Assembly (NCBI GenBank): GCA_028293325.1
Contig: JAQGPA010000134.1
Span: 1 to 64,000 of the forward strand
Direction: 5' to 3'
From: Pedosphaera sp.
GTDB lineage: Bacteria; Verrucomicrobiota; Verrucomicrobiia; Limisphaerales; Pedosphaeraceae
DNA length: 64,000 nt
Shown here: positions 1-64,000 of the stretch, one piece after another
Numbering within the stretch: position 1 is the stretch's first letter
How the letters are laid out: each line of letters starts with the position of its first letter
Position numbers and translations under genes: made by a program
The notes under the pieces: generated by a model
What the model was told of the DNA's origin: nothing
Databases searched by the model: none
The model's input: only the letters and a program-made list of their open reading frames with translations

Positions 1-268
1 GATATTGACTATTGGGCGGTCTACGAATCGGGTGGGAAGGGTGCCCGTTTTTTCGCCAGACGGTCTGGGGCAAGTTTTCTCATCTTTTCTGCATCGTTTT
101 ACCTCTTAACAGTGGAATGTCGTGAAAGACCAATAAAACCACGTAAAACAAAGGATATTGCCAGTTTTACCTAATCAACAGAACATGGTGGCGATTTTAT
201 AGGGCAAAGACATTAAAAGAAGTTGGGAAAGAGTTCAGGGTTCAGAGTTCCGAGTTGAAGAGGGCCGG

Positions 269-1570
269 TTATTTTTTGCCGATGCAATAGAGATTTTGGC
301 TGGTGCGGATGAAGAGATTGCCGTGGGAGGCGGCGATGGAGGCGCGTACGGGTTCCTCGCCCATCGGGATGGTGGCGAGGATTTTGAATTCGTCGCCGGC
401 AGCGAGGACGACGGCGGTGCCGGTCTCGCTGAGACAATAGATTTTGCCATCCGCGCCGGTGGGGGAGGCGCGGAAGATGTCGCGGATGCCCAGACTGCCC
501 GACCATTTTTTCGCGCCGGTTTTGGGGTCAAGGCAGGTGAGCATTTGTTTGTCGCCGTCGAGGACGTACAATTTTTGCTGATAATAAAGGGGTGTGACGC
601 AATCACTGCCGAATTCCTTGGAGGTCCACGCGATGTTTTTGTCGGTGACCAGGCCGGTGCCGCCGTCGTTGAGGGCGAAGACCGCTTCGCGGCGGGGGGC
701 ACAAACAATGACGGAGTCGTCTGTGGTGACGGGAGAGGGAACGAGGCGGGACGAACCGCCGCCGTGGCAGACCAATCCGCCGCAACGCCAGAGTTCCGCG
801 CCAGTGTTGGGGTCGTGGGCGGTGGTGAATTGCGCGCCGGCGACGATGATTTCCGGATGGCCGTGGTTTTCGGACACGATGGGGGAGGAATAGGCTTCCT
901 GGGATTCCTGAACGGCATCCGTGGCGCGGAGTTGACGCCAGAGATTTTTGCCGGTCCTGGCATCGAGGCAGAGGAGGAAGGATTCGCGCGGGGGTTTGTT
1001 GTCAGGGGCGTTGCGTTGCAGGACTTGAATGTAAAGTTTGTCGTGATGGAGAAGCGGACTGGAGCCGTAAACCCAGAGGATGGAGAAGCGACCGTAATCA
1101 GTGGCGAGATTGCGGGTCCAGAGCGGGTGGCCATCGAAATCAAACGCGGCGACGTCGCCGGTGGCGAAGATGACGAAAACGCTTTTGCCATCAGTGACCG
1201 GGGAGGAGGAGGTCGAGTTGTTGCGGCCGACGTCGCGATCGCCGGTGCCGACGGTTTTCTGCCACCGGATTTTGCCGTCGCGGCGATTCAGGCAAAGCAA
1301 CAGGAGATTTTTATTTTCGTCGGGGCTGGAGACGAAAACGGAATCGCCCCAGACGGCCGGCGTGGCGCCGCTGTAACCGGGGAGCGGCGTGGTCCAGAGG
1401 ATATTTTCGGTTTTGCTCCAACTGATCGGCAGATTGGTTTCAGTGGTGGAACCGTTGAGGGAGGGCCCGCGCCAATGGCCCCAGTTTTCAGCGTGGAGCG
1501 CGGGCGACGGAAGCAGCAGAACGATTCCCAAAGTGAAAGCGGCGAGGAGTGGCTTCAGGGTTTGGTTCAT
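269..1570 (-). CDS. Secreted PQQ-like beta-propeller repeat protein
   Basis: The protein of about 433 residues starts MNQTLKPLLAAF with a hydrophobic signal peptide ending near ALHAEN. The mature part begins WGHWRGP, the usual opening of PQQ/BamB-like propellers in Planctomycetes and Verrucomicrobia. Repeats with the propeller signature follow, such as LLLCLNRRDGKIRWQ, VAAFDFDGHPLW, LLCLDARTGKNLWRQ and LTCLDPKTGAKKWSG, and it ends NLYCIGKK. The frame stays open 33 codons further upstream, but that part lacks a signal peptide, so the internal ATG is preferred. The likely place is the periplasm or cell surface. The family is known for scaffold or dehydrogenase-like roles; no quinone-binding residue can be claimed here. 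It diverges from the serpin gene. Confidence 0.85.
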   Translation of the reverse strand: MNQTLKPLLAAFTLGIVLLLPSPALHAENWGHWRGPSLNGSTTETNLPISWSKTENILWTTPLPGYSGATPAVWGDSVFVSSPDENKNLLLLCLNRRDGKIRWQKTVGTGDRDVGRNNSTSSSPVTDGKSVFVIFATGDVAAFDFDGHPLWTRNLATDYGRFSILWVYGSSPLLHHDKLYIQVLQRNAPDNKPPRESFLLCLDARTGKNLWRQLRATDAVQESQEAYSSPIVSENHGHPEIIVAGAQFTTAHDPNTGAELWRCGGLVCHGGGSSRLVPSPVTTDDSVIVCAPRREAVFALNDGGTGLVTDKNIAWTSKEFGSDCVTPLYYQQKLYVLDGDKQMLTCLDPKTGAKKWSGSLGIRDIFRASPTGADGKIYCLSETGTAVVLAAGDEFKILATIPMGEEPVRASIAASHGNLFIRTSQNLYCIGKK

Positions 1571-1843
1571 AACAGTGCGATTACCTGCCAACGGGGACAA
1601 AGCGAATATAGCGGATTTTATGGTGCAATAACAAGTTCGATTCGAGAAGCAAGGCGGGTTGCGCGGCATGGGGAGAGTATGGATGCAGGGGTGGGAAAGA
1701 GCAATTGTGGCGTGCCGGCCAAGGGTGCCATTAAAACTGTTGCTGAGGGGAGTAAAGTTGGGCCAAACTCCGTCTTACAGCAGTGTAACCATAATCGAAC
1801 CGAAGGCGGTGCGCCGGGAGCCTGGCGAAACCCAAAAGGAAAA

Positions 1844-3058
1844 ATGAGGAACATGATCCATAAATTGTTATTGGCATTGGCGAGCGCCGGCTTTTTGGCT
1901 GCGGCGGGACGGGCGAGCGGGGCGTTGGAGGGGCAGACGAATGGGGTCGTGGCGGGGAACACGGCGTTTGCGTGTGAGCTGTATGGTCAATTGAAAGGCG
2001 GGGAGGGGAATCTGTTCTTTTCGCCGTACAGCATTTCAACTTGCCTGGCGATGACTTATGCCGGGGCGCGTGGGGAGACGGAGAAGGAGATGGCGCGGGT
2101 GATGCATTGGGGCACGAACCGGAATGAGGTGCAGGCGGGATTCGGGGAACTGCAAAAGCAATTAAACGAGGCGCAGAACAAGGTTGAATTGAATGTAGCC
2201 AATGCTCTATGGGCGCAGAAAGGGCATCCGTTTTTACCCGATTTTCTGAAGGTCGCGCAGGAACATTATGCAGCCAATGTTAAGCAGATTGATTTTGGGA
2301 GGGAGGCGATTCCGGCCAGCCGGGAGATCAACGCGTGGGTGGAGGAGAAGACGAAGGGAAAGATTCGGGAGCTCGTCGAGCCGGGAATGTTTAATGAGTA
2401 TACGCGCCTGGTTTTGGCCGATGCCATTTATTTTAAAGGCAGCTGGGAGCAGCCTTTTCCGCCAAAGGCCACGTCAACGCAGCCGTTCCACATTTCAAAA
2501 AAGCGCAAAGTGGATGCGCCGCTGATGACGCAAACCGAAAGGTTTGGGTATTTCGAGACGGAAAGTATTCAAGTGGTGGAGTTGCCGTATCTAGGGCATG
2601 ACCTGGCGATGACAGTCTTCCTGCCCAAATGGGCGGACCATTTTAGTGATTTTGAGAAGGCGTTGAAGCCTGAAAATCTTCCCTTCTGGCTGGGGCGCCT
2701 AAAGGAAGAGAAGGTGGAGGTGTGGTTGCCGCGATTCAAGATGGAGAGCAGTTATGAATTGAAGACTAATCTGATGGCGATGGGGATGGCGGAAGCGTTT
2801 GGACAAGCAGCGGATTTTTCGGGCATGGATGGCGCGAAAGACTTGTTTATTTCCTCGATCCGGCACAAAGCATTTGTGGAAACTGACGAGAAGGGTACTG
2901 AAGCAGCTGCGGCGACAGGGATGATGCTAGAGAGTAAGTCGATCGAAATGGATCGGCCGCCGGTATTCCGCGCGGACCATCCGTTTATTTTTCTGATTCG
3001 GGACAGGCGGTCCGGGAGCATTTTGTTTTTGGGCAGGGTGGTGAATCCGAGCAAATGA
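1844..3058 (+). CDS. Secreted serpin (serine protease inhibitor)
   Basis: About 404 residues with an amino-terminal signal sequence (MIHKLLLALASAGFLAAAGR). Serpin motifs run through the whole length: FSPYSISTCLAMTYAGARG, NVANALWAQKG, INAWVEEKTKGKI, LVLADAIYFKGSWEQPF and the terminal FLGRVVNP. The reactive-centre hinge reads EKGTEAAAATG, with G and T at P15 and P14 and small residues at P12-P9, which is the pattern of inhibitory serpins. Counting from the hinge puts a Lys near P1, but the loop seems about two residues longer than in alpha-1-antitrypsin, so this is tentative. The frame is open far upstream only because it is antisense to the propeller gene; AAGGA precedes the ATG chosen. A second ATG nine bases on is equally possible. 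Confidence 0.92.
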   Translation: MRNMIHKLLLALASAGFLAAAGRASGALEGQTNGVVAGNTAFACELYGQLKGGEGNLFFSPYSISTCLAMTYAGARGETEKEMARVMHWGTNRNEVQAGFGELQKQLNEAQNKVELNVANALWAQKGHPFLPDFLKVAQEHYAANVKQIDFGREAIPASREINAWVEEKTKGKIRELVEPGMFNEYTRLVLADAIYFKGSWEQPFPPKATSTQPFHISKKRKVDAPLMTQTERFGYFETESIQVVELPYLGHDLAMTVFLPKWADHFSDFEKALKPENLPFWLGRLKEEKVEVWLPRFKMESSYELKTNLMAMGMAEAFGQAADFSGMDGAKDLFISSIRHKAFVETDEKGTEAAAATGMMLESKSIEMDRPPVFRADHPFIFLIRDRRSGSILFLGRVVNPSK

Positions 3059-3162
3059 ACGAATACGGTTGGGGGAGGTCAAAATGCGTGCGGGGAAAGT
3101 AATTGTGGCAACCGAAATGCTATTACAAAGTTAAAACTCCCCTACAAATTGTAGGAATTGAT

Positions 3163-3606
3163 ATGAATGAACCGGTAGAAATACTATTAGTTGAGGACTA
3201 TCCGATCGACCAGCAGATCGCGCTTCGCTTCTTTAAGAAGAGCCAGGTGCCGCATCAGGTGCAGGTGGTGCGGGATGGATTTAATGCGCTGAACTTCGTT
3301 TTTTGCCGGGGGATTTACCAGGAGCGCAGTTTTGAGCGTCCGCCGGGCGTGGTGTTTTTGGACATTCGGTTGCCGGATATGGACGGTTGGCAGGTATTGG
3401 CGCAGATGAAGGCGGACTCTCGGACGCGGAATATTCCGGTGCTGATGATGTCGGCGGCGGTGTCGCCGGAGGAGACGGAAAAATCCCGGCAGCTGGGCGC
3501 GGCCGGTTGCATCCAAAAGCCGCTGCAATCCAAGAAGCTGACCACGATGCTGGAGAACATTCGATTTGACCGGAAAGCGGTGGCGGAAGCGACGGCGCGC
3601 TCTTGA
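3163..3606 (+). CDS. Single-domain response regulator (Rcp1/CheY-like)
   Basis: A lone receiver domain of 147 residues. It shows the acidic pair in ILLVEDYP, the phospho-acceptor Asp in VVFLDIRLPDMDGW, the switch Ser in LMMSAA and the conserved Lys in CIQKPL. No output domain is present. The length and the FVFCRGIYQER segment between strands 2 and 3 match the phytochrome-associated Rcp1-type subfamily. The start is the ATG of MNEPVEILL, preceded by AGGA; the longer frame upstream has no domain content. The stop codon lies inside the left arm of an inverted-repeat element. No partner kinase is adjacent. A related regulator lies at 51828-52313. Confidence 0.88.
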   Translation: MNEPVEILLVEDYPIDQQIALRFFKKSQVPHQVQVVRDGFNALNFVFCRGIYQERSFERPPGVVFLDIRLPDMDGWQVLAQMKADSRTRNIPVLMMSAAVSPEETEKSRQLGAAGCIQKPLQSKKLTTMLENIRFDRKAVAEATARS

Positions 3607-3745
3607 GACTCAGAAAAGTAATGCAACAAAACCTGGGAATCAAAGATAAGGCACACCTCTCCCCGGCCCTCTCCCCACTCCTTCGTCGTGCGGAGAGGGA
3701 GAAGAAGCTGACCGCGTTGGTCGCATTGCTTTTCTGAGCCTCAAT
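3603..3745. repeat. 143-bp element with 22-bp terminal inverted repeats
   Basis: The left arm TTGAGACTCAGAAAAGTAATGC (3603-3624) and the reverse complement of the right arm (3724-3745) agree at 20 of 22 positions. Between them lies a CTCTCCCC/GGAGAGGG stem within a common Pro-Ser-like GC-rich repeat. The left half, including CAAAGATAAGGCAC, recurs at 51152-51205. There is no coding capacity. It resembles a MITE or a large REP-like palindrome, and it could also act as a transcription barrier between the response regulator and the next gene. The TGA of the regulator is contributed by the left arm. Confidence 0.75.
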
Positions 3746-3801
3746 AAGGGTGACGGAAGCGGGTGAGCGCGGCGGAAACGATGGCGGGAAGCGAAGGGGC
3801 C

Positions 3802-4536
3802 ATGAACTCAGAAAGACCAACTCAACCATCCGACACGATCCAGATTGGTCCGGATCGGGTCACGGTCGTGGGGGAGCAGGTCTTCATTGATGCGGCGCGG
3901 GAAATGGGGGATTGGACGGTGCGGGAATTTTGCCGGCTGCCAATATACTATCGTCATCAGAAATATTTTTTGCTGCGGCGCGACACGGTAGAGCCGCCGT
4001 ATGCGATGCGTTATGTGTTGGAACCGTGGCCGGCGAATAACACGGAAACCAGCCGACACTTTGTGACGTATGACGAGGAATATGTTGCCGGGCGTGAGGC
4101 AGCGGTGAAAGGCGGACGGAGGGAAGCCATCATACACGCGGCGCTGATGTGGGTTTATCCGTTCCTGGGATTATTGTGGTCGGGGCCGAAGGAGAAGCTG
4201 AACCGATTTGGATTTATTCCGCGGAGCATCACCAGCGCGTCCATGCTGCTGGTTTTTGGTGTTATCATTATGGAGATGGTATTGGTCGCGCCGCTGATCA
4301 TGGCGACGTTGCATAACGGGTGGCCGACGGTGGGATTGATTGGGTTGGTGTATCAGCACGCCTTTGTGAATCTGGGTCTGTTTCGAATGCCAGTGCTGCT
4401 GCTGGATGTGGGGTTGTTTCTCGTGCTGGTGGTGGATAGCGTGGTGCGATATTGCCAGCACCTGGACAATAATACGGAAGCGCCGTGGGGATTTCTGGAG
4501 TGGGTGCGGCGAGTTGGTGACCGCAAAACTAATTAA
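3802..4536 (+). CDS. Membrane protein of unknown function
   Basis: A protein of 244 residues not assigned to a family. The start ATG of MNSERPTQPSD follows GAAGGGGCC; an open frame upstream overlaps the inverted-repeat element and is unlikely to be translated. Residues 1-110 are soluble and acidic-aromatic (FCRLPIYYRHQKYFLLRRD). From about residue 140 there are two to three hydrophobic segments: ASMLLVFGVIIMEMVLVAPLI, VGLIGLVYQHAFVNLGLF and MPVLLLDVGLFLVLVVDSVV. The layout suggests a cytoplasmic sensory or binding part anchored in the inner membrane, but nothing in the context fixes its role. Confidence 0.7.
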   Translation: MNSERPTQPSDTIQIGPDRVTVVGEQVFIDAAREMGDWTVREFCRLPIYYRHQKYFLLRRDTVEPPYAMRYVLEPWPANNTETSRHFVTYDEEYVAGREAAVKGGRREAIIHAALMWVYPFLGLLWSGPKEKLNRFGFIPRSITSASMLLVFGVIIMEMVLVAPLIMATLHNGWPTVGLIGLVYQHAFVNLGLFRMPVLLLDVGLFLVLVVDSVVRYCQHLDNNTEAPWGFLEWVRRVGDRKTN

Positions 4537-4614
4537 GGATTGAGCAAGGACGGAGGCGTTAGCCGCTCATTGAATGACTTGCGGATTTTTGTTTCGCAGA
4601 CGAAAATCATATCC

Positions 4615-5217
4615 ATGTCTGATCAGCCCAGAAAAATCAAACGGGTTTGTGTTTATTGCGGGTCGAATGCGGGGTCGCGGCCGGAGTACGTGCAGGCGGC
4701 GCAGGCGATGGGGGCGGCGTTGGCGCGGCGCGGCATGGAATTGGTCTATGGCGGCGGGCGGGTGGGGTTGATGGGGACGATTGCCGATGCGGTGCTTGCG
4801 GAGAAGGGGATGGTGATCGGGGTGATTCCCGAGGCGTTGATGACGAAGGAAGTGGGGCATCGCGGGTTGCCGGATTTGCGGGTGGTGGGGTCGATGCACG
4901 AACGGAAGGCACTGATGGTGGAATTGTCCGATGCGTTCATTGCGATGCCGGGAGGATTTGGGACGATGGAGGAATTTTGCGAGGTGTTGACGTGGGCGCA
5001 ACTGGGACTGCATCGCAAGCCGCATGGGTTGTTAAATGTGGCGGGATTTTATGACTCGTTGCTGGCTTTCTTTGATCATGCGGTGCGGGAGAGATTCATT
5101 CGGCAGGCGCATCGTTCGCTGGTGGTGGCGGAGACGGATGCGGAGCGGTTGCTGGATTTGATGGTGGCGTTGGAGCCGCCAAATCTGGACAAGTGGATTG
5201 ACCTGGGCAAGACGTGA
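4615..5217 (+). CDS. LOG-family (TIGR00730) nucleotide phosphoribohydrolase
   Basis: A 200-residue Rossmann-like protein with the LOG signatures VCVYCGSNAGSRPEY near the start, LVYGGGRVGLMG, and the PGGFGTMEE motif (PGGxGTxxE) followed by TWAQLGLHRKP. Characterised members release free cytokinin base or hydrolyse nucleoside 5'-monophosphates to base and ribose 5-phosphate; in bacteria the substrate is often AMP-like. The start chosen, MSDQPRKIKR, leaves an amino terminus of normal length; the 25 residues read further upstream are not family-like. The following gap carries dispersed repeats. Confidence 0.92.
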   Translation: MSDQPRKIKRVCVYCGSNAGSRPEYVQAAQAMGAALARRGMELVYGGGRVGLMGTIADAVLAEKGMVIGVIPEALMTKEVGHRGLPDLRVVGSMHERKALMVELSDAFIAMPGGFGTMEEFCEVLTWAQLGLHRKPHGLLNVAGFYDSLLAFFDHAVRERFIRQAHRSLVVAETDAERLLDLMVALEPPNLDKWIDLGKT

Positions 5218-5218
5218 G

Positions 5219-5420
5219 GTGCTTGCGCACGGGTCCTAGCGGACAGCCAATATGGGGGAGAGGAATAGATGATAGACAATAGCGGATAGGTGGGAATCGG
5301 GTGATTCAAGCGTGGGGGTGAAAGATGGGAATGGGAATTTTAACCGCAGATGGGATGGAATGGGCGCAGATGCGGAAACGGATTTTAACTGCGGAGTCGC
5401 GGAGTCGCGGAGGTGGAAGT
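5219..5420. repeat. Dispersed intergenic repeats downstream of the LOG gene
   Basis: The 603-base gap between the LOG gene and apgM opens with GTGCTTGCGCACGGGTCC followed by AGCCAATATGGGG, a unit also present at 29616, 29706, 45519 and 47284. It continues with an ACTGCGGAGTCGCGGAG stretch of the same kind as the GCGGAGGCGCGGAGG tracts at 8170, 45560 and 56060. A 97-codon open frame at 5312-5605 runs across these repeats and has no recognisable domain, so it is not called. The remaining 5420-5820 contains no feature that can be supported. Confidence 0.6.
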
Positions 5421-5820
5421 TGGATGGCTTAAACGAGAATCAGGGTCAGGGCGTGGTCTTCTGGCGGTGGTTCGGGTGGAGGGGATTGGTGGAAGAAGGC
5501 GAGTTGCGCGACCATTATGAAATAAGTGAGCATCGATATCCTCTCATTGAAAGGCCAGCCAGCAGTTTCGTTTCAATTGCCCGTTGCCTTTCAGTGTTGA
5601 TTTAAGCTAGCAGACGGGAGACTGGATGTCACACGCGAACTTGTGGAGTGAAACTTGAAGTTGAGCGCAGTCAGTTTCGCACCAGGAGAGGTGCATAATC
5701 GCGTTGACGATGTCCACGACTTGCTCGCACAATCGCCGGGAACGTGAGCTTCGCGGATGAAACCAATTTCGCTGACGCAGACTGATTGATTTGATCATTA
5801 CACAACCTTGATACCTGAAC

Positions 5821-7044
5821 ATGAATCTTGACACACTTTATTCGGAACTGACCTTGAAGAACGACGCCAAGCTGGTGCTGTTGGTGTTGGACGGTCTCGG
5901 CGACATCGCCACCAAGGAACAAAATTATCTGACGCCGCTGGAAGCCGCCGCGACGCCGAACCTGGATGCGCTGGCGCGGAACGCGGCGCAAGGCCGGATG
6001 ATTCCGGTGGCGCCGGGCATCACGCCGGGGAGCGGGCCGGGACATCTCGCGTTGTTTGGTTATGATCCGCTGGAATTTCAGGTGGGTCGCGGTGTGATTG
6101 AGGCGTTGGGTTTAGGTATCGAACTCAAGGCAGGTGATGTGGCGGCGCGGGCAAATTTCTGCACGCTTGATGCCAAGGGGATTGTTACGGACCGTCGCGC
6201 GGGACGGATAGAGACGGAAGTATGCGAGGAGCTGTGCAAATTGCTGGCGAGCAAGATCAAGAAGATCGGCACCACGGAAGTGATGATCAAGGCCGGCAAG
6301 GGACATCGTTTTGTGGTGGTGTTTCGCGGCAAGGGGTTGGAAGGGCCGTTGACGGATGCGGATCCGCATCATGAAGGCGCGCCGATTCCGGTGGTGCGGG
6401 CGGTGAACAAGAAGTCGGCCAAGGCGCAAAAGGCGGCCTTGTTAATCAAGGAGTTCTACAAGCAGGCGCTGCCATTGCTGGCCAAGCGGAAGCCGGCCAA
6501 CGGGTTTCTGATGCGGGGCATTGCGCATCAGCCCGAGATTCCGACATTCCAGGAACGCTATCAACTTCGGCCGGCGTGCATTGCGGTCTATCCGATGTAT
6601 AAGGGCTTGGCGCAACTGGTGGGGATGAACAAACTGGAAGGGGCGCAGACCATTGCGGAGCAATTCCAGCGTTACCGCGCCGAGTACGACAACTACGATT
6701 ACTTTTTCATCCATTACAAGTACACGGACATGTACGGCGAGGATGGGAACTTTGCGGCCAAGAAGAAAGCCATCGAGGAATTGGACGCGGCGCTGCCAAT
6801 TTTGCTGGAGAAGATGCCGAAGGTTTTGGCGATCACCGGCGATCATTCGACACCGTGCGCGGCGAAGGGACATTCGTGGCATCCGCAACCGGTGCTGCTG
6901 ACCTCGGCGCTTTCGGGCTCGGACAAGCTGCAACGCTTCACGGAAACGGGAGCGAACACCGGTTCGCTGGGAGTGTTCGACGCAAAATTTTTGATCCGAT
7001 TGATGCAGGCAAATGCGTTGATGTTCGACAAATTTGGCGCGTAA
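5821..7044 (+). CDS. apgM: 2,3-bisphosphoglycerate-independent phosphoglycerate mutase, archaeal type
   Basis: A 407-residue alkaline-phosphatase-superfamily enzyme that interconverts 3- and 2-phosphoglycerate in glycolysis. The amino terminus LVLLVLDGLGD carries the metal-binding Asp, followed by LEAAATPNLDALA and PGSGPGHLALFGYDP with the nucleophilic Ser region. Near the carboxy end ITGDHSTPCAAKGHSWHPQPVLL carries the DH and H metal ligands. The length and motif order match the ApgM family (TIGR00306/TIGR02535) rather than the longer GpmI. It appears to be a single gene, with a gap of 600 bases upstream. Both ends are unambiguous. Confidence 0.95.
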   Translation: MNLDTLYSELTLKNDAKLVLLVLDGLGDIATKEQNYLTPLEAAATPNLDALARNAAQGRMIPVAPGITPGSGPGHLALFGYDPLEFQVGRGVIEALGLGIELKAGDVAARANFCTLDAKGIVTDRRAGRIETEVCEELCKLLASKIKKIGTTEVMIKAGKGHRFVVVFRGKGLEGPLTDADPHHEGAPIPVVRAVNKKSAKAQKAALLIKEFYKQALPLLAKRKPANGFLMRGIAHQPEIPTFQERYQLRPACIAVYPMYKGLAQLVGMNKLEGAQTIAEQFQRYRAEYDNYDYFFIHYKYTDMYGEDGNFAAKKKAIEELDAALPILLEKMPKVLAITGDHSTPCAAKGHSWHPQPVLLTSALSGSDKLQRFTETGANTGSLGVFDAKFLIRLMQANALMFDKFGA

Positions 7045-7206
7045 AAACTTTCGCGAACGACGCGCAAAATGATTTTGGCTGAAAAAAAAGATTGCCAGCG
7101 GGTCAAAAAATAATTTTGATGATGAAAATAGAACTAGTCAGAAGCAAAAATATCGCTTAAAGCTTTTCGGTGCATCCAACAACCAAACTGATCGGAGGTG
7201 AGGGTC

Positions 7207-7251
7207 GTGGCCGCTAAAAAGAAAAAAAAAGCTGGAAAGAAAAAGAAGTAA
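7207..7251 (+). CDS. Lys-rich 14-residue mini-ORF
   Basis: A GTG-initiated reading frame encodes VAAKKKKKAGKKKK then TAA. It is preceded at 7194-7201 by GGAGGTGA, a near-perfect Shine-Dalgarno, with five bases before GTG. Eleven of 14 residues are Lys or Ala and it resembles the tail of histone-H1-like or ribosomal Lys-rich peptides. It occupies an otherwise gene-free AT-richer gap between apgM and the exonuclease. Translation is an inference from the strong ribosome site; alternatively the A-rich tract is only a leader. No function is proposed. Confidence 0.4.
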   Translation: MAAKKKKKAGKKKK

Positions 7252-7342
7252 ACTATCTCAGTCACCAGGATGGAAAGCCTGGTCCGCGTGACAGGTTTCC
7301 CATCCTGGTTCGATTCCATCCCTCCGTCGTCCCCCTGCCCAC

Positions 7343-8065
7343 ATGGCCACCCTGGTGTTTGATATAGAGACTTCCGCGCTGCCGCTGGAAAATTTTGATG
7401 AGGCGCAGCAGGAATATCTATTTCGTGACGCCCAGAAAATCCCCGATGAAGCCGCGCGTGAGACGCGCCACGCCGAAATCCGGCGGCAGTTCAACCTTTG
7501 GCCGTTTACCGCGCAGGTGGTGTGCATTGCCATGCTGAACGCCGACACGGTGCGCGGTCAGTCATTATATGTGGCGGAAGAGCATGAGGAGGCCGACCTG
7601 GCGGAGGCCGGGCCGGTTGAATTTGTGCCGTGCGTGGATGAAGTCGAGTTGTTGACGGCGTTTTGGGATATCGCGCAGCATTATGAAACCATTGTGACCT
7701 TTAATGGGCGCGGGTTTGATGTGCCGTTTCTTTATTTGCGGTCCGCCCTGCTGAATGTGCCGATCAAGCGCAAGAACTGGCTGGGTTATCGCTATCAAGT
7801 CGAGCCGCATTGCGACTTGGCGGAACAATTTACGTTTTACGGGGTTAGCGGGCGTGAAGGGGCGGCCCGGCGGTTTAATCTCGATTTCTACTGCAAGGCG
7901 TTTGGCATTGAGTCGCCGAAAAGCCACGGGGTGACGGGGATGGATGTGAACGACCTGATGGCGGCGGGAAAGTATCGGGAAATCGCGGAGTATTGTCTCC
8001 GGGATGTGCAGGCGACTGTCCTGCTTTATCAGGTTTGGAAAGAGCGGCTGGCGGGGATCAAGTGA
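7343..8065 (+). CDS. 3'-5' exonuclease related to the PolB exonuclease domain
   Basis: A DEDD-superfamily nuclease of 240 residues. Exo I is TLVFDIETSALP at the very amino terminus, Exo II is IVTFNGRGFDVPFLYLR at about residues 132-148, and Exo III is YCLRDVQATVLLYQ near the carboxy end, giving the four acidic metal ligands. This matches the stand-alone family of predicted 3'-5' exonucleases related to DNA polymerase B (PF10108). There is no polymerase domain. The likely role is DNA end-trimming or repair in the cytoplasm. The start ATG fits the family because Exo I sits only six residues in. Confidence 0.9.
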   Translation: MATLVFDIETSALPLENFDEAQQEYLFRDAQKIPDEAARETRHAEIRRQFNLWPFTAQVVCIAMLNADTVRGQSLYVAEEHEEADLAEAGPVEFVPCVDEVELLTAFWDIAQHYETIVTFNGRGFDVPFLYLRSALLNVPIKRKNWLGYRYQVEPHCDLAEQFTFYGVSGREGAARRFNLDFYCKAFGIESPKSHGVTGMDVNDLMAAGKYREIAEYCLRDVQATVLLYQVWKERLAGIK

Positions 8066-8099
8066 TGAGGAGTGAAACCGGCTTCGGATTTTACGGGGA

Positions 8100-8403
8100 A
8101 GTTTTAACCACGGATGGACACGGATGGACACGGATTGGCTTTCGCATGGGCACTGGGGGAAAGGGGTTGAACCGCGGAGACGCGGAGACGCGGAGGTGGG
8201 AACGAGGACGACGACGAGGACGAGGACGACAGGGCGGGGCGAGGGGGTGGAATGCGTCGGGTGGTAAACCGGGGCTTGCAAGTTTCTGCTCGCCGGTCGT
8301 GATCAAGGTGAAGCGGAATAAATTCCGCGCCCCACTGACGAGGGAGACGAATGGTTGGCAAATGGTCTGTCCGTGCGCAAAATTATATTGTTAAGTGTTT
8401 TTA
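8100..8403. repeat. Composite dispersed repeats before the nucleosidase gene
   Basis: The gap holds three repeat types in order. A CACGGATGGACACGGATGG and GGAGACGCGGAGACGCGGAGG tract is followed by a GACGACGACGAGGACGAGGACG low-complexity block. Next comes the palindrome GCGGAATAAATTCCGC (8313-8328), which recurs at 33366 and, as GCGGAATGAATTCCGC, at 54160. Last is a block starting TGGTTGGCAAAT (8352) and ending TTGTTAAGTGTTTTTAG about 10 bases before the GTG start; similar blocks precede 33495, 44212 and lie upstream of 40184. No gene is supported here. Confidence 0.65.
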
Positions 8404-8412
8404 GTTTAACCA

Positions 8413-9060
8413 GTGCAAACATCATCAACCATTCTCGTTTGCTTTGCGGTCAAGGAAGAGGCGAAGTTTTTTCCGGTGGCGGAGAGGCCGGCGGGTTGCG
8501 TCACGTTGATCACGGGCATGGGGCGAAGAAATGCCGAGGTGGCGGTGCGCAAGGTTTTGACCCAGGCGCGGCCGGAACTGGTCATCACGGCAGGGTTTGC
8601 CGGCGGGTTGCGGCCCGAATTGAAGACCGGCGCGGTGGTCTTTGAGGAGGATGCAGAGGCCGGGTTGGCGGCAAAATTGCAGGGAGCGGGCGCGGTGCCG
8701 GCAAGATTTTATTGCGCGGAGCGGGTGGCGATCACGGTGGCGGAGAAGGCGGCTTTCTGGAAGTCAACCGGGGCGGACGCGGTGGAGATGGAATCGTCCG
8801 CGATTCGCGCGATCTGCCGCGAACTTAAAATTCCCAGTGCGACCGTGCGGGTGATTTCCGATTCCGCACAGGAAGACCTGCCGCTGGATTTCAACGCATT
8901 GATGACGGCGGGCGACCGGATTAATTATGCGAAGCTGTTTTGGACCATTGCGCGTTCGCCGGGGAAAATAGCTTCGTTGATGCAATTCCAAAAACGGACG
9001 GTGGCCGCGGCGCGCGCGCTGGGAGAAGTCCTGCGCCAATCATTGGGCGGCGGGCGGTAA
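8413..9060 (+). CDS. Phosphorylase-superfamily nucleosidase, HpnG-like
   Basis: A 215-residue protein of the PNP/UDP phosphorylase/MTA-SAH nucleosidase fold. It opens STILVCFAVKEEAKFF, has the ITGMGRRNAEVAV and VITAGFAGGLRPEL glycine loops, the ribose-binding VEMESSAI motif and the catalytic-Asp segment VISDSAQEDLPLDF. Members next to hopanoid genes (HpnG) are thought to cleave adenine from adenosylhopane; the convergent hpnK/hpnD genes support that reading, while an MTA/SAH nucleosidase is the alternative. The start is GTG; no in-frame ATG keeps the first strand. The last 21 bases overlap the convergent gene at 9040-9477. Confidence 0.8.
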   Translation: MQTSSTILVCFAVKEEAKFFPVAERPAGCVTLITGMGRRNAEVAVRKVLTQARPELVITAGFAGGLRPELKTGAVVFEEDAEAGLAAKLQGAGAVPARFYCAERVAITVAEKAAFWKSTGADAVEMESSAIRAICRELKIPSATVRVISDSAQEDLPLDFNALMTAGDRINYAKLFWTIARSPGKIASLMQFQKRTVAAARALGEVLRQSLGGGR

Positions 9061-9477
9061 GGAAGTGGCGGCGGATGGCGGTTTGGGTTTCTCCTCTTTT
9101 TTCTCGCTGTAGGTGATGAGCGCCGCGCCGAGCATGATGAGGAGTACGCCACCCCAACGGACCAGGGGAACATTCTCATGCAGGATGAACCTCGCCGCGA
9201 GCGTGGTGAACACAAAGCCCAGCGCGGTCAGCGGCCAGATGAAACTGACTTCACCGCCCTTGGACATCAGGACCAGCAGCGTACCGAAAAAGACCGCCTC
9301 GAAAAACACACCGAGCAGAATATTGGGATTGGTCACGCCGCTTTTGATGACGCGGAGGACTTCCGACACGCTGATTTGATGGACTTCGCCCACTTGTTTG
9401 AGGCCCTTGTTGAGATACACCACCCCCACGGCCTCGAAGACGAGGCCGATCAGCAGGATAGTCAGCAATTTGGTCAT
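9040..9477 (-). CDS. Half-size EamA/DMT-type membrane protein
   Basis: A 145-residue protein with four hydrophobic segments: TKLLTILLIGLVFEAVGVVYL, ILLGVFFEAVFFGTLLVLMS, VSFIWPLTALGFVFTTLAARF and GGVLLIMLGAALITYS. That is one EamA-like repeat rather than the usual two, so it probably acts as a dimer like small multidrug resistance transporters. The C-terminal tail SEKKEEKPKPP is cytoplasmic. It starts one base after the hpnK stop, so it is almost certainly translated from the hpnD-hpnK message. Transport of a lipid intermediate is a guess from position. Its 3' end overlaps the nucleosidase gene on the other strand. Confidence 0.8.
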   Translation of the reverse strand: MTKLLTILLIGLVFEAVGVVYLNKGLKQVGEVHQISVSEVLRVIKSGVTNPNILLGVFFEAVFFGTLLVLMSKGGEVSFIWPLTALGFVFTTLAARFILHENVPLVRWGGVLLIMLGAALITYSEKKEEKPKPPSAATSLPPAAQ

Positions 9478-9478
9478 G

Positions 9479-10312
9479 TTATAAATCCTGGTAGCGGATG
9501 AGTTGAAGGCCCAGTTGTCCGACCAAGGCTTTTACCCGCGGACTGATCAAGGCAGCGAACTCATGTTTAAATTCATCGAGGGAGGGGTGAGAGTAAAGCT
9601 CCGAATCGCCCGGTGGCAGGCAGGGCAACAGGCGGGAGATGTAGGTTTCATCCACCCGCGCGTTTTGCAGCAAGCCGAAAACCTTTCCGGTATGCTTGAT
9701 ACTCCGGCGTTGAAGTTCTGGCAGAGCGCGCCCGGAGAGGCAACGATAAATCACGGCATGACTGGCGCGATAAAGCCATTGGCCGGAGGAAAGCCGGGCA
9801 TCGAGCCAGAAGGGATCGCGGGTGAGGCGGAGATGGCGGATGCCAAGGGATTCCGCTTCCGCCATGAGGATGCCAAACACCGTTGGGTGCAGGTGCATGT
9901 GGAGATGGCCGTTGACGTGATCGAGCGTCAGGCCGGTGGCGCGGAAGCGCTGGAATTGCGCCAGGATTTCCTCGCGCAATTGCGCGCGCAGATTTTTTTG
10001 ACGGAAATAGCGAAAGCCGACGGCGGCCGGGCGGTCGCTGAACTCGCCGCGGAGATTGACCAATCCGGGAATCTGTTGCGGAGCGAGGGCGGAGCGGCCA
10101 CAGAGCAGCGAAAGATGCAAGCCGACGCCGAGACGGGGATTTTCCCGGGCGAGGGCGACGGCTTCGTCCATGGCCGGTTCATTGACCATGAGGCTGGCGG
10201 TGGTGAGAATGCCCTCGCGATGCGCCTGGAAGACGGCCTGATTAATGGAGTGGGAGCGGCCAAAATCATCCGCGTTGACGATCAGCCGACGCACGGGCTC
10301 AGGGTGTCCCAT
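9479..10312 (-). CDS. hpnK: HpnK, YdjC/ChbG-family hopanoid-associated deacetylase
   Basis: A 277-residue YdjC/ChbG-fold protein. The amino terminus RLIVNADDFGRSHSINQAV carries the metal-binding DD of the family, followed by GILTTASLMVNEPAMDEAV, LGVGLHLSLLCG with the conserved GLH, and LDHVNGHLHMHLHPTVF with metal-binding His residues. This domain order matches HpnK (TIGR03473), which accompanies squalene and hopanoid genes; the enzymatic substrate is not established. It overlaps the end of hpnD by 14 bases and is followed one base later by a membrane gene, indicating one operon. Confidence 0.88.
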   Translation of the reverse strand: MGHPEPVRRLIVNADDFGRSHSINQAVFQAHREGILTTASLMVNEPAMDEAVALARENPRLGVGLHLSLLCGRSALAPQQIPGLVNLRGEFSDRPAAVGFRYFRQKNLRAQLREEILAQFQRFRATGLTLDHVNGHLHMHLHPTVFGILMAEAESLGIRHLRLTRDPFWLDARLSSGQWLYRASHAVIYRCLSGRALPELQRRSIKHTGKVFGLLQNARVDETYISRLLPCLPPGDSELYSHPSLDEFKHEFAALISPRVKALVGQLGLQLIRYQDL

Positions 10313-11168
10313 AGTTTGGCGTCATGGCGCCGGAAGCCAATCGCAGTCCGCTGCGGAGGATGAGCAGGATTTTCTGGCCCTTGTTCAAGCGGGTTGGCTT
10401 GGGGCCGAAGACATCGAATTGGCGGCGTTCTAATTTGCGCAGCAGCCGCCAGTAAACGGAGCCCATCAACTCGGCGGCGACCATGGAGCGGCGGTCCGTC
10501 GGAGGAAGTGTGGCAGCAGCCAGTCGATAGAAGTGACGCGCGCGCTTGGCCACGCTTTCGGCCAGGGCGTGAAAGCGCGGGGAATATTCGAAGCGCAGAA
10601 TTTCCTCGGCAGACACCTGGAAGCGGGCCAGTTCGGAGAGCGGGAGATAAATCCGGCCGCGTTCGGCATCGGTGCGGACATCGCGCAGGATATTGGTGAG
10701 TTGGAGCGCCTTGCCGAGGTGGATGGCGTACTCGCGGCAGGCGGGATTTTGGTAGCCGAAAATTTCGATGCTCAACAGGCCAACGACGGAGGCGACGCGA
10801 TAGCAATATTTTTCCAGTTCCTCGTAATCGGCATAGCGTTTGATATCGAGGTCCATCTCGACGCCCTTGAGCAATTCATCGAACAAGTCGAACGGGAGAT
10901 GATGTTGCTGAATGAAGGGCTGGAATTCACGGTTGACCGGAAATTGCGGCGTTTCACCCGCGCAGGCGCGGCGGATATCGGCACGCCAGGCGGCGAGTCG
11001 CTCGCGCCGCCGGTCCACGGGCACGGACTCCTCATCGGCCACGTCATCCACTTCGCGACAGAAAGCGTACAGCGCGGACATGCCATCGCGCTTGGCCTTG
11101 GGCAGGAGCACAAAGGCCAGGGCCAGGTTGGAGGCGCTTTTACGGGTGATGGTCCGGCTTTCTTGCAT
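10299..11168 (-). CDS. hpnD: Squalene/phytoene synthase family, presqualene diphosphate synthase HpnD
   Basis: A 289-residue trans-isoprenyl diphosphate synthase, head-to-head type. The first Asp-rich motif is EVDDVADEE near residue 40 and the second is LTNILRDVRTDAERGRIYLP near residue 165. YALYAFCREVDD and the ELMGSVYW segment near the carboxy end are typical. The sequence fits HpnD (TIGR03465), which condenses two farnesyl diphosphates to presqualene diphosphate; HpnC or a phytoene synthase are close alternatives. No HpnC or HpnE is seen in this window, so the remaining steps must lie elsewhere. It starts 5 bases after the small basic membrane gene. Confidence 0.88.
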   Translation of the reverse strand: MQESRTITRKSASNLALAFVLLPKAKRDGMSALYAFCREVDDVADEESVPVDRRRERLAAWRADIRRACAGETPQFPVNREFQPFIQQHHLPFDLFDELLKGVEMDLDIKRYADYEELEKYCYRVASVVGLLSIEIFGYQNPACREYAIHLGKALQLTNILRDVRTDAERGRIYLPLSELARFQVSAEEILRFEYSPRFHALAESVAKRARHFYRLAAATLPPTDRRSMVAAELMGSVYWRLLRKLERRQFDVFGPKPTRLNKGQKILLILRSGLRLASGAMTPNYGTP

Positions 11169-11173
11169 GAAAA

Positions 11174-11524
11174 TCAGTTTCTTGGTGGCGTTGGCTCATG
11201 CCGCAGCGGGGGCAAACCACCGGTTTGGGCGAGAGTGGGATTAAGCGGCAGGCGGGTGCGGCGGCGGCGGCCTTTGCGGCGCGATTTATCCCGGTGATTC
11301 TGCACGGGGGCGGTTGGGGTTTCCTGACCGGAATGATGATGCGCGTGATGTTTACGTGACCGCCGTTGTTTCCGAAAAAAGGTTGCCCAGATCAGGATAC
11401 CGAGGATCAGCAGCGCTAACGCGCCAAAAATAATCCATCCGTCCCTGCTGCCCGGGGCAAACAGGCTGGGCATGGGCATGTCTTCAACATCGGCCTCGCC
11501 CAAGATTATGGCTGGACTGATCAT
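11174..11524 (-). CDS. Small basic membrane-anchored protein, unknown function
   Basis: A protein of 116 residues. Residues 1-28 precede one transmembrane helix (WIIFGALALLILGILIWATFF), followed by a very basic, His-rich tail (RKQRRSRKHHAHHHSGQ, RRKGRRRRTRLPL). A 4-base ATGA overlap with the end of the NtrC-type gene upstream and a 5-base gap to hpnD show translational coupling on both sides. The tail could bind nucleic acid, phospholipid or metal, but this is not demonstrated. No family is recognised. Confidence 0.7.
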   Translation of the reverse strand: MISPAIILGEADVEDMPMPSLFAPGSRDGWIIFGALALLILGILIWATFFRKQRRSRKHHAHHHSGQETPTAPVQNHRDKSRRKGRRRRTRLPLNPTLAQTGGLPPLRHEPTPPRN

Positions 11525-12951
11525 GGCGCGTCATCCTTTCCCGGAGGACTGGCGGTTTCCTCTTCCGTGTCGCTCCCCGTATTAATATTGAGGCGTTGCA
11601 TGCGGTAACGCAAGGCGTGGCGGCTCAATTTCAAACGTTCCGCACTTTTGGTCAGACTGAAGTGATGCTCTTCCAGCACGGCGGTGATGAGTTCGCGCTC
11701 GAATGTTTCCATCATCTGGTCCAGGGACTCGAGCCCGATGGCTTTGGGGGCCGCGGCCTTGCGCAGGCCGGTCTCGATTTGGAAATCCGGCAGGCTGCCG
11801 GAGTGGACTTCATTGGAGGTTTCGAGGATCAGCGCGCGCTCGATGACGTTGCGCAATTCCCGCACGTTGCCTGGCCAATGGTGCGAGAGCAATTTCTGCT
11901 GCGCGCCGCGGGAGAAGCTGCGGGCGGGTTTCTTGATGGTGCGGCCGAAATGCTTGAGGAAATGTTCCGCGAGCAGGAGCACATCCTGGTTGCGCTGGCG
12001 CAATGGGGCCAGGCGGAATTGCACGACGTTGAGGCGGTGGAAAAGGTCTTCGCGAAATTCATTCTGGCGGATGGCTTCGATGATGTCGCGGTTGGTGGCG
12101 GCAATGAACCGGACATCGACCCGCAATTCCTGCGTGCCGCCGACGCGCGTGAATGTGCCATCCTCCAAAAAGCGGAGCAGCTTGGCCTGGAGCGGGCGGC
12201 TCATGTCGGCAATTTCATCGAGGAAAATGGAGCCGCCATCGGCTTCCTCGACGCGGCCGGCTTTTTGTTTCAAGGCGCCGGTGAAGGAGCCTTTTTCGTG
12301 GCCGAAGAGTTCGCTTTCCAGCAATTGCTCCGGGATGGCGGCGCAATTGATACGAACATAGCTGGCGTTGCGGCGGTTGCTGAGGCAATGCAGGGCGCCG
12401 GCGACGAGTTCCTTGCCCGTGCCGCTTTCGCCGAGGATGAGGACGCGGGCATCCGTGGGGGCGACCGTCTGGACCATCTGGCGGAGTTCACGCATGACGG
12501 AGGAATCGCCGACGATTTGCTCCAACTGGTAAGTCTCATTGGCGCGGGCGCGGAGATTGGCATTTTGATGGAGCAGGCGATGGCGTTCGGCGCAACGGGC
12601 GACGGCATGGAGCAATTCCTCCGGCGCGAAAGGCTTGGCCAGATAATCGAACGCGCCGGCCTTGATGGCTTCCACCGCGAGTTTGGGCGTGGCATAGGCG
12701 GTAATCATCAGGATGGGCAGTGCCGGCCAGCGGGCGTGCACCTTGCCGATGAGTTCATAGCCACTCATGCCGCCCAGGCGGGCGTCGGTGATGACCATGA
12801 GAAAATCCTCCTGCCCCAGAACGGTGAGCGCGTCCTCGGCGGATTCGACCGCGCGAACCGAGTGGCCCTCGTCCGTAAGCACCGTCTTTAACGAAAGACG
12901 CATGTTCTTTTCGTCATCCACCACCAAAACAGCCGGCAAAGGGAGACTCAT
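11521..12951 (-). CDS. Sigma-54-dependent NtrC-family response regulator
   Basis: A 476-residue protein with a receiver domain (AVLVVDDEKNM, phospho-acceptor Asp in VITDARLGGMSGYE, Lys in YLAKPFAPEE), an AAA+ domain (Walker A LGESGTGKE, sigma-54 contact loop EKGSFTGAL, Walker B GGSIFLDEIADM, arginine-rich sensor LFHRLNVV) and a Fis-type helix-turn-helix (LTKSAERLKLSRHALRYRM). The GAFTGA loop reads GSFTGA, a common tolerated variant. It lies 7 bases after the histidine kinase gene, so the pair is a two-component system. Its targets are unknown; the squalene/hopanoid genes are co-transcribed behind it. Confidence 0.95.
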   Translation of the reverse strand: MSLPLPAVLVVDDEKNMRLSLKTVLTDEGHSVRAVESAEDALTVLGQEDFLMVITDARLGGMSGYELIGKVHARWPALPILMITAYATPKLAVEAIKAGAFDYLAKPFAPEELLHAVARCAERHRLLHQNANLRARANETYQLEQIVGDSSVMRELRQMVQTVAPTDARVLILGESGTGKELVAGALHCLSNRRNASYVRINCAAIPEQLLESELFGHEKGSFTGALKQKAGRVEEADGGSIFLDEIADMSRPLQAKLLRFLEDGTFTRVGGTQELRVDVRFIAATNRDIIEAIRQNEFREDLFHRLNVVQFRLAPLRQRNQDVLLLAEHFLKHFGRTIKKPARSFSRGAQQKLLSHHWPGNVRELRNVIERALILETSNEVHSGSLPDFQIETGLRKAAAPKAIGLESLDQMMETFERELITAVLEEHHFSLTKSAERLKLSRHALRYRMQRLNINTGSDTEEETASPPGKDDAP

Positions 12952-12958
12952 TTGTTCC

Positions 12959-14764
12959 TTATTTTACAAAAGTTCTTGCAGAAAACAATAAGATGAAGCG
13001 GGCGCCCTTTCCAAGCTTAGATTCGACCCGCACTGCGCCGCCGTACAGTTCGATGTTGTGTTTGACGATGGCCAGGCCGAGGCCGGTCCCTTTTTCCTTG
13101 CTGGTGAAGTAGGCTTCAAAAATGCGGCTTAGCTTGTCCGGCGCAATGCCCGGGCCGTCATCGTCGAAGATGGCCTCCACCTCATTATCGCCATGGGAGC
13201 GGACGCTAATATGGATGTTGCCGCGGCCACCGAGGGCTTCGCGGGCGTTTTGGAGGAGGTTGACGAACACCGCCGAGAGATGGATGCGCTGCATCATCAG
13301 GCCGGGAAGGTTCTGGCCGTAATTGCGATGAATCCGGGTGGGATAGGTGCCGGGCGGGAAAACTTCAGCGAGGGCGCGATCCAATTCCTCGGGCACGCTT
13401 AATTTCTCCACCCGGCCTTCGCTCAATTGCGCGTAACCCATCAACTGGGTGATGATGCGGTCCGACCGCTCGACTTCCTCGCGGATGATGTCGAGCTGTT
13501 GGGAGACGTCCTTTTTACCCTCACGCAATCCGCGCTGGAGGGAGAAAGCGGCATTGTTGATGATGCCGAGGGGATTTTTCAACTGGTGGGCGATTTCCGC
13601 CGCGAGTCGGCCGGCGGCCTTTAATTCACTATTGCGCGCCGCGGCATCCTGGGCGTCCTGCTCGGCTTGACGGTCGCGAAAGGCGAGGAGTTGGACGCCG
13701 AAGCAGGAGGCGGTCAGCAGCCAGAGGATGAGAAGGCGCAAAAAGAACGATTCACTGCTGGTCTCCGGTTCAACGGGCGTCGGCGGGGGGGCGGTTCTGC
13801 CCATGAAGCCCAATTGGTAGGGTTTGAGCTTATGGTTTTTCACGATTTCCGACGGGTAAGCGTCCTCGAGCAGCAGGCGGTTGAAGCGCATGAGCCGGTC
13901 ACCCTGGAGATCCGGGCCGAACATGGATTGGGTTTCCGGCGACAGGGTGGTGTCCGCGAATCGCGCCTTTTGGTAAATGATGCCGTTACGAATGACGTTG
14001 TTCAGCTCATCGACGACAGTGGTTTCGAATTTTTTATAGTCGGCATTGGTGCCGGCGCTGGTGAAAGCCAAAATGACCTGATGCGTGGGCTCTGAAAAGC
14101 GGTCCCAAAGGAATTGGGAGACGGGATCGGCATGTTTTTGCAGTTTAACGGCAAAGGCGGGCAGGTCCTTGATGTCATCCTCGGCAAAAGTCGCCGTGCC
14201 GTGCCGGTAAGGGAGCGGCCCGGTTTGCATGTCATTATCGTTGACGCTGGTATTGGCGAGGCCGGCTCCGAGGTAGAAGATGCTCAGGGCGAGGTTGAGG
14301 ACAATTTGCGGCGTGGCCAGCGGGATACTCAGGGCATTGATGATGATGAGACCGGGAAAGACCCAGAAGAGATTGCTTTCAAAGCCGCCGGTTTCAATCG
14401 TTAAGCCGGCAAGGAGCAAACCATCCAAAAGGCCCACCATGAAAACCAGCCACTGAACGAGACTGGGCGGAAAGCGCCGGAGGACGAGCAGGATGGCGGC
14501 GATGGCATTGAAAATCAGGTAAAAGAGGAAGAAACGCTGGAGCGTTTCCAGCACGACTTCGCGCGGCGTGGCGGCGGCCTGCTGGTCGAGCCAATGGGCA
14601 TAAAAGAGATAGTAGAGGACGATGGCGGTGACCATGCAGCGGGTGGGAAGCACGATATTGCGCTGCACCGAGAGAATGCGCGAGGCTTGCTGCAGCGGTT
14701 CCGGCACGGGGAGCGCCAGTAGCCGCGGCAGTCGCTTAAGTCTTAGCCAAAATTTAAAGTTCAT
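12959..14764 (-). CDS. Membrane sensor histidine kinase, partner of the adjacent NtrC-type regulator
   Basis: About 601 residues. The amino-terminal 190 residues hold about five transmembrane helices (for example LFYLIFNAIAAILLVLRRF, WLVFMVGLLDGLLLAGLTI, FWVFPGLIIINALSIPLA). An extracytoplasmic or linker region follows, then a sixth helix (LRLLILWLLTASCFGVQLLA). The catalytic part has the H-box AAEIAHQLKNPLGIINN, N-box VFVNLLQNAREAL, G1 FDDDGPGIAPDKL and G2 GTGLGLAIVKH. The ATG start is preferred over a TTG two codons upstream. The signal sensed is not evident. Confidence 0.93.
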   Translation of the reverse strand: MNFKFWLRLKRLPRLLALPVPEPLQQASRILSVQRNIVLPTRCMVTAIVLYYLFYAHWLDQQAAATPREVVLETLQRFFLFYLIFNAIAAILLVLRRFPPSLVQWLVFMVGLLDGLLLAGLTIETGGFESNLFWVFPGLIIINALSIPLATPQIVLNLALSIFYLGAGLANTSVNDNDMQTGPLPYRHGTATFAEDDIKDLPAFAVKLQKHADPVSQFLWDRFSEPTHQVILAFTSAGTNADYKKFETTVVDELNNVIRNGIIYQKARFADTTLSPETQSMFGPDLQGDRLMRFNRLLLEDAYPSEIVKNHKLKPYQLGFMGRTAPPPTPVEPETSSESFFLRLLILWLLTASCFGVQLLAFRDRQAEQDAQDAAARNSELKAAGRLAAEIAHQLKNPLGIINNAAFSLQRGLREGKKDVSQQLDIIREEVERSDRIITQLMGYAQLSEGRVEKLSVPEELDRALAEVFPPGTYPTRIHRNYGQNLPGLMMQRIHLSAVFVNLLQNAREALGGRGNIHISVRSHGDNEVEAIFDDDGPGIAPDKLSRIFEAYFTSKEKGTGLGLAIVKHNIELYGGAVRVESKLGKGARFILLFSARTFVK

Positions 14765-14797
14765 GCGCAATAGCCCGGCGGTATGGCAACCGTCCGG

Positions 14798-15346
14798 CTA
14801 AGAAACCAATTCCACAGCGCGACGGGCAATCGCATCCACCGGCCAGAGACGGCCCAAGCCTTCGTAACCGCAGGAAAGCATCCCTTCCTCCGGACCAATG
14901 AATTCCGCACCGCGAGATTTGAGAGTGGCCTGATTGGCCTGAGTGGCGCCGTGCAGCCACATTTTGCCATTCATGGCGGGGGCGAGGAGCAGTTTGGCGT
15001 TAGGATTGAGGGCCAGCGCGATGCAGGAAAGGGCATCATCAGCGAGTCCATGAGCCAATTTGGCTAGGACATTGGCCGTGGCTGGCGCGATCAACAGGAG
15101 GTCGGCTTCGTCCGCGAGTTTGATATGGGTCGGTTTCCAGCCTTCCTCTTCATCATAGAGGTCGGTGACAACGGGATGGCGGGAAAGCGTTTTAAAAGCC
15201 AGCGGGGTGATGAACCGGAGCGCATCGGCGGTCATGACGACGTGGACGTTGCAGCCTTGCTTGGCCAATTGGCTGGTGAGGTCCGCCGCTTTGTAGGCTG
15301 CAATCGAACCAGTTACGCCCAAGACAATGTTTCGCGTTGCGCTCAT
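14798..15346 (-). CDS. coaC: Phosphopantothenoylcysteine decarboxylase (CoaC domain only)
   Basis: A 182-residue HFCD-family flavoprotein. The FMN-binding start reads RNIVLGVTGSIAAYKAADL, THIKLADEADLLLIAPATAN carries the active-site His, PAMNGKMW is the substrate-decarboxylation motif and CGYEGLGRLW the substrate clamp. It makes 4'-phosphopantetheine for coenzyme A. The usual bacterial Dfp fuses this to a CoaB synthetase; here the frame ends straight after the CoaC domain and no CoaB domain follows, so CoaB must be encoded elsewhere. The start MSATRN has AGGAA upstream; the longer frame is not family-like. It lies in the usual gmk-coaBC neighbourhood. Confidence 0.9.
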   Translation of the reverse strand: MSATRNIVLGVTGSIAAYKAADLTSQLAKQGCNVHVVMTADALRFITPLAFKTLSRHPVVTDLYDEEEGWKPTHIKLADEADLLLIAPATANVLAKLAHGLADDALSCIALALNPNAKLLLAPAMNGKMWLHGATQANQATLKSRGAEFIGPEEGMLSCGYEGLGRLWPVDAIARRAVELVS

Positions 15347-15380
15347 TTCAATTCCTGTTCTTAAACCTGACCATAAGGCC

Positions 15381-15453
15381 AATCTTAATCCTTAATCTTT
15401 CCACCGTGTAAAGAGATTAAGGGAAAAGGGCGGCTAAGAGTAGGATTAAGATT
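15381..15453. terminator. Nested inverted repeat between gmk and coaC
   Basis: An outer 12-bp arm AATCTTAATCCT (15381-15392) is perfectly matched by AGGATTAAGATT (15442-15453). Inside it a second pair, CTTAATCT and AGATTAAG, could form an alternative stem. There is no T-run in the direction of transcription, so it is a candidate RNA structure or weak terminator rather than a classical intrinsic terminator. It lies in the 142-base gap after gmk on the minus strand. Confidence 0.45.
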
Positions 15454-15488
15454 AGGGGCGGGAAACCGTCGCGGGAGGCCGCACCGGG

Positions 15489-16112
15489 TTACAATTCAGG
15501 GGGTTGCGAGCGGGCGACGTGCATTTTTTCAGCGGCAACAATGGCCTGCATGCGGCGCAAATCCTCCGCGATGCTGGTGCTGATGAGCAGGTAATCGAAA
15601 TTTTTCCATTGAGCGATTTCCTGGCGCGCCACGCCGAGACGCTTCTGGATCACGGCCGGGGAATCGGTGCCGCGCTTGGCGAGGCGCGCCTTGAGAATGT
15701 CGAGCGAGGGCGGGGTCAGGAAAACCTGGACGAGCGCCGATTTCAACTCGGGATCTTCCTCGGCTTGCGCGCGGATGGTGGCGGCGCCCTGCACATCCAC
15801 GTTGAGCAGCACATCCTTGCCCTGGCGGAGCTTGCCCAGAACTTCCGATTTCAGGGTGCCGTAGCTGTTGCCGAAAACCGTGGCGTGTTCCAGGAAATTG
15901 CCGGCCTGCACCCGTTTTAAAAATGAGGTGGCATCCAGAAAATAATAATCGACGCCATCCTTTTCGGTGTCGCGGGGCGTGCGGGTGGTGCAGGTGACGG
16001 CGCGGGTCATGCCGGGGTTGACGGCGAGCAATTCCTTGACCAGCGTGGTCTTGCCACCGCCGGAGGGGGCCGAGATGACGATGAGCAAAGGATTGGGTTT
16101 GGCGTCAGACAT
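15489..16112 (-). CDS. gmk: Guanylate kinase
   Basis: A 207-residue P-loop kinase that phosphorylates GMP to GDP. The Walker A is ISAPSGGGKTTL near residue 14, the GMP-binding segment is CTTRTPRDTEKDGVDYYFL, and the lid region is RLAKRGTDSPAVIQKRL. Length and motif order match bacterial Gmk. It starts 12 bases after the yicC stop, the conserved yicC-gmk arrangement. No rpoZ follows as it does in many bacteria. Confidence 0.95.
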   Translation of the reverse strand: MSDAKPNPLLIVISAPSGGGKTTLVKELLAVNPGMTRAVTCTTRTPRDTEKDGVDYYFLDATSFLKRVQAGNFLEHATVFGNSYGTLKSEVLGKLRQGKDVLLNVDVQGAATIRAQAEEDPELKSALVQVFLTPPSLDILKARLAKRGTDSPAVIQKRLGVARQEIAQWKNFDYLLISTSIAEDLRRMQAIVAAEKMHVARSQPPEL

Positions 16113-16124
16113 TATGAAGGGGCT

Positions 16125-17006
16125 TTATTCGACGTTCTGCGCCTGTTCGCGGAATTTTTCCAATTCCGCCTTGAGCGTGACGACGGCGCGGGAGATGAGG
16201 CTGTCGTTGGCCTTGGAGCCGATGGTATTGATTTCGCGGTTCATTTCCTGGGCGAGAAAATCCAGGGTGCGGCCGACCGGTTCCCCGGAACTCACGCAAT
16301 CGTTGAACTGTTGGAAGTGGCTTTGCAAGCGGGTCAGTTCCTCGGAAATGTCCGAGCGGTCGGCGAAATAAATAATTTCCTTGAGCAGACGTTCGTCTTC
16401 CAGGGCGGGCGCCTCCACGCCGGCGCTTTTGATGCGCTGGAGGAGTTGATCGCGGTAGCGCTTTTGGACGTCGGGCGCGTGTTTCTGAATCTGGGCGGCG
16501 GCCTTGCGCATGATGGCGATGCGGGAGGAGAGATCCCGCGCGAGATGCGCGCCTTCGCGTTCGCGCATTTTTAAAAGTGTGGCGAGCGACTGGGTGAGCG
16601 CTTTTTCCACGGCGGGCCAAAATTCCTCGGCGTCGGCGAGTTCCTCATCGGTTTGAAAGACGCCGGGAGCGCGGGCGAGCAGATCGAGCGTGATGGGGCC
16701 GGAGAGCTTGAGGTCCTTGGCGAGGCGATTCAGCTCGCGGACATAGGCCTTGGCGAGGGGCGCGTTGAGGCGGACCTTGCTGGACATTTTGCCATCGGCG
16801 GCGTGGAGGGAGACGCGGGCAGTGAGCCGGCCGCGGGCGATGGAGCGGTTGACCAGGTCGCGGATTTGGGCTTCGAGCACCTCCAATTCACGGGGGAGGG
16901 CCACGGAGATTTCGCTCTGTTTTCGGTTAACCGAACTGAGCTCGACCGTGACCTTAAAGCCGTCTTGCGCGCATTCGCCGCGCCCGTATCCCGTCATGGA
17001 TTTCAT
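16125..17006 (-). CDS. yicC: YicC family endoribonuclease
   Basis: A 293-residue YicC/YloC protein. The amino terminus MKSMTGYGRGE is the family hallmark, followed by VELSSVNRKQSEISVALPREL and ARGRLTARVSLHA. The carboxy part reads EPVGRTLDFLAQEMNREINTIGSKAND, the conserved DUF1732 block with its acidic residues. Characterised members are RNases acting on small RNAs or 3' ends. It precedes gmk, as in many genomes, with a 12-base spacing. Confidence 0.95.
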   Translation of the reverse strand: MKSMTGYGRGECAQDGFKVTVELSSVNRKQSEISVALPRELEVLEAQIRDLVNRSIARGRLTARVSLHAADGKMSSKVRLNAPLAKAYVRELNRLAKDLKLSGPITLDLLARAPGVFQTDEELADAEEFWPAVEKALTQSLATLLKMREREGAHLARDLSSRIAIMRKAAAQIQKHAPDVQKRYRDQLLQRIKSAGVEAPALEDERLLKEIIYFADRSDISEELTRLQSHFQQFNDCVSSGEPVGRTLDFLAQEMNREINTIGSKANDSLISRAVVTLKAELEKFREQAQNVE

Positions 17007-17087
17007 GCGTCCGGTAACTATGGGGAAAGGCGGCGCGACAGGCGAACAAATTTTTAACGAGCTTTCAAGTCGATGCGGGTCAAGGCG

Positions 17088-18290
17088 TCACAGTTTGATC
17101 TTGTCCACTACCTGGGCGACGTCTTTGTCGCCGCGGCCGGAGAGGTTGACGATGATGAGGTTTTCTTTGCTCATCTTAGGGGCGCGCTCAATGACTTCGG
17201 CGATGGCGTGGGCGGATTCCAAAGCGGGAATGATGCCTTCCAGGCGCGCGAGTTTTAGGAACGCGGCGAGGGCTTTGTCGTCGGTGGCATAAGTATATTC
17301 CACGCGGTTTTTGTCGCGCAACCAGGCGTGTTCGGGACCGACGGCGGCGTAGTCGAGGCCGGCGGAGACGCTGTGGGTAAGTTGGATCTGGCCGTTTTCA
17401 TCCTGCAAAATATAGGAGCGGGTGCCTTGCAGCACGCCGAGGGAGCCGCCTTGGAAGCGCGCCGCGTGTTGCTCGGGTTCGATGCCGCGACCGCCGGCTT
17501 CGACGCCGACCATTTTGACGGAGGTGTCGTCGAGGAAAGGATAAAAGAGGCCGATGGCGTTGGAGCCGCCGCCGACGCAGGCGATGAGGAGGTCGGGCAG
17601 GCGTTCCTCTTGTTCCAAAATTTGGCGTCGGGCTTCATCGCCGATGATGCGCTGGAAATTGCGGACCATGATGGGATAGGGATGCGCGCCGTAGGCGGTG
17701 CCGAGAATGTAATGGGTGGAGCGGATGTTGGTGACCCAATCGCGCATGGCTTCGTTGACGGCTTCCTTCAAGGTTTTTTGGCCGGCGGTGACGGAGACGA
17801 CTTCCGCGCCGAGCATTTTCATGCGATAGACGTTGAGGGCCTGGCGTTCGCAATCGACGGCGCCCATGTAGATGACGCATTTCATGCCGAACATGGCGCT
17901 GACGGTGGCGGTGGCGACGCCGTGCTGGCCGGCGCCGGTTTCAGCGATGATGCGGGTCTTGCCCATGCGTTTGGCCAGGAGGATCTGGCCCATGGCGTTG
18001 TTGATCTTGTGCGCGCCGGTGTGGAGGAGGTCTTCGCGCTTGAGATAAATTTTGGCGCCGCCGAGGTCGCGGGTGAGGCGTTCAGCAAAATAGAGCGGCG
18101 TGGGGCGGCCGCAGAATTGGCGGAGATAATATTGCAGTTCACCCTGGAATTCCGGGTCTTGTTGCGACCGGAAATATTCCGCTTCCAACTCCTGCAACGG
18201 GTGCATGAGGGTCTCCGGCACGTAGCGGCCGCCGTAGGGACCGAAGTGGCCGTGAGCATCGGGAACAGTGGAACTGGCAATGGCACTCAT
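17088..18290 (-). CDS. trpB: Tryptophan synthase beta chain
   Basis: A 400-residue PLP enzyme joining indole and serine. The PLP Lys lies in [13 protein letters not shown], the catalytic-Glu region follows as [11 protein letters not shown], and the phosphate loop is [12 protein letters not shown]. It opens [19 protein letters not shown] like standard TrpB1. It is 87 bases downstream of trpF. No trpA follows; the next gene is yicC. The missing alpha subunit must be elsewhere. Confidence 0.97.
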
Positions 18291-18377
18291 GGTGGCAACA
18301 TAGCAGTCGGGAGAGTTGAGGGCGAGTGGATTTGTGTGTGCTTGCGCACAGCCATGGTGGGGAAAGACGGCGAGGTT

Positions 18378-18998
18378 TTAAGCGGCGCTTTTGGCGGCCT
18401 TAATGAAGGCGCGGACTTTCTGATGATCTTTTTTGCCGGGGGAGACTTCGACGCCGCTGGAAACATCCACCGCATACGGATGGACTTTGGTGATGGCGTC
18501 GGCCACGTTTTCCGGCGTCAAGCCGCCGGCGAGAAAGATGGGGCGGCCGAGTTTTTGGGCTTCGAGGGCGAGATCCCAGTTGAAAGTGGCACCGGTGCCG
18601 CCGAGTTTATCGGGCACATAGGCATCGAGCAGCCAGGCGTCAGTTTCGTAATCCACCAACGACTTGAGCGATGAGGTGTCGCGCACGCGAAAGGCCTTAA
18701 GGGTCATCACGGGAAAAAGCTGGCAATATTCGGGGGTTTCTTCGCCGTGAAATTGGAGGAGGTTCAAGCCGCATTCGCCGATGGCGCGGAGGACGACTTC
18801 CTCGGGCGCGTTGACGAAGACGCCGACCTTGATGATGAACGGAGGGAGTTCGCGGACAATTTCGGCGGCGGCTTTGAAGGAGATGTTGCGCGGGCTGGGC
18901 TCGTAGAACATGAGGCCCAAGGCATCCGCCCCCGCTTCGGTGGCGGCCAAGGCATCGGCTGGGCTCGTGATCCCGCAGATTTTAACAATGGCACCCAT
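18378..18998 (-). CDS. trpF: Phosphoribosylanthranilate isomerase
   Basis: A 206-residue TIM-barrel enzyme of tryptophan synthesis. It opens IVKICGITSPADALAATEAGADALGLMFY with the catalytic Cys, and continues LNLLQFHGEETPEYC, LLDAYVPDKLGGTG, LAGGLTPENVADAI and VDVSSGVEVSPGKKD, which hold the catalytic Asp and the phosphate loop. The ATG of MGAIVKICG is chosen because family proteins begin just before KICG; a TTG 13 codons upstream is open but not supported. It heads the trpF-trpB pair. Confidence 0.95.
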   Translation of the reverse strand: MGAIVKICGITSPADALAATEAGADALGLMFYEPSPRNISFKAAAEIVRELPPFIIKVGVFVNAPEEVVLRAIGECGLNLLQFHGEETPEYCQLFPVMTLKAFRVRDTSSLKSLVDYETDAWLLDAYVPDKLGGTGATFNWDLALEAQKLGRPIFLAGGLTPENVADAITKVHPYAVDVSSGVEVSPGKKDHQKVRAFIKAAKSAA

Positions 18999-19039
18999 GT
19001 TCGGGCTTAGAATGGCACGGAACCCATGGGACAACAACT

Positions 19040-19290
19040 TTTGAGTGCTTGCGGTGCTTCCGCACTGGCAATGGGAGGAAAGACAAAATGTTCTGAGTTC
19101 GGGGTTTTGAGTTCAGAGTTGACGGAGATACTCTCGGGGCTCGCCGCGCTGGCGCGCGAAAGTGATGAGTTGGGTGATGGAGGCCACCTAGGGTAGTTCG
19201 GGACTCGCAACCCTAGGCTGGATGATTCAATCCCGTTGGGATTGGGCTGCCTACGCACGGCCATTGGGGGAGGGAAGGAAATAAAGGTAA
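19040..19290. repeat. Dispersed intergenic repeat related to the one at 47280-47550
   Basis: The sequence between trpF and the SBBP gene holds GTGCTTCCGCACTGGC, then TTCTGAGTTCGG and GAGTTCAGAGTTG, then GGAGATACTCTCGGGGCTCGCCGCGC with GCGCGCGAAAGTGATG. The same order, with small changes, is found at 47284-47400 and again partly at 47478-47545. The block closes with CCCGTTGGGATTGGGCTGCC. It has no coding capacity and looks like a member of a genome-wide intergenic repeat family. Confidence 0.65.
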
Positions 19291-19345
19291 ATGGTTCAGG
19301 ATGAGGGAGTTTGTGGCCTGCAATTTGCTGCTATCGGGCACTGGA

Positions 19346-19726
19346 ATGAATAACTCCTTTATACAGAAAGCTCGGAGGACGCTTGTGCGCAATTACTTGT
19401 GTAGGTATGTGATGGCGGGGGCGGTCCTGGTTTTGGTCCAATTGTGTCTCATTTCTGGCGTGAATGCCCAGGCGCCGAGTTTTCGGTGGGCGATGGAAGG
19501 GGTGGGCAGCGGGGGATATGATGCGGCGAATGGAGTGGCGGTGGATGCGGCGGGCAATGTGTTTGTGACGGGCGGGATTGCGTCGTCGAATGTTTTGTTT
19601 GGGGGCCAGATTTTTGCGGGGTACATAACTCCGGCCAACTACTATCCGCCTTTGTCCCAGTTTTTTATTACCAAGCTGGACGCTTTCGGCAATGTGCTTT
19701 GGGTCAGACAGGGGGGGGCTAAGTGA
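19346..19726 (+). CDS. SBBP-repeat secreted protein, 5' fragment before a frameshift
   Basis: This 126-residue piece has a signal peptide (LCRYVMAGAVLVLVQLCLISGVNAQ) and the first beta-propeller repeats, such as AANGVAVDAAGNVFVTGGI and FFITKLDAFGNVLWVRQGG. It ends at a TGA just after an eight-G run at 19711-19718. Reading one G fewer continues smoothly as WVRQGG-LSDNAVGQACATDAQGN in the next frame. So this is the front part of the gene completed at 19692-21047, split by a frameshift in a homopolymer. Whether the shift is real, phase-variable or a sequencing error cannot be told from the sequence. Confidence 0.75.
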   Translation: MNNSFIQKARRTLVRNYLCRYVMAGAVLVLVQLCLISGVNAQAPSFRWAMEGVGSGGYDAANGVAVDAAGNVFVTGGIASSNVLFGGQIFAGYITPANYYPPLSQFFITKLDAFGNVLWVRQGGAK

Positions 19727-21047
19727 CAATGCCGTGGGACAGGCGTGCGCGACGGATGCGCAAGGGAATGTGCTGGTGACAGGGTCCTTCACCTCGACCA
19801 ATTTCACGCTGGGCGGAACGGTGCTGACCAATCTTGGCTCGGCGAATGTTTTTGTGGCGAAATTCAGTCCGGCGGGGGATTTGCTGTGGACGCGGCAGGC
19901 GGGGGGAAGTTTAACTGAAGCGTGCTACAGCATCGCGGTGGATGCGATCGGCAACGGTTATGTGTATGGGGTGCTGCGTTCCACCAATGCGGTTTTTGGA
20001 AACGTTACGTTGGTTGCATCGCCGACGGGTTATCCGGATTCATTCATGGCCAAGTATAGTGCCGTTGGTGATTTGGTTTGGGTGAAACAGATTAAAGGAG
20101 CGCCGGGAGGGCATGGAGGAGTGGCGGTGGAACCAAATGGCACCAGCCATGTCACAGGATTTTTCCCGAATCAGGCCGACTTTGGCGGTTTGGTTTTGAC
20201 TAATTCAAGCGGAACATTTCAGGACCATGTCTATTGCGTCAAATATGATGCGGCGGGCAATCCGCTTTGGGCGCGGGAGACGGGAACTGGCGGGGAGACC
20301 CTTACCTCGGCCATCGGAATTGATCCATCAGGAAACAGCTATGTGACGGGCATATTACAGGATGGCACCAGCGTTTTTGGCAGCAATACTATTAGCGGGA
20401 ATATTTTTGTGGTGAAGCTTGATTCGCTGGGCAATGTGCTTTGGGCCAAAGGGGGTGCCACAGGAACAATATTTGATGCCAACGCGACTTCCCTGGCGGT
20501 GGATGTGACCGGCAATTGCACGGTGGCGGGGTATGTAGGGTCAACAAACGTGAGTTTTGGCGGAATCGTTCTGTCCAATCCGCAAGGCGGTGGCGCGGAG
20601 GACATGGGTTTTATGGTCAAGTATGATCGCGATGGAAATCTGCTGTGGGCCAGGAATGTGTTTGGATCAAAGAGCAGTTTCATGGGATTCAAATCGATTG
20701 CAGAAGACCAGTGGCAGAATGTGTTCGCAATCGGGGGATTGCAGAATTTCTTTCAGGTTGGCGGGTTTAATTTTGATGGGTCCATTCTTGGTCAGCCCAC
20801 GTTTGGAGGAGTGCACATTTTTGTGGCGAAGCTGGATGGGCCACAGGTGAGTCTCGCGCCGGTGGGCGGGCAGATGATGGTGGCGTGGCCGACGAATGCG
20901 GCGGGGTTGGGGTTGGAGCGGGCGAGTGATTTGACGCTGGGGGATTGGGCGGTGGTGACCAATGCGCCGGTAGTTGTCGGGCAGCAAAACACTTTCACGG
21001 AAGATGTGGCGGGCGGGAGCCGGTTTTATCGGCTGCATAATAATTAA
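19692..21047 (+). CDS. SBBP-repeat secreted protein, 3' part after the frameshift
   Basis: The frame carries at least seven SBBP-type repeats with the signature D-A-x-G-N-x-x-V-T-G: ACATDAQGNVLVTGSF, IAVDAIGNGYVYGVL, VAVEPNGTSHVTGFF, IGIDPSGNSYVTGIL, LAVDVTGNCTVAGYV. Each is paired with FVAKFSPAGDLLWTRQ-like strands. The carboxy tail GLGLERASDLTLGDWAVV...FYRLHNN is the typical end of verrucomicrobial secreted proteins and may be a sorting or adhesion module. The first about 11 codons overlap the upstream fragment out of frame; there is no ribosome site for an independent start, so a single ancestral gene from 19346 is inferred. Confidence 0.8.
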   Translation: MCFGSDRGGLSDNAVGQACATDAQGNVLVTGSFTSTNFTLGGTVLTNLGSANVFVAKFSPAGDLLWTRQAGGSLTEACYSIAVDAIGNGYVYGVLRSTNAVFGNVTLVASPTGYPDSFMAKYSAVGDLVWVKQIKGAPGGHGGVAVEPNGTSHVTGFFPNQADFGGLVLTNSSGTFQDHVYCVKYDAAGNPLWARETGTGGETLTSAIGIDPSGNSYVTGILQDGTSVFGSNTISGNIFVVKLDSLGNVLWAKGGATGTIFDANATSLAVDVTGNCTVAGYVGSTNVSFGGIVLSNPQGGGAEDMGFMVKYDRDGNLLWARNVFGSKSSFMGFKSIAEDQWQNVFAIGGLQNFFQVGGFNFDGSILGQPTFGGVHIFVAKLDGPQVSLAPVGGQMMVAWPTNAAGLGLERASDLTLGDWAVVTNAPVVVGQQNTFTEDVAGGSRFYRLHNN

Positions 21048-21108
21048 AGTGCCGGGGGAGATGCGCGCATGGCGCGCCGCGCTGTGCGCGAATTAACGCG
21101 GATATGTG

Positions 21109-21606
21109 TCAGAGCTCTTTAATCTCGGCGCTGAGCGGTTGCAGGTCCGGGTCTTGCAGGGCCATGAGTTTGACGGCTTTCTTGCCGCCGCGTTTGAAGG
21201 TGGCGGTGAGCCATTTCAGGGCGTCGTCGCGGTTGCCTAATTGGCAGGAATAGCAGGCCAGGTTGTAGGGGATGAGCCAGACTTTGGGGAATAAAGCGGC
21301 GGCGGGCTCCAGCCAGTCGAAGGCCTCGCGGGTGCGTTTGAGTTCGTGCAGGGCATAGGAGCGATGAATCCAATTCTCGGGTTGGTCGGGCGCGGTTTTT
21401 ACGAGAGCGTGACCAATCTCGACGCAGGAATCCCAGTTGCCGGATTTGGCATTGATTTGCCAGCTCAAGTCCAGGACGTCGGGGTGGGTGCGGAAAAGCG
21501 GGGTGATTTGCTCGAGTTCGGTGGTGGCCTCAAGAGGGTTCCCCAATTCGAGCCAGCCTTGCGCAGCGGAGAGGTGATGGGTGTCGGGTGGGGTGAGCGA
21601 TTTCAA
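21109..21606 (-). CDS. TPR-repeat protein
   Basis: About 165 residues of tetratricopeptide-like helices: LSAAQGWLELGNPLEATTELEQI, HPDVLDLSWQINAKSGNWDSCVEIGHAL, PENWIHRSYALHELKRTREAFDWLEPA and IPYNLACYSCQLGNRDDALKWL. These mediate protein-protein contacts; the partner is unknown. The start is uncertain: a TTG gives MKSLTPPDTHH and puts the first helix at the amino terminus. A GTG at 21753 extends the frame, but its product is Pro-rich with no TPR character. No operon partner is evident. Confidence 0.72.
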   Translation of the reverse strand: MKSLTPPDTHHLSAAQGWLELGNPLEATTELEQITPLFRTHPDVLDLSWQINAKSGNWDSCVEIGHALVKTAPDQPENWIHRSYALHELKRTREAFDWLEPAAALFPKVWLIPYNLACYSCQLGNRDDALKWLTATFKRGGKKAVKLMALQDPDLQPLSAEIKEL

Positions 21607-21870
21607 TGTTGGATTAAATAACCGCGTGTGGAGCGGGAGACAAGGGGGTTTTTCGTTTTGAGGGTGGCAGATGTAGGGCGGAATACGGACAATACCGATA
21701 ATTTTATATGCAGGGAGGGAGGTCGAGAATGAGATTGACGCAGGAAGTCCCACTTACTACTGTAGTTCAGAATAATATTTGGCCAAGGATTGGAGTTGGC
21801 GCGTCGGAGGTGCGCATTCACAGTCTATAGGACGCCAGGAACTTATCGGTAAATCTCAGAGGGTAATTCT

Positions 21871-24800
21871 ATGAAACGCCAACTCCAATTGCTGGCACTC
21901 GCGATAGCTGTATCGTTTGCCGGCCAGGAAGCCGTCTCGGCGGCGGACAATTTGTATATTGATCCGGGTTTAATGTTGGCCAGCGGTCCCGTTGGCGGGC
22001 CGTTTACGAACAGTCCCGCATTTTTCACGCTGACGAACGGAGGAGCTGGCGCGCTGAATTGGCAGTTCGCCAACACTGCCAATTGGTTGACGGTTTCAAC
22101 AACGAACAATGGTACGATAGGAAGCCTTGCGAAGGCGCTGGTTACGGTCACGATCGGCAACGCGGCGACGAGTTTTCCAGCGGGGATCACCAATGGGGTT
22201 ATTTGGTTTACCAATTTGACCAGCGGATTGGCGCAATCGCGCACGGTCAGCCTGAGTGTGGGCCAGAGCATGTTTGAGAATTTTGAACCGGGAATTCATA
22301 CGTCGCTCTGGTCGGATTTCGGCGGCGGTGTCGTTGGCAGCACGGTGATGGCGACGAATTACGGGGGGAGTGTCTCGGGGACGAAAGCGCTATGGTTTGG
22401 CAATGCGGGGACGCGCTCGGCGACGACGGTGCCATTGGACACGAGCCTGGGTGGCGGCATCAGTTTTTATCTGCGGCTGGGCAACGGGGGGGCGGCGCCG
22501 TGGGAGTTGGTGGATCTTCCGGCCAAGGGGATCGTGTTGGAATATTCCACGACCGGTGGAGTGAATTGGACAAACCTGGGAACGTACGCCAGCACGAATT
22601 TTTACCTCTGGACGCGAGTAACGACGAATCTGCCGGCGGGGGCGATGAGCGTGGCGACGCAGTTTCGCTGGCGGCAATTGAGCAATGGCGGGACGTGCTG
22701 CGACCAATGGGCGCTGGACGACATCAGCATTGATGCAAGACCGACTCCGCCAACGATACCGGTGCCACTGGCGGACCAAAGCGTAAGGGGAGGGTCGAAT
22801 GTGACTTTCACGGCGTTGGCGCAAGGCTCCCAGCCGCTGATTTATCAGTGGCTCAAAAACGGGACAAACCTGACGGACGAGGGGCGGATAAGCGGGACGA
22901 CGAGTGCGACGTTGAGCCTGGCCACGGTGGTGGAGAGTGACAGCGGGCAGTATTCGGTTTTGGTGACGAATTCATTTGGTGCGGCCAGTTCGAGTGCCAC
23001 GCTGCTGGTGACCGTGGTGGACCATTTTCAGTGGGGTGCGATTGCATCGCCGCAAGCGGTGGGTGTGCCGTTCAGCGCGACGATAACGGCGAAGGATTAT
23101 CTGAATGCGACCGCAACGAACTATGGCGGCACGGTGGCGATGGGTGCGGCAGTGACAGGGGACGGCCTGGCCACGAGGACAATCGTGGGCAATCTCGTGC
23201 CGACAGTCGCCTATGGTGGCGGCTATACGATCGGTTATGCTTTTAACCCAAACACGAATCTGACGGTTACGGCGGTGCGTGCCTACACAGGAACGAAGGT
23301 GTCCATCTGGACTGATGCGGGGGAGCTGCTGGCCAGCCAGAGCGTGAGCAACAATCCCGGGGTCTGGGTGGAGACGCCGCTGGCGACGCCGCTGCAATTG
23401 AATGCGAGCACCACATACCGGGTAGCCTGTTATACAGCCAACGATTATTCTTATGCATCAAGTAATGGAACGAATACCTTTGCCGACGGAACCATGATTG
23501 GGAGTTATGAATCATACGGGGATACATTTCCCAACGCCGTGGACGCTACACACTGGTGGTTGGTCGATCTGCGATATGTTGTGGGGTTTGGCTTGACGGT
23601 GCCGATAACGCCGACGGTTTCCGGCAATTTTACGAATGGAGTTTGGACCGGCAGCGTGGCGGCGCTGTCCACTGGAAGCAATGTGGTGATGACCGCGGAC
23701 GGCGGCAGCGGACATTTGGGCGTGAGCGGTGCGTTTGATGTGCTGTTGCCGAGTGATATTGCCCTGGCCATGGTTGATGCACCGGATCCGGTTAGCGTAG
23801 GTGGGAACCTGACTTACACGCTGACGGTGACGAATGCCGGACCGACGGCGGCGACCAGCGTCACCGTAAGCAACTTCCTGCCATTGAATGTAACGTTCGG
23901 CTCGGCCACGGCTTCGCAGGGGAGTTGCACGCAATTTGCCGGGGTGGTGACCTGCAACCTGGGCACGGTGCCGGGCGCAGGCAGCGCGACCATCACGATC
24001 GTGGTGACGCCAAGCAGCGACTGGTTGCTTTCGAATAGTGCGGTGGTGACCTGCGCGGAAGCCGATCCCAATTTGGTGAACAACACGGCATGGGTGGTCA
24101 CCTCGGTAACACCGCCGATCATAAGCATTGGCGATGCATCCGTGGTGGAGGGCAACGTGGGGATTACCAACATGGTTTTTGCCGTGACGCTCTCGGCGGC
24201 CAGCGCGCAGACCATCACGGTCAATTATGAGACGGTCGATAGGGGGGCGTGGGCGGGCAGTGATTATGTGAGCACCAATGGGGTCCTGACTTTTGCGCCT
24301 GGGATCACCAACCAGAGCATCACAGTGGGAGTGATCGGGGACCTGACCATTGAAACCAATGAAACATTTTCCGCGATCATTTATAATCCGAACCACGCCG
24401 TGATGGGTCGGAGCACAGGGGTGGGCACGATTATCAACGATGATGGTTTGCCGGGGTTGGTGGATCATTTTACCTGGGACCCGATTGGCTCGCCCCAACT
24501 TGTGGGAGTGCCCTTCAACGTCACGCTCACAGCCAAGGACGTACTGGAGGCCACGGTGACCAATTTCAGCGGCTCGGTGGCGCTGACGAATTTGGCCGGC
24601 AGCGGGGTGGCGAATACAATTTTGGGGAATCTGGTTCCAACCGTCAACAGTAGCGGCAACTATACGCTGGGATATGCATTTACGCCAAACACGAACATTG
24701 TTGTGACGCATGTGCGTTCCTACTCGGGCACCAAGGTATCGATCTGGCTGACCGATGGGACGTTGTTGGCCAGCCAAAATGTGACCAACGCCGGTGGCGC

Positions 24801-27800
24801 GTGGGTGGAAACGCCGCTGGCGACGCCCCTGGCGCTGAGCGCCGGCTCGACGTACATCGTCAGCTTTTACACTGCAGGGGGCATCTATTATTATCGCACG
24901 GATCGGACCAACAGCTTTCCCAACGGGACGCTCACCGCAGCGTACAATTTCAGCGCGGGGGACGGTTTCCCCAGCACTGTCTTCAGCGCCAACCAGGTAG
25001 TTTATCTGGTGGATTTGCGGTATACCGTGAACGGCGGCGTGCCAATATCCGTCACGCCCGCATCTCTGGGGCCGTTTACAAATGGTGTGTGGACGGGCAG
25101 CGTGACAGCGCAACAACCGGGCACGAATGTCACCTTAACGGCGAATGATGGGAATGGTCACTTTGGATTGAGCAACCCATTTGACGCTGGATTGCAAAAC
25201 GACATTGCCATTGGGATGGTGGCGGCGCCGGCTCCGGTTCCAGTGGGCGCAACTCTTACTTATGCGCTGACTGTCACCAATATTGGTCCCGCCACGGCGA
25301 CCGGGGTTATGGTGACCAACCAGCTGCCGGCAGGTGTGACGTTCCTCTCGGCCACGGCTTCGCAGGGAAGTTGCACGCAATTCGCAGGGGTGGTGACGTG
25401 CAGCCTCGGGTCCATTGCCGACGGCACGAACGCCACGGTTTCCATTCTGGTTAGCCCAACGATTCCGAGTGTCAGTCTCACCAACACCGCGGTGGTGACG
25501 CGCGCGGAAGCCGACACCTATTTGGGGAACAACACGGCAACGGTGTCCACTACGGTGACGGTGCCGGCCATCAGCATTGGTGATGCGTCGGTGGTGGAGG
25601 GCAACGTGGGAATCACCAACATGGTTTTTGCCGTGACGCTCTCGGCAGCCAGCGCGCAGACCATCACGGTCAATTATGCGACCGGCAGTGGCGGGGCATC
25701 GGCGGGCAGTGATTATGTGAGCACAAACGGGGTCCTGACCTTTGCGCCGGGCATCACCAACCAGAGCATCACGGTGGGAGTGGTCGGGGACTTGCTGGTT
25801 GAAACCAACGAAACCTTTTTCGTGAATCTTTCAAACCCGACCAACGGCGTGCTGGGGCGGAGCACCGGGGTGGGCACGATCATCAACGATGATGGTGTGC
25901 CGGGGATGGTGGATCATTTTATCTGGGACCCGATCGCCTCACCCCAACTGGTGGGCGTGCCCTTCGGTGCCACGGTTACGGCCAAGGACATCCTGGGGAC
26001 GACGGTGACCAATTTTAGCGGCACGGTGGGGCTGACGAATGCGCCAGGGGTGACGAATACGATCCTCGGCAATTTGGTTCCAACCACCAGCAGTAGCGGC
26101 AGCTATACGCTGGGATATTCATTTACGCCTAACGCGAACATTGTGGTGACGCATGTGCGCTCCTACTCGGGTACCAAGGTATCGATTTGGCAGACCAATG
26201 GGACGTTGTTGGCCAGCCAAAATGTGAGCGGCCCTGGGGGCAGTTGGAAGGAAACGCCGCTGGCGACGCCACTGACACTGAGCGCCGGTTCGACATACAT
26301 TGTCAGCTTTTACACTGGCGGAGGCAGCTATTATTATCGCACAGACCGGACCAACAGCTTCCCCAATGGGACGCTCACCGCGGCGTACAATTCCACTACG
26401 GGGGACGGTTTCCCCAGCACTGTTAACAGCGGCAACCAGACAGTATTCCTGGTGGATTTGCGGTATACCGTGAACGTGGGCGTGGCAATATCAGTCACGC
26501 CCACGTTGGCCGGGCCGTTTACAAATGGTGTGTGGACGGGCAGCCTGACAATGCAACAGCCGGGCACGAATGCCAGCTTAATCGCGAATGATGGCAACGG
26601 CCACACCGGGCTGAGCTATCCATTCTATGTTATTAATTCCAATCAGCCGCCAATTGTGGTTGCGTCGCCCGCCAATACGAACGTGTATCTAGGTGGTGCG
26701 GCGGCCTTCCAGGTGGATGTGTATGGCGCGGTGCCGTTGTTTTACCAATGGCGTTTCAACGGTGTGGATATTCCGGGGGCCACGAATGCCGTGCTCACGC
26801 TTAATCATCTGAGCCTGGCGCAAGGGGGTAATTACTCGGTGGTGGCGGGGAATGCTTTCGGCACCACCAATAGCGCCAAGGCCAGCTTGTCGGTTTTACA
26901 AGTGGTGGCCTGGGGATCGGGGACAAATAACAGCACCATCAACAATAATTATGGCCAATCCATTATTCCGGCTGGATTAACCAACGTGGTGGGGCTGGCA
27001 GGCGGCATTGAGCACGTGGTGGCAGTCAAGGCGGACGGAAGTGTCGCCGCCTGGGGTGCGGCGACAAATCCTCCCGGAACACTCAGCCCTAATTATGGCC
27101 AATCCTTGGTGCCGCCGCTGGGCAGTGTGGTGGCGGTGGCGGGCGGGGGGTATCACACGCTGGCGTTGCGGGATGACGGGACGATGGCGGCGTGGGGTGC
27201 GGGCACCAACTACACGGGTTCATCGCCGAGTTTTGGACAATCCATCATTCCGCAGTCGGCTTCAAACGTCGTGGCGATTGCGGCCGGCGATTCTCACAGT
27301 ATGGCCTTGCGCAGTGACGGCAGAGTTCTGGTGTGGGGTTTCAACAATTTCAGCCAAACCAATGTGCCGACCGCAGCCACCTCGAATGTGGTGGCGATTG
27401 CTTCCCGCGGCAATCATTTGCTGGCGCTTAAAACGGACGGCTCGCTTGTGCATTGGGGCAGCCAGACAGTCTTGCCGATCGGTGGTTCGAACATCGTGGC
27501 GATCGCCGCCGGGGTGAATCATAGTCTCGCGCTGAGGAGCGATGGCACAGTGATATCCTGGGGGGGTCAGACAACAGTGCCGGCCGGGCTATCCAACGTG
27601 GTGGATATCGCCGCTGGAAATGACCAAAGCCTGGCGCTCAGAAGTGACGGCACCGTGGTGACGTGGGGCGCGACGAATTTGTTCAGCCGCGACCAAATAC
27701 CACCGGGGCTTTCGAACTTCGTGGGAATCGCGTGTGGCAGTTACAACAGCATGGGTTATCTGGGAGACGGTTCGCCGGTCATTAAATATCCGCCGGTGAG

Positions 27801-28914
27801 CCGGACGGCATTGTTGAGCAGCAACGTGGTTTTCTATGTGCTCGCGGTTGGCCAACAACTGCAATACCAATGGCAGTTCAACGGAACCGATATTCCGAGC
27901 GCCACGAATTTTACATACACCATTCCCGGGGTACAAGCTGCGAACGCGGGAAATTTCCGAGTCGTGATCACGAATGCAATGGGGGCGGTGACCAGCCCGG
28001 TGGTGAGCCTGACGGTAACGGTGCCGATTGGCGCGGCGGTGGATGCCACCAACTTGATCTGGATCACAAGCGGCAACGCGGCCTGGTTTGGGGAAACCAC
28101 CATAACGCACGACGGGGTCGATGCGGCGCAAAGCGGAGTCATCACTCACGGCCAGCAAGTCAGCGTGCAGGCGAATGTGGCGGGGCCGGGGGTGTTGACC
28201 TTCTGGTGGAAAGTTTCCTCCGAGCAATTTTACGACAATTTGAGTTTTCTAATTGATAGTGTGCAGCAGACAAACGTTTCGGGCGAGGTGGATTGGCAGG
28301 CGCAAACTTTCGCCATCGGCTCGGGCAATCACACGCTGAAATGGACCTACCAAAAGGATGCCAGTGTAAGCCTCGGGTCGGACGCGGGCTGGCTGGACCA
28401 GGTGCTTTACACGACCAATGCGCCGGTGATTACCGTGCAGCCGATCAGCCAGACCAATGTAATGGGGGCCACTTTCGCGCTTAGCGTCACCGCTTCCGGG
28501 GCGCCGCCGATGACGTATCAATGGATTAAAACCGGCACGAACACGAGCGGAGGGAACGCGTCCATTTTCAACATTACCAATGCGACGCGTCATGATTCCG
28601 CGGTTTACTCCGTGGTGGCGAGCAACCCGGGCGGCAGCACTGCCAGCAGCAATGCCACGGTGGTGATCCGAGTGCCGCAGCAACTCAAGGTCGGCATGCA
28701 GCCGGATGGAACTTTTGTGCTGACGTCGGCGGATGCAGATGGCGGACTGTTGCTGCCCGAAGATTTGGGAAACATCGAAGCGCTGGTCAGTTCAAACCTG
28801 TTCGACTGGACGCCGTTGACGAACGGTTTGGTATTAACGAACGGAACGCTGTTGTTGGTGGATCCGGACAGCACGAATTATCCGACGCGCTATTATCGCA
28901 CCATCGAGCATTAA
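21871..28914 (+). CDS. Giant secreted modular protein (Ig-like, DUF11, Calx-beta, RCC1 repeats)
   Basis: A 2347-residue protein with a signal peptide (KRQLQLLALAIAVSFAGQEAVSA). In order: a BACON-like domain (about 27-130), a MAM/laminin-like jelly roll with CCDQWALDDISID (134-290), Ig-like (292-381), then a repeated module of a DUF4082-like domain starting VDHF, a DUF11 domain and a Calx-beta domain ending GTIINDDG (383-858 and 864-1342), with a third DUF4082-like copy (1347-1587). Ig-like (1591-1677), RCC1-type propeller repeats with LALRSDGTVVTWG units (1679-1967), Ig-like, a second jelly roll, Ig-like and a C-terminal tail ending RYYRTIEH follow. It is likely a cell-surface adhesin or matrix protein; domain boundaries are read by eye. 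Confidence 0.9.
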   Translation: MKRQLQLLALAIAVSFAGQEAVSAADNLYIDPGLMLASGPVGGPFTNSPAFFTLTNGGAGALNWQFANTANWLTVSTTNNGTIGSLAKALVTVTIGNAATSFPAGITNGVIWFTNLTSGLAQSRTVSLSVGQSMFENFEPGIHTSLWSDFGGGVVGSTVMATNYGGSVSGTKALWFGNAGTRSATTVPLDTSLGGGISFYLRLGNGGAAPWELVDLPAKGIVLEYSTTGGVNWTNLGTYASTNFYLWTRVTTNLPAGAMSVATQFRWRQLSNGGTCCDQWALDDISIDARPTPPTIPVPLADQSVRGGSNVTFTALAQGSQPLIYQWLKNGTNLTDEGRISGTTSATLSLATVVESDSGQYSVLVTNSFGAASSSATLLVTVVDHFQWGAIASPQAVGVPFSATITAKDYLNATATNYGGTVAMGAAVTGDGLATRTIVGNLVPTVAYGGGYTIGYAFNPNTNLTVTAVRAYTGTKVSIWTDAGELLASQSVSNNPGVWVETPLATPLQLNASTTYRVACYTANDYSYASSNGTNTFADGTMIGSYESYGDTFPNAVDATHWWLVDLRYVVGFGLTVPITPTVSGNFTNGVWTGSVAALSTGSNVVMTADGGSGHLGVSGAFDVLLPSDIALAMVDAPDPVSVGGNLTYTLTVTNAGPTAATSVTVSNFLPLNVTFGSATASQGSCTQFAGVVTCNLGTVPGAGSATITIVVTPSSDWLLSNSAVVTCAEADPNLVNNTAWVVTSVTPPIISIGDASVVEGNVGITNMVFAVTLSAASAQTITVNYETVDRGAWAGSDYVSTNGVLTFAPGITNQSITVGVIGDLTIETNETFSAIIYNPNHAVMGRSTGVGTIINDDGLPGLVDHFTWDPIGSPQLVGVPFNVTLTAKDVLEATVTNFSGSVALTNLAGSGVANTILGNLVPTVNSSGNYTLGYAFTPNTNIVVTHVRSYSGTKVSIWLTDGTLLASQNVTNAGGAWVETPLATPLALSAGSTYIVSFYTAGGIYYYRTDRTNSFPNGTLTAAYNFSAGDGFPSTVFSANQVVYLVDLRYTVNGGVPISVTPASLGPFTNGVWTGSVTAQQPGTNVTLTANDGNGHFGLSNPFDAGLQNDIAIGMVAAPAPVPVGATLTYALTVTNIGPATATGVMVTNQLPAGVTFLSATASQGSCTQFAGVVTCSLGSIADGTNATVSILVSPTIPSVSLTNTAVVTRAEADTYLGNNTATVSTTVTVPAISIGDASVVEGNVGITNMVFAVTLSAASAQTITVNYATGSGGASAGSDYVSTNGVLTFAPGITNQSITVGVVGDLLVETNETFFVNLSNPTNGVLGRSTGVGTIINDDGVPGMVDHFIWDPIASPQLVGVPFGATVTAKDILGTTVTNFSGTVGLTNAPGVTNTILGNLVPTTSSSGSYTLGYSFTPNANIVVTHVRSYSGTKVSIWQTNGTLLASQNVSGPGGSWKETPLATPLTLSAGSTYIVSFYTGGGSYYYRTDRTNSFPNGTLTAAYNSTTGDGFPSTVNSGNQTVFLVDLRYTVNVGVAISVTPTLAGPFTNGVWTGSLTMQQPGTNASLIANDGNGHTGLSYPFYVINSNQPPIVVASPANTNVYLGGAAAFQVDVYGAVPLFYQWRFNGVDIPGATNAVLTLNHLSLAQGGNYSVVAGNAFGTTNSAKASLSVLQVVAWGSGTNNSTINNNYGQSIIPAGLTNVVGLAGGIEHVVAVKADGSVAAWGAATNPPGTLSPNYGQSLVPPLGSVVAVAGGGYHTLALRDDGTMAAWGAGTNYTGSSPSFGQSIIPQSASNVVAIAAGDSHSMALRSDGRVLVWGFNNFSQTNVPTAATSNVVAIASRGNHLLALKTDGSLVHWGSQTVLPIGGSNIVAIAAGVNHSLALRSDGTVISWGGQTTVPAGLSNVVDIAAGNDQSLALRSDGTVVTWGATNLFSRDQIPPGLSNFVGIACGSYNSMGYLGDGSPVIKYPPVSRTALLSSNVVFYVLAVGQQLQYQWQFNGTDIPSATNFTYTIPGVQAANAGNFRVVITNAMGAVTSPVVSLTVTVPIGAAVDATNLIWITSGNAAWFGETTITHDGVDAAQSGVITHGQQVSVQANVAGPGVLTFWWKVSSEQFYDNLSFLIDSVQQTNVSGEVDWQAQTFAIGSGNHTLKWTYQKDASVSLGSDAGWLDQVLYTTNAPVITVQPISQTNVMGATFALSVTASGAPPMTYQWIKTGTNTSGGNASIFNITNATRHDSAVYSVVASNPGGSTASSNATVVIRVPQQLKVGMQPDGTFVLTSADADGGLLLPEDLGNIEALVSSNLFDWTPLTNGLVLTNGTLLLVDPDSTNYPTRYYRTIEH
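23017..26640 (+). repeat. Tandem internal modules of about 1.45 kb inside the giant gene
   Basis: Three copies begin at 23017, 24460 and 25909 with GTGGA(C/T)CATTTT. The Calx-beta segment starting GTGGTGGAGGGCAACGTGGG lies at 24142 and 25591, exactly 1449 bases apart, and nearly identical stretches such as GTTTTTGCCGTGACGCTCTC occur in both. The third copy stops before the DUF11 and Calx-beta parts. This points to recent segmental duplication of a domain set and to possible copy-number variation by recombination. Confidence 0.8.
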
Positions 28915-30066
28915 TTTAGTGCGGAATTTGGAGTTCCACCTTCGCCAAGGCTACAGCGCCCAGGGGAGTGCGGAATTGGGGGATGGGCGGGGACAAGCTA
29001 AAGCTTGAACTCCGAACTATGAGCGAGGACGACGACGAGGACGAACATGGACGGACATTGACGGACGGGACCGGCGGGGTGCTTCCGGACTGGTCCTTCA
29101 AATTCGGAGTGCGGAATGCGCCGCCTTCGCCAAGGCTTCGACGCCCAGGGGAGTGCGGAATTGGGGGATTTTGGAAATTGTGAGGTTCAAATTCAGCAAA
29201 GGGCTGAAAAAAAAGGGGATGGTTGGGGTTTTTTTCGTAAAAAGCTGAGCGACACGAGCGACACGAGCGACATCCGGGGGGGTTGGGTTTGTGGTTGAAT
29301 CGCCAAGATGAACGTGAAAGAAGTTCGGAATGCGGAATGCGCCGCCTTCGCCAAGGCTACAGCGCCCAGGGGAGTGCGGAATTTTCCGAGAGGGGAGTTT
29401 CACCACGGACGGACAGGGACGAAAGGGACCAAAGGGACGCAATGGACGAAAGGGGCCGGCGGGGTCCTTCCGGACTGGTCACTGGTCATTCAAATTCGGA
29501 GTGTGGAGTGCGCCGCCTTCGCCAAGGCTTCGACGGACAGAGAGGACGAACGGAGTCCGGCGGGCAGGATGCCGCGCCTCCACGGCAGCGAGACGCCTGC
29601 CACTACTTGCCCTGGGTGCTTGCGCACAGCCAATATGGAGGACAACTGGGTAAATCAAGGTAGCCGCATGCTAAAACCAGGTAACTAAAGGTAGTTTTTT
29701 ATGAGGTGCTTGCGCACGGGTCCTTCCGGACTGGTCATTTTGAAGACACAAATCAGGGAACGAGCGTTTGGTACCCCTCACCCCGTCCCTCTTGGGGTGC
29801 TTCCGCTTGGGCCATCAAGCGAGGGAAGCGGTGGGCGGGTTCGCGGTATCGGAAGGTTTTGGCTCTCGGTCAAGGTTTCGGAAGGCATCGGAAGTTAAAT
29901 CAAGGTAGCGGGAAGGTATCGGAAGGTAACTAAAGGTAGTTTTTTTATGGTTCTGGCGGACAGCCAATATGGGGATCGAGGATCCGCCTTCGCCAAGGCT
30001 TCCGCCGCCGCCGAGGCTATGGCGGACAGGATGGCGGACAAGTCGGCGGACAGGCGAGGACGATGG
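28915..30066. repeat. Repeat-rich gene-free zone before tRNA-Arg
   Basis: About 1.15 kb without a credible gene. Four copies of GTGCGGAAT...GCCGCCTTCGCCAAGGCT occur near 28920, 29108, 29330 and 29510, interleaved with GCCCAGGGGAGTGCGGAATT, GACGACGACGAGGACG, ACGGACGGGAC and GTGCTTGCGCAC...TCCTTCCGGACTGGTCA blocks (29616, 29706). GGTACCCCTCACCCC near 29768 matches the elements at 39925 and 44105. ATCAAGGTAGC...GGTAACTAAAGGTAGTTTTTT recurs twice (29652-29699 and 29895-29945). It reads as stacked insertions of several short repeat families next to a tRNA gene. Confidence 0.7.
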
Positions 30067-30070
30067 AAAA

Positions 30071-30146
30071 TGGTGACCCCACCAGGAATTGAACCTGGAT
30101 CTCAAGTTTAGGAAACTCGAGCTCTATCCATTTGAGCTATGGGGTC
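30071..30146 (-). tRNA. tRNA-Arg (anticodon CCT)
   Basis: On the minus strand the cloverleaf folds fully: acceptor GACCCCA/TGGGGTC, D arm GCTC-AAATGGATA-GAGC, anticodon arm CGAGT-TTCCTAA-ACTTG with anticodon CCT, T arm CCAGG-TTCAATT-CCTGG, discriminator A and an encoded CCA end. The 5' base is at 30146 and the CCA ends at 30071. It reads AGG codons. It borders the repeat-rich zone, which makes it a conceivable integration site, though no integrase or direct repeat of the 3' end was found. Confidence 0.95.
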
Positions 30147-30297
30147 GGCTCACTTGAATCCAGCATAGCGATTGGATGAAAATTTACAAGGTATCCTATA
30201 TGGGGCCGTTCGATGAGGGTGGCGCCGGGTTGGGCAACGGAGGCGAGCCCGTTCGGCTTGTAAAGCGGGTGTTTTCCGCTAATGATGCGGCAGGAAT

Positions 30298-31308
30298 ATG
30301 GTCACACAGGAACAAATCGCGCGTAAACTTGGGATTTCCCGCCAGTTGGTGACTTTCGCGCTCGCGGGTTATCCGCAGGTGTCGGTGGAGTCGCGCAAGC
30401 GGATTCTGAGGGCAGCGGAGGAGATGGGGTATCGGCCCAATCCGCACGCGCGCGCATTGCGACGGGGGCGCACGGGAATCATCGCGCTGTGGGTACCGAA
30501 CCAGATTTCGACTTATTACGTGCATGTGGCGCGGGAGTTGAACCGGCTGGTGAAGCAGGCGCGACTGGAATTGATCATCAGCGAGGTGGGAACGGAGGAG
30601 GCGGAGCAGGTGTTGTCGCACGTGCCGGTGGACGGGATTTTTGCGGTGGATGCGCCGGAACAGGCGCGGGCGTATTTGCGATCGCCTTTTGCGAAGACGA
30701 TCCCGGTGATCAGCATGGGGGCGGATTGCTGCGAGAAGACGGATTTGGTGCGGGTGGATTTGCTAGCGGGGACGATGGAGTTGATGAAGCATTTGCTCGA
30801 CTCCGGGTTTCGGCGCATTGCGCACGCGACGTTTATGCGGGAGGCGACGCCACAGGCTGACCGGCGGTTGGGGTATGCGAAGGCGATGCGCGGGGCGGGA
30901 TTGAAGCCGGAATTTCTGCATTATCCGTTGTCGGAACAGCAGCGGCCGATTGTGCGGCAATTGGTGCAGGATTATATCCGGGAGCAGGGCAAGCCGGACG
31001 CGATTTTTTGTCACTCGGATGACGTGGCGGTGGGGATATATCGCGGGTTGTGCGACATGAAACTGCGGGTGCCGGAAGAAGTGGCGCTGGCGGGTTGCGA
31101 CGGGATCCAGGACACGGAGTATCTGGAATGTCCGTTGACGACGCTGGTGCAACCGGTGGTGGCGATGTGCGCGACGGCGTGGCAATTTTTGGCGCAACGA
31201 TTGGAGCACCCCACGATGAAGCGGGAACAGGCGGTGTTAAAGCCGAAACTGGCGATCCGGGAATCCTCACGCCGCGACCGACGCGTGGAAGCCACCGCAA
31301 AAACTTGA
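30298..31308 (+). CDS. LacI-family transcriptional regulator
   Basis: A 336-residue regulator. The helix-turn-helix reads TQEQIARKLGISRQLVTFALAG followed by the hinge helix HARALRRGRTG. The periplasmic-binding-like part includes IALWVPNQISTYYVHVARELN, ILLacI-typical IFCHSDDVAVGIYRGL and LAGCDGIQDTEYLECPLTTLVQP. AGGA lies four bases before the ATG. It is 112 bases upstream of the sugar porter gene on the same strand and very probably controls that transporter and the sugar-activation genes behind it. The effector is unknown. Confidence 0.93.
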   Translation: MVTQEQIARKLGISRQLVTFALAGYPQVSVESRKRILRAAEEMGYRPNPHARALRRGRTGIIALWVPNQISTYYVHVARELNRLVKQARLELIISEVGTEEAEQVLSHVPVDGIFAVDAPEQARAYLRSPFAKTIPVISMGADCCEKTDLVRVDLLAGTMELMKHLLDSGFRRIAHATFMREATPQADRRLGYAKAMRGAGLKPEFLHYPLSEQQRPIVRQLVQDYIREQGKPDAIFCHSDDVAVGIYRGLCDMKLRVPEEVALAGCDGIQDTEYLECPLTTLVQPVVAMCATAWQFLAQRLEHPTMKREQAVLKPKLAIRESSRRDRRVEATAKT

Positions 31309-31380
31309 ATGACTTGAATGGCAACGGCCAGCCCGCCACAAAGCCGGATAAAACCAAACATTAGCACGTGATACACAGGC

Positions 31381-31404
31381 TTGATTTAAGAATCAAAACC
31401 GGTT
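31381..31404 (+). promoter_or_regulatory. Candidate LacI-type operator upstream of the sugar porter
   Basis: Two adjacent palindromes sit 17-40 bases before the transporter ATG: TTGATT-TAAG-AATCAA (31381-31396) and AACCGGTT (31397-31404). CG-centred palindromes such as AACCGGTT are typical cores of LacI-family operators. The link to the regulator encoded just upstream is an inference. Confidence 0.45.
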
Positions 31405-31420
31405 AGCTAAACATACTCAT

Positions 31421-33214
31421 ATGCAGACAATCAGCGAGAGCCCCGCCGTTACGGAAACAGCCAAGACCGGTTATAATCGCTTTCTCCTGCTGGTGGCGGG
31501 ATTGGGCGGGCTGCTTTACGGGGTGGATGTGGGGATCATTGCCGGGGCGTTGCCGTACTTGGAGGCGACGTCGGGTCTGAATGCGGGGCAGCTTTCGTTT
31601 ATTGTGGCAGCGGTGTTGCTGGGGGGCGCGATTTCGACTTTGTTTGCCGGGATGCTGGCCGATTGGATAGGCCGCAAACCAATGATGGCGTTGAGCGGGA
31701 TTTTATTTGTGGCGAGCATCCCGATGATTTCACTATCACATGGTTACGGACCGCTGGTGCTGGGACGATTGTTGCAGGGGGTGAGTGGGGGATTAATTGG
31801 CGTGGTGATTCCATTGTATCTCGCGGAGTGCCTGAGTGCGGCAAACCGCGGCAAAGGAACAGGCATTTTCCAATGGCTGCTAACGTTGGGGATTGTGGCT
31901 GCGGCATTCATTGGTCTGTATTATAGCAATCGCGTTGAAGAAGTCGGGAAACTGGGCGACGCCGCAAAGCTGTTTGCGTGCAAGGACTCGGCGTGGCGCA
32001 GCATTTTCTGGGTTTCATTGCCGCCGGGAATATTATTTGTCATTGGCAGTTTCATGGTCTCAGAATCACCACGCTGGCTTTTCCGCCGGGGCAGGAAAGA
32101 GGCGGCGCGCACTGCATTGCTGCGTTCCCGCACGACCGAACAAGCCGAAGTAGAATTGAGGGAGATGGAGCAAATTGCGGTCACAGAAAAAACGAAGATT
32201 TCGGCCACCGGGGAAAAGATCAGGGAATCGCTCCTTAGCCGCAGGTATGTGATTCCGTTCGTGCTGGCGTGTATTATTCTCGCCTGCAATCAGGCCACCG
32301 GCGTTAATTCCATCATCATGTACAATGCAACGATGCTCATTCAGGCTGGTCTCGGCGATCAACAAGCACATTTGGGCAACTTGATTTTCACGGTGGTAAA
32401 TTTCCTGATGACCATCGTTGGGGTCATGCTGGTGGATCGTAAAGGCCGCAAATTTCTGCTGTCCATTGGCAGTGCCGGCATCATCATATCGCTCATCTGC
32501 GTGGGTATCCTGTTTCACAAGACCGAGAAGCTACGCGTGGATTGCAAAGACGCTGTGCAAGCGATGGTGGCAACGAATCAGACGCTCACGCTGGCCTTCA
32601 ATGACGAGACGACCGTCAATTCCCTGACCGGCAAAGCAAGGAGCGGCGAGCCCACGACATTAAGCATTATATATTCGTACGGTGATTTCCATGCGGCGAC
32701 ACCCGCGACTCGTTCGGACAATAAAACAACCAAACCCATAGTGATTGCCCGCGAAAACTGCATTCCGCACAACAAGGTGGAGGCGTTCTTCTCCAATCCA
32801 TTTGCCAGCTTGGACGCTGCGCGAACGGCGCCGCTGAAGATTGAGAACGCGCTGATTACGCCGGTGCCCTCCATACAGAACGGCTGGTTAACAGCGATTT
32901 TGTTGTTCATTGCGATTGCCTTCTTCGCCGTAGGGCCGGGAGTGTGCGTGTGGCTGGCGCTTTCGGAGTTGATGCCGACGCGGATTCGTTCCAACGGGAT
33001 GAGCATTGCGTTACTGATCAACCAGGCGGTTTCGGCAACCATTGCGGCGACATTTTTGCCGACGGTGGGCAAGCACGGTTATGCGACGATGTTTTTTGCA
33101 TTTGCCGGGTGCACGGTGGTTTACTTTATTACCGCGGCGTTCTTCCTGCCGGAAACAAAGGGGAAGACGCTGGAGGAAATTGAGGAACATTTTGAGGGTG
33201 GGAAGAAGGCTTAA
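31421..33214 (+). CDS. Sugar porter (MFS) with a large loop insertion
   Basis: A 597-residue sugar-porter-family transporter. It has the family motifs GLGGLLYGVDVGIIAGAL in helix 1, GMLADWIGRKPMM between helices 2 and 3, the SESPRWLFRRGRK loop, QATGVNSIIMYNATM in helix 7 and the ending PETKGKTLEEIEEHF. Usual members have 450-500 residues; here about 115 extra residues (about 370-485) lie between helices 9 and 10, predicted on the outer face, and a shorter extension follows helix 5. It likely imports a monosaccharide or small oligosaccharide by proton symport. The insertion has no recognised domain. Confidence 0.92.
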   Translation: MQTISESPAVTETAKTGYNRFLLLVAGLGGLLYGVDVGIIAGALPYLEATSGLNAGQLSFIVAAVLLGGAISTLFAGMLADWIGRKPMMALSGILFVASIPMISLSHGYGPLVLGRLLQGVSGGLIGVVIPLYLAECLSAANRGKGTGIFQWLLTLGIVAAAFIGLYYSNRVEEVGKLGDAAKLFACKDSAWRSIFWVSLPPGILFVIGSFMVSESPRWLFRRGRKEAARTALLRSRTTEQAEVELREMEQIAVTEKTKISATGEKIRESLLSRRYVIPFVLACIILACNQATGVNSIIMYNATMLIQAGLGDQQAHLGNLIFTVVNFLMTIVGVMLVDRKGRKFLLSIGSAGIIISLICVGILFHKTEKLRVDCKDAVQAMVATNQTLTLAFNDETTVNSLTGKARSGEPTTLSIIYSYGDFHAATPATRSDNKTTKPIVIARENCIPHNKVEAFFSNPFASLDAARTAPLKIENALITPVPSIQNGWLTAILLFIAIAFFAVGPGVCVWLALSELMPTRIRSNGMSIALLINQAVSATIAATFLPTVGKHGYATMFFAFAGCTVVYFITAAFFLPETKGKTLEEIEEHFEGGKKA

Positions 33215-33224
33215 GAATACAAAA

Positions 33225-33474
33225 CAAATGGAGCGAGTGCTTCAGCATGGGGTGTTCAAATTCGGATTGCGGGTGCTTCCGCACGGGTCATAGGAGGGTG
33301 AAAAGGGCGCTGGGCGGTAAAGCGGAGTTGGCAAGTTTCTGGTCGTGGGTCGTGATTTAGGTGAAGCGGAATAAATTCCGCGCGCCTTTTCTCCCCGCTT
33401 GGGCGGGGAGAAGAAAAGAATGGTTGGCAAATCAGCCCGACGAGGCGCAATTGTGTTTTGTTAGATGCTTTAAG
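33225..33474. repeat. Composite dispersed repeat before the nucleotidyltransferase gene
   Basis: The gap carries GTGCTTCCGCACGGGTCAT, the palindrome GCGGAATAAATTCCGC (33366-33381), a CTCCCCGC-TTGG-GCGGGGAG hairpin and the block starting TGGTTGGCAAATC (33421) that ends TTTTGTTAGATGCTTTAAG at 33474, 21 bases before the next start codon. Close relatives of this last block are at 8352-8403, 39986-40039 and 44143-44195. Confidence 0.7.
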
Positions 33475-33494
33475 CGGGTCACAAAAAAAATTAA

Positions 33495-34391
33495 ATGAAA
33501 CAGACATTGCTGGTTTTGGCGGCGGGGATGGGGAGCCGGTACGGCGGGCTCAAGCAAATCGATCCCGTGGGGCCCAATGGTGAGACGATCATTGATTATT
33601 CCATTTATGATGCGTTGCGGGCGGGCTTTGACAAGCTGGTGTTCGTGATTCGCGGTGATATTGCCGAGATGTTCAAGGAGACCGTTGGCCGGCGGTTTGA
33701 GCAGCGCATCGCGGTGGAATATGTATTTCAGGAATTGGACAAGCTGCCGGCGGGATTTACCGTGCCGCCGAACCGGCAAAAACCGTGGGGCACCGGGCAC
33801 GCGATTTTGATGGCGGCGGAGGTGATCCGCGAACCGTTTGCGGCAATCAATGCGGATGATTTTTACGGGATGAATTCGTTCCGGTTGCTGGGAGAGCAAT
33901 TGCGGTCCGGGAGCGGGGATTATGCGATGGTGGGATTTGTGCTGGGAAATACGCTCTCGGATTTCGGGAGCGTGGCGCGCGGAGTTTGCCAGGTGACGGC
34001 GGAGGGTTATCTGAAAAGCGTGACGGAATTGACGAAGATCGAAAGAGACGGCAAGGCGGCAAAATACACGGATGCAGCGGGAGCGGTGCGGCCATTGACG
34101 GGCGAAGAAATCGTGTCGTTGAACATGTGGGGTTTTACGCCGACGATTTTTGATCATCTGCGCCGGCAAATAACGGAATTTCTGAAGCAGCAGGGACGGG
34201 AGGAGAAGTCGGAGTTTTACATTCCGACGGTGGCGAACCATTTGGTGGCGAGCGGACAGGTTCAATTGAAGGTGTTGCGCACGACCGATCCGTGGTTCGG
34301 GGTGACGTATCGTGAAGACCGGCCCATCGTGATTGAGGGGATCCGCCGCCTGATTGCGCGCGGTGATTATCCGGAAAAGCTTTGGTCATGA
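33495..34391 (+). CDS. Sugar-1-phosphate nucleotidyltransferase
   Basis: A 298-residue GT-A-fold nucleotidyltransferase. The signature LLVLAAGMGSRYGGLKQIDPVGPNGE at the start is the nucleotide-binding loop, KPWGTGHAILMA the base-recognition loop, and AAINADDFYG the metal-binding Asp motif. It transfers UMP or dTMP-type groups to a sugar 1-phosphate. Its coupling by a 4-base ATGA overlap to an APH-fold sugar kinase, and then an epimerase, suggests a hexosamine or galactose 1-phosphate as substrate, by analogy with the lacto-N-biose pathway. The specificity is not visible in the sequence. Confidence 0.9.
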   Translation: MKQTLLVLAAGMGSRYGGLKQIDPVGPNGETIIDYSIYDALRAGFDKLVFVIRGDIAEMFKETVGRRFEQRIAVEYVFQELDKLPAGFTVPPNRQKPWGTGHAILMAAEVIREPFAAINADDFYGMNSFRLLGEQLRSGSGDYAMVGFVLGNTLSDFGSVARGVCQVTAEGYLKSVTELTKIERDGKAAKYTDAAGAVRPLTGEEIVSLNMWGFTPTIFDHLRRQITEFLKQQGREEKSEFYIPTVANHLVASGQVQLKVLRTTDPWFGVTYREDRPIVIEGIRRLIARGDYPEKLWS

Positions 34392-35473
34392 AGCGGCGGC
34401 ATGATTTTCCGGCGCTGGTGCGCCATTTTCAAATTCATGGGGAGTTGCTCAGCGTGGAGCCGTACGGCAGCGGTCATATCAACGACACTTACTGCGCCAT
34501 TTTTGACCAGAGCGGGACGCCGGTGCGTTATGTGCTGCAACGCATCAATCACCATATTTTCAAGAATCCGGTTGCGCTGATGGAAAATGTCGAGCGCGTC
34601 ACATCGCACATCGGCAAGAAATTGGCTGGGGCAGCCGATTTCGGCCGGCGAGTGCTCACGCTGATCGCCACGCGCGCGGGGCGTCCGTATCATCGCGATG
34701 AACAGGGGAACCATTGGCGGGCATATCATTTTATTGAGAAGGCGCGCTCGTATGAGGCGGTGGAATCGACGCAGCAGGCGTTTGAGGCCGCGAAGGCATT
34801 CGGCCATTTTCAGAAATTACTGGCGGACCTGCCGGCACCGAGGCTGCATGATACGATCCCCGATTTTCATCATACGCCGAAGCGGTTTGGCATGCTGGAG
34901 ACAGCGATTGCGGCGGATGCGGCGAATCGGGCCCGATGGGCGAAGGCGGAAATTGAATTCGCCTTGCGACATAAGTCGATCTCCGGCGTGCTGCTGGAGG
35001 CGGGGTTGCCCGAGCGGGTGGCGCATAACGACACGAAGTTTAACAATGTCATGCTTGATGACACGACGGGCGAGGGTATTTGCGTGATTGATCTCGACAC
35101 GGTGATGCCGGGGTTGGCGCTTTATGATTTCGGCGACATGGTGCGCACCGCCACGAGCCCGGCGAAGGAGGATGAGCGTGATTTGACGAAAGTGGAGATG
35201 CAGTTCCCGATGTTTGAGGCGTTGGTGCGGGGTTATCTGGCGTCGGCGGCCGCTTTTTTGACGAAGGGGGAGAAGCAGCAACTCGCCTTTTCCGGCAAGC
35301 TGATCACGTTTGAAATTGGGATTCGCTTTCTGACTGATTACCTGGCGGGAGACACTTATTTCAAGGTGCATCGCGAGGGGCATAATCTGGATCGCTGCCG
35401 GACGCAGTTCAAGCTGGTCGAATCCATCGAGCAGCAGGAAGGAAAAATGAACAAACTGGTGGAGGGACTTTGA
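34388..35473 (+). CDS. APH-fold sugar kinase (N-acetylhexosamine 1-kinase-like)
   Basis: A 361-residue aminoglycoside-phosphotransferase-fold kinase. The catalytic loop is VAHNDTKFNNVMLD and the metal-binding Asp segment is ICVIDLDTVMPGLALYDFGDMVR. The family includes NahK, which makes N-acetylhexosamine 1-phosphate anomerically, and choline or homoserine kinases. The neighbours, a nucleotidyltransferase and an epimerase, favour a sugar 1-kinase. ATG lies within the ATGA overlap with the gene before, so translation is coupled; one base separates its stop from the epimerase ATG. Confidence 0.85.
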   Translation: MKRRHDFPALVRHFQIHGELLSVEPYGSGHINDTYCAIFDQSGTPVRYVLQRINHHIFKNPVALMENVERVTSHIGKKLAGAADFGRRVLTLIATRAGRPYHRDEQGNHWRAYHFIEKARSYEAVESTQQAFEAAKAFGHFQKLLADLPAPRLHDTIPDFHHTPKRFGMLETAIAADAANRARWAKAEIEFALRHKSISGVLLEAGLPERVAHNDTKFNNVMLDDTTGEGICVIDLDTVMPGLALYDFGDMVRTATSPAKEDERDLTKVEMQFPMFEALVRGYLASAAAFLTKGEKQQLAFSGKLITFEIGIRFLTDYLAGDTYFKVHREGHNLDRCRTQFKLVESIEQQEGKMNKLVEGL

Positions 35474-35474
35474 G

Positions 35475-36389
35475 ATGAGGGTGCTCGTCACGGGCGGCGC
35501 GGGATTTATCGGCAGCCATATTGTCGAATATTTTCAGGGCAAGGCGGAGGTGCGGGTGCTGGACAATCTGCGCTCGGGCTTCAGGCAGAACCTCGCGGGC
35601 TTTCAGCATGAGTTTATCCAAGGTTCCATTCTGGAGCGGGACGTCGTGCGGGAGGCGGTGAAGGGGGTGGATTATATTTTTCACCTGGCGGCGATGATCA
35701 GCGTGCCGGAGTCGATGCAAAAACCGATTGAGTGCACGGAGACCAACACGACCGGCACGCTGGTGATGCTGGAAGAGGCGGCGCGGGCGAAGGTGAAGAA
35801 ACTGGTGTTGAGCAGTTCCGCCGCGATTTATGGCGACAACCCGGTGACGCCGAAAGTGGAGACGATGTTGCCCGAGCCAAAAAGCCCGTACGCGATCACC
35901 AAACTGGACGGGGAGTATTACTGCAAAATGTTTACGGACGAAGGGCGATTGGCGACGGCGTGCCTGCGTTACTTCAATGTGTTTGGCCCGCGGCAGGACC
36001 CGAAAAGCCAATATGCGGCGGCGGTGCCGATTTTTATTGCTCGCGCGGTGAGGAACGAGGCGATCACAATTTTCGGCGACGGGGAACAGACCCGCGATTT
36101 CATTTACGTCAAGGACATTGCCGCCGCGAACGTTTTTTTTGCCACGCAATCCGCCGCGACCGGCGTGTTTAACGTGGCCTATGGACAGCGGATCACGATC
36201 AACGAGCTGGCCACGACCCTTTGCCGCTTGACCGGCTCGCGTTCGGAAATCAAGCATGCACCCGAACGCGCGGGCGACGTGAAACATTCGCTGGCGGCGA
36301 TCGACAAACTGCGGGCGGCGGGATTCAAGCCGAAAGGCAATCTGGCCGATGGTTTGCAAACGACCATTGAGTTCTTTCGGAAGCGGTGA
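35475..36389 (+). CDS. NAD-dependent sugar epimerase/dehydratase
   Basis: A 304-residue extended short-chain dehydrogenase. The Rossmann loop is VTGGAGFIGSHIVEYF, the catalytic Ser-Tyr-Lys set lies in LSSSAAIYGD and SPYAITKLDGEYY, and LRYFNVFGPRQDPKSQYAAAVPIF and the RDFIYVKDIAAAN block are typical of UDP-glucose/UDP-GlcNAc 4-epimerases. It would interconvert UDP-hexose or UDP-hexosamine epimers made by the two genes upstream. It is the third gene of a tightly coupled trio. Confidence 0.92.
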   Translation: MRVLVTGGAGFIGSHIVEYFQGKAEVRVLDNLRSGFRQNLAGFQHEFIQGSILERDVVREAVKGVDYIFHLAAMISVPESMQKPIECTETNTTGTLVMLEEAARAKVKKLVLSSSAAIYGDNPVTPKVETMLPEPKSPYAITKLDGEYYCKMFTDEGRLATACLRYFNVFGPRQDPKSQYAAAVPIFIARAVRNEAITIFGDGEQTRDFIYVKDIAAANVFFATQSAATGVFNVAYGQRITINELATTLCRLTGSRSEIKHAPERAGDVKHSLAAIDKLRAAGFKPKGNLADGLQTTIEFFRKR

Positions 36390-36562
36390 AAAGCGGTCCG
36401 AATGCGGGAATTCCGGTTTGGTGGAATCCACAATGCTGAGTGGTTGGGAGCATCAGACGCTATTCGGGGAGGAGGAGGTTACAAAAGTTATCTGTCGGAA
36501 GAAAAAATATTGCCTTCGTTGCAATTGTGTGAGCAACTGCGCGGGTCTTTCCAATAATCCAG

Positions 36563-38761
36563 ATGCATCAGATGAAACCGAAAATTAAAATTGCAGCAAT
36601 GTCCCGCGTTCTTTCGTCATTAATTGTGGTCGCGAGCGTGGCGATGAATCCTCAAGCCGGCTTTGGTCAGGCTAGTGAGGTCACGGATATCGCGGACACC
36701 AATGCGCCGACCCGGCTACCGACGGTGACGGTCACGGCGCAGAAGGAACCGGAGCCGGAGCAATCGCTGCCACTCAGCATCACGGCGGTGACGGCGGCGA
36801 CGATTCAGGACGCGGATATTCATCTGGTGAAGGAAGCGGCCGTTTATGCGCCGAACACTTTCATCAACGAGTTTACGGCGCGCGCGCTGAGCAATCCGTT
36901 TTTTCGCGGCATTGGCGGGAGTCCGCTCAATCCGGGCGTCACAACTTTTATTGACGGGGTGCCGCAACTGAACAGTTATTCGTCGAGCATTGAGTTGATC
37001 GATGTCAACCAGGTGGAATTTGTGCGCGGGCCACAGGGAGCATTGTTCGGGCGCAACACGGCGGGCGGGTTGATCAATATCACCAGCAGCCGGCCAGCGG
37101 ATGTTTGGATGGGCGGCGTGGAGGGGGAGTACGGCAATTATAATTCACGCGATGTGCGCGGCAGTGTTTCCGGGCCGTTGTTGAACGATGAACTGGCGTT
37201 GAGCCTGGCGGGCGGTTATACGGCGCGGGACGGTTACACCAAGAATGATTTTACAGGCCATGATTTGGACCATCGCGAGGATGAGTTTGGAAAGGGGCAA
37301 CTGCTCTGGAAGGCCAACGAGCGGCTGGAACTGCGGTTAATTGTCTCCGGCGAGCATGATCACGACGGTGATTATGCGCTGGGCGATCTGGCGGCCATTC
37401 GGGCCAACCCGCACCATGTCAGCCGCGATTTTGAGGGGTTCAATCATCGCGATGTGGCCGCGGGAACGTTGCTGGCGAATTATTATGGCGATGTGGTGGA
37501 TGTGTCGTCCATTTCGGGTGGTGTGTGGTGGAAGAACGAGGGGTTGACGGATTTGGATTATGGAGTGGCATCGCCGGCGAATTTTTTCCTGAATGCCACG
37601 CGCGATAATGTGGAAGAGCAGCACCAATTCACCCAGGAATTCCGACTGGCTTCATCAAAGGACAAACCATTAAAGCTCAATGATGACTTGGACTTGAGCT
37701 GGCAGTCGGGCATTTTTCTTTTCAGCCAAAGTTATCAGCAAAGCGCGGCCAACACGTTCGCTCCGCCGCTGGCATTCGCTTCGGCACAATCTACGGCCGA
37801 CCTGGATGATCGGGGCGTGGGCATTTACGGGCAAACCAAGTTGACGGCGTGGGAGAAGTTGGATTTTACCGCCGGGTTGCGGTTTGACTATGAAGACAAG
37901 CGCGGCGATATGTTCTCCTCGAGCGCGCCGGCGATCGGGCTGCCGGCGCGGCTTAACTTGAGCGACCATTTTTACGAAGTCTCGCCACAATTTGGGCTGG
38001 CCTATCATTTCAATTCCAACCAGACGGTCTATGCGTCGGTTGCGCGCGGTTATCGGGCGGGCGGTTTTAATCCGATTGCACCAGCGGGAAGTCAGGAATA
38101 TGGCACCGAGCACAACTGGAATTATGAAGCGGGCTACAAAGCCCAATGGTTGGACGGCAAATTGGAAACGACCGCGGCGCTTTTTTATATTGATTGGACG
38201 CGGCTCCAACTTAACCAGCCGGTTCCGTTCAGCGGCGGGCAATTCTTCATCGGCAATGCCGGCGCTGCGGACAGCAAAGGGGTGGAATTCGCATTGAAAT
38301 ACCGTCCAGTTGCCCACTGGGATTTATTTGGCAGCGTTGGTTACACGGATGCAAAATTCCACAGCGGCAGCACGGCCTTCAACGCCAACGCGGGGGTGAA
38401 TCAAGACGTGGGCGGGAAGCGGCTGCCGTTCACGCCATCGTTCACCGGCAATCTGGGAACGCAAGTGTCGTGGTCGCCGTGCCGGGAAGCGACGCTTTAT
38501 GCGCGGGCGCAGGTCACAGTTTTTGGGGACTTTGTTTATGATGCCTCCAATGCGCAAAGCCAATCCACTTACAGTTTGGCTGATTTTCGCGCCGGCATGC
38601 GCGGGGACCATTGGTTTGCAGAAGGCTGGGTCAATAATGCGTTTGATACGCATTATGTGCCGATAGCCATTCAGTATGGCCAACTCGGAGCGCCGTCAGG
38701 TTATATCGGCGAGAGTGGCGCGCCGGTGACGTTTGGGGTGCGGGCGGGAATGCGTTTCTGA
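36563..38761 (+). CDS. TonB-dependent outer-membrane receptor
   Basis: A 732-residue receptor. After a signal peptide (VLSSLIVVASVAMNPQAGFGQA) comes a TonB-box-like PTVTVTAQK, a plug domain (about 55-175) with NPFFRGIG, FIDGVPQL and VEFVRGPQGALFGRNTAGGLINITS, and a 22-strand-type barrel ending in Phe (FGVRAGMRF). Strand motifs such as YASVARGYRAGGFNP are typical of the family. It lies 173 bases downstream of the epimerase, so it may be the outer-membrane step of the same sugar system; vitamin or siderophore uptake is an alternative. A second ATG three codons in is equally plausible as the start. Confidence 0.93.
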   Translation: MHQMKPKIKIAAMSRVLSSLIVVASVAMNPQAGFGQASEVTDIADTNAPTRLPTVTVTAQKEPEPEQSLPLSITAVTAATIQDADIHLVKEAAVYAPNTFINEFTARALSNPFFRGIGGSPLNPGVTTFIDGVPQLNSYSSSIELIDVNQVEFVRGPQGALFGRNTAGGLINITSSRPADVWMGGVEGEYGNYNSRDVRGSVSGPLLNDELALSLAGGYTARDGYTKNDFTGHDLDHREDEFGKGQLLWKANERLELRLIVSGEHDHDGDYALGDLAAIRANPHHVSRDFEGFNHRDVAAGTLLANYYGDVVDVSSISGGVWWKNEGLTDLDYGVASPANFFLNATRDNVEEQHQFTQEFRLASSKDKPLKLNDDLDLSWQSGIFLFSQSYQQSAANTFAPPLAFASAQSTADLDDRGVGIYGQTKLTAWEKLDFTAGLRFDYEDKRGDMFSSSAPAIGLPARLNLSDHFYEVSPQFGLAYHFNSNQTVYASVARGYRAGGFNPIAPAGSQEYGTEHNWNYEAGYKAQWLDGKLETTAALFYIDWTRLQLNQPVPFSGGQFFIGNAGAADSKGVEFALKYRPVAHWDLFGSVGYTDAKFHSGSTAFNANAGVNQDVGGKRLPFTPSFTGNLGTQVSWSPCREATLYARAQVTVFGDFVYDASNAQSQSTYSLADFRAGMRGDHWFAEGWVNNAFDTHYVPIAIQYGQLGAPSGYIGESGAPVTFGVRAGMRF

Positions 38762-38775
38762 GGAAGTGCGGGCTG

Positions 38776-39159
38776 TCAGGCGGCTTTGCATTTTCCAGTT
38801 CCCGGGCGGAGCGGGTCGGAGATGCCGTAACGCGAGGGGCAGCAGCGGATATTTTTCAAACGCTGCACATCAGAGCGAATCTGCGGCGCGCGGGCCAGGG
38901 AATCGAAAGCCTGTTGCAAGAGCTTTTGCGAATCCGCCGGCTGCCGTTTCAGGCAGTAGTGCATCCACTTTCCCTCCTTGCGGGCGGCCACCAAACCGGC
39001 GCGTTTGAGATAGGCGAGGTGGCGGGAAATTTTTGGCTGATTGGTTTGGAGAACTCCTTGCAGAAAGCAGACGCAAATTTCCCCGTCCTTCACCAGATAC
39101 AAAAGACGCAAGCGGGTGGGATCGGCGAGGGCGGCGAATAATGTGGCGATTTCAGACAT
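38776..39159 (-). CDS. arsR: ArsR-family arsenic-responsive repressor
   Basis: A 127-residue winged-helix repressor. ALADPTRLRLLYLV leads to the metal-binding segment GEICVCFL (ELCVC-type with two Cys on helix alpha 3), then the recognition helix NQPKISRHLAYLKRAGLV and the wing ARKEGKWMHYCLK. A Cys-rich carboxy end (RCCPSRYG) may add ligands. It is divergent from the aquaporin gene, with a palindromic operator between them. It would release DNA when arsenite or antimonite binds. Confidence 0.93.
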   Translation of the reverse strand: MSEIATLFAALADPTRLRLLYLVKDGEICVCFLQGVLQTNQPKISRHLAYLKRAGLVAARKEGKWMHYCLKRQPADSQKLLQQAFDSLARAPQIRSDVQRLKNIRCCPSRYGISDPLRPGTGKCKAA

Positions 39160-39168
39160 GTGTCATTT

Positions 39169-39188
39169 ATATACGCCTTGACGTATAT
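39169..39188. promoter_or_regulatory. ArsR operator palindrome in the ars divergent region
   Basis: ATATACG-CCTTGA-CGTATAT is a perfect 7-bp inverted repeat with a 6-bp spacer, flanked by a further CAT...ATG match. It lies 10 bases before the arsR start codon and 30 bases before the aquaporin start, so one dimer could repress both directions. Assignment rests on position and symmetry. Confidence 0.7.
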
Positions 39189-39217
39189 GTATGCAAGGCC
39201 GATGATGCGCGCGCGGA

Positions 39218-39889
39218 ATGAAAAAATATTACGCCGAATTTTTAGGAACGTTCGCCCTGGTTTTTGCGGGGACAGGCGCCATCATCATCGATGATGTCAG
39301 CCATGGCACGGTGACGCATGTTGGGGTGGCGCTGACGTTCGGTCTGGTGGTGGCGGCGATGATTTATGCGGTGGGCGACATTTCCGGGGCGCATTTGAAT
39401 CCGGCGGTGACGACGGCGTTTTGGCGCGCGGGACGGTTTCCGGGGCGGCTAATCGCGCCTTATATAACGAGCCAATGTTTGGGCGCCTTGGCGGCCAGCG
39501 GGTTGCTGCGGTTTCTCTTTCCGTCGCACACGACACTCGGGGCCACACTGCCGGCCGGTTCGGAGATGCAATCGTTTGTGTTGGAATTTGTGCTCACGTT
39601 TTTCCTGATGTTTGTGATCTTGAACGTGTCCACGGGGGCAAGGGAAAAAGGAATCACGGCGGGCATGGCGGTGGGTTCGGTGATTGCGCTGGAGGCTTTA
39701 TTCGCGGGGCCGATCTGCGGGGCGTCGATGAACCCGGCGCGGTCTTTGGCACCGGCGGCCGTCTCAGGGCAATGGGTGCATTTGTGGATTTACCTGGCGG
39801 CGCCGGTGCTGGGGGCGCTGGCGGGTGTGACGGCCTGCCGGTGCGTGCAGACGGAAGGCTGCTGCGCGAAAGAGGAAAAAGCGGCTTAG
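39218..39889 (+). CDS. MIP/aquaporin-family channel of the arsenic locus
   Basis: A 223-residue six-helix channel with both half-helix motifs, HLNPAVTTAF after helix 2 and ASMNPARSL after helix 5. It starts KKYYAEFLGTFALVFAGTGAI like other bacterial MIP channels and ends in a Cys-rich tail (CRCVQTEGCCAKE) that could bind metalloids. Next to ArsR and ArsC it most likely plays the part of AqpS, letting arsenite leave the cell down its gradient; neither ArsB nor Acr3 is present. Glycerol or water transport would be the alternative role. Confidence 0.9.
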   Translation: MKKYYAEFLGTFALVFAGTGAIIIDDVSHGTVTHVGVALTFGLVVAAMIYAVGDISGAHLNPAVTTAFWRAGRFPGRLIAPYITSQCLGALAASGLLRFLFPSHTTLGATLPAGSEMQSFVLEFVLTFFLMFVILNVSTGAREKGITAGMAVGSVIALEALFAGPICGASMNPARSLAPAAVSGQWVHLWIYLAAPVLGALAGVTACRCVQTEGCCAKEEKAA

Positions 39890-39902
39890 ACTAAAAGCCA
39901 TT

Positions 39903-40098
39903 GAAACAAATGGGACGAGCGTTTGGTACCCCTCACCCCTCACCCCGTACCCTCTCCCCGCTCGGGCGGGGCGAGGGAGGCGAATAGTTGGCAAATCATC
40001 CGGTCAGGGTGCAATTGTGTTTTGTTGGGTGCTCTTAAGTAAAAGTAAAAGAGAACCCTCACCCCGGCCCTCTCCCATCGGATGGGCGAGGGAGAAGA
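39903..40098. repeat. Two dispersed repeats between the aquaporin gene and arsC
   Basis: First GACGAGCGTTTGGTACCCCTCACCCC, a CCCCGCTCGGGCGGGG hairpin and the GTTGGCAAATC...CAATTGTGTTTTGTTGG block (39986-40039), oriented as at 33421 and 44143. Then CCCTCACCCCGGCCCTCTCCC with GGGCGAGGGAGA (40055-40095), a stem repeated at 46360 and 51222. No gene is seen. The insertion separates two genes of the ars locus. Confidence 0.65.
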
Positions 40099-40183
40099 TT
40101 GTTTTCGGGCTTTTTGAGCATTCAGTAAACTTTTTGGTGTGGGTTCAAACAAGTTTTGCCAAATGCAGTGAAGTAATTATTTT

Positions 40184-40630
40184 ATGAATAATTCCGACAA
40201 GCCGACGGTTTTAATTTTGTGCACGGGGAATTCGTGTCGCAGTCATATGGCCGAGGGGGTCCTGCGCAGCGTGGCGGGTGATTTGCTGGATGTGCAGAGC
40301 GCGGGATCCAAGCCGGCGGGTTATGTGCATCCGCTCGCGGTGAAGGTGATGGCGGAAATCGGAATTGATATTGCGCAGCACCGCTCGAAGCACCTCGAAG
40401 AATTTTTAAAGGGAGAGGTACATACGGTGATTACGGTCTGCGGAAATGCGGATCAGGTGTGTCCGATATTTCCCGGGCAGGTGAACCGGCATCATTGGGG
40501 ATTTGTAGATCCAGCCAAGGCAGTGGGAACGGAGCAGGAGCAGTTGGTTGTTTTTCGCAAGGTGCGGGATGAGATACAGCGTGTCTTTGCCGCTTATGGG
40601 GCGGGTTGGAAAGATAGCAGCAAGAGATAG
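40184..40630 (+). CDS. arsC: Arsenate reductase, thioredoxin-coupled (LMW-PTP type)
   Basis: A 148-residue protein with the low-molecular-weight phosphatase fold. The P-loop is CTGNSCRS with nucleophile Cys13; Cys86 and Cys93 ([10 protein letters not shown]) provide the redox relay characteristic of thioredoxin-coupled Ars[14 protein letters not shown] holds the general-acid Asp. It reduces arsenate to arsenite, which would leave through the channel encoded 295 bases upstream. The start ATG gives a normal family amino terminus. Confidence 0.93.
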
Positions 40631-40967
40631 GTGAGTCGTAGTGCCGGGAGGTTAAGAAGCTGAGGTAATTCTTCACGTTCCTTTTCATGAAATATTTGTC
40701 ACGCTGGGAGGTCATATTATGTACACATCCATCTTGTGAGGCGTTGGGCAAGGCAGCCCCAACCAGAAGCGACAGGTGTAAGTGTTTGGCTGATAACGGG
40801 CAGGAAGAGTGTTTCAAGCGGGGTGGGCGGGCATGAATATGCCGCTGAGGGACTGAGTCTATTAGATTAGAGCAACGATGTGGTGGTGGACATGGGTTTA
40901 GCTTATGATTCGGCTGCCATTTGGCGGGTGTGTGGGTGATAGGAAAAAATTTAGTGCGTCCGATTTT
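40631..40967. other. Gap of 337 bases with no supported feature
   Basis: Between arsC and the DUF6600 gene no open frame, known repeat or clear palindrome was recognised. The frame upstream of the DUF6600 start stays open to 40905 but adds no signal-peptide-like sequence. Confidence 0.5.
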
Positions 40968-43271
40968 ATGAAAACGACATTTTTCGGTAACTGGAAAATG
41001 ATGATCTTTTTGGCAGCACTGCCATTTGTCGCCGTGATGCTGCGCGTCCCGCAAACCACCGCCACGGCCGAAGACAGGCCGCCCACAGCAAATACTTTTG
41101 CGGGAGGCCAAACGAATGGGAGCATGGACATGGCCACCGATGTTGCACCCGAGGCGCCAACCGACGGCGCCGTGATGGAACCGGTTCCGACGAGCGTGCC
41201 AGCGGCGCCGGTCATTTCGAAGTTGTCGCCCCCGGCGGAGGAGATTGTGCGGATGGCGCAGGCCGGTGTCAGCGAGGATGTGATGATGGCTTTCATCAAC
41301 AACGCAAACAGTCGATTCAACCTGGGGTCGGATCAAATTATTTATCTGAACGACCTGGGAGTTCCGGGGACGGTGGTGAAGGCGATGATTCAGCGCGACA
41401 CGGCATTAGCGGCGGCGGGCGCAGTAGTGCCGCCGATAACAGCGGGCAATGTGACCCCAGCGCCAGTGCCGATGCCGCAGCCGATTCAGCCAGCGCCGGT
41501 GGAGACGGTGGACCCGGCCGTGGTGACGGATTCGGGAGATGACACCGCGACGGACGACAGTGTGGATAATTTTTATACACCGCTGGCGCCTTATGGGAAT
41601 TGGGTGGTTGTGGCCGGTTATGGCCGGTGCTGGCAGCCGACGGTTTGCGTGGTGAACCATGATTGGCGGCCTTATTGCAATCAAGGCCGGTGGATCTACA
41701 CGGATTGCGGCTGGTATTGGCAATCCGATTATTCCTGGGGTTGGGCGCCGTTTCATTATGGGCGGTGGTTTTGCGATGATCATCGCGGGTGGGTGTGGCG
41801 GCCGGATCGTTGCTGGGGGCCGTCGTGGGTGAGTTGGCGGCATTCGTCTGATTATTGCGGTTGGGCTCCGCTGCCGCCCGAGGCGCGGTTTACGATCGGC
41901 ATTGGTTTTCGTTTTGGGCACCGCCCGGTCGGAGAAGATTGTGAATTCGGGCTGCGTTCGGACCGTTACACCTTCGTGCCGATTAATCATTTCACCGAGC
42001 GTGGCTTGAATCGTCATCGAATGGGGGATGAGGAAACGAGGAAGTTTTGGAACCGGACGACGGTGAACAACAATGTTACCGTACACGGGGACAGAGTGAT
42101 CAATCACGGAGTTGATCCAAGGCAGGTGGCGACGGCCGGACACACGGAGATTCACAAGGTGGAGATTCGGGATTTGCCGGCGGGCGGCGGCGTTAGAATG
42201 CGGCCGGATCACATTGAGAAGGCCGGGGATGCCACGGTGATATTTCGCCCGCATTTGCCGACGCCGACCAAACCAGGCTCTCCCGGTGCGCATGACAGTG
42301 GAACACCAGTCGGTGCGGGGATTCCCAAAGGCCCAGGTGCGGGAGGAACACAACATTCTCCAAACAATCCAACGGTGGAGCCGGATCACCGTGCGCCCCG
42401 GTCCGGTGTGCCGATTTTTGTCCATACCGATCCGGCAGGAGTGCGGACGACAACGCCGGGCACGGCAACCCCCCCGGCTGCGCCGACGCATCAGGATTCA
42501 AACTTCCGGGGAGCGAGAGCGAATGGCAATCCGCCGAACCCAGTCATCATTACTGGCAGAAGGCCAGGCAGTGAGACGGAACCAACAACGACCGCCTCGC
42601 CGCACACAGTCACGCCATTGCAGGGTGTGAGGCAGGCAAATCCACCCATGTCTCCGGCACAACCGCCTTCAGCCGTATTGCCGCCGCGGGCGCCGGCAAC
42701 GCCGCCGCAGTGGTATAACAATCACTCCAGCCCGGTTTCCCAAGCACAGGCCACGCACGAAGACCGACCGCAGAATGGTTTTGGCAATCGGGCAGTGCCG
42801 CAGATTCCGGCCACGCAACCGCTGATGCCCACGCCGGCATATGTGCCGTCGGCAGTGCCAACGCGTCCCGCGCCACAATGGAATGCTCCCAGCCGGGTGA
42901 CGCCAGTCGCGCCCACAGCGCCGCAATACACTCCGCCCGTGCATGCAGTTGCACCGTCCGCAAATTCCGGGGGACAGCAGTATCATCAGAGCTATAGTCC
43001 GCCACAGACAGTGGCCCCGGTGCAATCCTATCATCCGGCTCCTGTTTATCACGCGGAGGCTGAGGCGCCGCGTTATTCGGCCCCCGCGCAACATTTCAAT
43101 ACGCCGGCACCGGTGGAACGTTATTCGCCTCCGCAACAACATTATTCACCGCCAGCAGCGGTGGAACGTTCCTCACCTCCGCAGCAACATTATTCAGCGC
43201 CGGCGCCCCAGCCCGCAGCCGCGTCTGCGAGTCAATCAGGCAATTCCTCCTCCAAACCGGACCACAAGTAA
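40968..43271 (+). CDS. DUF6600/YXWGXW-type secreted protein with a long Pro-rich tail
   Basis: About 767 residues. The ATG of MKTTFFGNWKMMIF gives a signal peptide (FLAALPFVAVML). Residues 90-150 hold a helical segment (EEIVRMAQAGVSEDVMMAFI). Residues about 200-340 hold the aromatic DUF6600 domain: FYTPLAPYGNWVVV, PYCNQGRWIYTDCGWYW, DYSWGWAPFHYGRW and CGWAPLPPEARF, the YxWGxW signature. The rest, about 400 residues, is low-complexity Pro/Ala/Thr/Gln. Near the end YSPPQQHYSPPAAVER recurs with a 48-base period (GTGGAACGTT at 43113 and 43161). It is probably an envelope or surface protein; the function is unknown. Confidence 0.85.
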   Translation: MKTTFFGNWKMMIFLAALPFVAVMLRVPQTTATAEDRPPTANTFAGGQTNGSMDMATDVAPEAPTDGAVMEPVPTSVPAAPVISKLSPPAEEIVRMAQAGVSEDVMMAFINNANSRFNLGSDQIIYLNDLGVPGTVVKAMIQRDTALAAAGAVVPPITAGNVTPAPVPMPQPIQPAPVETVDPAVVTDSGDDTATDDSVDNFYTPLAPYGNWVVVAGYGRCWQPTVCVVNHDWRPYCNQGRWIYTDCGWYWQSDYSWGWAPFHYGRWFCDDHRGWVWRPDRCWGPSWVSWRHSSDYCGWAPLPPEARFTIGIGFRFGHRPVGEDCEFGLRSDRYTFVPINHFTERGLNRHRMGDEETRKFWNRTTVNNNVTVHGDRVINHGVDPRQVATAGHTEIHKVEIRDLPAGGGVRMRPDHIEKAGDATVIFRPHLPTPTKPGSPGAHDSGTPVGAGIPKGPGAGGTQHSPNNPTVEPDHRAPRSGVPIFVHTDPAGVRTTTPGTATPPAAPTHQDSNFRGARANGNPPNPVIITGRRPGSETEPTTTASPHTVTPLQGVRQANPPMSPAQPPSAVLPPRAPATPPQWYNNHSSPVSQAQATHEDRPQNGFGNRAVPQIPATQPLMPTPAYVPSAVPTRPAPQWNAPSRVTPVAPTAPQYTPPVHAVAPSANSGGQQYHQSYSPPQTVAPVQSYHPAPVYHAEAEAPRYSAPAQHFNTPAPVERYSPPQQHYSPPAAVERSSPPQQHYSAPAPQPAAASASQSGNSSSKPDHK

Positions 43272-43423
43272 AGGTGCGCTGCGGCAGAGGTCGCGGCGGC
43301 AATGATGGGTTGGCTGGATAAGTGCCAATCCGTTTTGCGTTGGGTGCCATTCCAGTGGAGATTGTTCCCGCGAAGGGTTTCGTTTCTGCTTTGCAAGGCG
43401 GATGCGTTTGGCACTATTGAATT

Positions 43424-44032
43424 GTGGGCATCAGCATCGAGCAATTTAACCAGATGAAGGAGCGGGTGGGTGGCGGGAAACGCGCGCCCAAGCCGGCGCT
43501 GGAACCGGGCGCACGCAAGGCGGCCGCGGCGCACCAGGTGATTTTGGGAGTGGACCCTTCCTTGCGCGGCACCGGGTACGGCGTGATCCGCATGGCGAAA
43601 CCGTATCCACAGACGCTGACGCACGGGACCATTACGTGCCCGGCGGCGTGGGAACATTCGCGGTGTTTGGTGCGGATTGCCCAGGTGTTGCGGGAGGTGA
43701 TCAAGCAACATCACCCGACGGTGTGCGTGATTGAGGGATTGTTTTTTGCGCAGAATTTGCAAACGGCGTTGACGATGGGCGAGGCGCGAGGGGCGGCGTT
43801 GGCGGCGATTGGGGAATCGGGGATGGAGATTTATGAACTGGCGCCGCGCAAGGTGAAGCAGGCGATTGTCGGTTACGGCGCGGCGCAGAAGCTGGCGGTG
43901 GCGAAGATGGTGCAGCGGATGCTGCATTTGTCCGAGCTACCTGCGGCGGATGCGGCGGATGCGCTGGCTTTGGCGCTGACGCACGCGCAGGAAAATGGCC
44001 GTTATTCATTCAACACACCAAAACGGATTTGA
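43424..44032 (+). CDS. ruvC: Crossover junction endodeoxyribonuclease RuvC
   Basis: A Holliday-junction resolvase. The first catalytic Asp is in LGVDPSLRGTGYGVI, the Glu in VCVIEGLFFAQN, and the carboxy Asp pair in LPAADAADALALALTHA. There is an extension of about 40 residues before the catalytic core, rich in Lys and Ala. The start is uncertain: GTG at 43424 (MGISIEQFNQM) or ATG at 43454 (MKERVGG). ruvA follows 179 bases downstream, separated by a dispersed repeat. Confidence 0.93.
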   Translation: MGISIEQFNQMKERVGGGKRAPKPALEPGARKAAAAHQVILGVDPSLRGTGYGVIRMAKPYPQTLTHGTITCPAAWEHSRCLVRIAQVLREVIKQHHPTVCVIEGLFFAQNLQTALTMGEARGAALAAIGESGMEIYELAPRKVKQAIVGYGAAQKLAVAKMVQRMLHLSELPAADAADALALALTHAQENGRYSFNTPKRI

Positions 44033-44087
44033 AGCTGGGAATTATTTTGGATAAGAACAGGTAACAAATCTGCTGGGAAACATATAA

Positions 44088-44195
44088 AATGGAACGAGTG
44101 TTTGGTACCCCTCACCCCGCTTGGGCGGGGCGAGGGAAAAGAATTGTTGGCAATTGGGCTTGATGGTGTGCAATTGAGTTTTGTTAGTTGTTCCA
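44088..44195. repeat. Dispersed repeat between ruvC and ruvA
   Basis: GGAACGAGTGTTTGGTACCCCTCACCCC is followed by a CCCCGCTTGGGCGGGG hairpin and the GTTGGCAATT...CAATTGAGTTTTGTTAG block, in the same orientation as the copies at 33421 and 39986. It ends about 17 bases before the ruvA ATG, so it replaces the 5' untranslated leader of that gene. Confidence 0.7.
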
Positions 44196-44211
44196 CGCGG
44201 TTGTTTGAATC

Positions 44212-44817
44212 ATGATTAATTATTTGCAAGGCAAACTGATTGATGCGCTGCCCACGCAGGTGACGGTGGAGGTTCACGGCGTTGGTTACGAAGCGCTGAT
44301 TCCGCTCTCTTCCTTCGATAAATTGCCATTGCCCGGCAACGAGGTGAAACTGCTCACGCACCTGGCGATTCGCGAGGATGCGCATGTGCTCTATGGTTTC
44401 ATGACCGCCGCCGAACGGGAAATGTTCCGGTTGCTGATCAATACGGTCAGTGGCATTGGGCCGAAGATTGCGTTGAATGTTTTGAGCGGGATGAGTGTGA
44501 CCGGGTTGCGCGGGGCGGTGTCGGCCGGAGATGTGAAGGCGTTGTCGCAGATCAGCGGCGTGGGGAAGAAGACGGCGGAGCGCATCGTGGTGGAATTGAA
44601 GGACAAGATTGGCGCGGCGGGCGCGTGGGAGGCGATGAGCGCGCAACGCACGCTTTCCGCGGCGGATCAGAAAATAAACGATGCGGTGCTGGCGTTGATG
44701 GCGCTGGGTTTCAAGCAGATTGAAGCGCATGATTCGGTGCGCGTGTCGCAAGCCGCGCTGGGGCCGGAGGCGAGCGTGGAAGACCTGGTGCGGGCGAGTT
44801 TGAAAAAGGGAGCGTGA
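44212..44817 (+). CDS. ruvA: Holliday junction branch-migration protein RuvA
   Basis: A 201-residue protein with the three RuvA domains: OB fold (MINYLQGKLIDALPTQVTVEVHGVGYEALIP), tandem helix-hairpin-helix (LLINTVSGIGPKIALNVLSG and LSQISGVGKKTAERIVVELKD) and the RuvB-interacting carboxy domain (DAVLALMALGFKQIEAHDSV). It tetramerises on four-way junctions. Its stop overlaps the next start as TGATG, coupling it to the DUF374 gene. RuvB is not in the window. Confidence 0.96.
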   Translation: MINYLQGKLIDALPTQVTVEVHGVGYEALIPLSSFDKLPLPGNEVKLLTHLAIREDAHVLYGFMTAAEREMFRLLINTVSGIGPKIALNVLSGMSVTGLRGAVSAGDVKALSQISGVGKKTAERIVVELKDKIGAAGAWEAMSAQRTLSAADQKINDAVLALMALGFKQIEAHDSVRVSQAALGPEASVEDLVRASLKKGA

Positions 44818-45515
44818 TGCCGGAGGTCGCCGTCAAAAAAAAGTCATCGGCCATTGTGGTGCCTAATGCGCCCAAGTGGCACCAGCGGTTGGCCGCGTGG
44901 CTGGTTTTTTGCCTGTTGAAACTGCTCGCGGCCACTTTGCGTTACCGGTGGACGGATCGGTCGGGCTATCTTGAGGGCGGCCGGAAACCGGGACCGACCA
45001 TTTATTGCATCTGGCATAACCGGCTGGCGTTGTGCATGAAAATTTATCACGGGTATGTCAAACCCCGCAGCGGGGGAACGGGGCTGGCGGCGCTGGTGAG
45101 CGCGAGCAAGGACGGCGGTTTCTTGACGGGATTGCTGGATTGTTTTGACGTGCAGGCGGTGCGCGGGTCGTCGAGCCGGCGCGGAGCCCAGGCATTGCGG
45201 GAATTGACCACGTGGGCAAAGCAGGGTTACGACATGGCAATCACGCCCGACGGACCGCGCGGACCGCGTTATGTGGCGCAGTCGGGAGTCATTGCGCTGG
45301 CGCAGGTGACGGAGATGGTGATTGTGCCGGTGTCCTATCGGCTGGCTTGGAAGATCGAGTTGAAGAGTTGGGACAAGTTTCAGATTCCACTGCCGTTTTC
45401 GCGGTGCGAAATGATTTTTGAGAAGCCGATCCGGGTGGCGCGTGATGCCTCGGAAGCCGAACGGGAAGCGGCACGGGTGGAATTGGAAAAGGTGTTGCGG
45501 AGTATTTCGTCCTAG
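44817..45515 (+). CDS. DUF374 lysophospholipid acyltransferase-like protein
   Basis: A 232-residue protein of the DUF374 branch of the LPLAT superfamily. It has an amino-terminal hydrophobic segment (AAWLVFCLLKLLAATL), the acceptor motif IYCIWHNRLALCM, VRGSSSRRGAQALREL and ITPDGPRGPRYVAQSGVIALAQ, the equivalent of acyltransferase blocks I-III. Members acylate lipid A precursors or other lipids at the inner membrane. ATG overlaps the ruvA stop by one base, so it is co-translated. Confidence 0.9.
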   Translation: MPEVAVKKKSSAIVVPNAPKWHQRLAAWLVFCLLKLLAATLRYRWTDRSGYLEGGRKPGPTIYCIWHNRLALCMKIYHGYVKPRSGGTGLAALVSASKDGGFLTGLLDCFDVQAVRGSSSRRGAQALRELTTWAKQGYDMAITPDGPRGPRYVAQSGVIALAQVTEMVIVPVSYRLAWKIELKSWDKFQIPLPFSRCEMIFEKPIRVARDASEAEREAARVELEKVLRSISS

Positions 45516-45518
45516 CGG

Positions 45519-45600
45519 GTGCTTGCGCACGACCGAATCAAATTCGGAGTGGAATTTTACCGCGGAGGCGCGGAGGCGCGGAGAATCCAAAAACGAGAAG
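45519..45600. repeat. Dispersed repeats downstream of the DUF374 gene
   Basis: GTGCTTGCGCACGACC, ATTCGGAGTGGAATTTT and ACCGCGGAGGCGCGGAGGCG follow one another in a 105-base gap between convergent genes. Each is a member of a repeat family found elsewhere in this window (47284, 29108, 56060). Confidence 0.55.
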
Positions 45601-45620
45601 CAGCATGAGGCGGGGTAATT

Positions 45621-46184
45621 CTACTTAACTTCTTTGGGCGGGAAGATGGGGCGGTAGTGTTCTTCGCGGCGGAGGATGGCGCGGACGTAGTTTTTGGTGC
45701 CGGGGAAGCCGATTTGCGTGATGAAGGCGAGGCTGTTGGTGGCGGCGGGGCCGTGCTGCCATTTGAGGACGTTGCTGCGACCGGCGTTGTAGTCGGCGAG
45801 CGCGTAGGGGAGCGGGTTATCGGTGGCGGCGTAGCGTTTCAGGAGTTTTTGGAGATACCAGGAGCCGGCAAGGGTGTTGGTGGCGGGGTCGTATAGGTTT
45901 TCGGGAGCAAAATTTGGGAGACGCTCGGCGTGGGCCCATTCGCCGGCGGTGGCGTCGCGAATTTGCATGAGGCCGATCTCGCCGACCTTGCCGCGGCGAT
46001 TGGGGTTGAAGAGGGTTTCGCGCCAGACGACGGCTTTGACGAGGGCGGGTTCGATGCCGTAACGACGGGCGGCGGCGAGAATGGGGGCGTCCTGGCTGTG
46101 GTCGCGCTGCCAAACATACCACGAACGCAAGCCGCCGGCTCCGAGGAGGAGCAGGAGCAGCAATATGGGCAGGCGCCATTTCAC
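45621..46184 (-). CDS. Lytic transglycosylase (SLT domain)
   Basis: A 187-residue protein with a membrane anchor or signal (RLPILLLLLLLGAGGL) and one SLT domain. The catalytic Glu56 is in AVVWRETLFNP, followed by VGEIGLMQIRDATAGEWA and YALADYNAGRSNVLKW, the three SLT motifs. It cleaves the MurNAc-GlcNAc bond of peptidoglycan in the periplasm. It lies alone between repeat-filled gaps. Confidence 0.92.
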   Translation of the reverse strand: MKWRLPILLLLLLLGAGGLRSWYVWQRDHSQDAPILAAARRYGIEPALVKAVVWRETLFNPNRRGKVGEIGLMQIRDATAGEWAHAERLPNFAPENLYDPATNTLAGSWYLQKLLKRYAATDNPLPYALADYNAGRSNVLKWQHGPAATNSLAFITQIGFPGTKNYVRAILRREEHYRPIFPPKEVK

Positions 46185-46239
46185 GGGAAGGTTGTAGCGG
46201 GAAATTGGCCGGTGACCAAGTCCTATGGCGCGAAGATTC

Positions 46240-46430
46240 AGTTTTTACCGCGGAGGTGCTTCCGCACTGGCAATGGAAGGCGCGGAGATGTTGGAAGGGA
46301 GGAAAGGATCGACGACGAGGACGACGAGGACGAGGACGATGGGGAAAAAAACAGCCGCCCTCACCCCGGCCCTCTCCCGTCCGACGGGCGAGGGAGAGGA
46401 AAGTTGGCGGACCTTATTTGGCAGCGCGGC
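46240..46430. repeat. Dispersed repeats upstream of the transglycosylase gene
   Basis: ACCGCGGAGGTGCTTCCGCACTGGC, then GACGACGAGGACGACGAGGACG, then CCCTCACCCCGGCCCTCTCCC with the complementary GGGCGAGGGAGAGG (hairpin). The same three families follow each other in other gaps of the window. No gene is supported. Confidence 0.55.
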
Positions 46431-46487
46431 CTGCTTAACTTTATATGACAGCGTTATCTTACAGCTCGTTTCGTTGTCCGATGGGTT

Positions 46488-47213
46488 TTAGCGTTTGGCG
46501 GTCCAGTGGATGCTTTGGGCGAGGAGTTTTTGGAAATTGGGGTTTTCGTAGGCGGAGGGGCCGTGGCCGACGATGATGCCGACGACGCGGGATTTTTTCT
46601 CGTCGCGGGTCCAGGCGAGGAGTTCGTCGCCGGTTTTGAGCAGCGGCGTGATGTCGGAGCGCATGTGCAGGTTGGTGTAGAGTTCGTCGTGGAGAACGAA
46701 GTCGGAGAGGCCGGCGGTGACGGGATGGTCTTTGGCGACGACGGTGATGGGGATGTCCACGTCGCCTTTGTATTGGGAGGAGGTGATGCCGTTCGTCATT
46801 TGTGCCTCCAGATAAACATATTTGCCGCCGGCGATGCGCTCGTAATCGGACCACATGGGATAGGAAAGATAGGCGTGATGCAGGACAATGACACCGATGC
46901 CTTTGTCGAAGAGGGCGAGGAAGCGGGCTTTTTGGGCGTCGGTGATGTTGCTGGGGGAATCATAGAGGACGATGACGTCGTAGGTGAACAGGTCGTCGCG
47001 GTCGTAGGCCTCGGCGGTCTTGGCTTCGGCGGCGGTGTCGTAGGTGATTTCGGGGTTGTCTTTGAAGAGTTTGAAGAACGGTTCAGGTTTGAAGGCATGT
47101 CCGCCGGTGAGGACGAGGACTTTGAGCTTGGCGTTGGGTTTGGTTTGGACATCCGGGGCGGCGTGAGTAGTGACCAAGGTGAGGAGCAAAGCAAGAAGGA
47201 CTTGAATTTTCAT
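46488..47213 (-). CDS. Secreted ThuA-domain protein
   Basis: A 241-residue class I glutamine-amidotransferase-like ThuA protein. The signal peptide is KIQVLLALLLTLVTTHAAP. Domain motifs are KVLVLTGGHAFKPEPFF, DVIVLYDSPSNITDAQK, GIGVIVLHHAYLSYPMW and SDFVLHDELYTNLHM. ThuA proteins are linked to carbohydrate metabolism, especially in Planctomycetes and Verrucomicrobia, without a settled reaction. The ATG at 47213 is chosen because it directly precedes the signal peptide; the longer frame is open but unlikely. Confidence 0.88.
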   Translation of the reverse strand: MKIQVLLALLLTLVTTHAAPDVQTKPNAKLKVLVLTGGHAFKPEPFFKLFKDNPEITYDTAAEAKTAEAYDRDDLFTYDVIVLYDSPSNITDAQKARFLALFDKGIGVIVLHHAYLSYPMWSDYERIAGGKYVYLEAQMTNGITSSQYKGDVDIPITVVAKDHPVTAGLSDFVLHDELYTNLHMRSDITPLLKTGDELLAWTRDEKKSRVVGIIVGHGPSAYENPNFQKLLAQSIHWTAKR

Positions 47214-47279
47214 ATAGGGTAAAGGAGTTGGCCCGTTGGTATCAGACGAGCGGGGGAGCGTCAAGAATGGCTTGCGCGC

Positions 47280-47550
47280 GGGGGTGCTTGCGCACAGCCA
47301 TTAAGAAGACAAAACACAAGGTTCTGAGTTTCGAGTTCGGCGTTCAGGGTTGGGGGAGATACTCGCGTGGCTCGCCGCGCGGCGCGCGGAAGTGATGGGT
47401 GGATTGGATAGGTTTCCGGAGGTGTCGCTGCGCTCAACCTCCGGCTACTGTCTGGCAACCCTTCTGGTTGCGCGGAGGTGCTTGGGCACGGCCATTAGGA
47501 AGACAAAACACAAGTTCTGAGTTCGGAGTTTCGTGTTCAGAGTTGTCTGA
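47280..47550. repeat. Dispersed repeat, two partial copies
   Basis: GTGCTTGCGCACAGCCATTA with AGAAGACAAAACACAAGG and TTCTGAGTTTCGAGTTCGG begins at 47284. GGAGATACTCGCGTGGCTCGCCGCGC and GCGCGCGGAAGTGATGGG follow. A second GTGCTTGGGCACGGCCATTAGGAAGACAAAACACAAG begins at 47478. The order matches 19040-19180. No coding content. Confidence 0.65.
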
Positions 47551-47558
47551 GGCTGGAG

Positions 47559-50180
47559 TTATTTGGTGGCTGACACCTCAGTGCTCTGCCGCTCCGCTGA
47601 ATACAGCGTGCCATCAGGGTTGATGAGGGTGGGTGTGACAAAGACCAATAAATTTTTTATGGTGGTTTTGGGTTTGGTGGTGCTGCGGAACAAATGACCG
47701 AGGATTGGAATATCGCCCAACAGAGGAACTTTGGTTGTCACCGGGAGCGGGCTGATTGGGGCCAAACCGCCCAAGACAATGGTCTGCGCATTCCTTACGT
47801 CCGCGCTGGTGGTCAGTTGCCGCAGGCGAATGCGCGGCAATGGCCCCTGCACTCCAGCGGAGGTGTTGGTCTTATTCGGAGCATCATAGCCCAGAAACTC
47901 AGTGACGGTGGCAATGATGGTCATTTCTATGAGGTGACCATCGGCGGAAAGGTGAGGGATGACATCGAGAACGGGGCCGAAGGGCAGGGCTTGGGTTATA
48001 AAATTGTTGGTGATGGTTCCATTTGCGTTGGTCACAGAATTGACGCCTGTGACGATGGTCTGTATATCTACGATCTGCATCTGGGCCTGACGTCCGACTT
48101 CGGTGATCATTTCCGGAGCTGCTAAGATATCCACGCCGTCATAATATTCGAGGAGATGAAATAGCTTTTTATATTGTGGTTCGGTCAAAATGCCAGTGAA
48201 TTGCGCCATGATAGAATTAGTGACCGGGAGGTTGAGAACAAGGTTAGTGCCATTCGTCCCACCGAAAGCGGGCGGGGAGATTCCCGCTGCGGCATGATTG
48301 GTGGGTTTTTGTGCTGCGTTTTCATAGAGAAACGCCAGCGGTTCAAATTTGTTGGTGGTTTCGTCGATTTCGACGAATTTGGTTTTGATGTTGATTTGGA
48401 GTGGGCCAGCTTTCATCCGTTTAGTGGCGGCGGTGTACTTATTCAAAAGCGGCGCGGTGTTGGTGTTGGTTGCCACACGATTCGTGCTGGTGTGCCAATC
48501 GAAACCGAGTTCAGGGGGAGACGCATCGTTTACGGCGACTGGCTTTACGACAATATGTGCTTTCGATTCGGGACGAGCGGCTGGGTACTTCAGTGAGAAA
48601 ACCACGTTCGTATCCAGAATTGAAAATTTGACGGGAGGGCTGGCTCCTTGGGTTATGGCTTCGAGCACATTGGCCAGTGTCGCATTGGTAAGAGCGGGGG
48701 GAAGCTTCACGATGATTGTGTCTGCGTCCGTGGATGCGATAGGCAGACCGGTGGCGGGATCCACGGTGGGATATGGGAATCTGGGTGCAGGCTCGTCAGC
48801 TCCGTTATCGGCGTTCGACCCGGAGGAAATCGGCAGACCGGTGGCCGGATCCACAGCGGGGTATGGGAATCTGGTGGCGGGAGCTTCGGTTCCAGTGTCA
48901 ACGCCATTAGCAGCCGAGGCAGTTTTGCGGCCAAAGAAGAACTTAATGTCAATCTGGTTCGGGTCGTTGGATTTGGCGAGTTCGTTGAGGTCTTTAATTA
49001 CTTCCGACAAGGGCAGGCCGTTAAATTGGGTGGCGTCGATGCGGATCTGGTCAAGCTGGGCGAGAATATTTTGGCGGGCCGAGTTGGTGTGAGTGAGATG
49101 GGTTTGAGCTGGTTGGCTGGTCTTATCCGCCAAGGCGCTGTTGCTGTGCAGGGCAATCAACAGCGCGGAGGTGGCGGTCAACGTGAGCAGGACGGCGACC
49201 AGCCAGCCTGAGCGACCGACCTCCTTGTCCGGTCGCCCGGCCAGCCGGCGAATGCGGTCGAGCAAAGGAGCACCATTGGCGGCGAGGGCGAGTTGAGGTG
49301 GCGTCGCGCGCAATTCTTCAAGCGTGGCGAGGGCGCGGGCATAGACGGCGCGATCACCGCAAACGCGCACGGCCAAGTCATCGCAGCAATTTTCGCGTTC
49401 GTGGCGGATGCGCCGTGAAACCCACCAGACCGCCGGATGATAGAACAGCAAGGTTTCGACCGCGCTTTGCAATAGATTGACCAGGTAATCATGACGGCGG
49501 ATGTGGGCCAGTTCATGTGCGAGGATGGATTCCAATTGCGTGGGCGAGAGACCAACCAGGCAACTTGCCGGTAATAGAATTACCGGACGCAGCCAGCCAA
49601 TCACCGTGGGCACCTCGACCAAGGCGGATTGCAGTAAACGCACGGGGCGGCTGACGCGCAAGCGTTCGGCGAGTAGATGCAAGCGTTGTTGCCAAACTTC
49701 GTCGAGCGCGGTGGTGGCGGTTTGACGGAGGCGGTGCACTGCCAGCCAGCCGACCAGCAATTTGCCCGACAACGCGAGCACGCCAGCGGCCCAGGCAATG
49801 ACGAGCCACGGTAAAATTTGTTCGAGTCGTTCGGTTGGGCTCAGTGGCGGTGGCACCGCTTTGAAGGAAACGATGACCTTTGGATCCGGAGCAGTGGTCT
49901 CGCTAATGTGAGTGGTGGGCGCAGGTGTGGCGATGGCGGCCGAAAATGCAGGTGTGAGACGCTGATAGTGTTGCGCCACGTGGTTGAAGGTGATGGCCGG
50001 TACGATGAGCATGGCCAGTAATGCCGCGCAGGCGACGAGGTAGCGCTGGTTCGCGGAACCGGGGCGCAGGAGGCGCAGACAAATTGCCAGCCAGAGGGCG
50101 ATGGCCAGGCCTTGCCAGAGAAAATGCAGCAGCGTCCAGCCCAGACAGGGAACCAGTGTTTCGGGCGCGATTGGATTCAT
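47559..50180 (-). CDS. BlaR1-type M56 metallopeptidase fused to a secretin domain
   Basis: An 873-residue protein. Residues 1-345 form a BlaR1/M56 module: helices at about 12-38, 48-66 and 124-146, the zinc site HELAH (222-226) with the distal Glu in ENCCDDLAV (263-271), and a fourth helix (326-344). Then comes an STN-like stretch (IRIDATQFNGLPLSEVIKDL), a linker with a duplicated FPYPxVDPATGLPI unit (90-base period, 48741 and 48831), the second half of an STN-like domain (ATLANVLEAIT) and, from about 600, a GspD/PilQ-type secretin with VLDVIPHLSADGHLIEM and VPLLGDIPILGHLFRS. BlaR1 proteins normally have a penicillin-binding or no sensor; a secretin there is unusual. It overlaps blaI by 4 bases. 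Confidence 0.88.
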   Translation of the reverse strand: MNPIAPETLVPCLGWTLLHFLWQGLAIALWLAICLRLLRPGSANQRYLVACAALLAMLIVPAITFNHVAQHYQRLTPAFSAAIATPAPTTHISETTAPDPKVIVSFKAVPPPLSPTERLEQILPWLVIAWAAGVLALSGKLLVGWLAVHRLRQTATTALDEVWQQRLHLLAERLRVSRPVRLLQSALVEVPTVIGWLRPVILLPASCLVGLSPTQLESILAHELAHIRRHDYLVNLLQSAVETLLFYHPAVWWVSRRIRHERENCCDDLAVRVCGDRAVYARALATLEELRATPPQLALAANGAPLLDRIRRLAGRPDKEVGRSGWLVAVLLTLTATSALLIALHSNSALADKTSQPAQTHLTHTNSARQNILAQLDQIRIDATQFNGLPLSEVIKDLNELAKSNDPNQIDIKFFFGRKTASAANGVDTGTEAPATRFPYPAVDPATGLPISSGSNADNGADEPAPRFPYPTVDPATGLPIASTDADTIIVKLPPALTNATLANVLEAITQGASPPVKFSILDTNVVFSLKYPAARPESKAHIVVKPVAVNDASPPELGFDWHTSTNRVATNTNTAPLLNKYTAATKRMKAGPLQINIKTKFVEIDETTNKFEPLAFLYENAAQKPTNHAAAGISPPAFGGTNGTNLVLNLPVTNSIMAQFTGILTEPQYKKLFHLLEYYDGVDILAAPEMITEVGRQAQMQIVDIQTIVTGVNSVTNANGTITNNFITQALPFGPVLDVIPHLSADGHLIEMTIIATVTEFLGYDAPNKTNTSAGVQGPLPRIRLRQLTTSADVRNAQTIVLGGLAPISPLPVTTKVPLLGDIPILGHLFRSTTKPKTTIKNLLVFVTPTLINPDGTLYSAERQSTEVSATK
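48741..48910 (-). repeat. Tandem 90-base coding repeat in the M56-secretin linker
   Basis: GGCAGACCGGTGGC(G/C)GGATCCAC starts at 48742 and 48832, 90 bases apart, each followed by a stretch reading GGGTATGGGAATCTGG or close to it. On the coding strand it yields FPYPAVDPATGLPIS and FPYPTVDPATGLPIA. It sits between the two parts of the STN-like region and keeps the reading frame. Confidence 0.7.
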
Positions 50181-50566
50181 GATTTGCCTCCCTCCAGTTC
50201 ATTGAGCAGCTTGCGGATTTCCGCCAGTTCCTGGGGGGAAGATTTTTTGGTGGCGAGCGCCTGCAGCACCAACTTCTGGGCGGAGCCGCCAAACGCGCGG
50301 TCCAACAAATGGCCGACGAGTTGGCACTGGACCTGTTGTTCGCTAAAGGTTGTTTCATAGACGTGGGAGCGTTCTGATTCGTCGCGTCGAACCAGTCCTT
50401 TCTCCGTCATGATTTGGAGCATCTTGAGGACGGTGGTGTAGCCGGTGGCCTGGGCGCGGTTGAGTTCGTCAAAAACGGTCCGGACGGTGGCGGGGCCGAG
50501 GCGCCAGAGGACGCGCAGAATGGCCAGTTCGGTATCAGTCGGTTTGGGAGGGAGAGACTTTTTCAT
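50177..50566 (-). CDS. blaI: BlaI/MecI/CopY-family repressor
   Basis: A 129-residue winged-helix repressor. The DNA-binding part reads TELAILRVLWRLGPATVRTVFDEL and TGYTTVLKMLQIMTEKGLVRRDESERSHVYE, and the carboxy dimerisation part ends EIRKLLNELEGGK. In BlaR1/BlaI systems the membrane peptidase triggers cleavage of this repressor; the site is usually near the Asn-Phe after the wing and could not be identified with certainty here. It is translationally coupled to the M56-secretin gene by ATGA. Two matched operators lie in its promoter. Confidence 0.93.
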   Translation of the reverse strand: MKKSLPPKPTDTELAILRVLWRLGPATVRTVFDELNRAQATGYTTVLKMLQIMTEKGLVRRDESERSHVYETTFSEQQVQCQLVGHLLDRAFGGSAQKLVLQALATKKSSPQELAEIRKLLNELEGGKS

Positions 50567-50590
50567 GGCGGTGAATCGTGTTACACAGTG

Positions 50591-50632
50591 ATATTACGAA
50601 TAGTTTCGTAGTTGTCAACGAAAAACTTCGTA
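50591..50632 (-). promoter_or_regulatory. blaI promoter with two BlaI operators
   Basis: On the minus strand TTGACA (50613-50618) and TAATAT (50591-50596) are separated by 16 bases, a strong sigma-70-type promoter starting transcription toward blaI. Two palindromes overlap it: TACGAA-TAGT-TTCGTA (50595-50610) and AACGAA-AAAC-TTCGTA (50617-50632), with their centres 22 bases, two helical turns, apart. This arrangement suits cooperative binding of two BlaI dimers and autoregulation of the blaI-M56-secretin operon. Confidence 0.75.
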
Positions 50633-50756
50633 CTTGTGGCGTGGCGGGGAGCGGAAAGGAAAAACAGGGGCGGATTGCTGGCTAGAGCAGTTCCATAAAT
50701 GCTCTAACGGATAGCCAATGGTGTGGGCGGGTTACAAGGCGAGAGCCCCCATGGGA

Positions 50757-50984
50757 CTAGACTTTCGCGATGCTGGATTCGCCCTGGGAATCACAGACTA
50801 CGATGCGGTAATTGATATCGGGGAAATAGAAGAGGATCTGGAAACATTTTAATTCCAAACCTTTGGCGACGGCGCGGGCATGAGCGGTGAAGGCGAAATC
50901 CTTGGCCTCGCGCGGGTTGTCGGTCCACTGATCCTGATGTGTGAGGAACAACTGGCTGAGCTGGTCTAAAATCAGAACCTTCAT
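50757..50984 (-). CDS. Small protein of unknown function, paralogous to 51432-51659
   Basis: A 75-residue protein starting MKVLILDQLSQLFL. It aligns with the product at 51432-51659 in the pattern of an opening strand, then W-T, EA-x-x-F, A-x-x-x-A and a final strand pair (FQILFYFPDINYRIVV here, VELVLNFGQPKYDIRL there). This suggests a small alpha/beta fold, conserved enough to be a real gene pair. No family is recognised. The frame is open 11 codons upstream, but the paralogue supports this start. Confidence 0.6.
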   Translation of the reverse strand: MKVLILDQLSQLFLTHQDQWTDNPREAKDFAFTAHARAVAKGLELKCFQILFYFPDINYRIVVCDSQGESSIAKV

Positions 50985-51151
50985 ATATGTGAGGGCCAGT
51001 GTAGGGAGGTTCCACACGAGGGAGAATCGTTAAAGGGCTGATTCTGCTGTCGGCAGCCGTCCTACAGGCTGTGGATGGCGTGAGAACTTTGCGCCAGGGA
51101 GGCAAGGGAGAGAGAAGGTGTGTTCAAGGGTTGGAGTTCTGGATTGTTTTA

Positions 51152-51205
51152 TTGAGGCTCAGAAAAGTAATGCGACAAAACCGAAGGATCAAAGATAAGG
51201 CACCG
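51152..51205. repeat. Left-half copy of the 3603-3745 inverted-repeat element
   Basis: TTGAGGCTCAGAAAAGTAATGC followed by GACAAAACC and CAAAGATAAGGCAC matches the left half of the 3603 element almost base for base. The internal CCCTCACCCC...CTCTCCC part follows as at other sites, but the right inverted arm was not found within the next 200 bases. The rest of the gap to 51431 carries GGGTCCTTCCGGACTGGTCA and a GGCGAGACGCCTGACACTAC stretch. Confidence 0.7.
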
Positions 51206-51431
51206 GGAAAAGGATTTCGGAACCCTCACCCCATTCCCTCTCCCATCCGACGGGCGAGGGCGAAGATTACGGTTGGGTATTTTATCGTGCGAAACCGTCT
51301 TTTGCGCGGGTTGTTCACACATTCCAAGTCCGCCGGGGTCCTTCCGGACTGGTCATCAGAGACGCCACCCCTCTTTGTCAGGCGAGACGCCTGACACTAC
51401 ACTTTCCGCGCGGGCGGGCGGAGTGGGAGGT

Positions 51432-51659
51432 TTAAGGGTTCAGGGACAGGCGGATGTCGTATTTGGGCTGTCCGAAATTGAGCACCAATTCAACCTGGTC
51501 GAGATGTTGTTGGCGGCACAGATGTGCGGCGCTCAGCATGTCTTGAAAGTGGATTGCCTCCGTGAGGCTGGAGGTCCAGCGGCCCGGGCTCTGGTAATAC
51601 AAGCGGGTGGCCTTGTGTTGGACCAGACGAATGGGAAATTCAGCGCTTAAAGTCACCAT
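51432..51659 (-). CDS. Small protein of unknown function, paralogous to 50757-50984
   Basis: A 75-residue protein starting MVTLSAEFPIRLVQHKATRLYYQ. Its order, strand then WTSSLTEAIHFQDMLSAAHL then VELVLNFGQPKYDIRLSL, parallels the 50757 product (WTDNPREAKDFAFTAHARAV then FQILFYFPDINYRIVV). The frame extends upstream to a TTG at 51803, but the paralogue alignment begins at this ATG. The gene is divergent from the response regulator starting at 51828. Function unknown. Confidence 0.6.
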   Translation of the reverse strand: MVTLSAEFPIRLVQHKATRLYYQSPGRWTSSLTEAIHFQDMLSAAHLCRQQHLDQVELVLNFGQPKYDIRLSLNP

Positions 51660-51827
51660 GCTGGTGATTAGACACGAGCGGTAAAAATATGCCATGGGGT
51701 CTTTACCCATAAGGAAGGTGCGCGTGCCGACCTCGTGGCATGGAATTTGCGCTTTTCTGCGTACGCGCGTCGTCACGCGCTGCTTTGCCTCGATTTGAGA
51801 CAATGCAGTCCGGCCGCGCCCGTAAAT

Positions 51828-52313
51828 ATGAAAGCCAGCACCATACTATTAATCGAGGATTGTTCCGCCGATGCACGCCTCCTGCAACTCGCCTTCAAGA
51901 AATGGGGCGTGATCAACCGATTATGTGTGGTTGAAGATGGCGCTGCGGCCATTGATTATCTTTCCGGTCGCGGCGTTTACAGGAATCGCGCGCAATATCC
52001 GTTGCCGGGGCTGGTGTTGTTGGATTTGAGTTTGCCGAAGATATCCGGTGGCGAGGTTCTGCAATGGCTGCGTTCCCAGCCGGAATTTGGGCAACTCCCG
52101 GTCGTTATCTTCACGGGTTTTGAGGACCGTGGCCGCCTAGATGAAGCCCATCGGCTGGGGGCCAACGCCATTCTCATCAAAACCGCCGATCGCCAAAAAC
52201 TGCGGCTCGCCATTGAAGACCTTAACGCATTTGTCCTGGCTCCGCATCATCCTGACTCCGTCATTCGTTGTACGGAGCCGGTCACCCGTTCCGAACGTCA
52301 ACCTTTCGCCTGA
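51828..52313 (+). CDS. Single-domain response regulator (Rcp1-like)
   Basis: A 161-residue receiver protein. It has the acidic residues in ILLIEDCSADARLL, the phospho-acceptor Asp in LVLLDLSLPKISGGEVL, the Thr switch in VIFTGFED and the Lys in LIKTADR; the Pro that normally follows this Lys is replaced by Thr. The segment DYLSGRGVYRNRAQYPLPG places it with the Rcp1 subfamily, as the regulator at 3163-3606. About 40 carboxy residues beyond the domain are unassigned. The last 16 bases overlap the convergent DUF2721 gene. Confidence 0.87.
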   Translation: MKASTILLIEDCSADARLLQLAFKKWGVINRLCVVEDGAAAIDYLSGRGVYRNRAQYPLPGLVLLDLSLPKISGGEVLQWLRSQPEFGQLPVVIFTGFEDRGRLDEAHRLGANAILIKTADRQKLRLAIEDLNAFVLAPHHPDSVIRCTEPVTRSERQPFA

Positions 52314-52816
52314 TTGATTTGGCGACCGGCTGGGGCAGAGGTCATTTGCGCATCAGGTTTCATCGAATAGGGCGCTTCGTAATCCTGGAGCATATGCTCC
52401 ACCGCTTTCAGGGAGAGGTGCATGTCACAGATAAACAGGATGAGCGAAATAATCAACGAAAGGAGGCTCAGGGCAAAAAGCGACAACACCAGCAGATGCA
52501 GGTGTAAATCGAGCGCGGCAATGGCAAAGATGACCAGCACCATGGTGCTGGCGAGCAGGGCGCAAATGAGCGAGGCCCCGATGGCCGAGCGCAGCAAATG
52601 GGCCCGTTGATTGAAGATTACGATTTGCCGGCTGAGGCCGTGAAACTTTTCCGGAAGCTCCTGACGTTCCTGGGCCAGTTCACGCAATCGTTCCGTCACG
52701 CGTGAGAAACGGTTCGTTTGCGATAAAATCAGCAAGCCAATCCCGGAGACAAGCGCCACGGGCGAGATGCTCGCCTGCAGCACCCGGGTCAATCCTTCCA
52801 AGGTGTCAATTTGCAC
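52298..52816 (-). CDS. DUF2721-family membrane protein
   Basis: About 172 residues. The amino-terminal signature VLQASISPVALVSGIGLLILSQTNRFSRVTERLREL matches DUF2721, followed by two strong helices (LICALLASTMVLVIFAIAALDL and LVLSLFALSLLSLIISLILFICDM). The start is taken as GTG preceded by GGAAG four bases away; the longer frame runs back into the dispersed repeat at 52892 and is therefore rejected. The function of this family is unknown. Convergent overlap of 16 bases with the response regulator. Confidence 0.8.
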   Translation of the reverse strand: MQIDTLEGLTRVLQASISPVALVSGIGLLILSQTNRFSRVTERLRELAQERQELPEKFHGLSRQIVIFNQRAHLLRSAIGASLICALLASTMVLVIFAIAALDLHLHLLVLSLFALSLLSLIISLILFICDMHLSLKAVEHMLQDYEAPYSMKPDAQMTSAPAGRQINQAKG

Positions 52817-52891
52817 AGCGCTTCCATACCAGAATCCGGCGGCAAGTGTGAGAAAAAAACGGTGTCTGGTCACTTGGAACACATAACGAAG

Positions 52892-53125
52892 CGTAAAAAC
52901 AAATAAGACGAGTGTTTGGCGCCCCTCAACCCGCACCTGCTCCCGTCCGAGTGCTTCCCCCTTCGCCAAGGCTTTGGCGGCGGCGGACAGGTCCGCACGG
53001 GGCATTCAAATGCGGAGTGTGGAATTCGGAGTGCGGAATTGGGAGATGGGGCGGGGACAAGCTAAAGCTTGAACTCCAAACCATGAGCGAGGACGACGAC
53101 GAGGACGAGGACGATTGGAAGAGAT
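52892..53125. repeat. Composite dispersed repeat between DUF2721 and the isomerase-like gene
   Basis: ACAAATAAGACGAGTGTTTGGCGCCCCTCA resembles the opening of the repeats at 39903 and 44091. TTCGCCAAGGCTTTGGCGG, GCGGAGTGTGGAATTCGGAGTGCGGAATT, and GGGGACAAGCTAAAGCTTGAACTCC (also at 28990) follow, and finally a GACGACGACGAGGACGAGG tract. The stack is nearly the same as at 28920-29050. Confidence 0.65.
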
Positions 53126-53134
53126 TGGGAACCC

Positions 53135-54004
53135 TCATCCAATGGCGGCCAGGACGCCGCGCATGTAGGCCACGGATTCGTTGGCGCCGGGCAGTGGCGC
53201 GTCCCCGTTCGCCTCGTATTCCAAACCGACGTGGCCGGGGAATTTTATCTCCACCAGCGCTTTCAGGACGCCGACGATATCAATGACGCCTTTGCCGACT
53301 TCAATTGCTCCGCCATTGGCGGCGGCCTCGGTCACGTCCTTGATATGAAAATCATAAAGGCGGCTGGCGCATTGCTTGATGACCACGACCGGGTCTTCGC
53401 CAATGCGGACCGTGTGCCCCACATCCATGCAAATGCCCATCCGGGCGTCGCGGTCCTTCACGAGCTTCAGGACATCAAGCGGCGAGGGATATTTTTTATC
53501 TGTCGGTCCGTGATTATGAATGGCCACGCGCAGATCATACTCCTTGGCCATTTTCTCCACGGTGTCGAGCGCCTCCGGATCCGGGCTGCAAACAATCGTG
53601 GGCATGCCGGATTCTTTGGCGTAATCAAAGATGCCGCGCACCTCGGTCGCGTCGTTCTTCATGTAGATCACGCCACCGCCCATCAAGGTCAGGCCGGCGT
53701 CGGTGATTTTCTGGTGCGCGGCCTGGCGTTCGGCAGTGGAACTTTTCAGCGCGAGATGGACGTCTTTTAAATTGATGTAATTAAGCCCCACCTGTTTGGT
53801 CATGGCGATGGCCTGGTCGAGGGAGAATTTGCGCCAGGAATAGGAGGCCATGCCCAGCTTCAAACCGTCGAATGGATCGCGCGCAGCTTTGGTGGGTCCC
53901 GCGAAGGCGGTGGCGGGGAGCGACGTGATGGCGGCCAGCGCGGAGGAGCCCAGGAGTCCGGTTTGGAGGAAGCGGCGTCGGTTGAGGGGATTGGTATTTT
54001 TCAT
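53135..54004 (-). CDS. Tat-exported sugar phosphate isomerase/epimerase-like TIM barrel
   Basis: A 289-residue protein. The amino terminus carries a twin-arginine signal, NRRRFLQTGLLGSSALAAI with cleavage near ATAFAG. The remainder is an AP endonuclease 2/xylose-isomerase-like barrel: LKLGMASYSWRKFSLDQAI, LTLMGGGVIYM, LRVAIHNHGPTDKKYP, MGICMDVGHTVRIGEDP and VGLEYEAN, with metal-binding His, Glu and Asp residues of this superfamily. Verrucomicrobia and Planctomycetes have many exported members of unknown substrate. The start is the ATG at the RR signal. Confidence 0.9.
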   Translation of the reverse strand: MKNTNPLNRRRFLQTGLLGSSALAAITSLPATAFAGPTKAARDPFDGLKLGMASYSWRKFSLDQAIAMTKQVGLNYINLKDVHLALKSSTAERQAAHQKITDAGLTLMGGGVIYMKNDATEVRGIFDYAKESGMPTIVCSPDPEALDTVEKMAKEYDLRVAIHNHGPTDKKYPSPLDVLKLVKDRDARMGICMDVGHTVRIGEDPVVVIKQCASRLYDFHIKDVTEAAANGGAIEVGKGVIDIVGVLKALVEIKFPGHVGLEYEANGDAPLPGANESVAYMRGVLAAIG

Positions 54005-54040
54005 ATTAAGAGATGAGTAAAAGTGGTAGTCGTATTTCAA

Positions 54041-54374
54041 CTCCGTCGATGATTTTTCGCAAGCAAATATTCCCCGCGCAATTGCGCTTATCGGGCTGAG
54101 CGAAGGCGCCTACAATTACGCGCAGGTGCGCACTGCCCCTGAAGGGCGGCGGGAGGGGAGCGGAATGAATTCCGCGATCCGTTGGGCGTGGGGTTTCAGG
54201 GCTTGGCTTGACGGAGCTTTTCCAGGCGAAGGCACTTGTCTCGGGCGAAGCATGATGTCGAATTAATAATTCAAAAACCATAGCGGGGCGGGATCAATAT
54301 GCGCCCCCTACAATTAAGGCATTCCTATTGTAATGGACAAGGGCATACCTAAGCAGTAAAAGAGCATCAAGAAC
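54041..54374. other. Gap of 370 bases with one palindrome
   Basis: No gene is seen. GCGGAATGAATTCCGC at 54160-54175 is a variant of the palindrome found in the repeats at 8313 and 33366. The rest, including CGGGGCGGGATCAATATGCG, has no recognised content. Confidence 0.5.
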
Positions 54375-55121
54375 ATGAAACGGGGATTTACTTTAATTGA
54401 ATTGCTGGTGGTGATTGCCATCATTGCAGTTTTGGCGGGGTTGCTGTTGCCCGCGCTTTCCAGCGCCAAGAACAAGGCCGCACAGGCGAATTGCATTAAT
54501 AATCTGAAGCAACTGGGCACGGGAATGATGATGTATCTGGACGACAACCGGAACACGTTTCCCGGCATGGCCTCGCGGCACAACGGTTATCACCCGGAGG
54601 ATTGGATTTATTGGCGGACCGACCATGCGTTATATCCGCCAATTGAAAAGAGCCCGATCGTCACCCATGTGGGGAGCGCCAGCCTGGACTTATTCCGCTG
54701 CCCGATGGATAAGAGCGATGCGGACCGGATTACCCAGGTGCCGGATTTTGACGGGATTTATCCGTATAGCTACAGCCTCAACGGTTATGGCACGAGCGTT
54801 TCAGGATTTGGCATGGATGGCAGCACGAACATGGGCATGTCCTCCGTTTTTGAAGGCGACCTGGCCAATCCCACGGTGCATCTGTTCAGGCAATCGAGCA
54901 TTAACAATCCGAGTTCCAAAATCATGCTGGCGGAAGAAACGGCGGGCGACAATACCAACAATGGCGGGCAGGCCGTTCAGGATGGGCGGTGGATGCCGGA
55001 CCGGGACATGCTGACCATGCGGCACGGCCACAAGGCGGACGTGACATTTGCCGACGGGCATGTGAAGTCGGAGGATTGGAAGTTCGGCATGGATCCGGTC
55101 AATTCACGGCCGGATCTGTAG
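54375..55121 (+). CDS. Pseudopilin-like protein with prepilin-type amino terminus
   Basis: A 248-residue protein. The amino terminus [28 protein letters not shown] is the classical prepilin cleavage/methylation site with Glu5 of the mature protein. [23 protein letters not shown] and the carboxy motif [20 protein letters not shown] are typical of the large family of type II secretion-like pseudopilins in Planctomycetes and Verrucomicrobia. The product is probably inner-membrane-anchored and part of a surface assembly. No assembly genes lie next to it. Confidence 0.93.
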
Positions 55122-55148
55122 CGGCGCTACAGCATTTATGGAACTGCT

Positions 55149-55844
55149 CTATTCCCCGGTTTCCATGTGCAGGTACATGGATTGAATCGCAATTTTGCCC
55201 GGGCCGGTGAAGCGGTTCCAAAAGATTTGTCCCGCGCCGCCGAAAATCCCCGTGGTCAGCCGCTGGAAGATGGTTTGCATTTCCACGGTGCGATCCTTGT
55301 AAATCCAGCCACCTGGTTCGATGTCAATCTGCTCGCCGGGTTGGAGCGTCACCTCAAACACATTGCCGTAACCGTGCAGCCAAAGGATGCCCTCTGACGC
55401 CGGGCAGGAGAAAGTGTCGATAAAAAAGCCGGTGCCGCCCAGGAGCATGTTGGCCGCGCCTTTTACGCGGGTGAAGGTGAACTCGATATTGTTGGTGGCG
55501 GCGAGGAATTGATGTTCGCGGACATCGACCGCCGACCCGGGCGCGAGGTGCAGCGCGAAAACGTGGCCCGCGCCATCGCGACTGAATGCGATGCGGCCCG
55601 GCCCGCGCGCGCCGGTCATGAAGATCGGCATGCCGGCGAGGATGCGCTTGAGCGCGCCTTTCATCGGCTTGAGTTCCACGGCCACGGCGGGATCCTTCCA
55701 GAGCAGGATGTGATGTTCGAAATAGACGCCGGTGGAAGCCAGTTCCACGTGCAGGACGGGGACCAGTTCGCCTTCGATGTGGTAGGTGACACCGCCAAAA
55801 GTTTCATTCGAGGCGGTCGTGGCCAATAATGTTGGGACTGCCAT
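55149..55844 (-). CDS. AIM24-family protein
   Basis: A 231-residue beta-rich protein of the AIM24/TIGR00266 family. Motifs include VLHVELASTGVYFEHHILLWKD, GPGRIAFSRDGAGHVFALHL, VREHQFLAATNNIEFTF, LLGGTGFFIDTFSCPASEGILWLHGYG and QIDIEPGGWIYKD. Function is not settled; members are linked to membrane or respiratory assembly. It is convergent with the pseudopilin gene and stands alone. Confidence 0.88.
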   Translation of the reverse strand: MAVPTLLATTASNETFGGVTYHIEGELVPVLHVELASTGVYFEHHILLWKDPAVAVELKPMKGALKRILAGMPIFMTGARGPGRIAFSRDGAGHVFALHLAPGSAVDVREHQFLAATNNIEFTFTRVKGAANMLLGGTGFFIDTFSCPASEGILWLHGYGNVFEVTLQPGEQIDIEPGGWIYKDRTVEMQTIFQRLTTGIFGGAGQIFWNRFTGPGKIAIQSMYLHMETGE

Positions 55845-56159
55845 AAGGTTGTTGGGTTATTGAGAGTTGGTTGGTTGTTGATTGCGCCAAAGGATACTTA
55901 CATCGGGGTCAGCAAGTCTGCCATTATAATATGGCGACATTTTTGGAGGGGAAGAGGGAAATGGTTGCAAGTACGGATGGGCGAATTGGTAACGTCCCAA
56001 AGATTGGGGGAAGGCATCGACGAGTGCTTCCGTCCGGCGCATAAATGGGAATGGGAATTTTAACCGCGGAGGCGCGGAGGCGCGGAGGTGGGAAGGGGAT
56101 AGGGGGATCGAGGACGACGACGAGGACGAGGACGATGGGGAAAATATTCCCGCTTTTGG
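55845..56159. repeat. Gap of 315 bases ending in dispersed repeats
   Basis: Bases 55845-56040 show nothing supported. From 56053 ACCGCGGAGGCGCGGAGG, then GGAGGTGGGAAGG and GACGACGACGAGGACGAGGACGATGGGG run up to the stop of the efflux gene; the same tracts occur at 8170-8235 and 46240-46335. Confidence 0.5.
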
Positions 56160-59100
56160 TCAATAGGCCGGGGCGGGCGTGAGTTGTCCGGCGCGCTGGC
56201 GGCGGCGGGCCTTGGCGCGTTGCCGGATTTTTTCGATGGTGAGATAGACCACGGGGGTGGTGTAAAGCGTGAGGCCCTGGGAGAATAAGAGGCCGCCGAC
56301 CACGGCGATGCCGAGCGGGCGGCGCAATTCCGAACCGGCGCCGAGACCGATGGCGAGCGGCAGGGTGCCGAGCAGCGCGGCCATGGTGGTCATCATGATG
56401 GGACGGAAGCGCACGACGCAGGCTTTGTAAATGGCGGCCTCGGGACTGAGACCGTCGCGCCGCTCCGCCTCGAGGGCAAAGTCCACCATCATGATGGCAT
56501 TTTTTTTCACGATACCCATCAGAAGAATGATGCCGATGAAGGAGACGAGCGAAAGTTCGAAGCCGCAGAGCATGAGGGCGAGCAAGGCGCCGACGCCGGC
56601 CGACGGCAACGTGGACAAGATGGTGAGCGGATGAATGAGGCTTTCGTAGAGCATGCCCAGGACGACATAAACGGCGATAAGCGCGGCGGCGATCAACAGC
56701 GGCATGTTGGAGAGCGAGGATTGAAACACCTGGGCGGTACCTTGGAAATTGCCCTGGACGCTGGAGGGCATCTTCAATTCATCCGCCGCCTTTTGAATGA
56801 TGTCGGTGGCCTGGCCAAGCGCCACGCCGGCGGCGAGGTTGAAGGAAATTGTGACGGCGGGAAATTGCCCCTGATGATTCACCGAGAGATAGGCATTTGC
56901 CTGTTTAAATCTCGCGACGCTGCCCAGCGGGATTTGCTGGCCGGAATTGGAGGCCACGTAAATTTTGTTCAGCGAGGAGGGGTCGAGCAGGAATTGGGGA
57001 TCGACTTCGAGAATGACGTGGTACTGATTATATTTTTTGTAAATGGTGGAAACCTGGCGCTGGCCGAAGGCGTCGTAGAGCGTGTTGTCAATGGCCGCGG
57101 GCGAGACGCCGAGACGGGAGGCGGCGTCGCGATCGATTTCCACGGTGGCCTGCAAGCCGCGGGTTTGGTCGTCACCACTGACGTCCTTTAATTGGGGGGA
57201 TTGGCGGAGTTTGTTGACGAGGAGCGAGGACCAGTGATTGAGCGTTTCCAGGTCGGCGGCCTGCATGGCGTATTGGAACTGCGCCTTGCCCAAGCGGCCG
57301 CCGGTGCGGATGTCCTGCACTGATTGTAAAAATAGATTGATGCCGCTGATCTGCGAGAGTTTGCCGCGCAAGCGGTCGATGACCTGATTGGCGCTGACCT
57401 TGCGTTCTCCAATCGGCTTGAGGGTGATGAACATGCGACCGTTGTTGATGGTGCTGCCGCCGCCGCCCGCGCCGATAAACGAACCAATCGAGGCGACGGC
57501 GGGGTCCGCCAGCACAATGGCGGCCGCGCGGGTTTGGAGCGCGGCCATGGCGGGGAAGGAAATGTCCTGCGAGCCTTCGGTAACCCCCATGAGGACACCG
57601 GTATCCTGTTGCGGAAAAAAGCCTTTGGGCACCGCAACGTAAAGCACGATGGTGGCAACAAAGGTAACGAGCGCGACCAACAAGGTGAATCGTTGATGGC
57701 GCAAGACCCACTTGAGTCCGATTTCATAGGTGGCCAGCACCCAATTGAAGGAGCGTTCGCAAGCCCGATAGAAAACCCCTTGTTTTTTGTACGAAGCCTC
57801 GGAGCGCAGAAAGCGGGAGCAGAGCATGGGCGTGAGGGTGAGGGAGATGACGCCGGAAACCAGAATGGCGATGCTCAAGGTCACGGCAAATTCATGGAAG
57901 AGCCGTCCGATCAAGCCGCCCATGAAGAGCAGCGGGATGAACACGGCGATGAGCGACAAGCTCATGGAGACGACGGTGAAACCAATTTGGCGGGCGCCCT
58001 TGAGAGCGGCCTGCATGGTGGTATCGCCGTGCTCGATGAAGCGGAACACGTTTTCGATGACCACAATGGCATCGTCCACCACGAAGCCGACCGAGATGGT
58101 GATGGCCATGAGCGAGAGATTGTCGAGGCTGTAATGGCAGAGATACATGAAGGCAAAAGTACCGGCAAGGGCGAGCGGCACGGTGATGCAGGCAATGAAG
58201 GTGGGCCAGAAACGCCGCAGGAAAAGGAAGATGACCATGACCACCAGGCTGATGCTCAGGATGAGGGAGAATTGCACGTCGTTGACGGAAGCGCGAATGG
58301 TCGTGGTGCGGTCGCTGATCGGGAGAATTTTTATGGAAGGCGGGAGCCAGCGCTCGATCTGGGGCAACACCGCGCGAATGCGGTCCACGGTATCGATGAC
58401 ATTGGCATCCGCCTGCTTTTGGATAATAACCAGCACGGCCCGATTGGTGCCCGACCAGCCGGCGACGCGATCATTCTCCACGCTCTCGACCACCCTGCCC
58501 AAGGCGCTCAACTTGATCGGAACACCGCGCTTCTGGGTCAGGATGAGCGATTGATATTCCTGGGCATCGGAAATCTGGTCATTGCTGTCCAGCGTGTAGG
58601 AAGTTTTGTCGTTGTTCAAACTGCCCTTGGGGGAATCGACGTTGACCTGGCCGAGGAGGGTACGGACATCTTCGAGGCTCATGCCGGTCGAGGCGAGGGC
58701 GGCGGGATTCACCTGGACGCGCACGGCGGATTTGGCCCCGCCGCCGACGAATGCCTGACTGACGCCTTCCACCTGACTGAGCCGCTGGGCCACGATTTCA
58801 TCGGCATATTCAAAGACCTGGCTGGTGGGCATGGTGTCGGAGACCATGGCCATGATCATGATGGGGGCGTCGGCTGGGTTAATTTTGCGATAGTTGGGCG
58901 GACCGGGCAGGGTGATGGGCAAATCCGTCCGGGCGGCGTTGATGGCGGCTTGGACATCTCGCGCGGCGCTGTCCGCGTTGCGGCTGAGGTCGAATTGGAT
59001 GGTGATCGAAGCGCCGCCCATGGTGCTGATGGAGGTCATTTCCGACACCCCGGCAATCTGGGCCAGGCGACGTTCGAGCGGCGCGGCCACGGAGGAGGCG

Positions 59101-59276
59101 ATGGTGGCCGGATCCGCGCCGGGCAGCGAAGCCGAGACCTGGATCATGGGAAAATCGACACGTGGAACCGGGGCCACCGGCAGATAGCGATAGGCCACCA
59201 TCCCGAGCAGAAACAAACCGGCGGCCAGCAGCGAGGTGCCAACCGGGCGGCGGATGAAGGGCTCGGAAATATTCAT
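56160..59276 (-). CDS. mdtC: RND efflux permease, second of a pair (MdtC-like)
   Basis: A 1038-residue inner-membrane RND transporter starting MNISEPFIRRPVGTSLL. It shows the usual order: helix 1, the porter loop (FPMIQVSASLPGADPATIASSVAAPLE), helices 2-6 with GFVVDDAIVVIENVFR holding the essential Asp pair of helix 4, helix 7, the second porter loop, and the final helix bundle with PIMMTTMAALLGTLPLAIG. The tandem arrangement with a second permease matches MdtBC. Its ATG shares one base with the stop of the upstream permease, so they are co-translated. Confidence 0.92.
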   Translation of the reverse strand: MNISEPFIRRPVGTSLLAAGLFLLGMVAYRYLPVAPVPRVDFPMIQVSASLPGADPATIASSVAAPLERRLAQIAGVSEMTSISTMGGASITIQFDLSRNADSAARDVQAAINAARTDLPITLPGPPNYRKINPADAPIMIMAMVSDTMPTSQVFEYADEIVAQRLSQVEGVSQAFVGGGAKSAVRVQVNPAALASTGMSLEDVRTLLGQVNVDSPKGSLNNDKTSYTLDSNDQISDAQEYQSLILTQKRGVPIKLSALGRVVESVENDRVAGWSGTNRAVLVIIQKQADANVIDTVDRIRAVLPQIERWLPPSIKILPISDRTTTIRASVNDVQFSLILSISLVVMVIFLFLRRFWPTFIACITVPLALAGTFAFMYLCHYSLDNLSLMAITISVGFVVDDAIVVIENVFRFIEHGDTTMQAALKGARQIGFTVVSMSLSLIAVFIPLLFMGGLIGRLFHEFAVTLSIAILVSGVISLTLTPMLCSRFLRSEASYKKQGVFYRACERSFNWVLATYEIGLKWVLRHQRFTLLVALVTFVATIVLYVAVPKGFFPQQDTGVLMGVTEGSQDISFPAMAALQTRAAAIVLADPAVASIGSFIGAGGGGSTINNGRMFITLKPIGERKVSANQVIDRLRGKLSQISGINLFLQSVQDIRTGGRLGKAQFQYAMQAADLETLNHWSSLLVNKLRQSPQLKDVSGDDQTRGLQATVEIDRDAASRLGVSPAAIDNTLYDAFGQRQVSTIYKKYNQYHVILEVDPQFLLDPSSLNKIYVASNSGQQIPLGSVARFKQANAYLSVNHQGQFPAVTISFNLAAGVALGQATDIIQKAADELKMPSSVQGNFQGTAQVFQSSLSNMPLLIAAALIAVYVVLGMLYESLIHPLTILSTLPSAGVGALLALMLCGFELSLVSFIGIILLMGIVKKNAIMMVDFALEAERRDGLSPEAAIYKACVVRFRPIMMTTMAALLGTLPLAIGLGAGSELRRPLGIAVVGGLLFSQGLTLYTTPVVYLTIEKIRQRAKARRRQRAGQLTPAPAY

Positions 59277-62200
59277 CAGACGGAGGAATTCGTGGCAGCC
59301 GGTGCGGGAAGCTCGACCGGTTTGCCGGCATCCGGCAGATGCGCCGCCGTGCGCCAACTCCGAACCCAGTTACCCAGACGATCCATATAGAGATAAATCA
59401 CGGGGGTGGTGTAGAGAGTGAGAAATTGAGAAACCAACAGGCCGCCGACAATCGCGATGCCGAGCGGCCGGCGCAATTCAGAGCCGGTGCCATTTTGCAA
59501 GGCGAGCGGCAGCGCACCGAGGAGCGCGGCCATGGTGGTCATCATGATGGGCCGGAAGCGGAGGAGACAGGCCTGGTAAATCGATTTCTCCGGCGGCAGG
59601 CCTTCAACGCGTTCAGCTTCCAGCGCGAAGTCAATCATCATGATGGCGTTTTTCTTCACGATGCCGATAAGGAGAATGATGCCGATCAGCGCGATGAGAG
59701 ATAAATCGTAACCGCACACCAACAATGCCAGCAACGCACCCACACCGGCGGAGGGGAGGCTGGAAAGAATGGTAATGGGATGAATGTAACTTTCGTAAAG
59801 GACGCCGAGCACAATGTAGATGACCAGGATGGCCGCCAGAATCAGGAACGGTTCGCTTTTGAGCGACGCGCGGAATTCGGCGGCACTGCCGGAAAAGGTG
59901 GAGACCACGGTTTCCGGCAGTGCGATTTCCTTTTCAGCGGATTGGATGGCGTTCACCGCTTCGCCCAGCGAGCCGCCGGGGCGGAGGTTGAAGGAGAGCG
60001 TGACCGCCGGGAACTGGCCTTGATGATCGATGGCGAGCGGAGCGGTGCCGGTCCGCAAGGTGGCGAAGGCGGTCAGCGGCACCATTTGGCCGGTCGTGGA
60101 CTTGACGTAAATCATCTTCAGCAAATCGGGGGTGAGCTGGAAATTGGGTTCCACTTCCAGGATGACGCGATATTGGTTGAGCTGCGTGAAGATGGTGGAG
60201 ACCTGGCGTTGACCGAAGGCGTCGTAGAGCGTGTCGTCGATGGCTTGCGGAAGAATATTGAGGCGCGAAGCCTTGTCACGGTCCACATCGACGCTGACCT
60301 GAAGGCCGCCGGTCTGTTGGTCGGTGGCGACGTCGGCCAACTCGGGATGGGCGCGAAGTTTGGCGAGGAGTTTGGGAGCCCATTCCGAGAGTTCGGATTC
60401 ATCGGCATCCTGCAAGGTGTATTGGTATTGGGTGCGGCTGACGCGGCTGTCGATTTGGACATCCTGCACCGCCTGCATGAACAAGGAGATGCCTTCGACA
60501 TCCTTGGTGGCTTCGCGGAGGCGGTCGATAATTTCGCTGGCGCCGGCTTTGCGTTGGTCGCGCGGCTTGAGATTAATGTAGAGCTTGCCGGTGTTCATGG
60601 TGGCGTTGACCGTGCCCGCGCCGACGAACGAGGCGACGCTGATCACATCGGGATCCTGGCTGACGATGTCCGCGATGAGATGCTGGCGGGCGACCATGGC
60701 CTTGAAGGAAATGGACTGGGCGGAATCGGTGACGCCGGTGATGAGGCCGGTGTCCTGCTGCGGCAAGAGGCCCTTGGGAATGAGAACGTACAGCCAGACG
60801 GTGCCGACCATGGTGGCGATGGCCACGGCGAGCGTGAACGCCTGATGCCGCAAGACCCATTGCAAGCCGCGCTCATACGCGCCGAGCATGCCTTGAAACA
60901 TGCGTTCCGTGGCGTGATAAAAACGGCCGTGTTTATTTTTATCCTCCGGTTCCAGCAGGCGCGCGCACATCATCGGCGTGAGGGTGAGCGAGACAAAGGC
61001 GGAGACGGCGACGGCCACGCTTAAGGTGATGGCGAATTCCCGGAACAAGCGACCGACGATGCCGGTCATGAAAATCAACGGGATGAAAACGGCGATCAGC
61101 GAAACACTCAGCGAAATGACCGTGAAGCCAATCTGCTTGGCGCCCTTGAGCGCGGCCTGCATGGGAGTCTCGCCGGCTTCAATGAAGCGGACGATGTTTT
61201 CGATCATGACGATGGCGTCGTCCACGACGAACCCGGTGGAAATGGTCAGGGCCATGAGCGAGAGGTTGTCGAGCGTGAAGCCGACGAGCTTCATGACGCC
61301 GAACGTGCCGATGACTGCGAGAGGCAGGGCGATGCTGGGAATGACGGTGGCCCAAAACTTGCGCAAGAAAACGAAGATGACCATCACCACGAGCACCACG
61401 GTGAGCAGCAGCGTGAATTGAACATCTGCGACGGAGGCGCGAATGGTTTCGGTGCGGTCAGTGAGAATAGAGACTTTGACGGAGGGCGGGATGGCGGCGC
61501 GAAGTTTGGGCAACAACGCTTTCACGCGGTCGGCAGTTTGGATGATGTTGGCGCCCGGTTGGCGTTGGATGTCCAGGATGACGGCGGGCTTGGCGCCGAC
61601 CCAGCCGCCCATGCGGACGTTCTCGACGTTGTCGATGACCTTGCCGATGTCGCTCAAGCGAACCGGGGAGCCGTTCTTGTAGGCGATGATGACATGGCCG
61701 TATTCCTCGGCGGAAAAAATCTGGTCATTGGCGCCGATGGCATAAGATTGGCGGTTGCCTTCAAAGCTGCCCTTGGGAGCATTGACATTATTTTGCACGA
61801 GCGCGGTGCGGATGTCCTCGAGGCTGAGACCCAGGCTGGCGATGGCGGCCGGGTTGATCTGGACGCGCACCGCGGGTTTTTGGTTGCCTTCAATCGTGAC
61901 GAGGCCGACGCCGCTGACTTCGCTGAGTTTTTGCGCGAGCACGGTGTCGGCGAGGTCGTTAACTTTTTCAAGGGGAAGCGTGTCGGAGATAAGTTGGAGC
62001 GTGACGATGGGAGTATCCGCGGGGTTGACCTTGCTGTAGGTGGGCGGGCTGGGCATGTTGCGCGGGAGGACGCCGCCGGCGCCATTGATGGCGGCTTGAA
62101 CATCCTGCGCCGCGGCGTCGATGTCACGGTCGAGATCAAATTGCAAGGTGATGCTGGAATTGCCGAAGGCACTGACGGAAGTCATCATGGCCAAGCCGCT

Positions 62201-62422
62201 GATCTGGCCGAACTGGCGTTCGAGGGGCGTGGTCACGGACGAAGTCATCACCTCGGGACTGGCGCCGGGATATTGGGCGGTGACCTGGATGGTGGGAAAA
62301 TCAACGGGTGGCAGCGCGGAGATGGGCAGCAGGAAATAGCCGAGCATGCCCATCAAGACGATGCCGGCCATCAGCAGTGCGGTGGCGACGGGACGGTGGA
62401 TGAAGGGCTCGGAGACGTTCAC
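59276..62422 (-). CDS. mdtB: RND efflux permease, first of a pair (MdtB-like)
   Basis: A 1048-residue RND permease starting MNVSEPFIHRPVATALL. It has porter loops (FPTIQVTAQYPGASPEVMTSSVTTPLERQ), GFVVDDAIVMIENIVR with the proton-relay Asp residues in helix 4, ISLSVSLIAVFIPLIFM, and the helix 12 region LTLYTTPVIYLYMDRL. It follows the adaptor gene by 12 bases. The pair forms a heteromeric drug or bile-acid-type efflux pump together with an outer-membrane TolC that is not in the window. Confidence 0.93.
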   Translation of the reverse strand: MNVSEPFIHRPVATALLMAGIVLMGMLGYFLLPISALPPVDFPTIQVTAQYPGASPEVMTSSVTTPLERQFGQISGLAMMTSVSAFGNSSITLQFDLDRDIDAAAQDVQAAINGAGGVLPRNMPSPPTYSKVNPADTPIVTLQLISDTLPLEKVNDLADTVLAQKLSEVSGVGLVTIEGNQKPAVRVQINPAAIASLGLSLEDIRTALVQNNVNAPKGSFEGNRQSYAIGANDQIFSAEEYGHVIIAYKNGSPVRLSDIGKVIDNVENVRMGGWVGAKPAVILDIQRQPGANIIQTADRVKALLPKLRAAIPPSVKVSILTDRTETIRASVADVQFTLLLTVVLVVMVIFVFLRKFWATVIPSIALPLAVIGTFGVMKLVGFTLDNLSLMALTISTGFVVDDAIVMIENIVRFIEAGETPMQAALKGAKQIGFTVISLSVSLIAVFIPLIFMTGIVGRLFREFAITLSVAVAVSAFVSLTLTPMMCARLLEPEDKNKHGRFYHATERMFQGMLGAYERGLQWVLRHQAFTLAVAIATMVGTVWLYVLIPKGLLPQQDTGLITGVTDSAQSISFKAMVARQHLIADIVSQDPDVISVASFVGAGTVNATMNTGKLYINLKPRDQRKAGASEIIDRLREATKDVEGISLFMQAVQDVQIDSRVSRTQYQYTLQDADESELSEWAPKLLAKLRAHPELADVATDQQTGGLQVSVDVDRDKASRLNILPQAIDDTLYDAFGQRQVSTIFTQLNQYRVILEVEPNFQLTPDLLKMIYVKSTTGQMVPLTAFATLRTGTAPLAIDHQGQFPAVTLSFNLRPGGSLGEAVNAIQSAEKEIALPETVVSTFSGSAAEFRASLKSEPFLILAAILVIYIVLGVLYESYIHPITILSSLPSAGVGALLALLVCGYDLSLIALIGIILLIGIVKKNAIMMIDFALEAERVEGLPPEKSIYQACLLRFRPIMMTTMAALLGALPLALQNGTGSELRRPLGIAIVGGLLVSQFLTLYTTPVIYLYMDRLGNWVRSWRTAAHLPDAGKPVELPAPAATNSSV

Positions 62423-62434
62423 GAGTTGGGACAG

Positions 62435-63718
62435 TTAGGGAGCGGAGGCGCGGGTTTCAGGTTTGGCTGGAGGGCTCAACTTGACGTGCGAACCGGATTG
62501 TAATTTGTATTGGCCGTCCACGACGACGCGTTCGCCGGGATGAAGACCTATCTTTGGATCCTGTTCCTCTTCGAGCAAGGCTTGCCCGCCTTCAATTTGG
62601 GCGACCCGCACCGTGCGCATTTCCACGGAGAGATCCTCTTTGATCACAAAAGCGTAGGCGCCATCCGGGCCGCGTTGAATGACGGAGGCGGGAACCACGA
62701 GGCCATTTTTGTGCGTGGTGACCAGCAGCCGCGCGTTGACGAATTGTCCCGGCCAGAGATGCAGGTCGGTGTTGGGAAAAGTGGCTTTGAGTTTGATGGT
62801 GCCGGTGGCGGTGTCGATTTGATTGTCGATGACGGCGAGTTTGCCTTCGCTGAGAACGGTGCTGTTGTCCCGATCCACGGCGAGAACGGCGAGGTCGCCC
62901 GCGGACATTTCGCGGTGGATTTGGTTAAGCGTTTGCTCGGGCAGCGTGAAGGTGACGGTGATGGGACGGAGCTGGGTGATGATCACGAGGCCGCTTGGAT
63001 CGGTGGCGTGGACGACGTTGCCCTGGTCCACCTGCCGGATGCCGGTGCGGCCATCAATGGGCGAGGTGATGGTGGTGTAGCCCAGTTGAACCTGGACGCT
63101 GGCGATGGCGGCTTCATCGGCCTTGACGCTGGCGTCGAACTGATCGGCGAGAGCCTTGGCGGTGTCGTAAACCGATTGCGAAACGATTTTGTTGGCGAGC
63201 AGGTCGGCGTTGCGCCTGAGGTCGGCCTGGGCGTTGGCGAGTTGGGCGACGTCCTGGCCTTTTTTGGCAATCGCCTGGGCGAGTTGGGTTTTCAACGGTT
63301 CGGGATCAATTTGCGCGAGGACATCGTCGGTGTGAACGTCCTGTCCCTCGGTGAAGGCGACCTTTTGCAACTGGCCATCGACGCGGGCGCGGATGGTGAC
63401 GGTGTTGAAGGCCTGGACGGTGCCGAGGCCGTCCAAATAAATGGGAATATCCTTTTGCGCGACTTTGCCGGCGACGACCGGGACGGGCGGGGGAGTGCCG
63501 CGGGCGGAGGCGCCCTGCTTTTGGGCGGCGGCATGACGTTGATGGATTAGCCAGAAAACGCCGAGGACGACCAGAATGCAGACGGCCGCGATGATCAGGC
63601 GGCTCCCCCAAGGGGATTTTTCTGAGGACCGGGGGAAATCATGTGAAGGCGCGCTGGTGCGGGCCTCGCCGGGGGGGCGAAGGGTTTGCGTGTTCGGTTG
63701 CTCGTTATCTTGCTGCAT
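62435..63718 (-). CDS. mdtA: RND periplasmic adaptor (MdtA-like)
   Basis: A 427-residue membrane fusion protein. A cytoplasmic tail of about 38 residues precedes one helix (LIIAAVCILVVLGVFWLI). PVPVVAGKVAQKDIPIYLDGLGTVQAFNTVTIRARVDGQ then VAFTEGQDVHTDDVLAQIDPEPL is the split lipoyl domain, a coiled coil follows (QAIAKKGQDVAQLANAQADL), then GYTTITSPIDGRTGIRQVDQGN and the barrel domain LWPGQFVNARLLV. It links the permeases to the outer-membrane channel. It heads the operon; the start is the ATG before QQDNEQPN. Confidence 0.93.
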   Translation of the reverse strand: MQQDNEQPNTQTLRPPGEARTSAPSHDFPRSSEKSPWGSRLIIAAVCILVVLGVFWLIHQRHAAAQKQGASARGTPPPVPVVAGKVAQKDIPIYLDGLGTVQAFNTVTIRARVDGQLQKVAFTEGQDVHTDDVLAQIDPEPLKTQLAQAIAKKGQDVAQLANAQADLRRNADLLANKIVSQSVYDTAKALADQFDASVKADEAAIASVQVQLGYTTITSPIDGRTGIRQVDQGNVVHATDPSGLVIITQLRPITVTFTLPEQTLNQIHREMSAGDLAVLAVDRDNSTVLSEGKLAVIDNQIDTATGTIKLKATFPNTDLHLWPGQFVNARLLVTTHKNGLVVPASVIQRGPDGAYAFVIKEDLSVEMRTVRVAQIEGGQALLEEEQDPKIGLHPGERVVVDGQYKLQSGSHVKLSPPAKPETRASAP

Positions 63719-63909
63719 AGTTACTTACAGGGGTCCTTAACAGGTTCCACCTCCTTAATGAGGCTTCGGCTGCAAAAAACGTTACATGGAAAATTAGCGC
63801 CAATGTGTCCCAAGACCGTAAGGCGGCAGCTAATAAATGGTCGTGCGATGTTTGAGGCCATCATCGGGGAGCGGCGGTGGGAAATCGAGGCTTTTGTCTG
63901 GAGCATCGT

Positions 63910-64000
63910 TCAATGAACCGGCCGGTCGGCGGGGATGGTGGTGTTGGTGGTGGGTTCCGGGGCAAAATAGGACTCGTATTTGGAGGGCTCGCCGTGGGCC
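63910..64000 (-). CDS. Carboxy-terminal end of a minus-strand gene cut by the window edge
   Basis: Reading from the right edge gives AHGEPSKYESYFAPEPTTNTT then IPADRPVH and TGA. The composition is compatible with a real protein tail, but no domain can be seen in 29 residues. If real it would be transcribed in the same direction as the mdtABC-type operon and lie 191 bases before it. Confidence 0.35.
   Translation of the reverse strand, partial: AHGEPSKYESYFAPEPTTNTTIPADRPVH

Follow-up and report, generated by a model that had tools for sequence, protein, structure and literature searches.

What does a BlaI-type repressor control, and what does its membrane protease sense, when the protease ends in a secretin domain? 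The question is raised by a locus in the window, the 64,000-nucleotide stretch of Pedosphaera sp. DNA analysed here. M56/BlaI pairs and secretins are each well known, and BlaI–M56 pairs are common outside resistance operons; to our knowledge, what these non-resistance pairs sense and control is largely unknown. At this locus the sequence itself shows the operator, a single operon makes up the apparent regulon and the cargo can be recognised as a secretin, so that the role of an orphan BlaR1-like pair becomes a testable question. In our preferred reading, to which we give a probability of about 50%, the operon of blaI and the fusion gene is a self-contained and self-regulated cassette for envelope sensing, in which the secretin part would be sensor and effector and not an outer-membrane channel.

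A single reading frame encodes an M56 peptidase and a secretin core

The fusion gene (47559–50180, minus strand) is an 873-codon frame with an ATG start and without an internal stop. It encodes an M56 peptidase, an N0-like domain and a secretin core in one protein of 873 residues. Pfam scans placed Peptidase_M56 (PF05569) on residues 27–293 (E 4.1e-32, 112 bits, cut-off 31) and Secretin (PF00263) on residues 679–853 (E 7.8e-28, 97.6 bits, cut-off 27.5). The latter match spans positions 4–168 of the 169 of the profile and represents a full-length core. The first-pass annotation had read the locus as a one-gene fusion of these two parts and had named a profile scan as the check; with both domains above cut-off in a single open frame, the fusion is confirmed.

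The secretin core comprises residues 591–865 (47586–48410, minus strand; Pfam match at 47622–48146). The window copy contains the secretin signature segment VPLLGDIPILGHLF (47688–47729, minus strand) as well as the C-terminal FVTPT strand. Among NCBIfam models, TIGR02517 GspD matched the core with E 1.9e-29, and profile matches to solved GspD and PilQ range from E 1e-26 to 1e-18. The matches of the whole protein to the secretin models GspD, MshL and PilQ and to BlaR1-type models are all below the equivalog cut-offs.

Residues 358–535 (approximate limits; 48576–49109, minus strand) form a putative N0/STN-like domain with a long insert, as judged by homology and by a modelled strand–helix–strands order. 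Inside the insert is a short internal repeat, whose two copies (48741–48784 and 48831–48874, minus strand) both encode RFPYPxVDPATGLPI. For the STN-like region proposed earlier the support is indirect: Pfam gave no STN match in the window protein, but these residues share homology with the N-terminal domain of the genome's own pilus secretin (L062; E 2e-20 and 2e-13), and STN is found at E 1.3e-8 in a Planctomycetota relative (L078). Secretin_N (N1/N3) is absent before the core, both by Pfam and in a search with an N3 stretch.

The protease part matches BlaR1 in fold and spacing

The M56 part (residues 1–345; 49146–50180, minus strand) is defined by PF05569 and has four transmembrane helices predicted from the AlphaFold model. 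Its zinc site HELAH (residues 222–226) is encoded at 49503–49517, and E263-xxx-D267 (E263-N-C-C-D267), containing the third zinc ligand and its partner, at 49380–49394, both on the minus strand. In the alignment, these residues are offset by +21 from the zinc site of Staphylococcus aureus BlaR1, H201ExxH and E242xxxD (PMC9834060). In the AlphaFold model, long helices (9–37, 43–75, 115–153, 323–354) surround a confidently modelled protease domain, with pLDDT mostly above 90 in the M56 part, and a fold search of the PDB with this model gave BlaR1 as top hit (8exs, E 1.3e-7). HExxH and ExxxD within PF05569, together with the four predicted helices, assign the protein to peptidase family M56. The zinc site (HELAH with ENCCDD) and the four helices, first noticed in the sequence alone, are thus upheld by spacing, model and fold.

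Beyond the fourth helix (residues 323–354; 49119–49214, minus strand; AlphaFold2 secondary structure) the chain is predicted to be periplasmic. The protease would accordingly face the cytoplasm, with the N0-like domain and the secretin core in the periplasm. The secretin part itself reached a pLDDT below 50 only, because nearly all of the 33 rows in the AlphaFold2 alignment were M56 sequences.

Like BlaR1/BlaI and MecR1/MecI of Staphylococcus, the system has the M56 gluzincin spacing of H-E-x-x-H and E-x-x-x-D, four transmembrane helices, a BlaI-type repressor gene alongside and a C-terminal sensor on the outside. In contrast to these systems, a secretin core replaces the penicillin-binding sensor, the operator was found only at its own promoter, and no target resembling blaZ or mecA, the genes induced by BlaR1, was seen. 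An M56–BlaI pair which matches the BlaR1 model NF000326 with 88.6 bits might be an ordinary beta-lactam sensor inducing a beta-lactamase. That score, however, is far below the 400-bit equivalog cut-off, and no penicillin-binding (transpeptidase-type) domain was found in the fusion by Pfam and NCBIfam scans. We regard an ordinary BlaR1 as highly improbable, a beta-lactam sensor being ruled out by the absent domain and the score below cut-off. We do not class the fusion as a BlaR1.

blaI and the fusion gene share a promoter with two candidate operators

The gene blaI (50177–50566, minus strand) encodes a BlaI/MecI/CopY-type repressor of 129 residues (Penicillinase_R, PF03965, E 1.8e-26). The blaI stop codon TGA and the start codon ATG of the fusion share bases in the sequence ATGA at 50177–50180. 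The minus strand 5′ of blaI reads AAGTACGAAGTTTTTCGTTGACAACTACGAAACTATTCGTAATAT and holds two dyads of the form TACGAA-N4-TTCGT(A/T); TTGACA lies between the two and in part overlaps them. Candidate operator dyad O1, TACGAAACTATTCGTA (50595–50610, read on the minus strand), has exact palindromic arms, and O2, TACGAAGTTTTTCGTT (50617–50632), has one mismatch. The predicted promoter (50591–50618, minus strand) agrees with the consensus at 10 of 12 positions and consists of TTGACA (50613–50618), a 16-nt spacer holding O1, and TAATAT (50591–50596). The occurrence of this dyad pair in the window is far above chance (expected 0.01). The Penicillinase_R winged helix and a dyad over the promoter are features of BlaI/MecI/CopY repressors, and both are found here. 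The earlier proposal of a BlaR1-type inner-membrane protease with a non-cytoplasmic secretin part, linked to a BlaI gene, gains support from the ATGA overlap, the promoter operators and the predicted topology.

The genome to which the window belongs is a draft in 218 contigs, 93.8% complete. In it the exact TACGAA-N4-TTCGTA dyad occurs once, at the blaI–fusion operon. Other sites with one mismatch are no commoner than those of a reversed control pattern, and the ones inspected lie inside ORFs. The genome-wide dyad search revealed no operator at the pilus secretin locus described below. We rejected the idea that BlaI controls the pilus secretin or other genes, as there is no further exact operator and the one-mismatch sites are at control level and in ORFs. 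The single exact site in the genome suggests that the circuit regulates only itself. Its own operon is provisionally taken as the sole target of BlaI, which may also bind degenerate sites overlooked in an exact search.

Seven related genomes likewise have a single exact site, located 5′ of the blaI–M56 operon of the window's family; G007 has one exact dyad elsewhere and two one-mismatch dyads at its own operon. Exact sites in 13 genomes of other phyla are mostly at the blaI–M56 operon. As the dyad is shared by blaI–M56 operons across phyla, the operator belongs to a BlaI/M56 subfamily and not to the secretin fusion itself.

The tandem TACGAAN4TTCGTA is common to one BlaI–M56 subfamily in Bacteroidota, Acidobacteria, Myxococcota (Myxococcus) and others. 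It is found 5′ of blaI at L077, L095, L101, L105, L108, L123, L124, L129 and other loci, and also at L138, L139 and L146. Across phyla it nearly always represents the only exact site or sites of the genome, and some Bacteroidota have three dyad copies in a row.

The fusion recurs in related genomes

We collected M56 ORFs across 97 genomes in the window's order and obtained 119 distinct ones, in which C-terminal secretin cores were called with a profile built for this analysis. Such a core is present in 35 of the 119 ORFs, distributed over 34 genomes; the same single-frame fusion thus occurs in 33 genomes of the order besides that of the window. A fused ORF was also found in one Planctomycetota MAG (L078; M56 part 49% identical), the sole fusion in a set of 81 M56 ORFs that come from named genomes of other groups. 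None of seven M56 relatives from other parts of the phylum, outside the order, has the secretin part. The search for the same architecture and its spread, suggested at first pass, therefore identifies the fusion as a recurrent architecture in the order and not as a singleton.

The 35 ORFs from the order and L078 make up a set of 36 fused ORFs. All 36 have an intact HExxH/ExxxD zinc site. Pfam detects Secretin in 30 of them, the six weakest being called by our own profile and not by Pfam, and Secretin_N in nine; the Amuc_1098 pilus-secretin family model of NCBIfam matches 33. Across all 119 M56 ORFs, blaI adjoins the M56 gene in 104 cases. Some relatives (L035, L043, L196, L078) have two or three secretin cores. 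In a genome of the same genus (G001) the gene is split by contig ends: the first 345 codons or so are on L053, and L287 has at its contig start a secretin core which groups with that of the window. We infer that the two pieces are one gene.

The same continuous arrangement in 33 further genomes and in the Planctomycetota MAG bears on the possibility that an assembly or sequencing artefact has joined two genes. Moreover, a phylogeny of secretin cores places that of the window together with other fused cores (99% SH-aLRT). Because relatives repeat the arrangement and the cores cluster on the tree, the fusion is real and does not reflect a missed stop; the chance of an artefactual join is negligible, and we consider it ruled out.

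Most fused genes have no close same-strand gene downstream. In L034 and L246 the gene behind the fusion is another secretin-core gene. In L034, two tandem short secretin-core genes (7969–9027 and 9027–10001), derived from the same fused-core family, lie right behind the fusion.

Among IMG/VR viral contigs, no relatives of the secretin part were detected. A search of the open-access literature for M56/BlaR1 with secretin, and for BlaI with the operator word, returned nothing relevant; on this basis, the bare M56–secretin architecture is provisionally new.

Origin and evolution of the secretin part

The nearest standalone relative in the same genome is a secretin of 896 residues on contig C139. 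Its gene adjoins Amuc_1100- and Amuc_1101 (PilM)-like genes, and it is assigned as an Amuc_1098-type type IV pilus secretin. The presence of such Amuc families points to a member of the Verrucomicrobiota. Over residues 656–865 the fusion is 59% identical to it. The Amuc_1098 model NF042912 gives 94.4 bits for the fusion, below its equivalog cut-off of 750 bits; the standalone paralog, with 331.6 bits, is also below this cut-off. These matches indicate that the secretin part of the fusion derives from an Amuc_1098-type pilus secretin. Both proteins have homologous N0-like domains and secretin cores. The fusion, in contrast to the pilus secretin, lacks a signal peptide, has an N-terminal transmembrane protease and evolves faster; it has kept the N0-like domain and the entire core, and the N3 domain between them is absent. 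With the N3 stretch of the pilus secretin as query, many relatives were found, the window fusion not among them. N3 contacts neighbouring subunits in secretin rings. While the core matches solved GspD and PilQ, these form rings in the outer membrane, have N domains that include N3 and carry no protease. With N3 absent and a transmembrane protease at the N-terminus, we do not class the fusion among the secretins by function.

In a comparison with the sister species, BlaI has 83% amino-acid identity and the M56 part 71%; the fused core reaches 58%, against 75% in the core of the pilus secretin. The same comparison gives the fused core a dN of 0.355 and the pilus core one of 0.189, and dS is saturated yet far above dN. 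As dN is far below dS and twice that of the pilus core, the fused core is constrained and evolves about twofold faster. The VPxLGxxP segment is kept in 10 of 41 fused domains compared with 18 of 22 standalone secretins.

These data bear on whether the secretin part forms a true channel, as an oligomeric pore held to the inner membrane or proteolytically released, whose synthesis is self-induced. The window copy does have a complete Pfam Secretin match, retains VPxLGDIP and the FVTPT strand, and the operons of L034 and L246 contain extra secretin-core genes. Against a channel, there is neither a separate export signal nor a pilotin site, the protein begins with a transmembrane protease, N3 is missing, and most fused relatives have lost VPxLGxxP. 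We consider a channel improbable. Of the first-pass description of this part as one normally found in outer-membrane channels, the signature segment of the window copy stands, but the loss of N3, the faster evolution and the loss of VPxLGxxP in most relatives speak against a channel. We read the pattern as relaxed channel function across the fused class, which for the window copy is not proven.

The secretin label takes 11 changes on a phylogeny of 126 M56 domains, at least seven of them on well-supported branches; secretin parts were gained or lost repeatedly across M56 lineages. The secretin cores of the window's family, among them those of the two short genes of L034 that encode a secretin core only, form one clade (99%), and the window's M56 family therefore most simply acquired its secretin once, with later duplication.

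M56 proteins with CarboxypepD_reg and other domains, in the same order, in Bacteroidota and elsewhere, share the BlaI–M56 layout, and several of them have the same tandem TACGAAN4TTCGTA operator; they differ in the periplasmic cargo domain. The secretin part might be a shuffled remnant without a secretin-specific role, in a place where any bulky periplasmic domain would do. Many unrelated C-terminal domains (CarboxypepD_reg, PD40, thioredoxin, LamG) are found on M56 proteins of the order, and the fused cores diverge rapidly. However, secretin is the commonest tail, in 35 of 119 M56 ORFs (CarboxypepD_reg is in 19 of the 80 scanned ORFs without secretin), the M56 tree shows that it was repeatedly acquired or lost, and dN is well under dS. 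A mere remnant is thus quite improbable as well.

Proposed circuit

We favour a periplasmic sensor and oligomerisation domain, which is also an induced product, over a channel. Bound as dimers to the two tandem dyads over the promoter, BlaI would repress the operon. The fusion would reside in the inner membrane, with the zinc protease in the cytoplasm and the N0-like domain and secretin core in the periplasm. There the secretin part may feel an event, most simply an altered oligomeric state or altered contacts with envelope components. In BlaR1, a change in the outer sensor leads to cleavage of BlaI (PMC9834060); by analogy, the activated protease would cleave BlaI and free the promoter, in line with the sensing and cleavage proposed at first pass. 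The products released would be BlaI and the fusion only, with extra secretin-core proteins in some relatives. As only its own operon seems to be controlled, the circuit could be useful only via its own product, and the secretin part is probably both sensor and product, at the input and at the output of the circuit. In this BlaR1-like relay, a domain that once belonged to a type IV pilus secretin would have been redeployed as a sensing and oligomerising module.

What the secretin part senses could be the assembly of the cell's own pilus secretin, if it entered mixed oligomers with the 896-residue Amuc_1098-type secretin and mis-assembly switched the protease. The 59% identity to that secretin and the match of 33 of 36 fused proteins to the Amuc_1098 family model are in line with this. 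In a related genome an M56–YscJ/FliF fusion adjoins a secretin gene, and parts of ring machines recur as M56 partners. On the other hand, the pilus locus is without an operator and the pilus is thus not what the circuit regulates, the fusion has diverged strongly from the pilus secretin, and it lacks N3. We consider such a pilus-assembly sensor unlikely.

More generally, the envelope-sensing cassette may belong to a class of self-inducing cassettes, in which BlaI, with a single operator site in the genome, controls only an M56 protease that carries parts of trans-envelope machines; the protein would sense the state of such a machine or itself form a protease-coupled assembly. The parts would be secretin here and, in relatives, YscJ/FliF, a SecDF P1 head and ExbD. 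This generalisation is tentative. Should the secretin part indeed sense how the envelope is assembled, this would represent a novel form of envelope monitoring by regulated proteolysis, in a group poorly studied for such systems.

Neighbouring genes and other M56 fusions

A ThuA-like gene (46488–47264, minus strand) lies behind the fusion gene after a gap of 294 bp. By eye, a ThuA-like ORF is also seen behind the secretin core in the sister genome (L287:1451–2329), and the neighbourhood of fusion and ThuA may be conserved. A small ORF (51432–51803, minus strand) is located upstream of blaI, and an apparent relative lies upstream of blaI in G005 (L068:6517–6852).

The window's genome has two other BlaI–M56 pairs, in which another domain takes the place of the secretin: L001 (contig C53 of G000) with a LamG-like domain, as judged by eye, and L064 (contig C47 of G000) with CarboxypepD_reg repeats. 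The locus L044 (G058, contig C230; 6715–8550 and 3937–6715) encodes an M56 peptidase with a YscJ/FliF ring domain attached (PF01514, E 4e-34). Joined to it by an ATGA overlap are genes for a further FliF/YscJ piece and for an Amuc_1098-like secretin that has a LysM domain. Among the 97 genomes, this fusion is seen in L044 only. Two further M56 proteins have other partners: L202:749–4387 an ExbD domain and a weak secretin-like stretch, and L037:4805–8830 a SecDF P1 head and Sel1 repeats.
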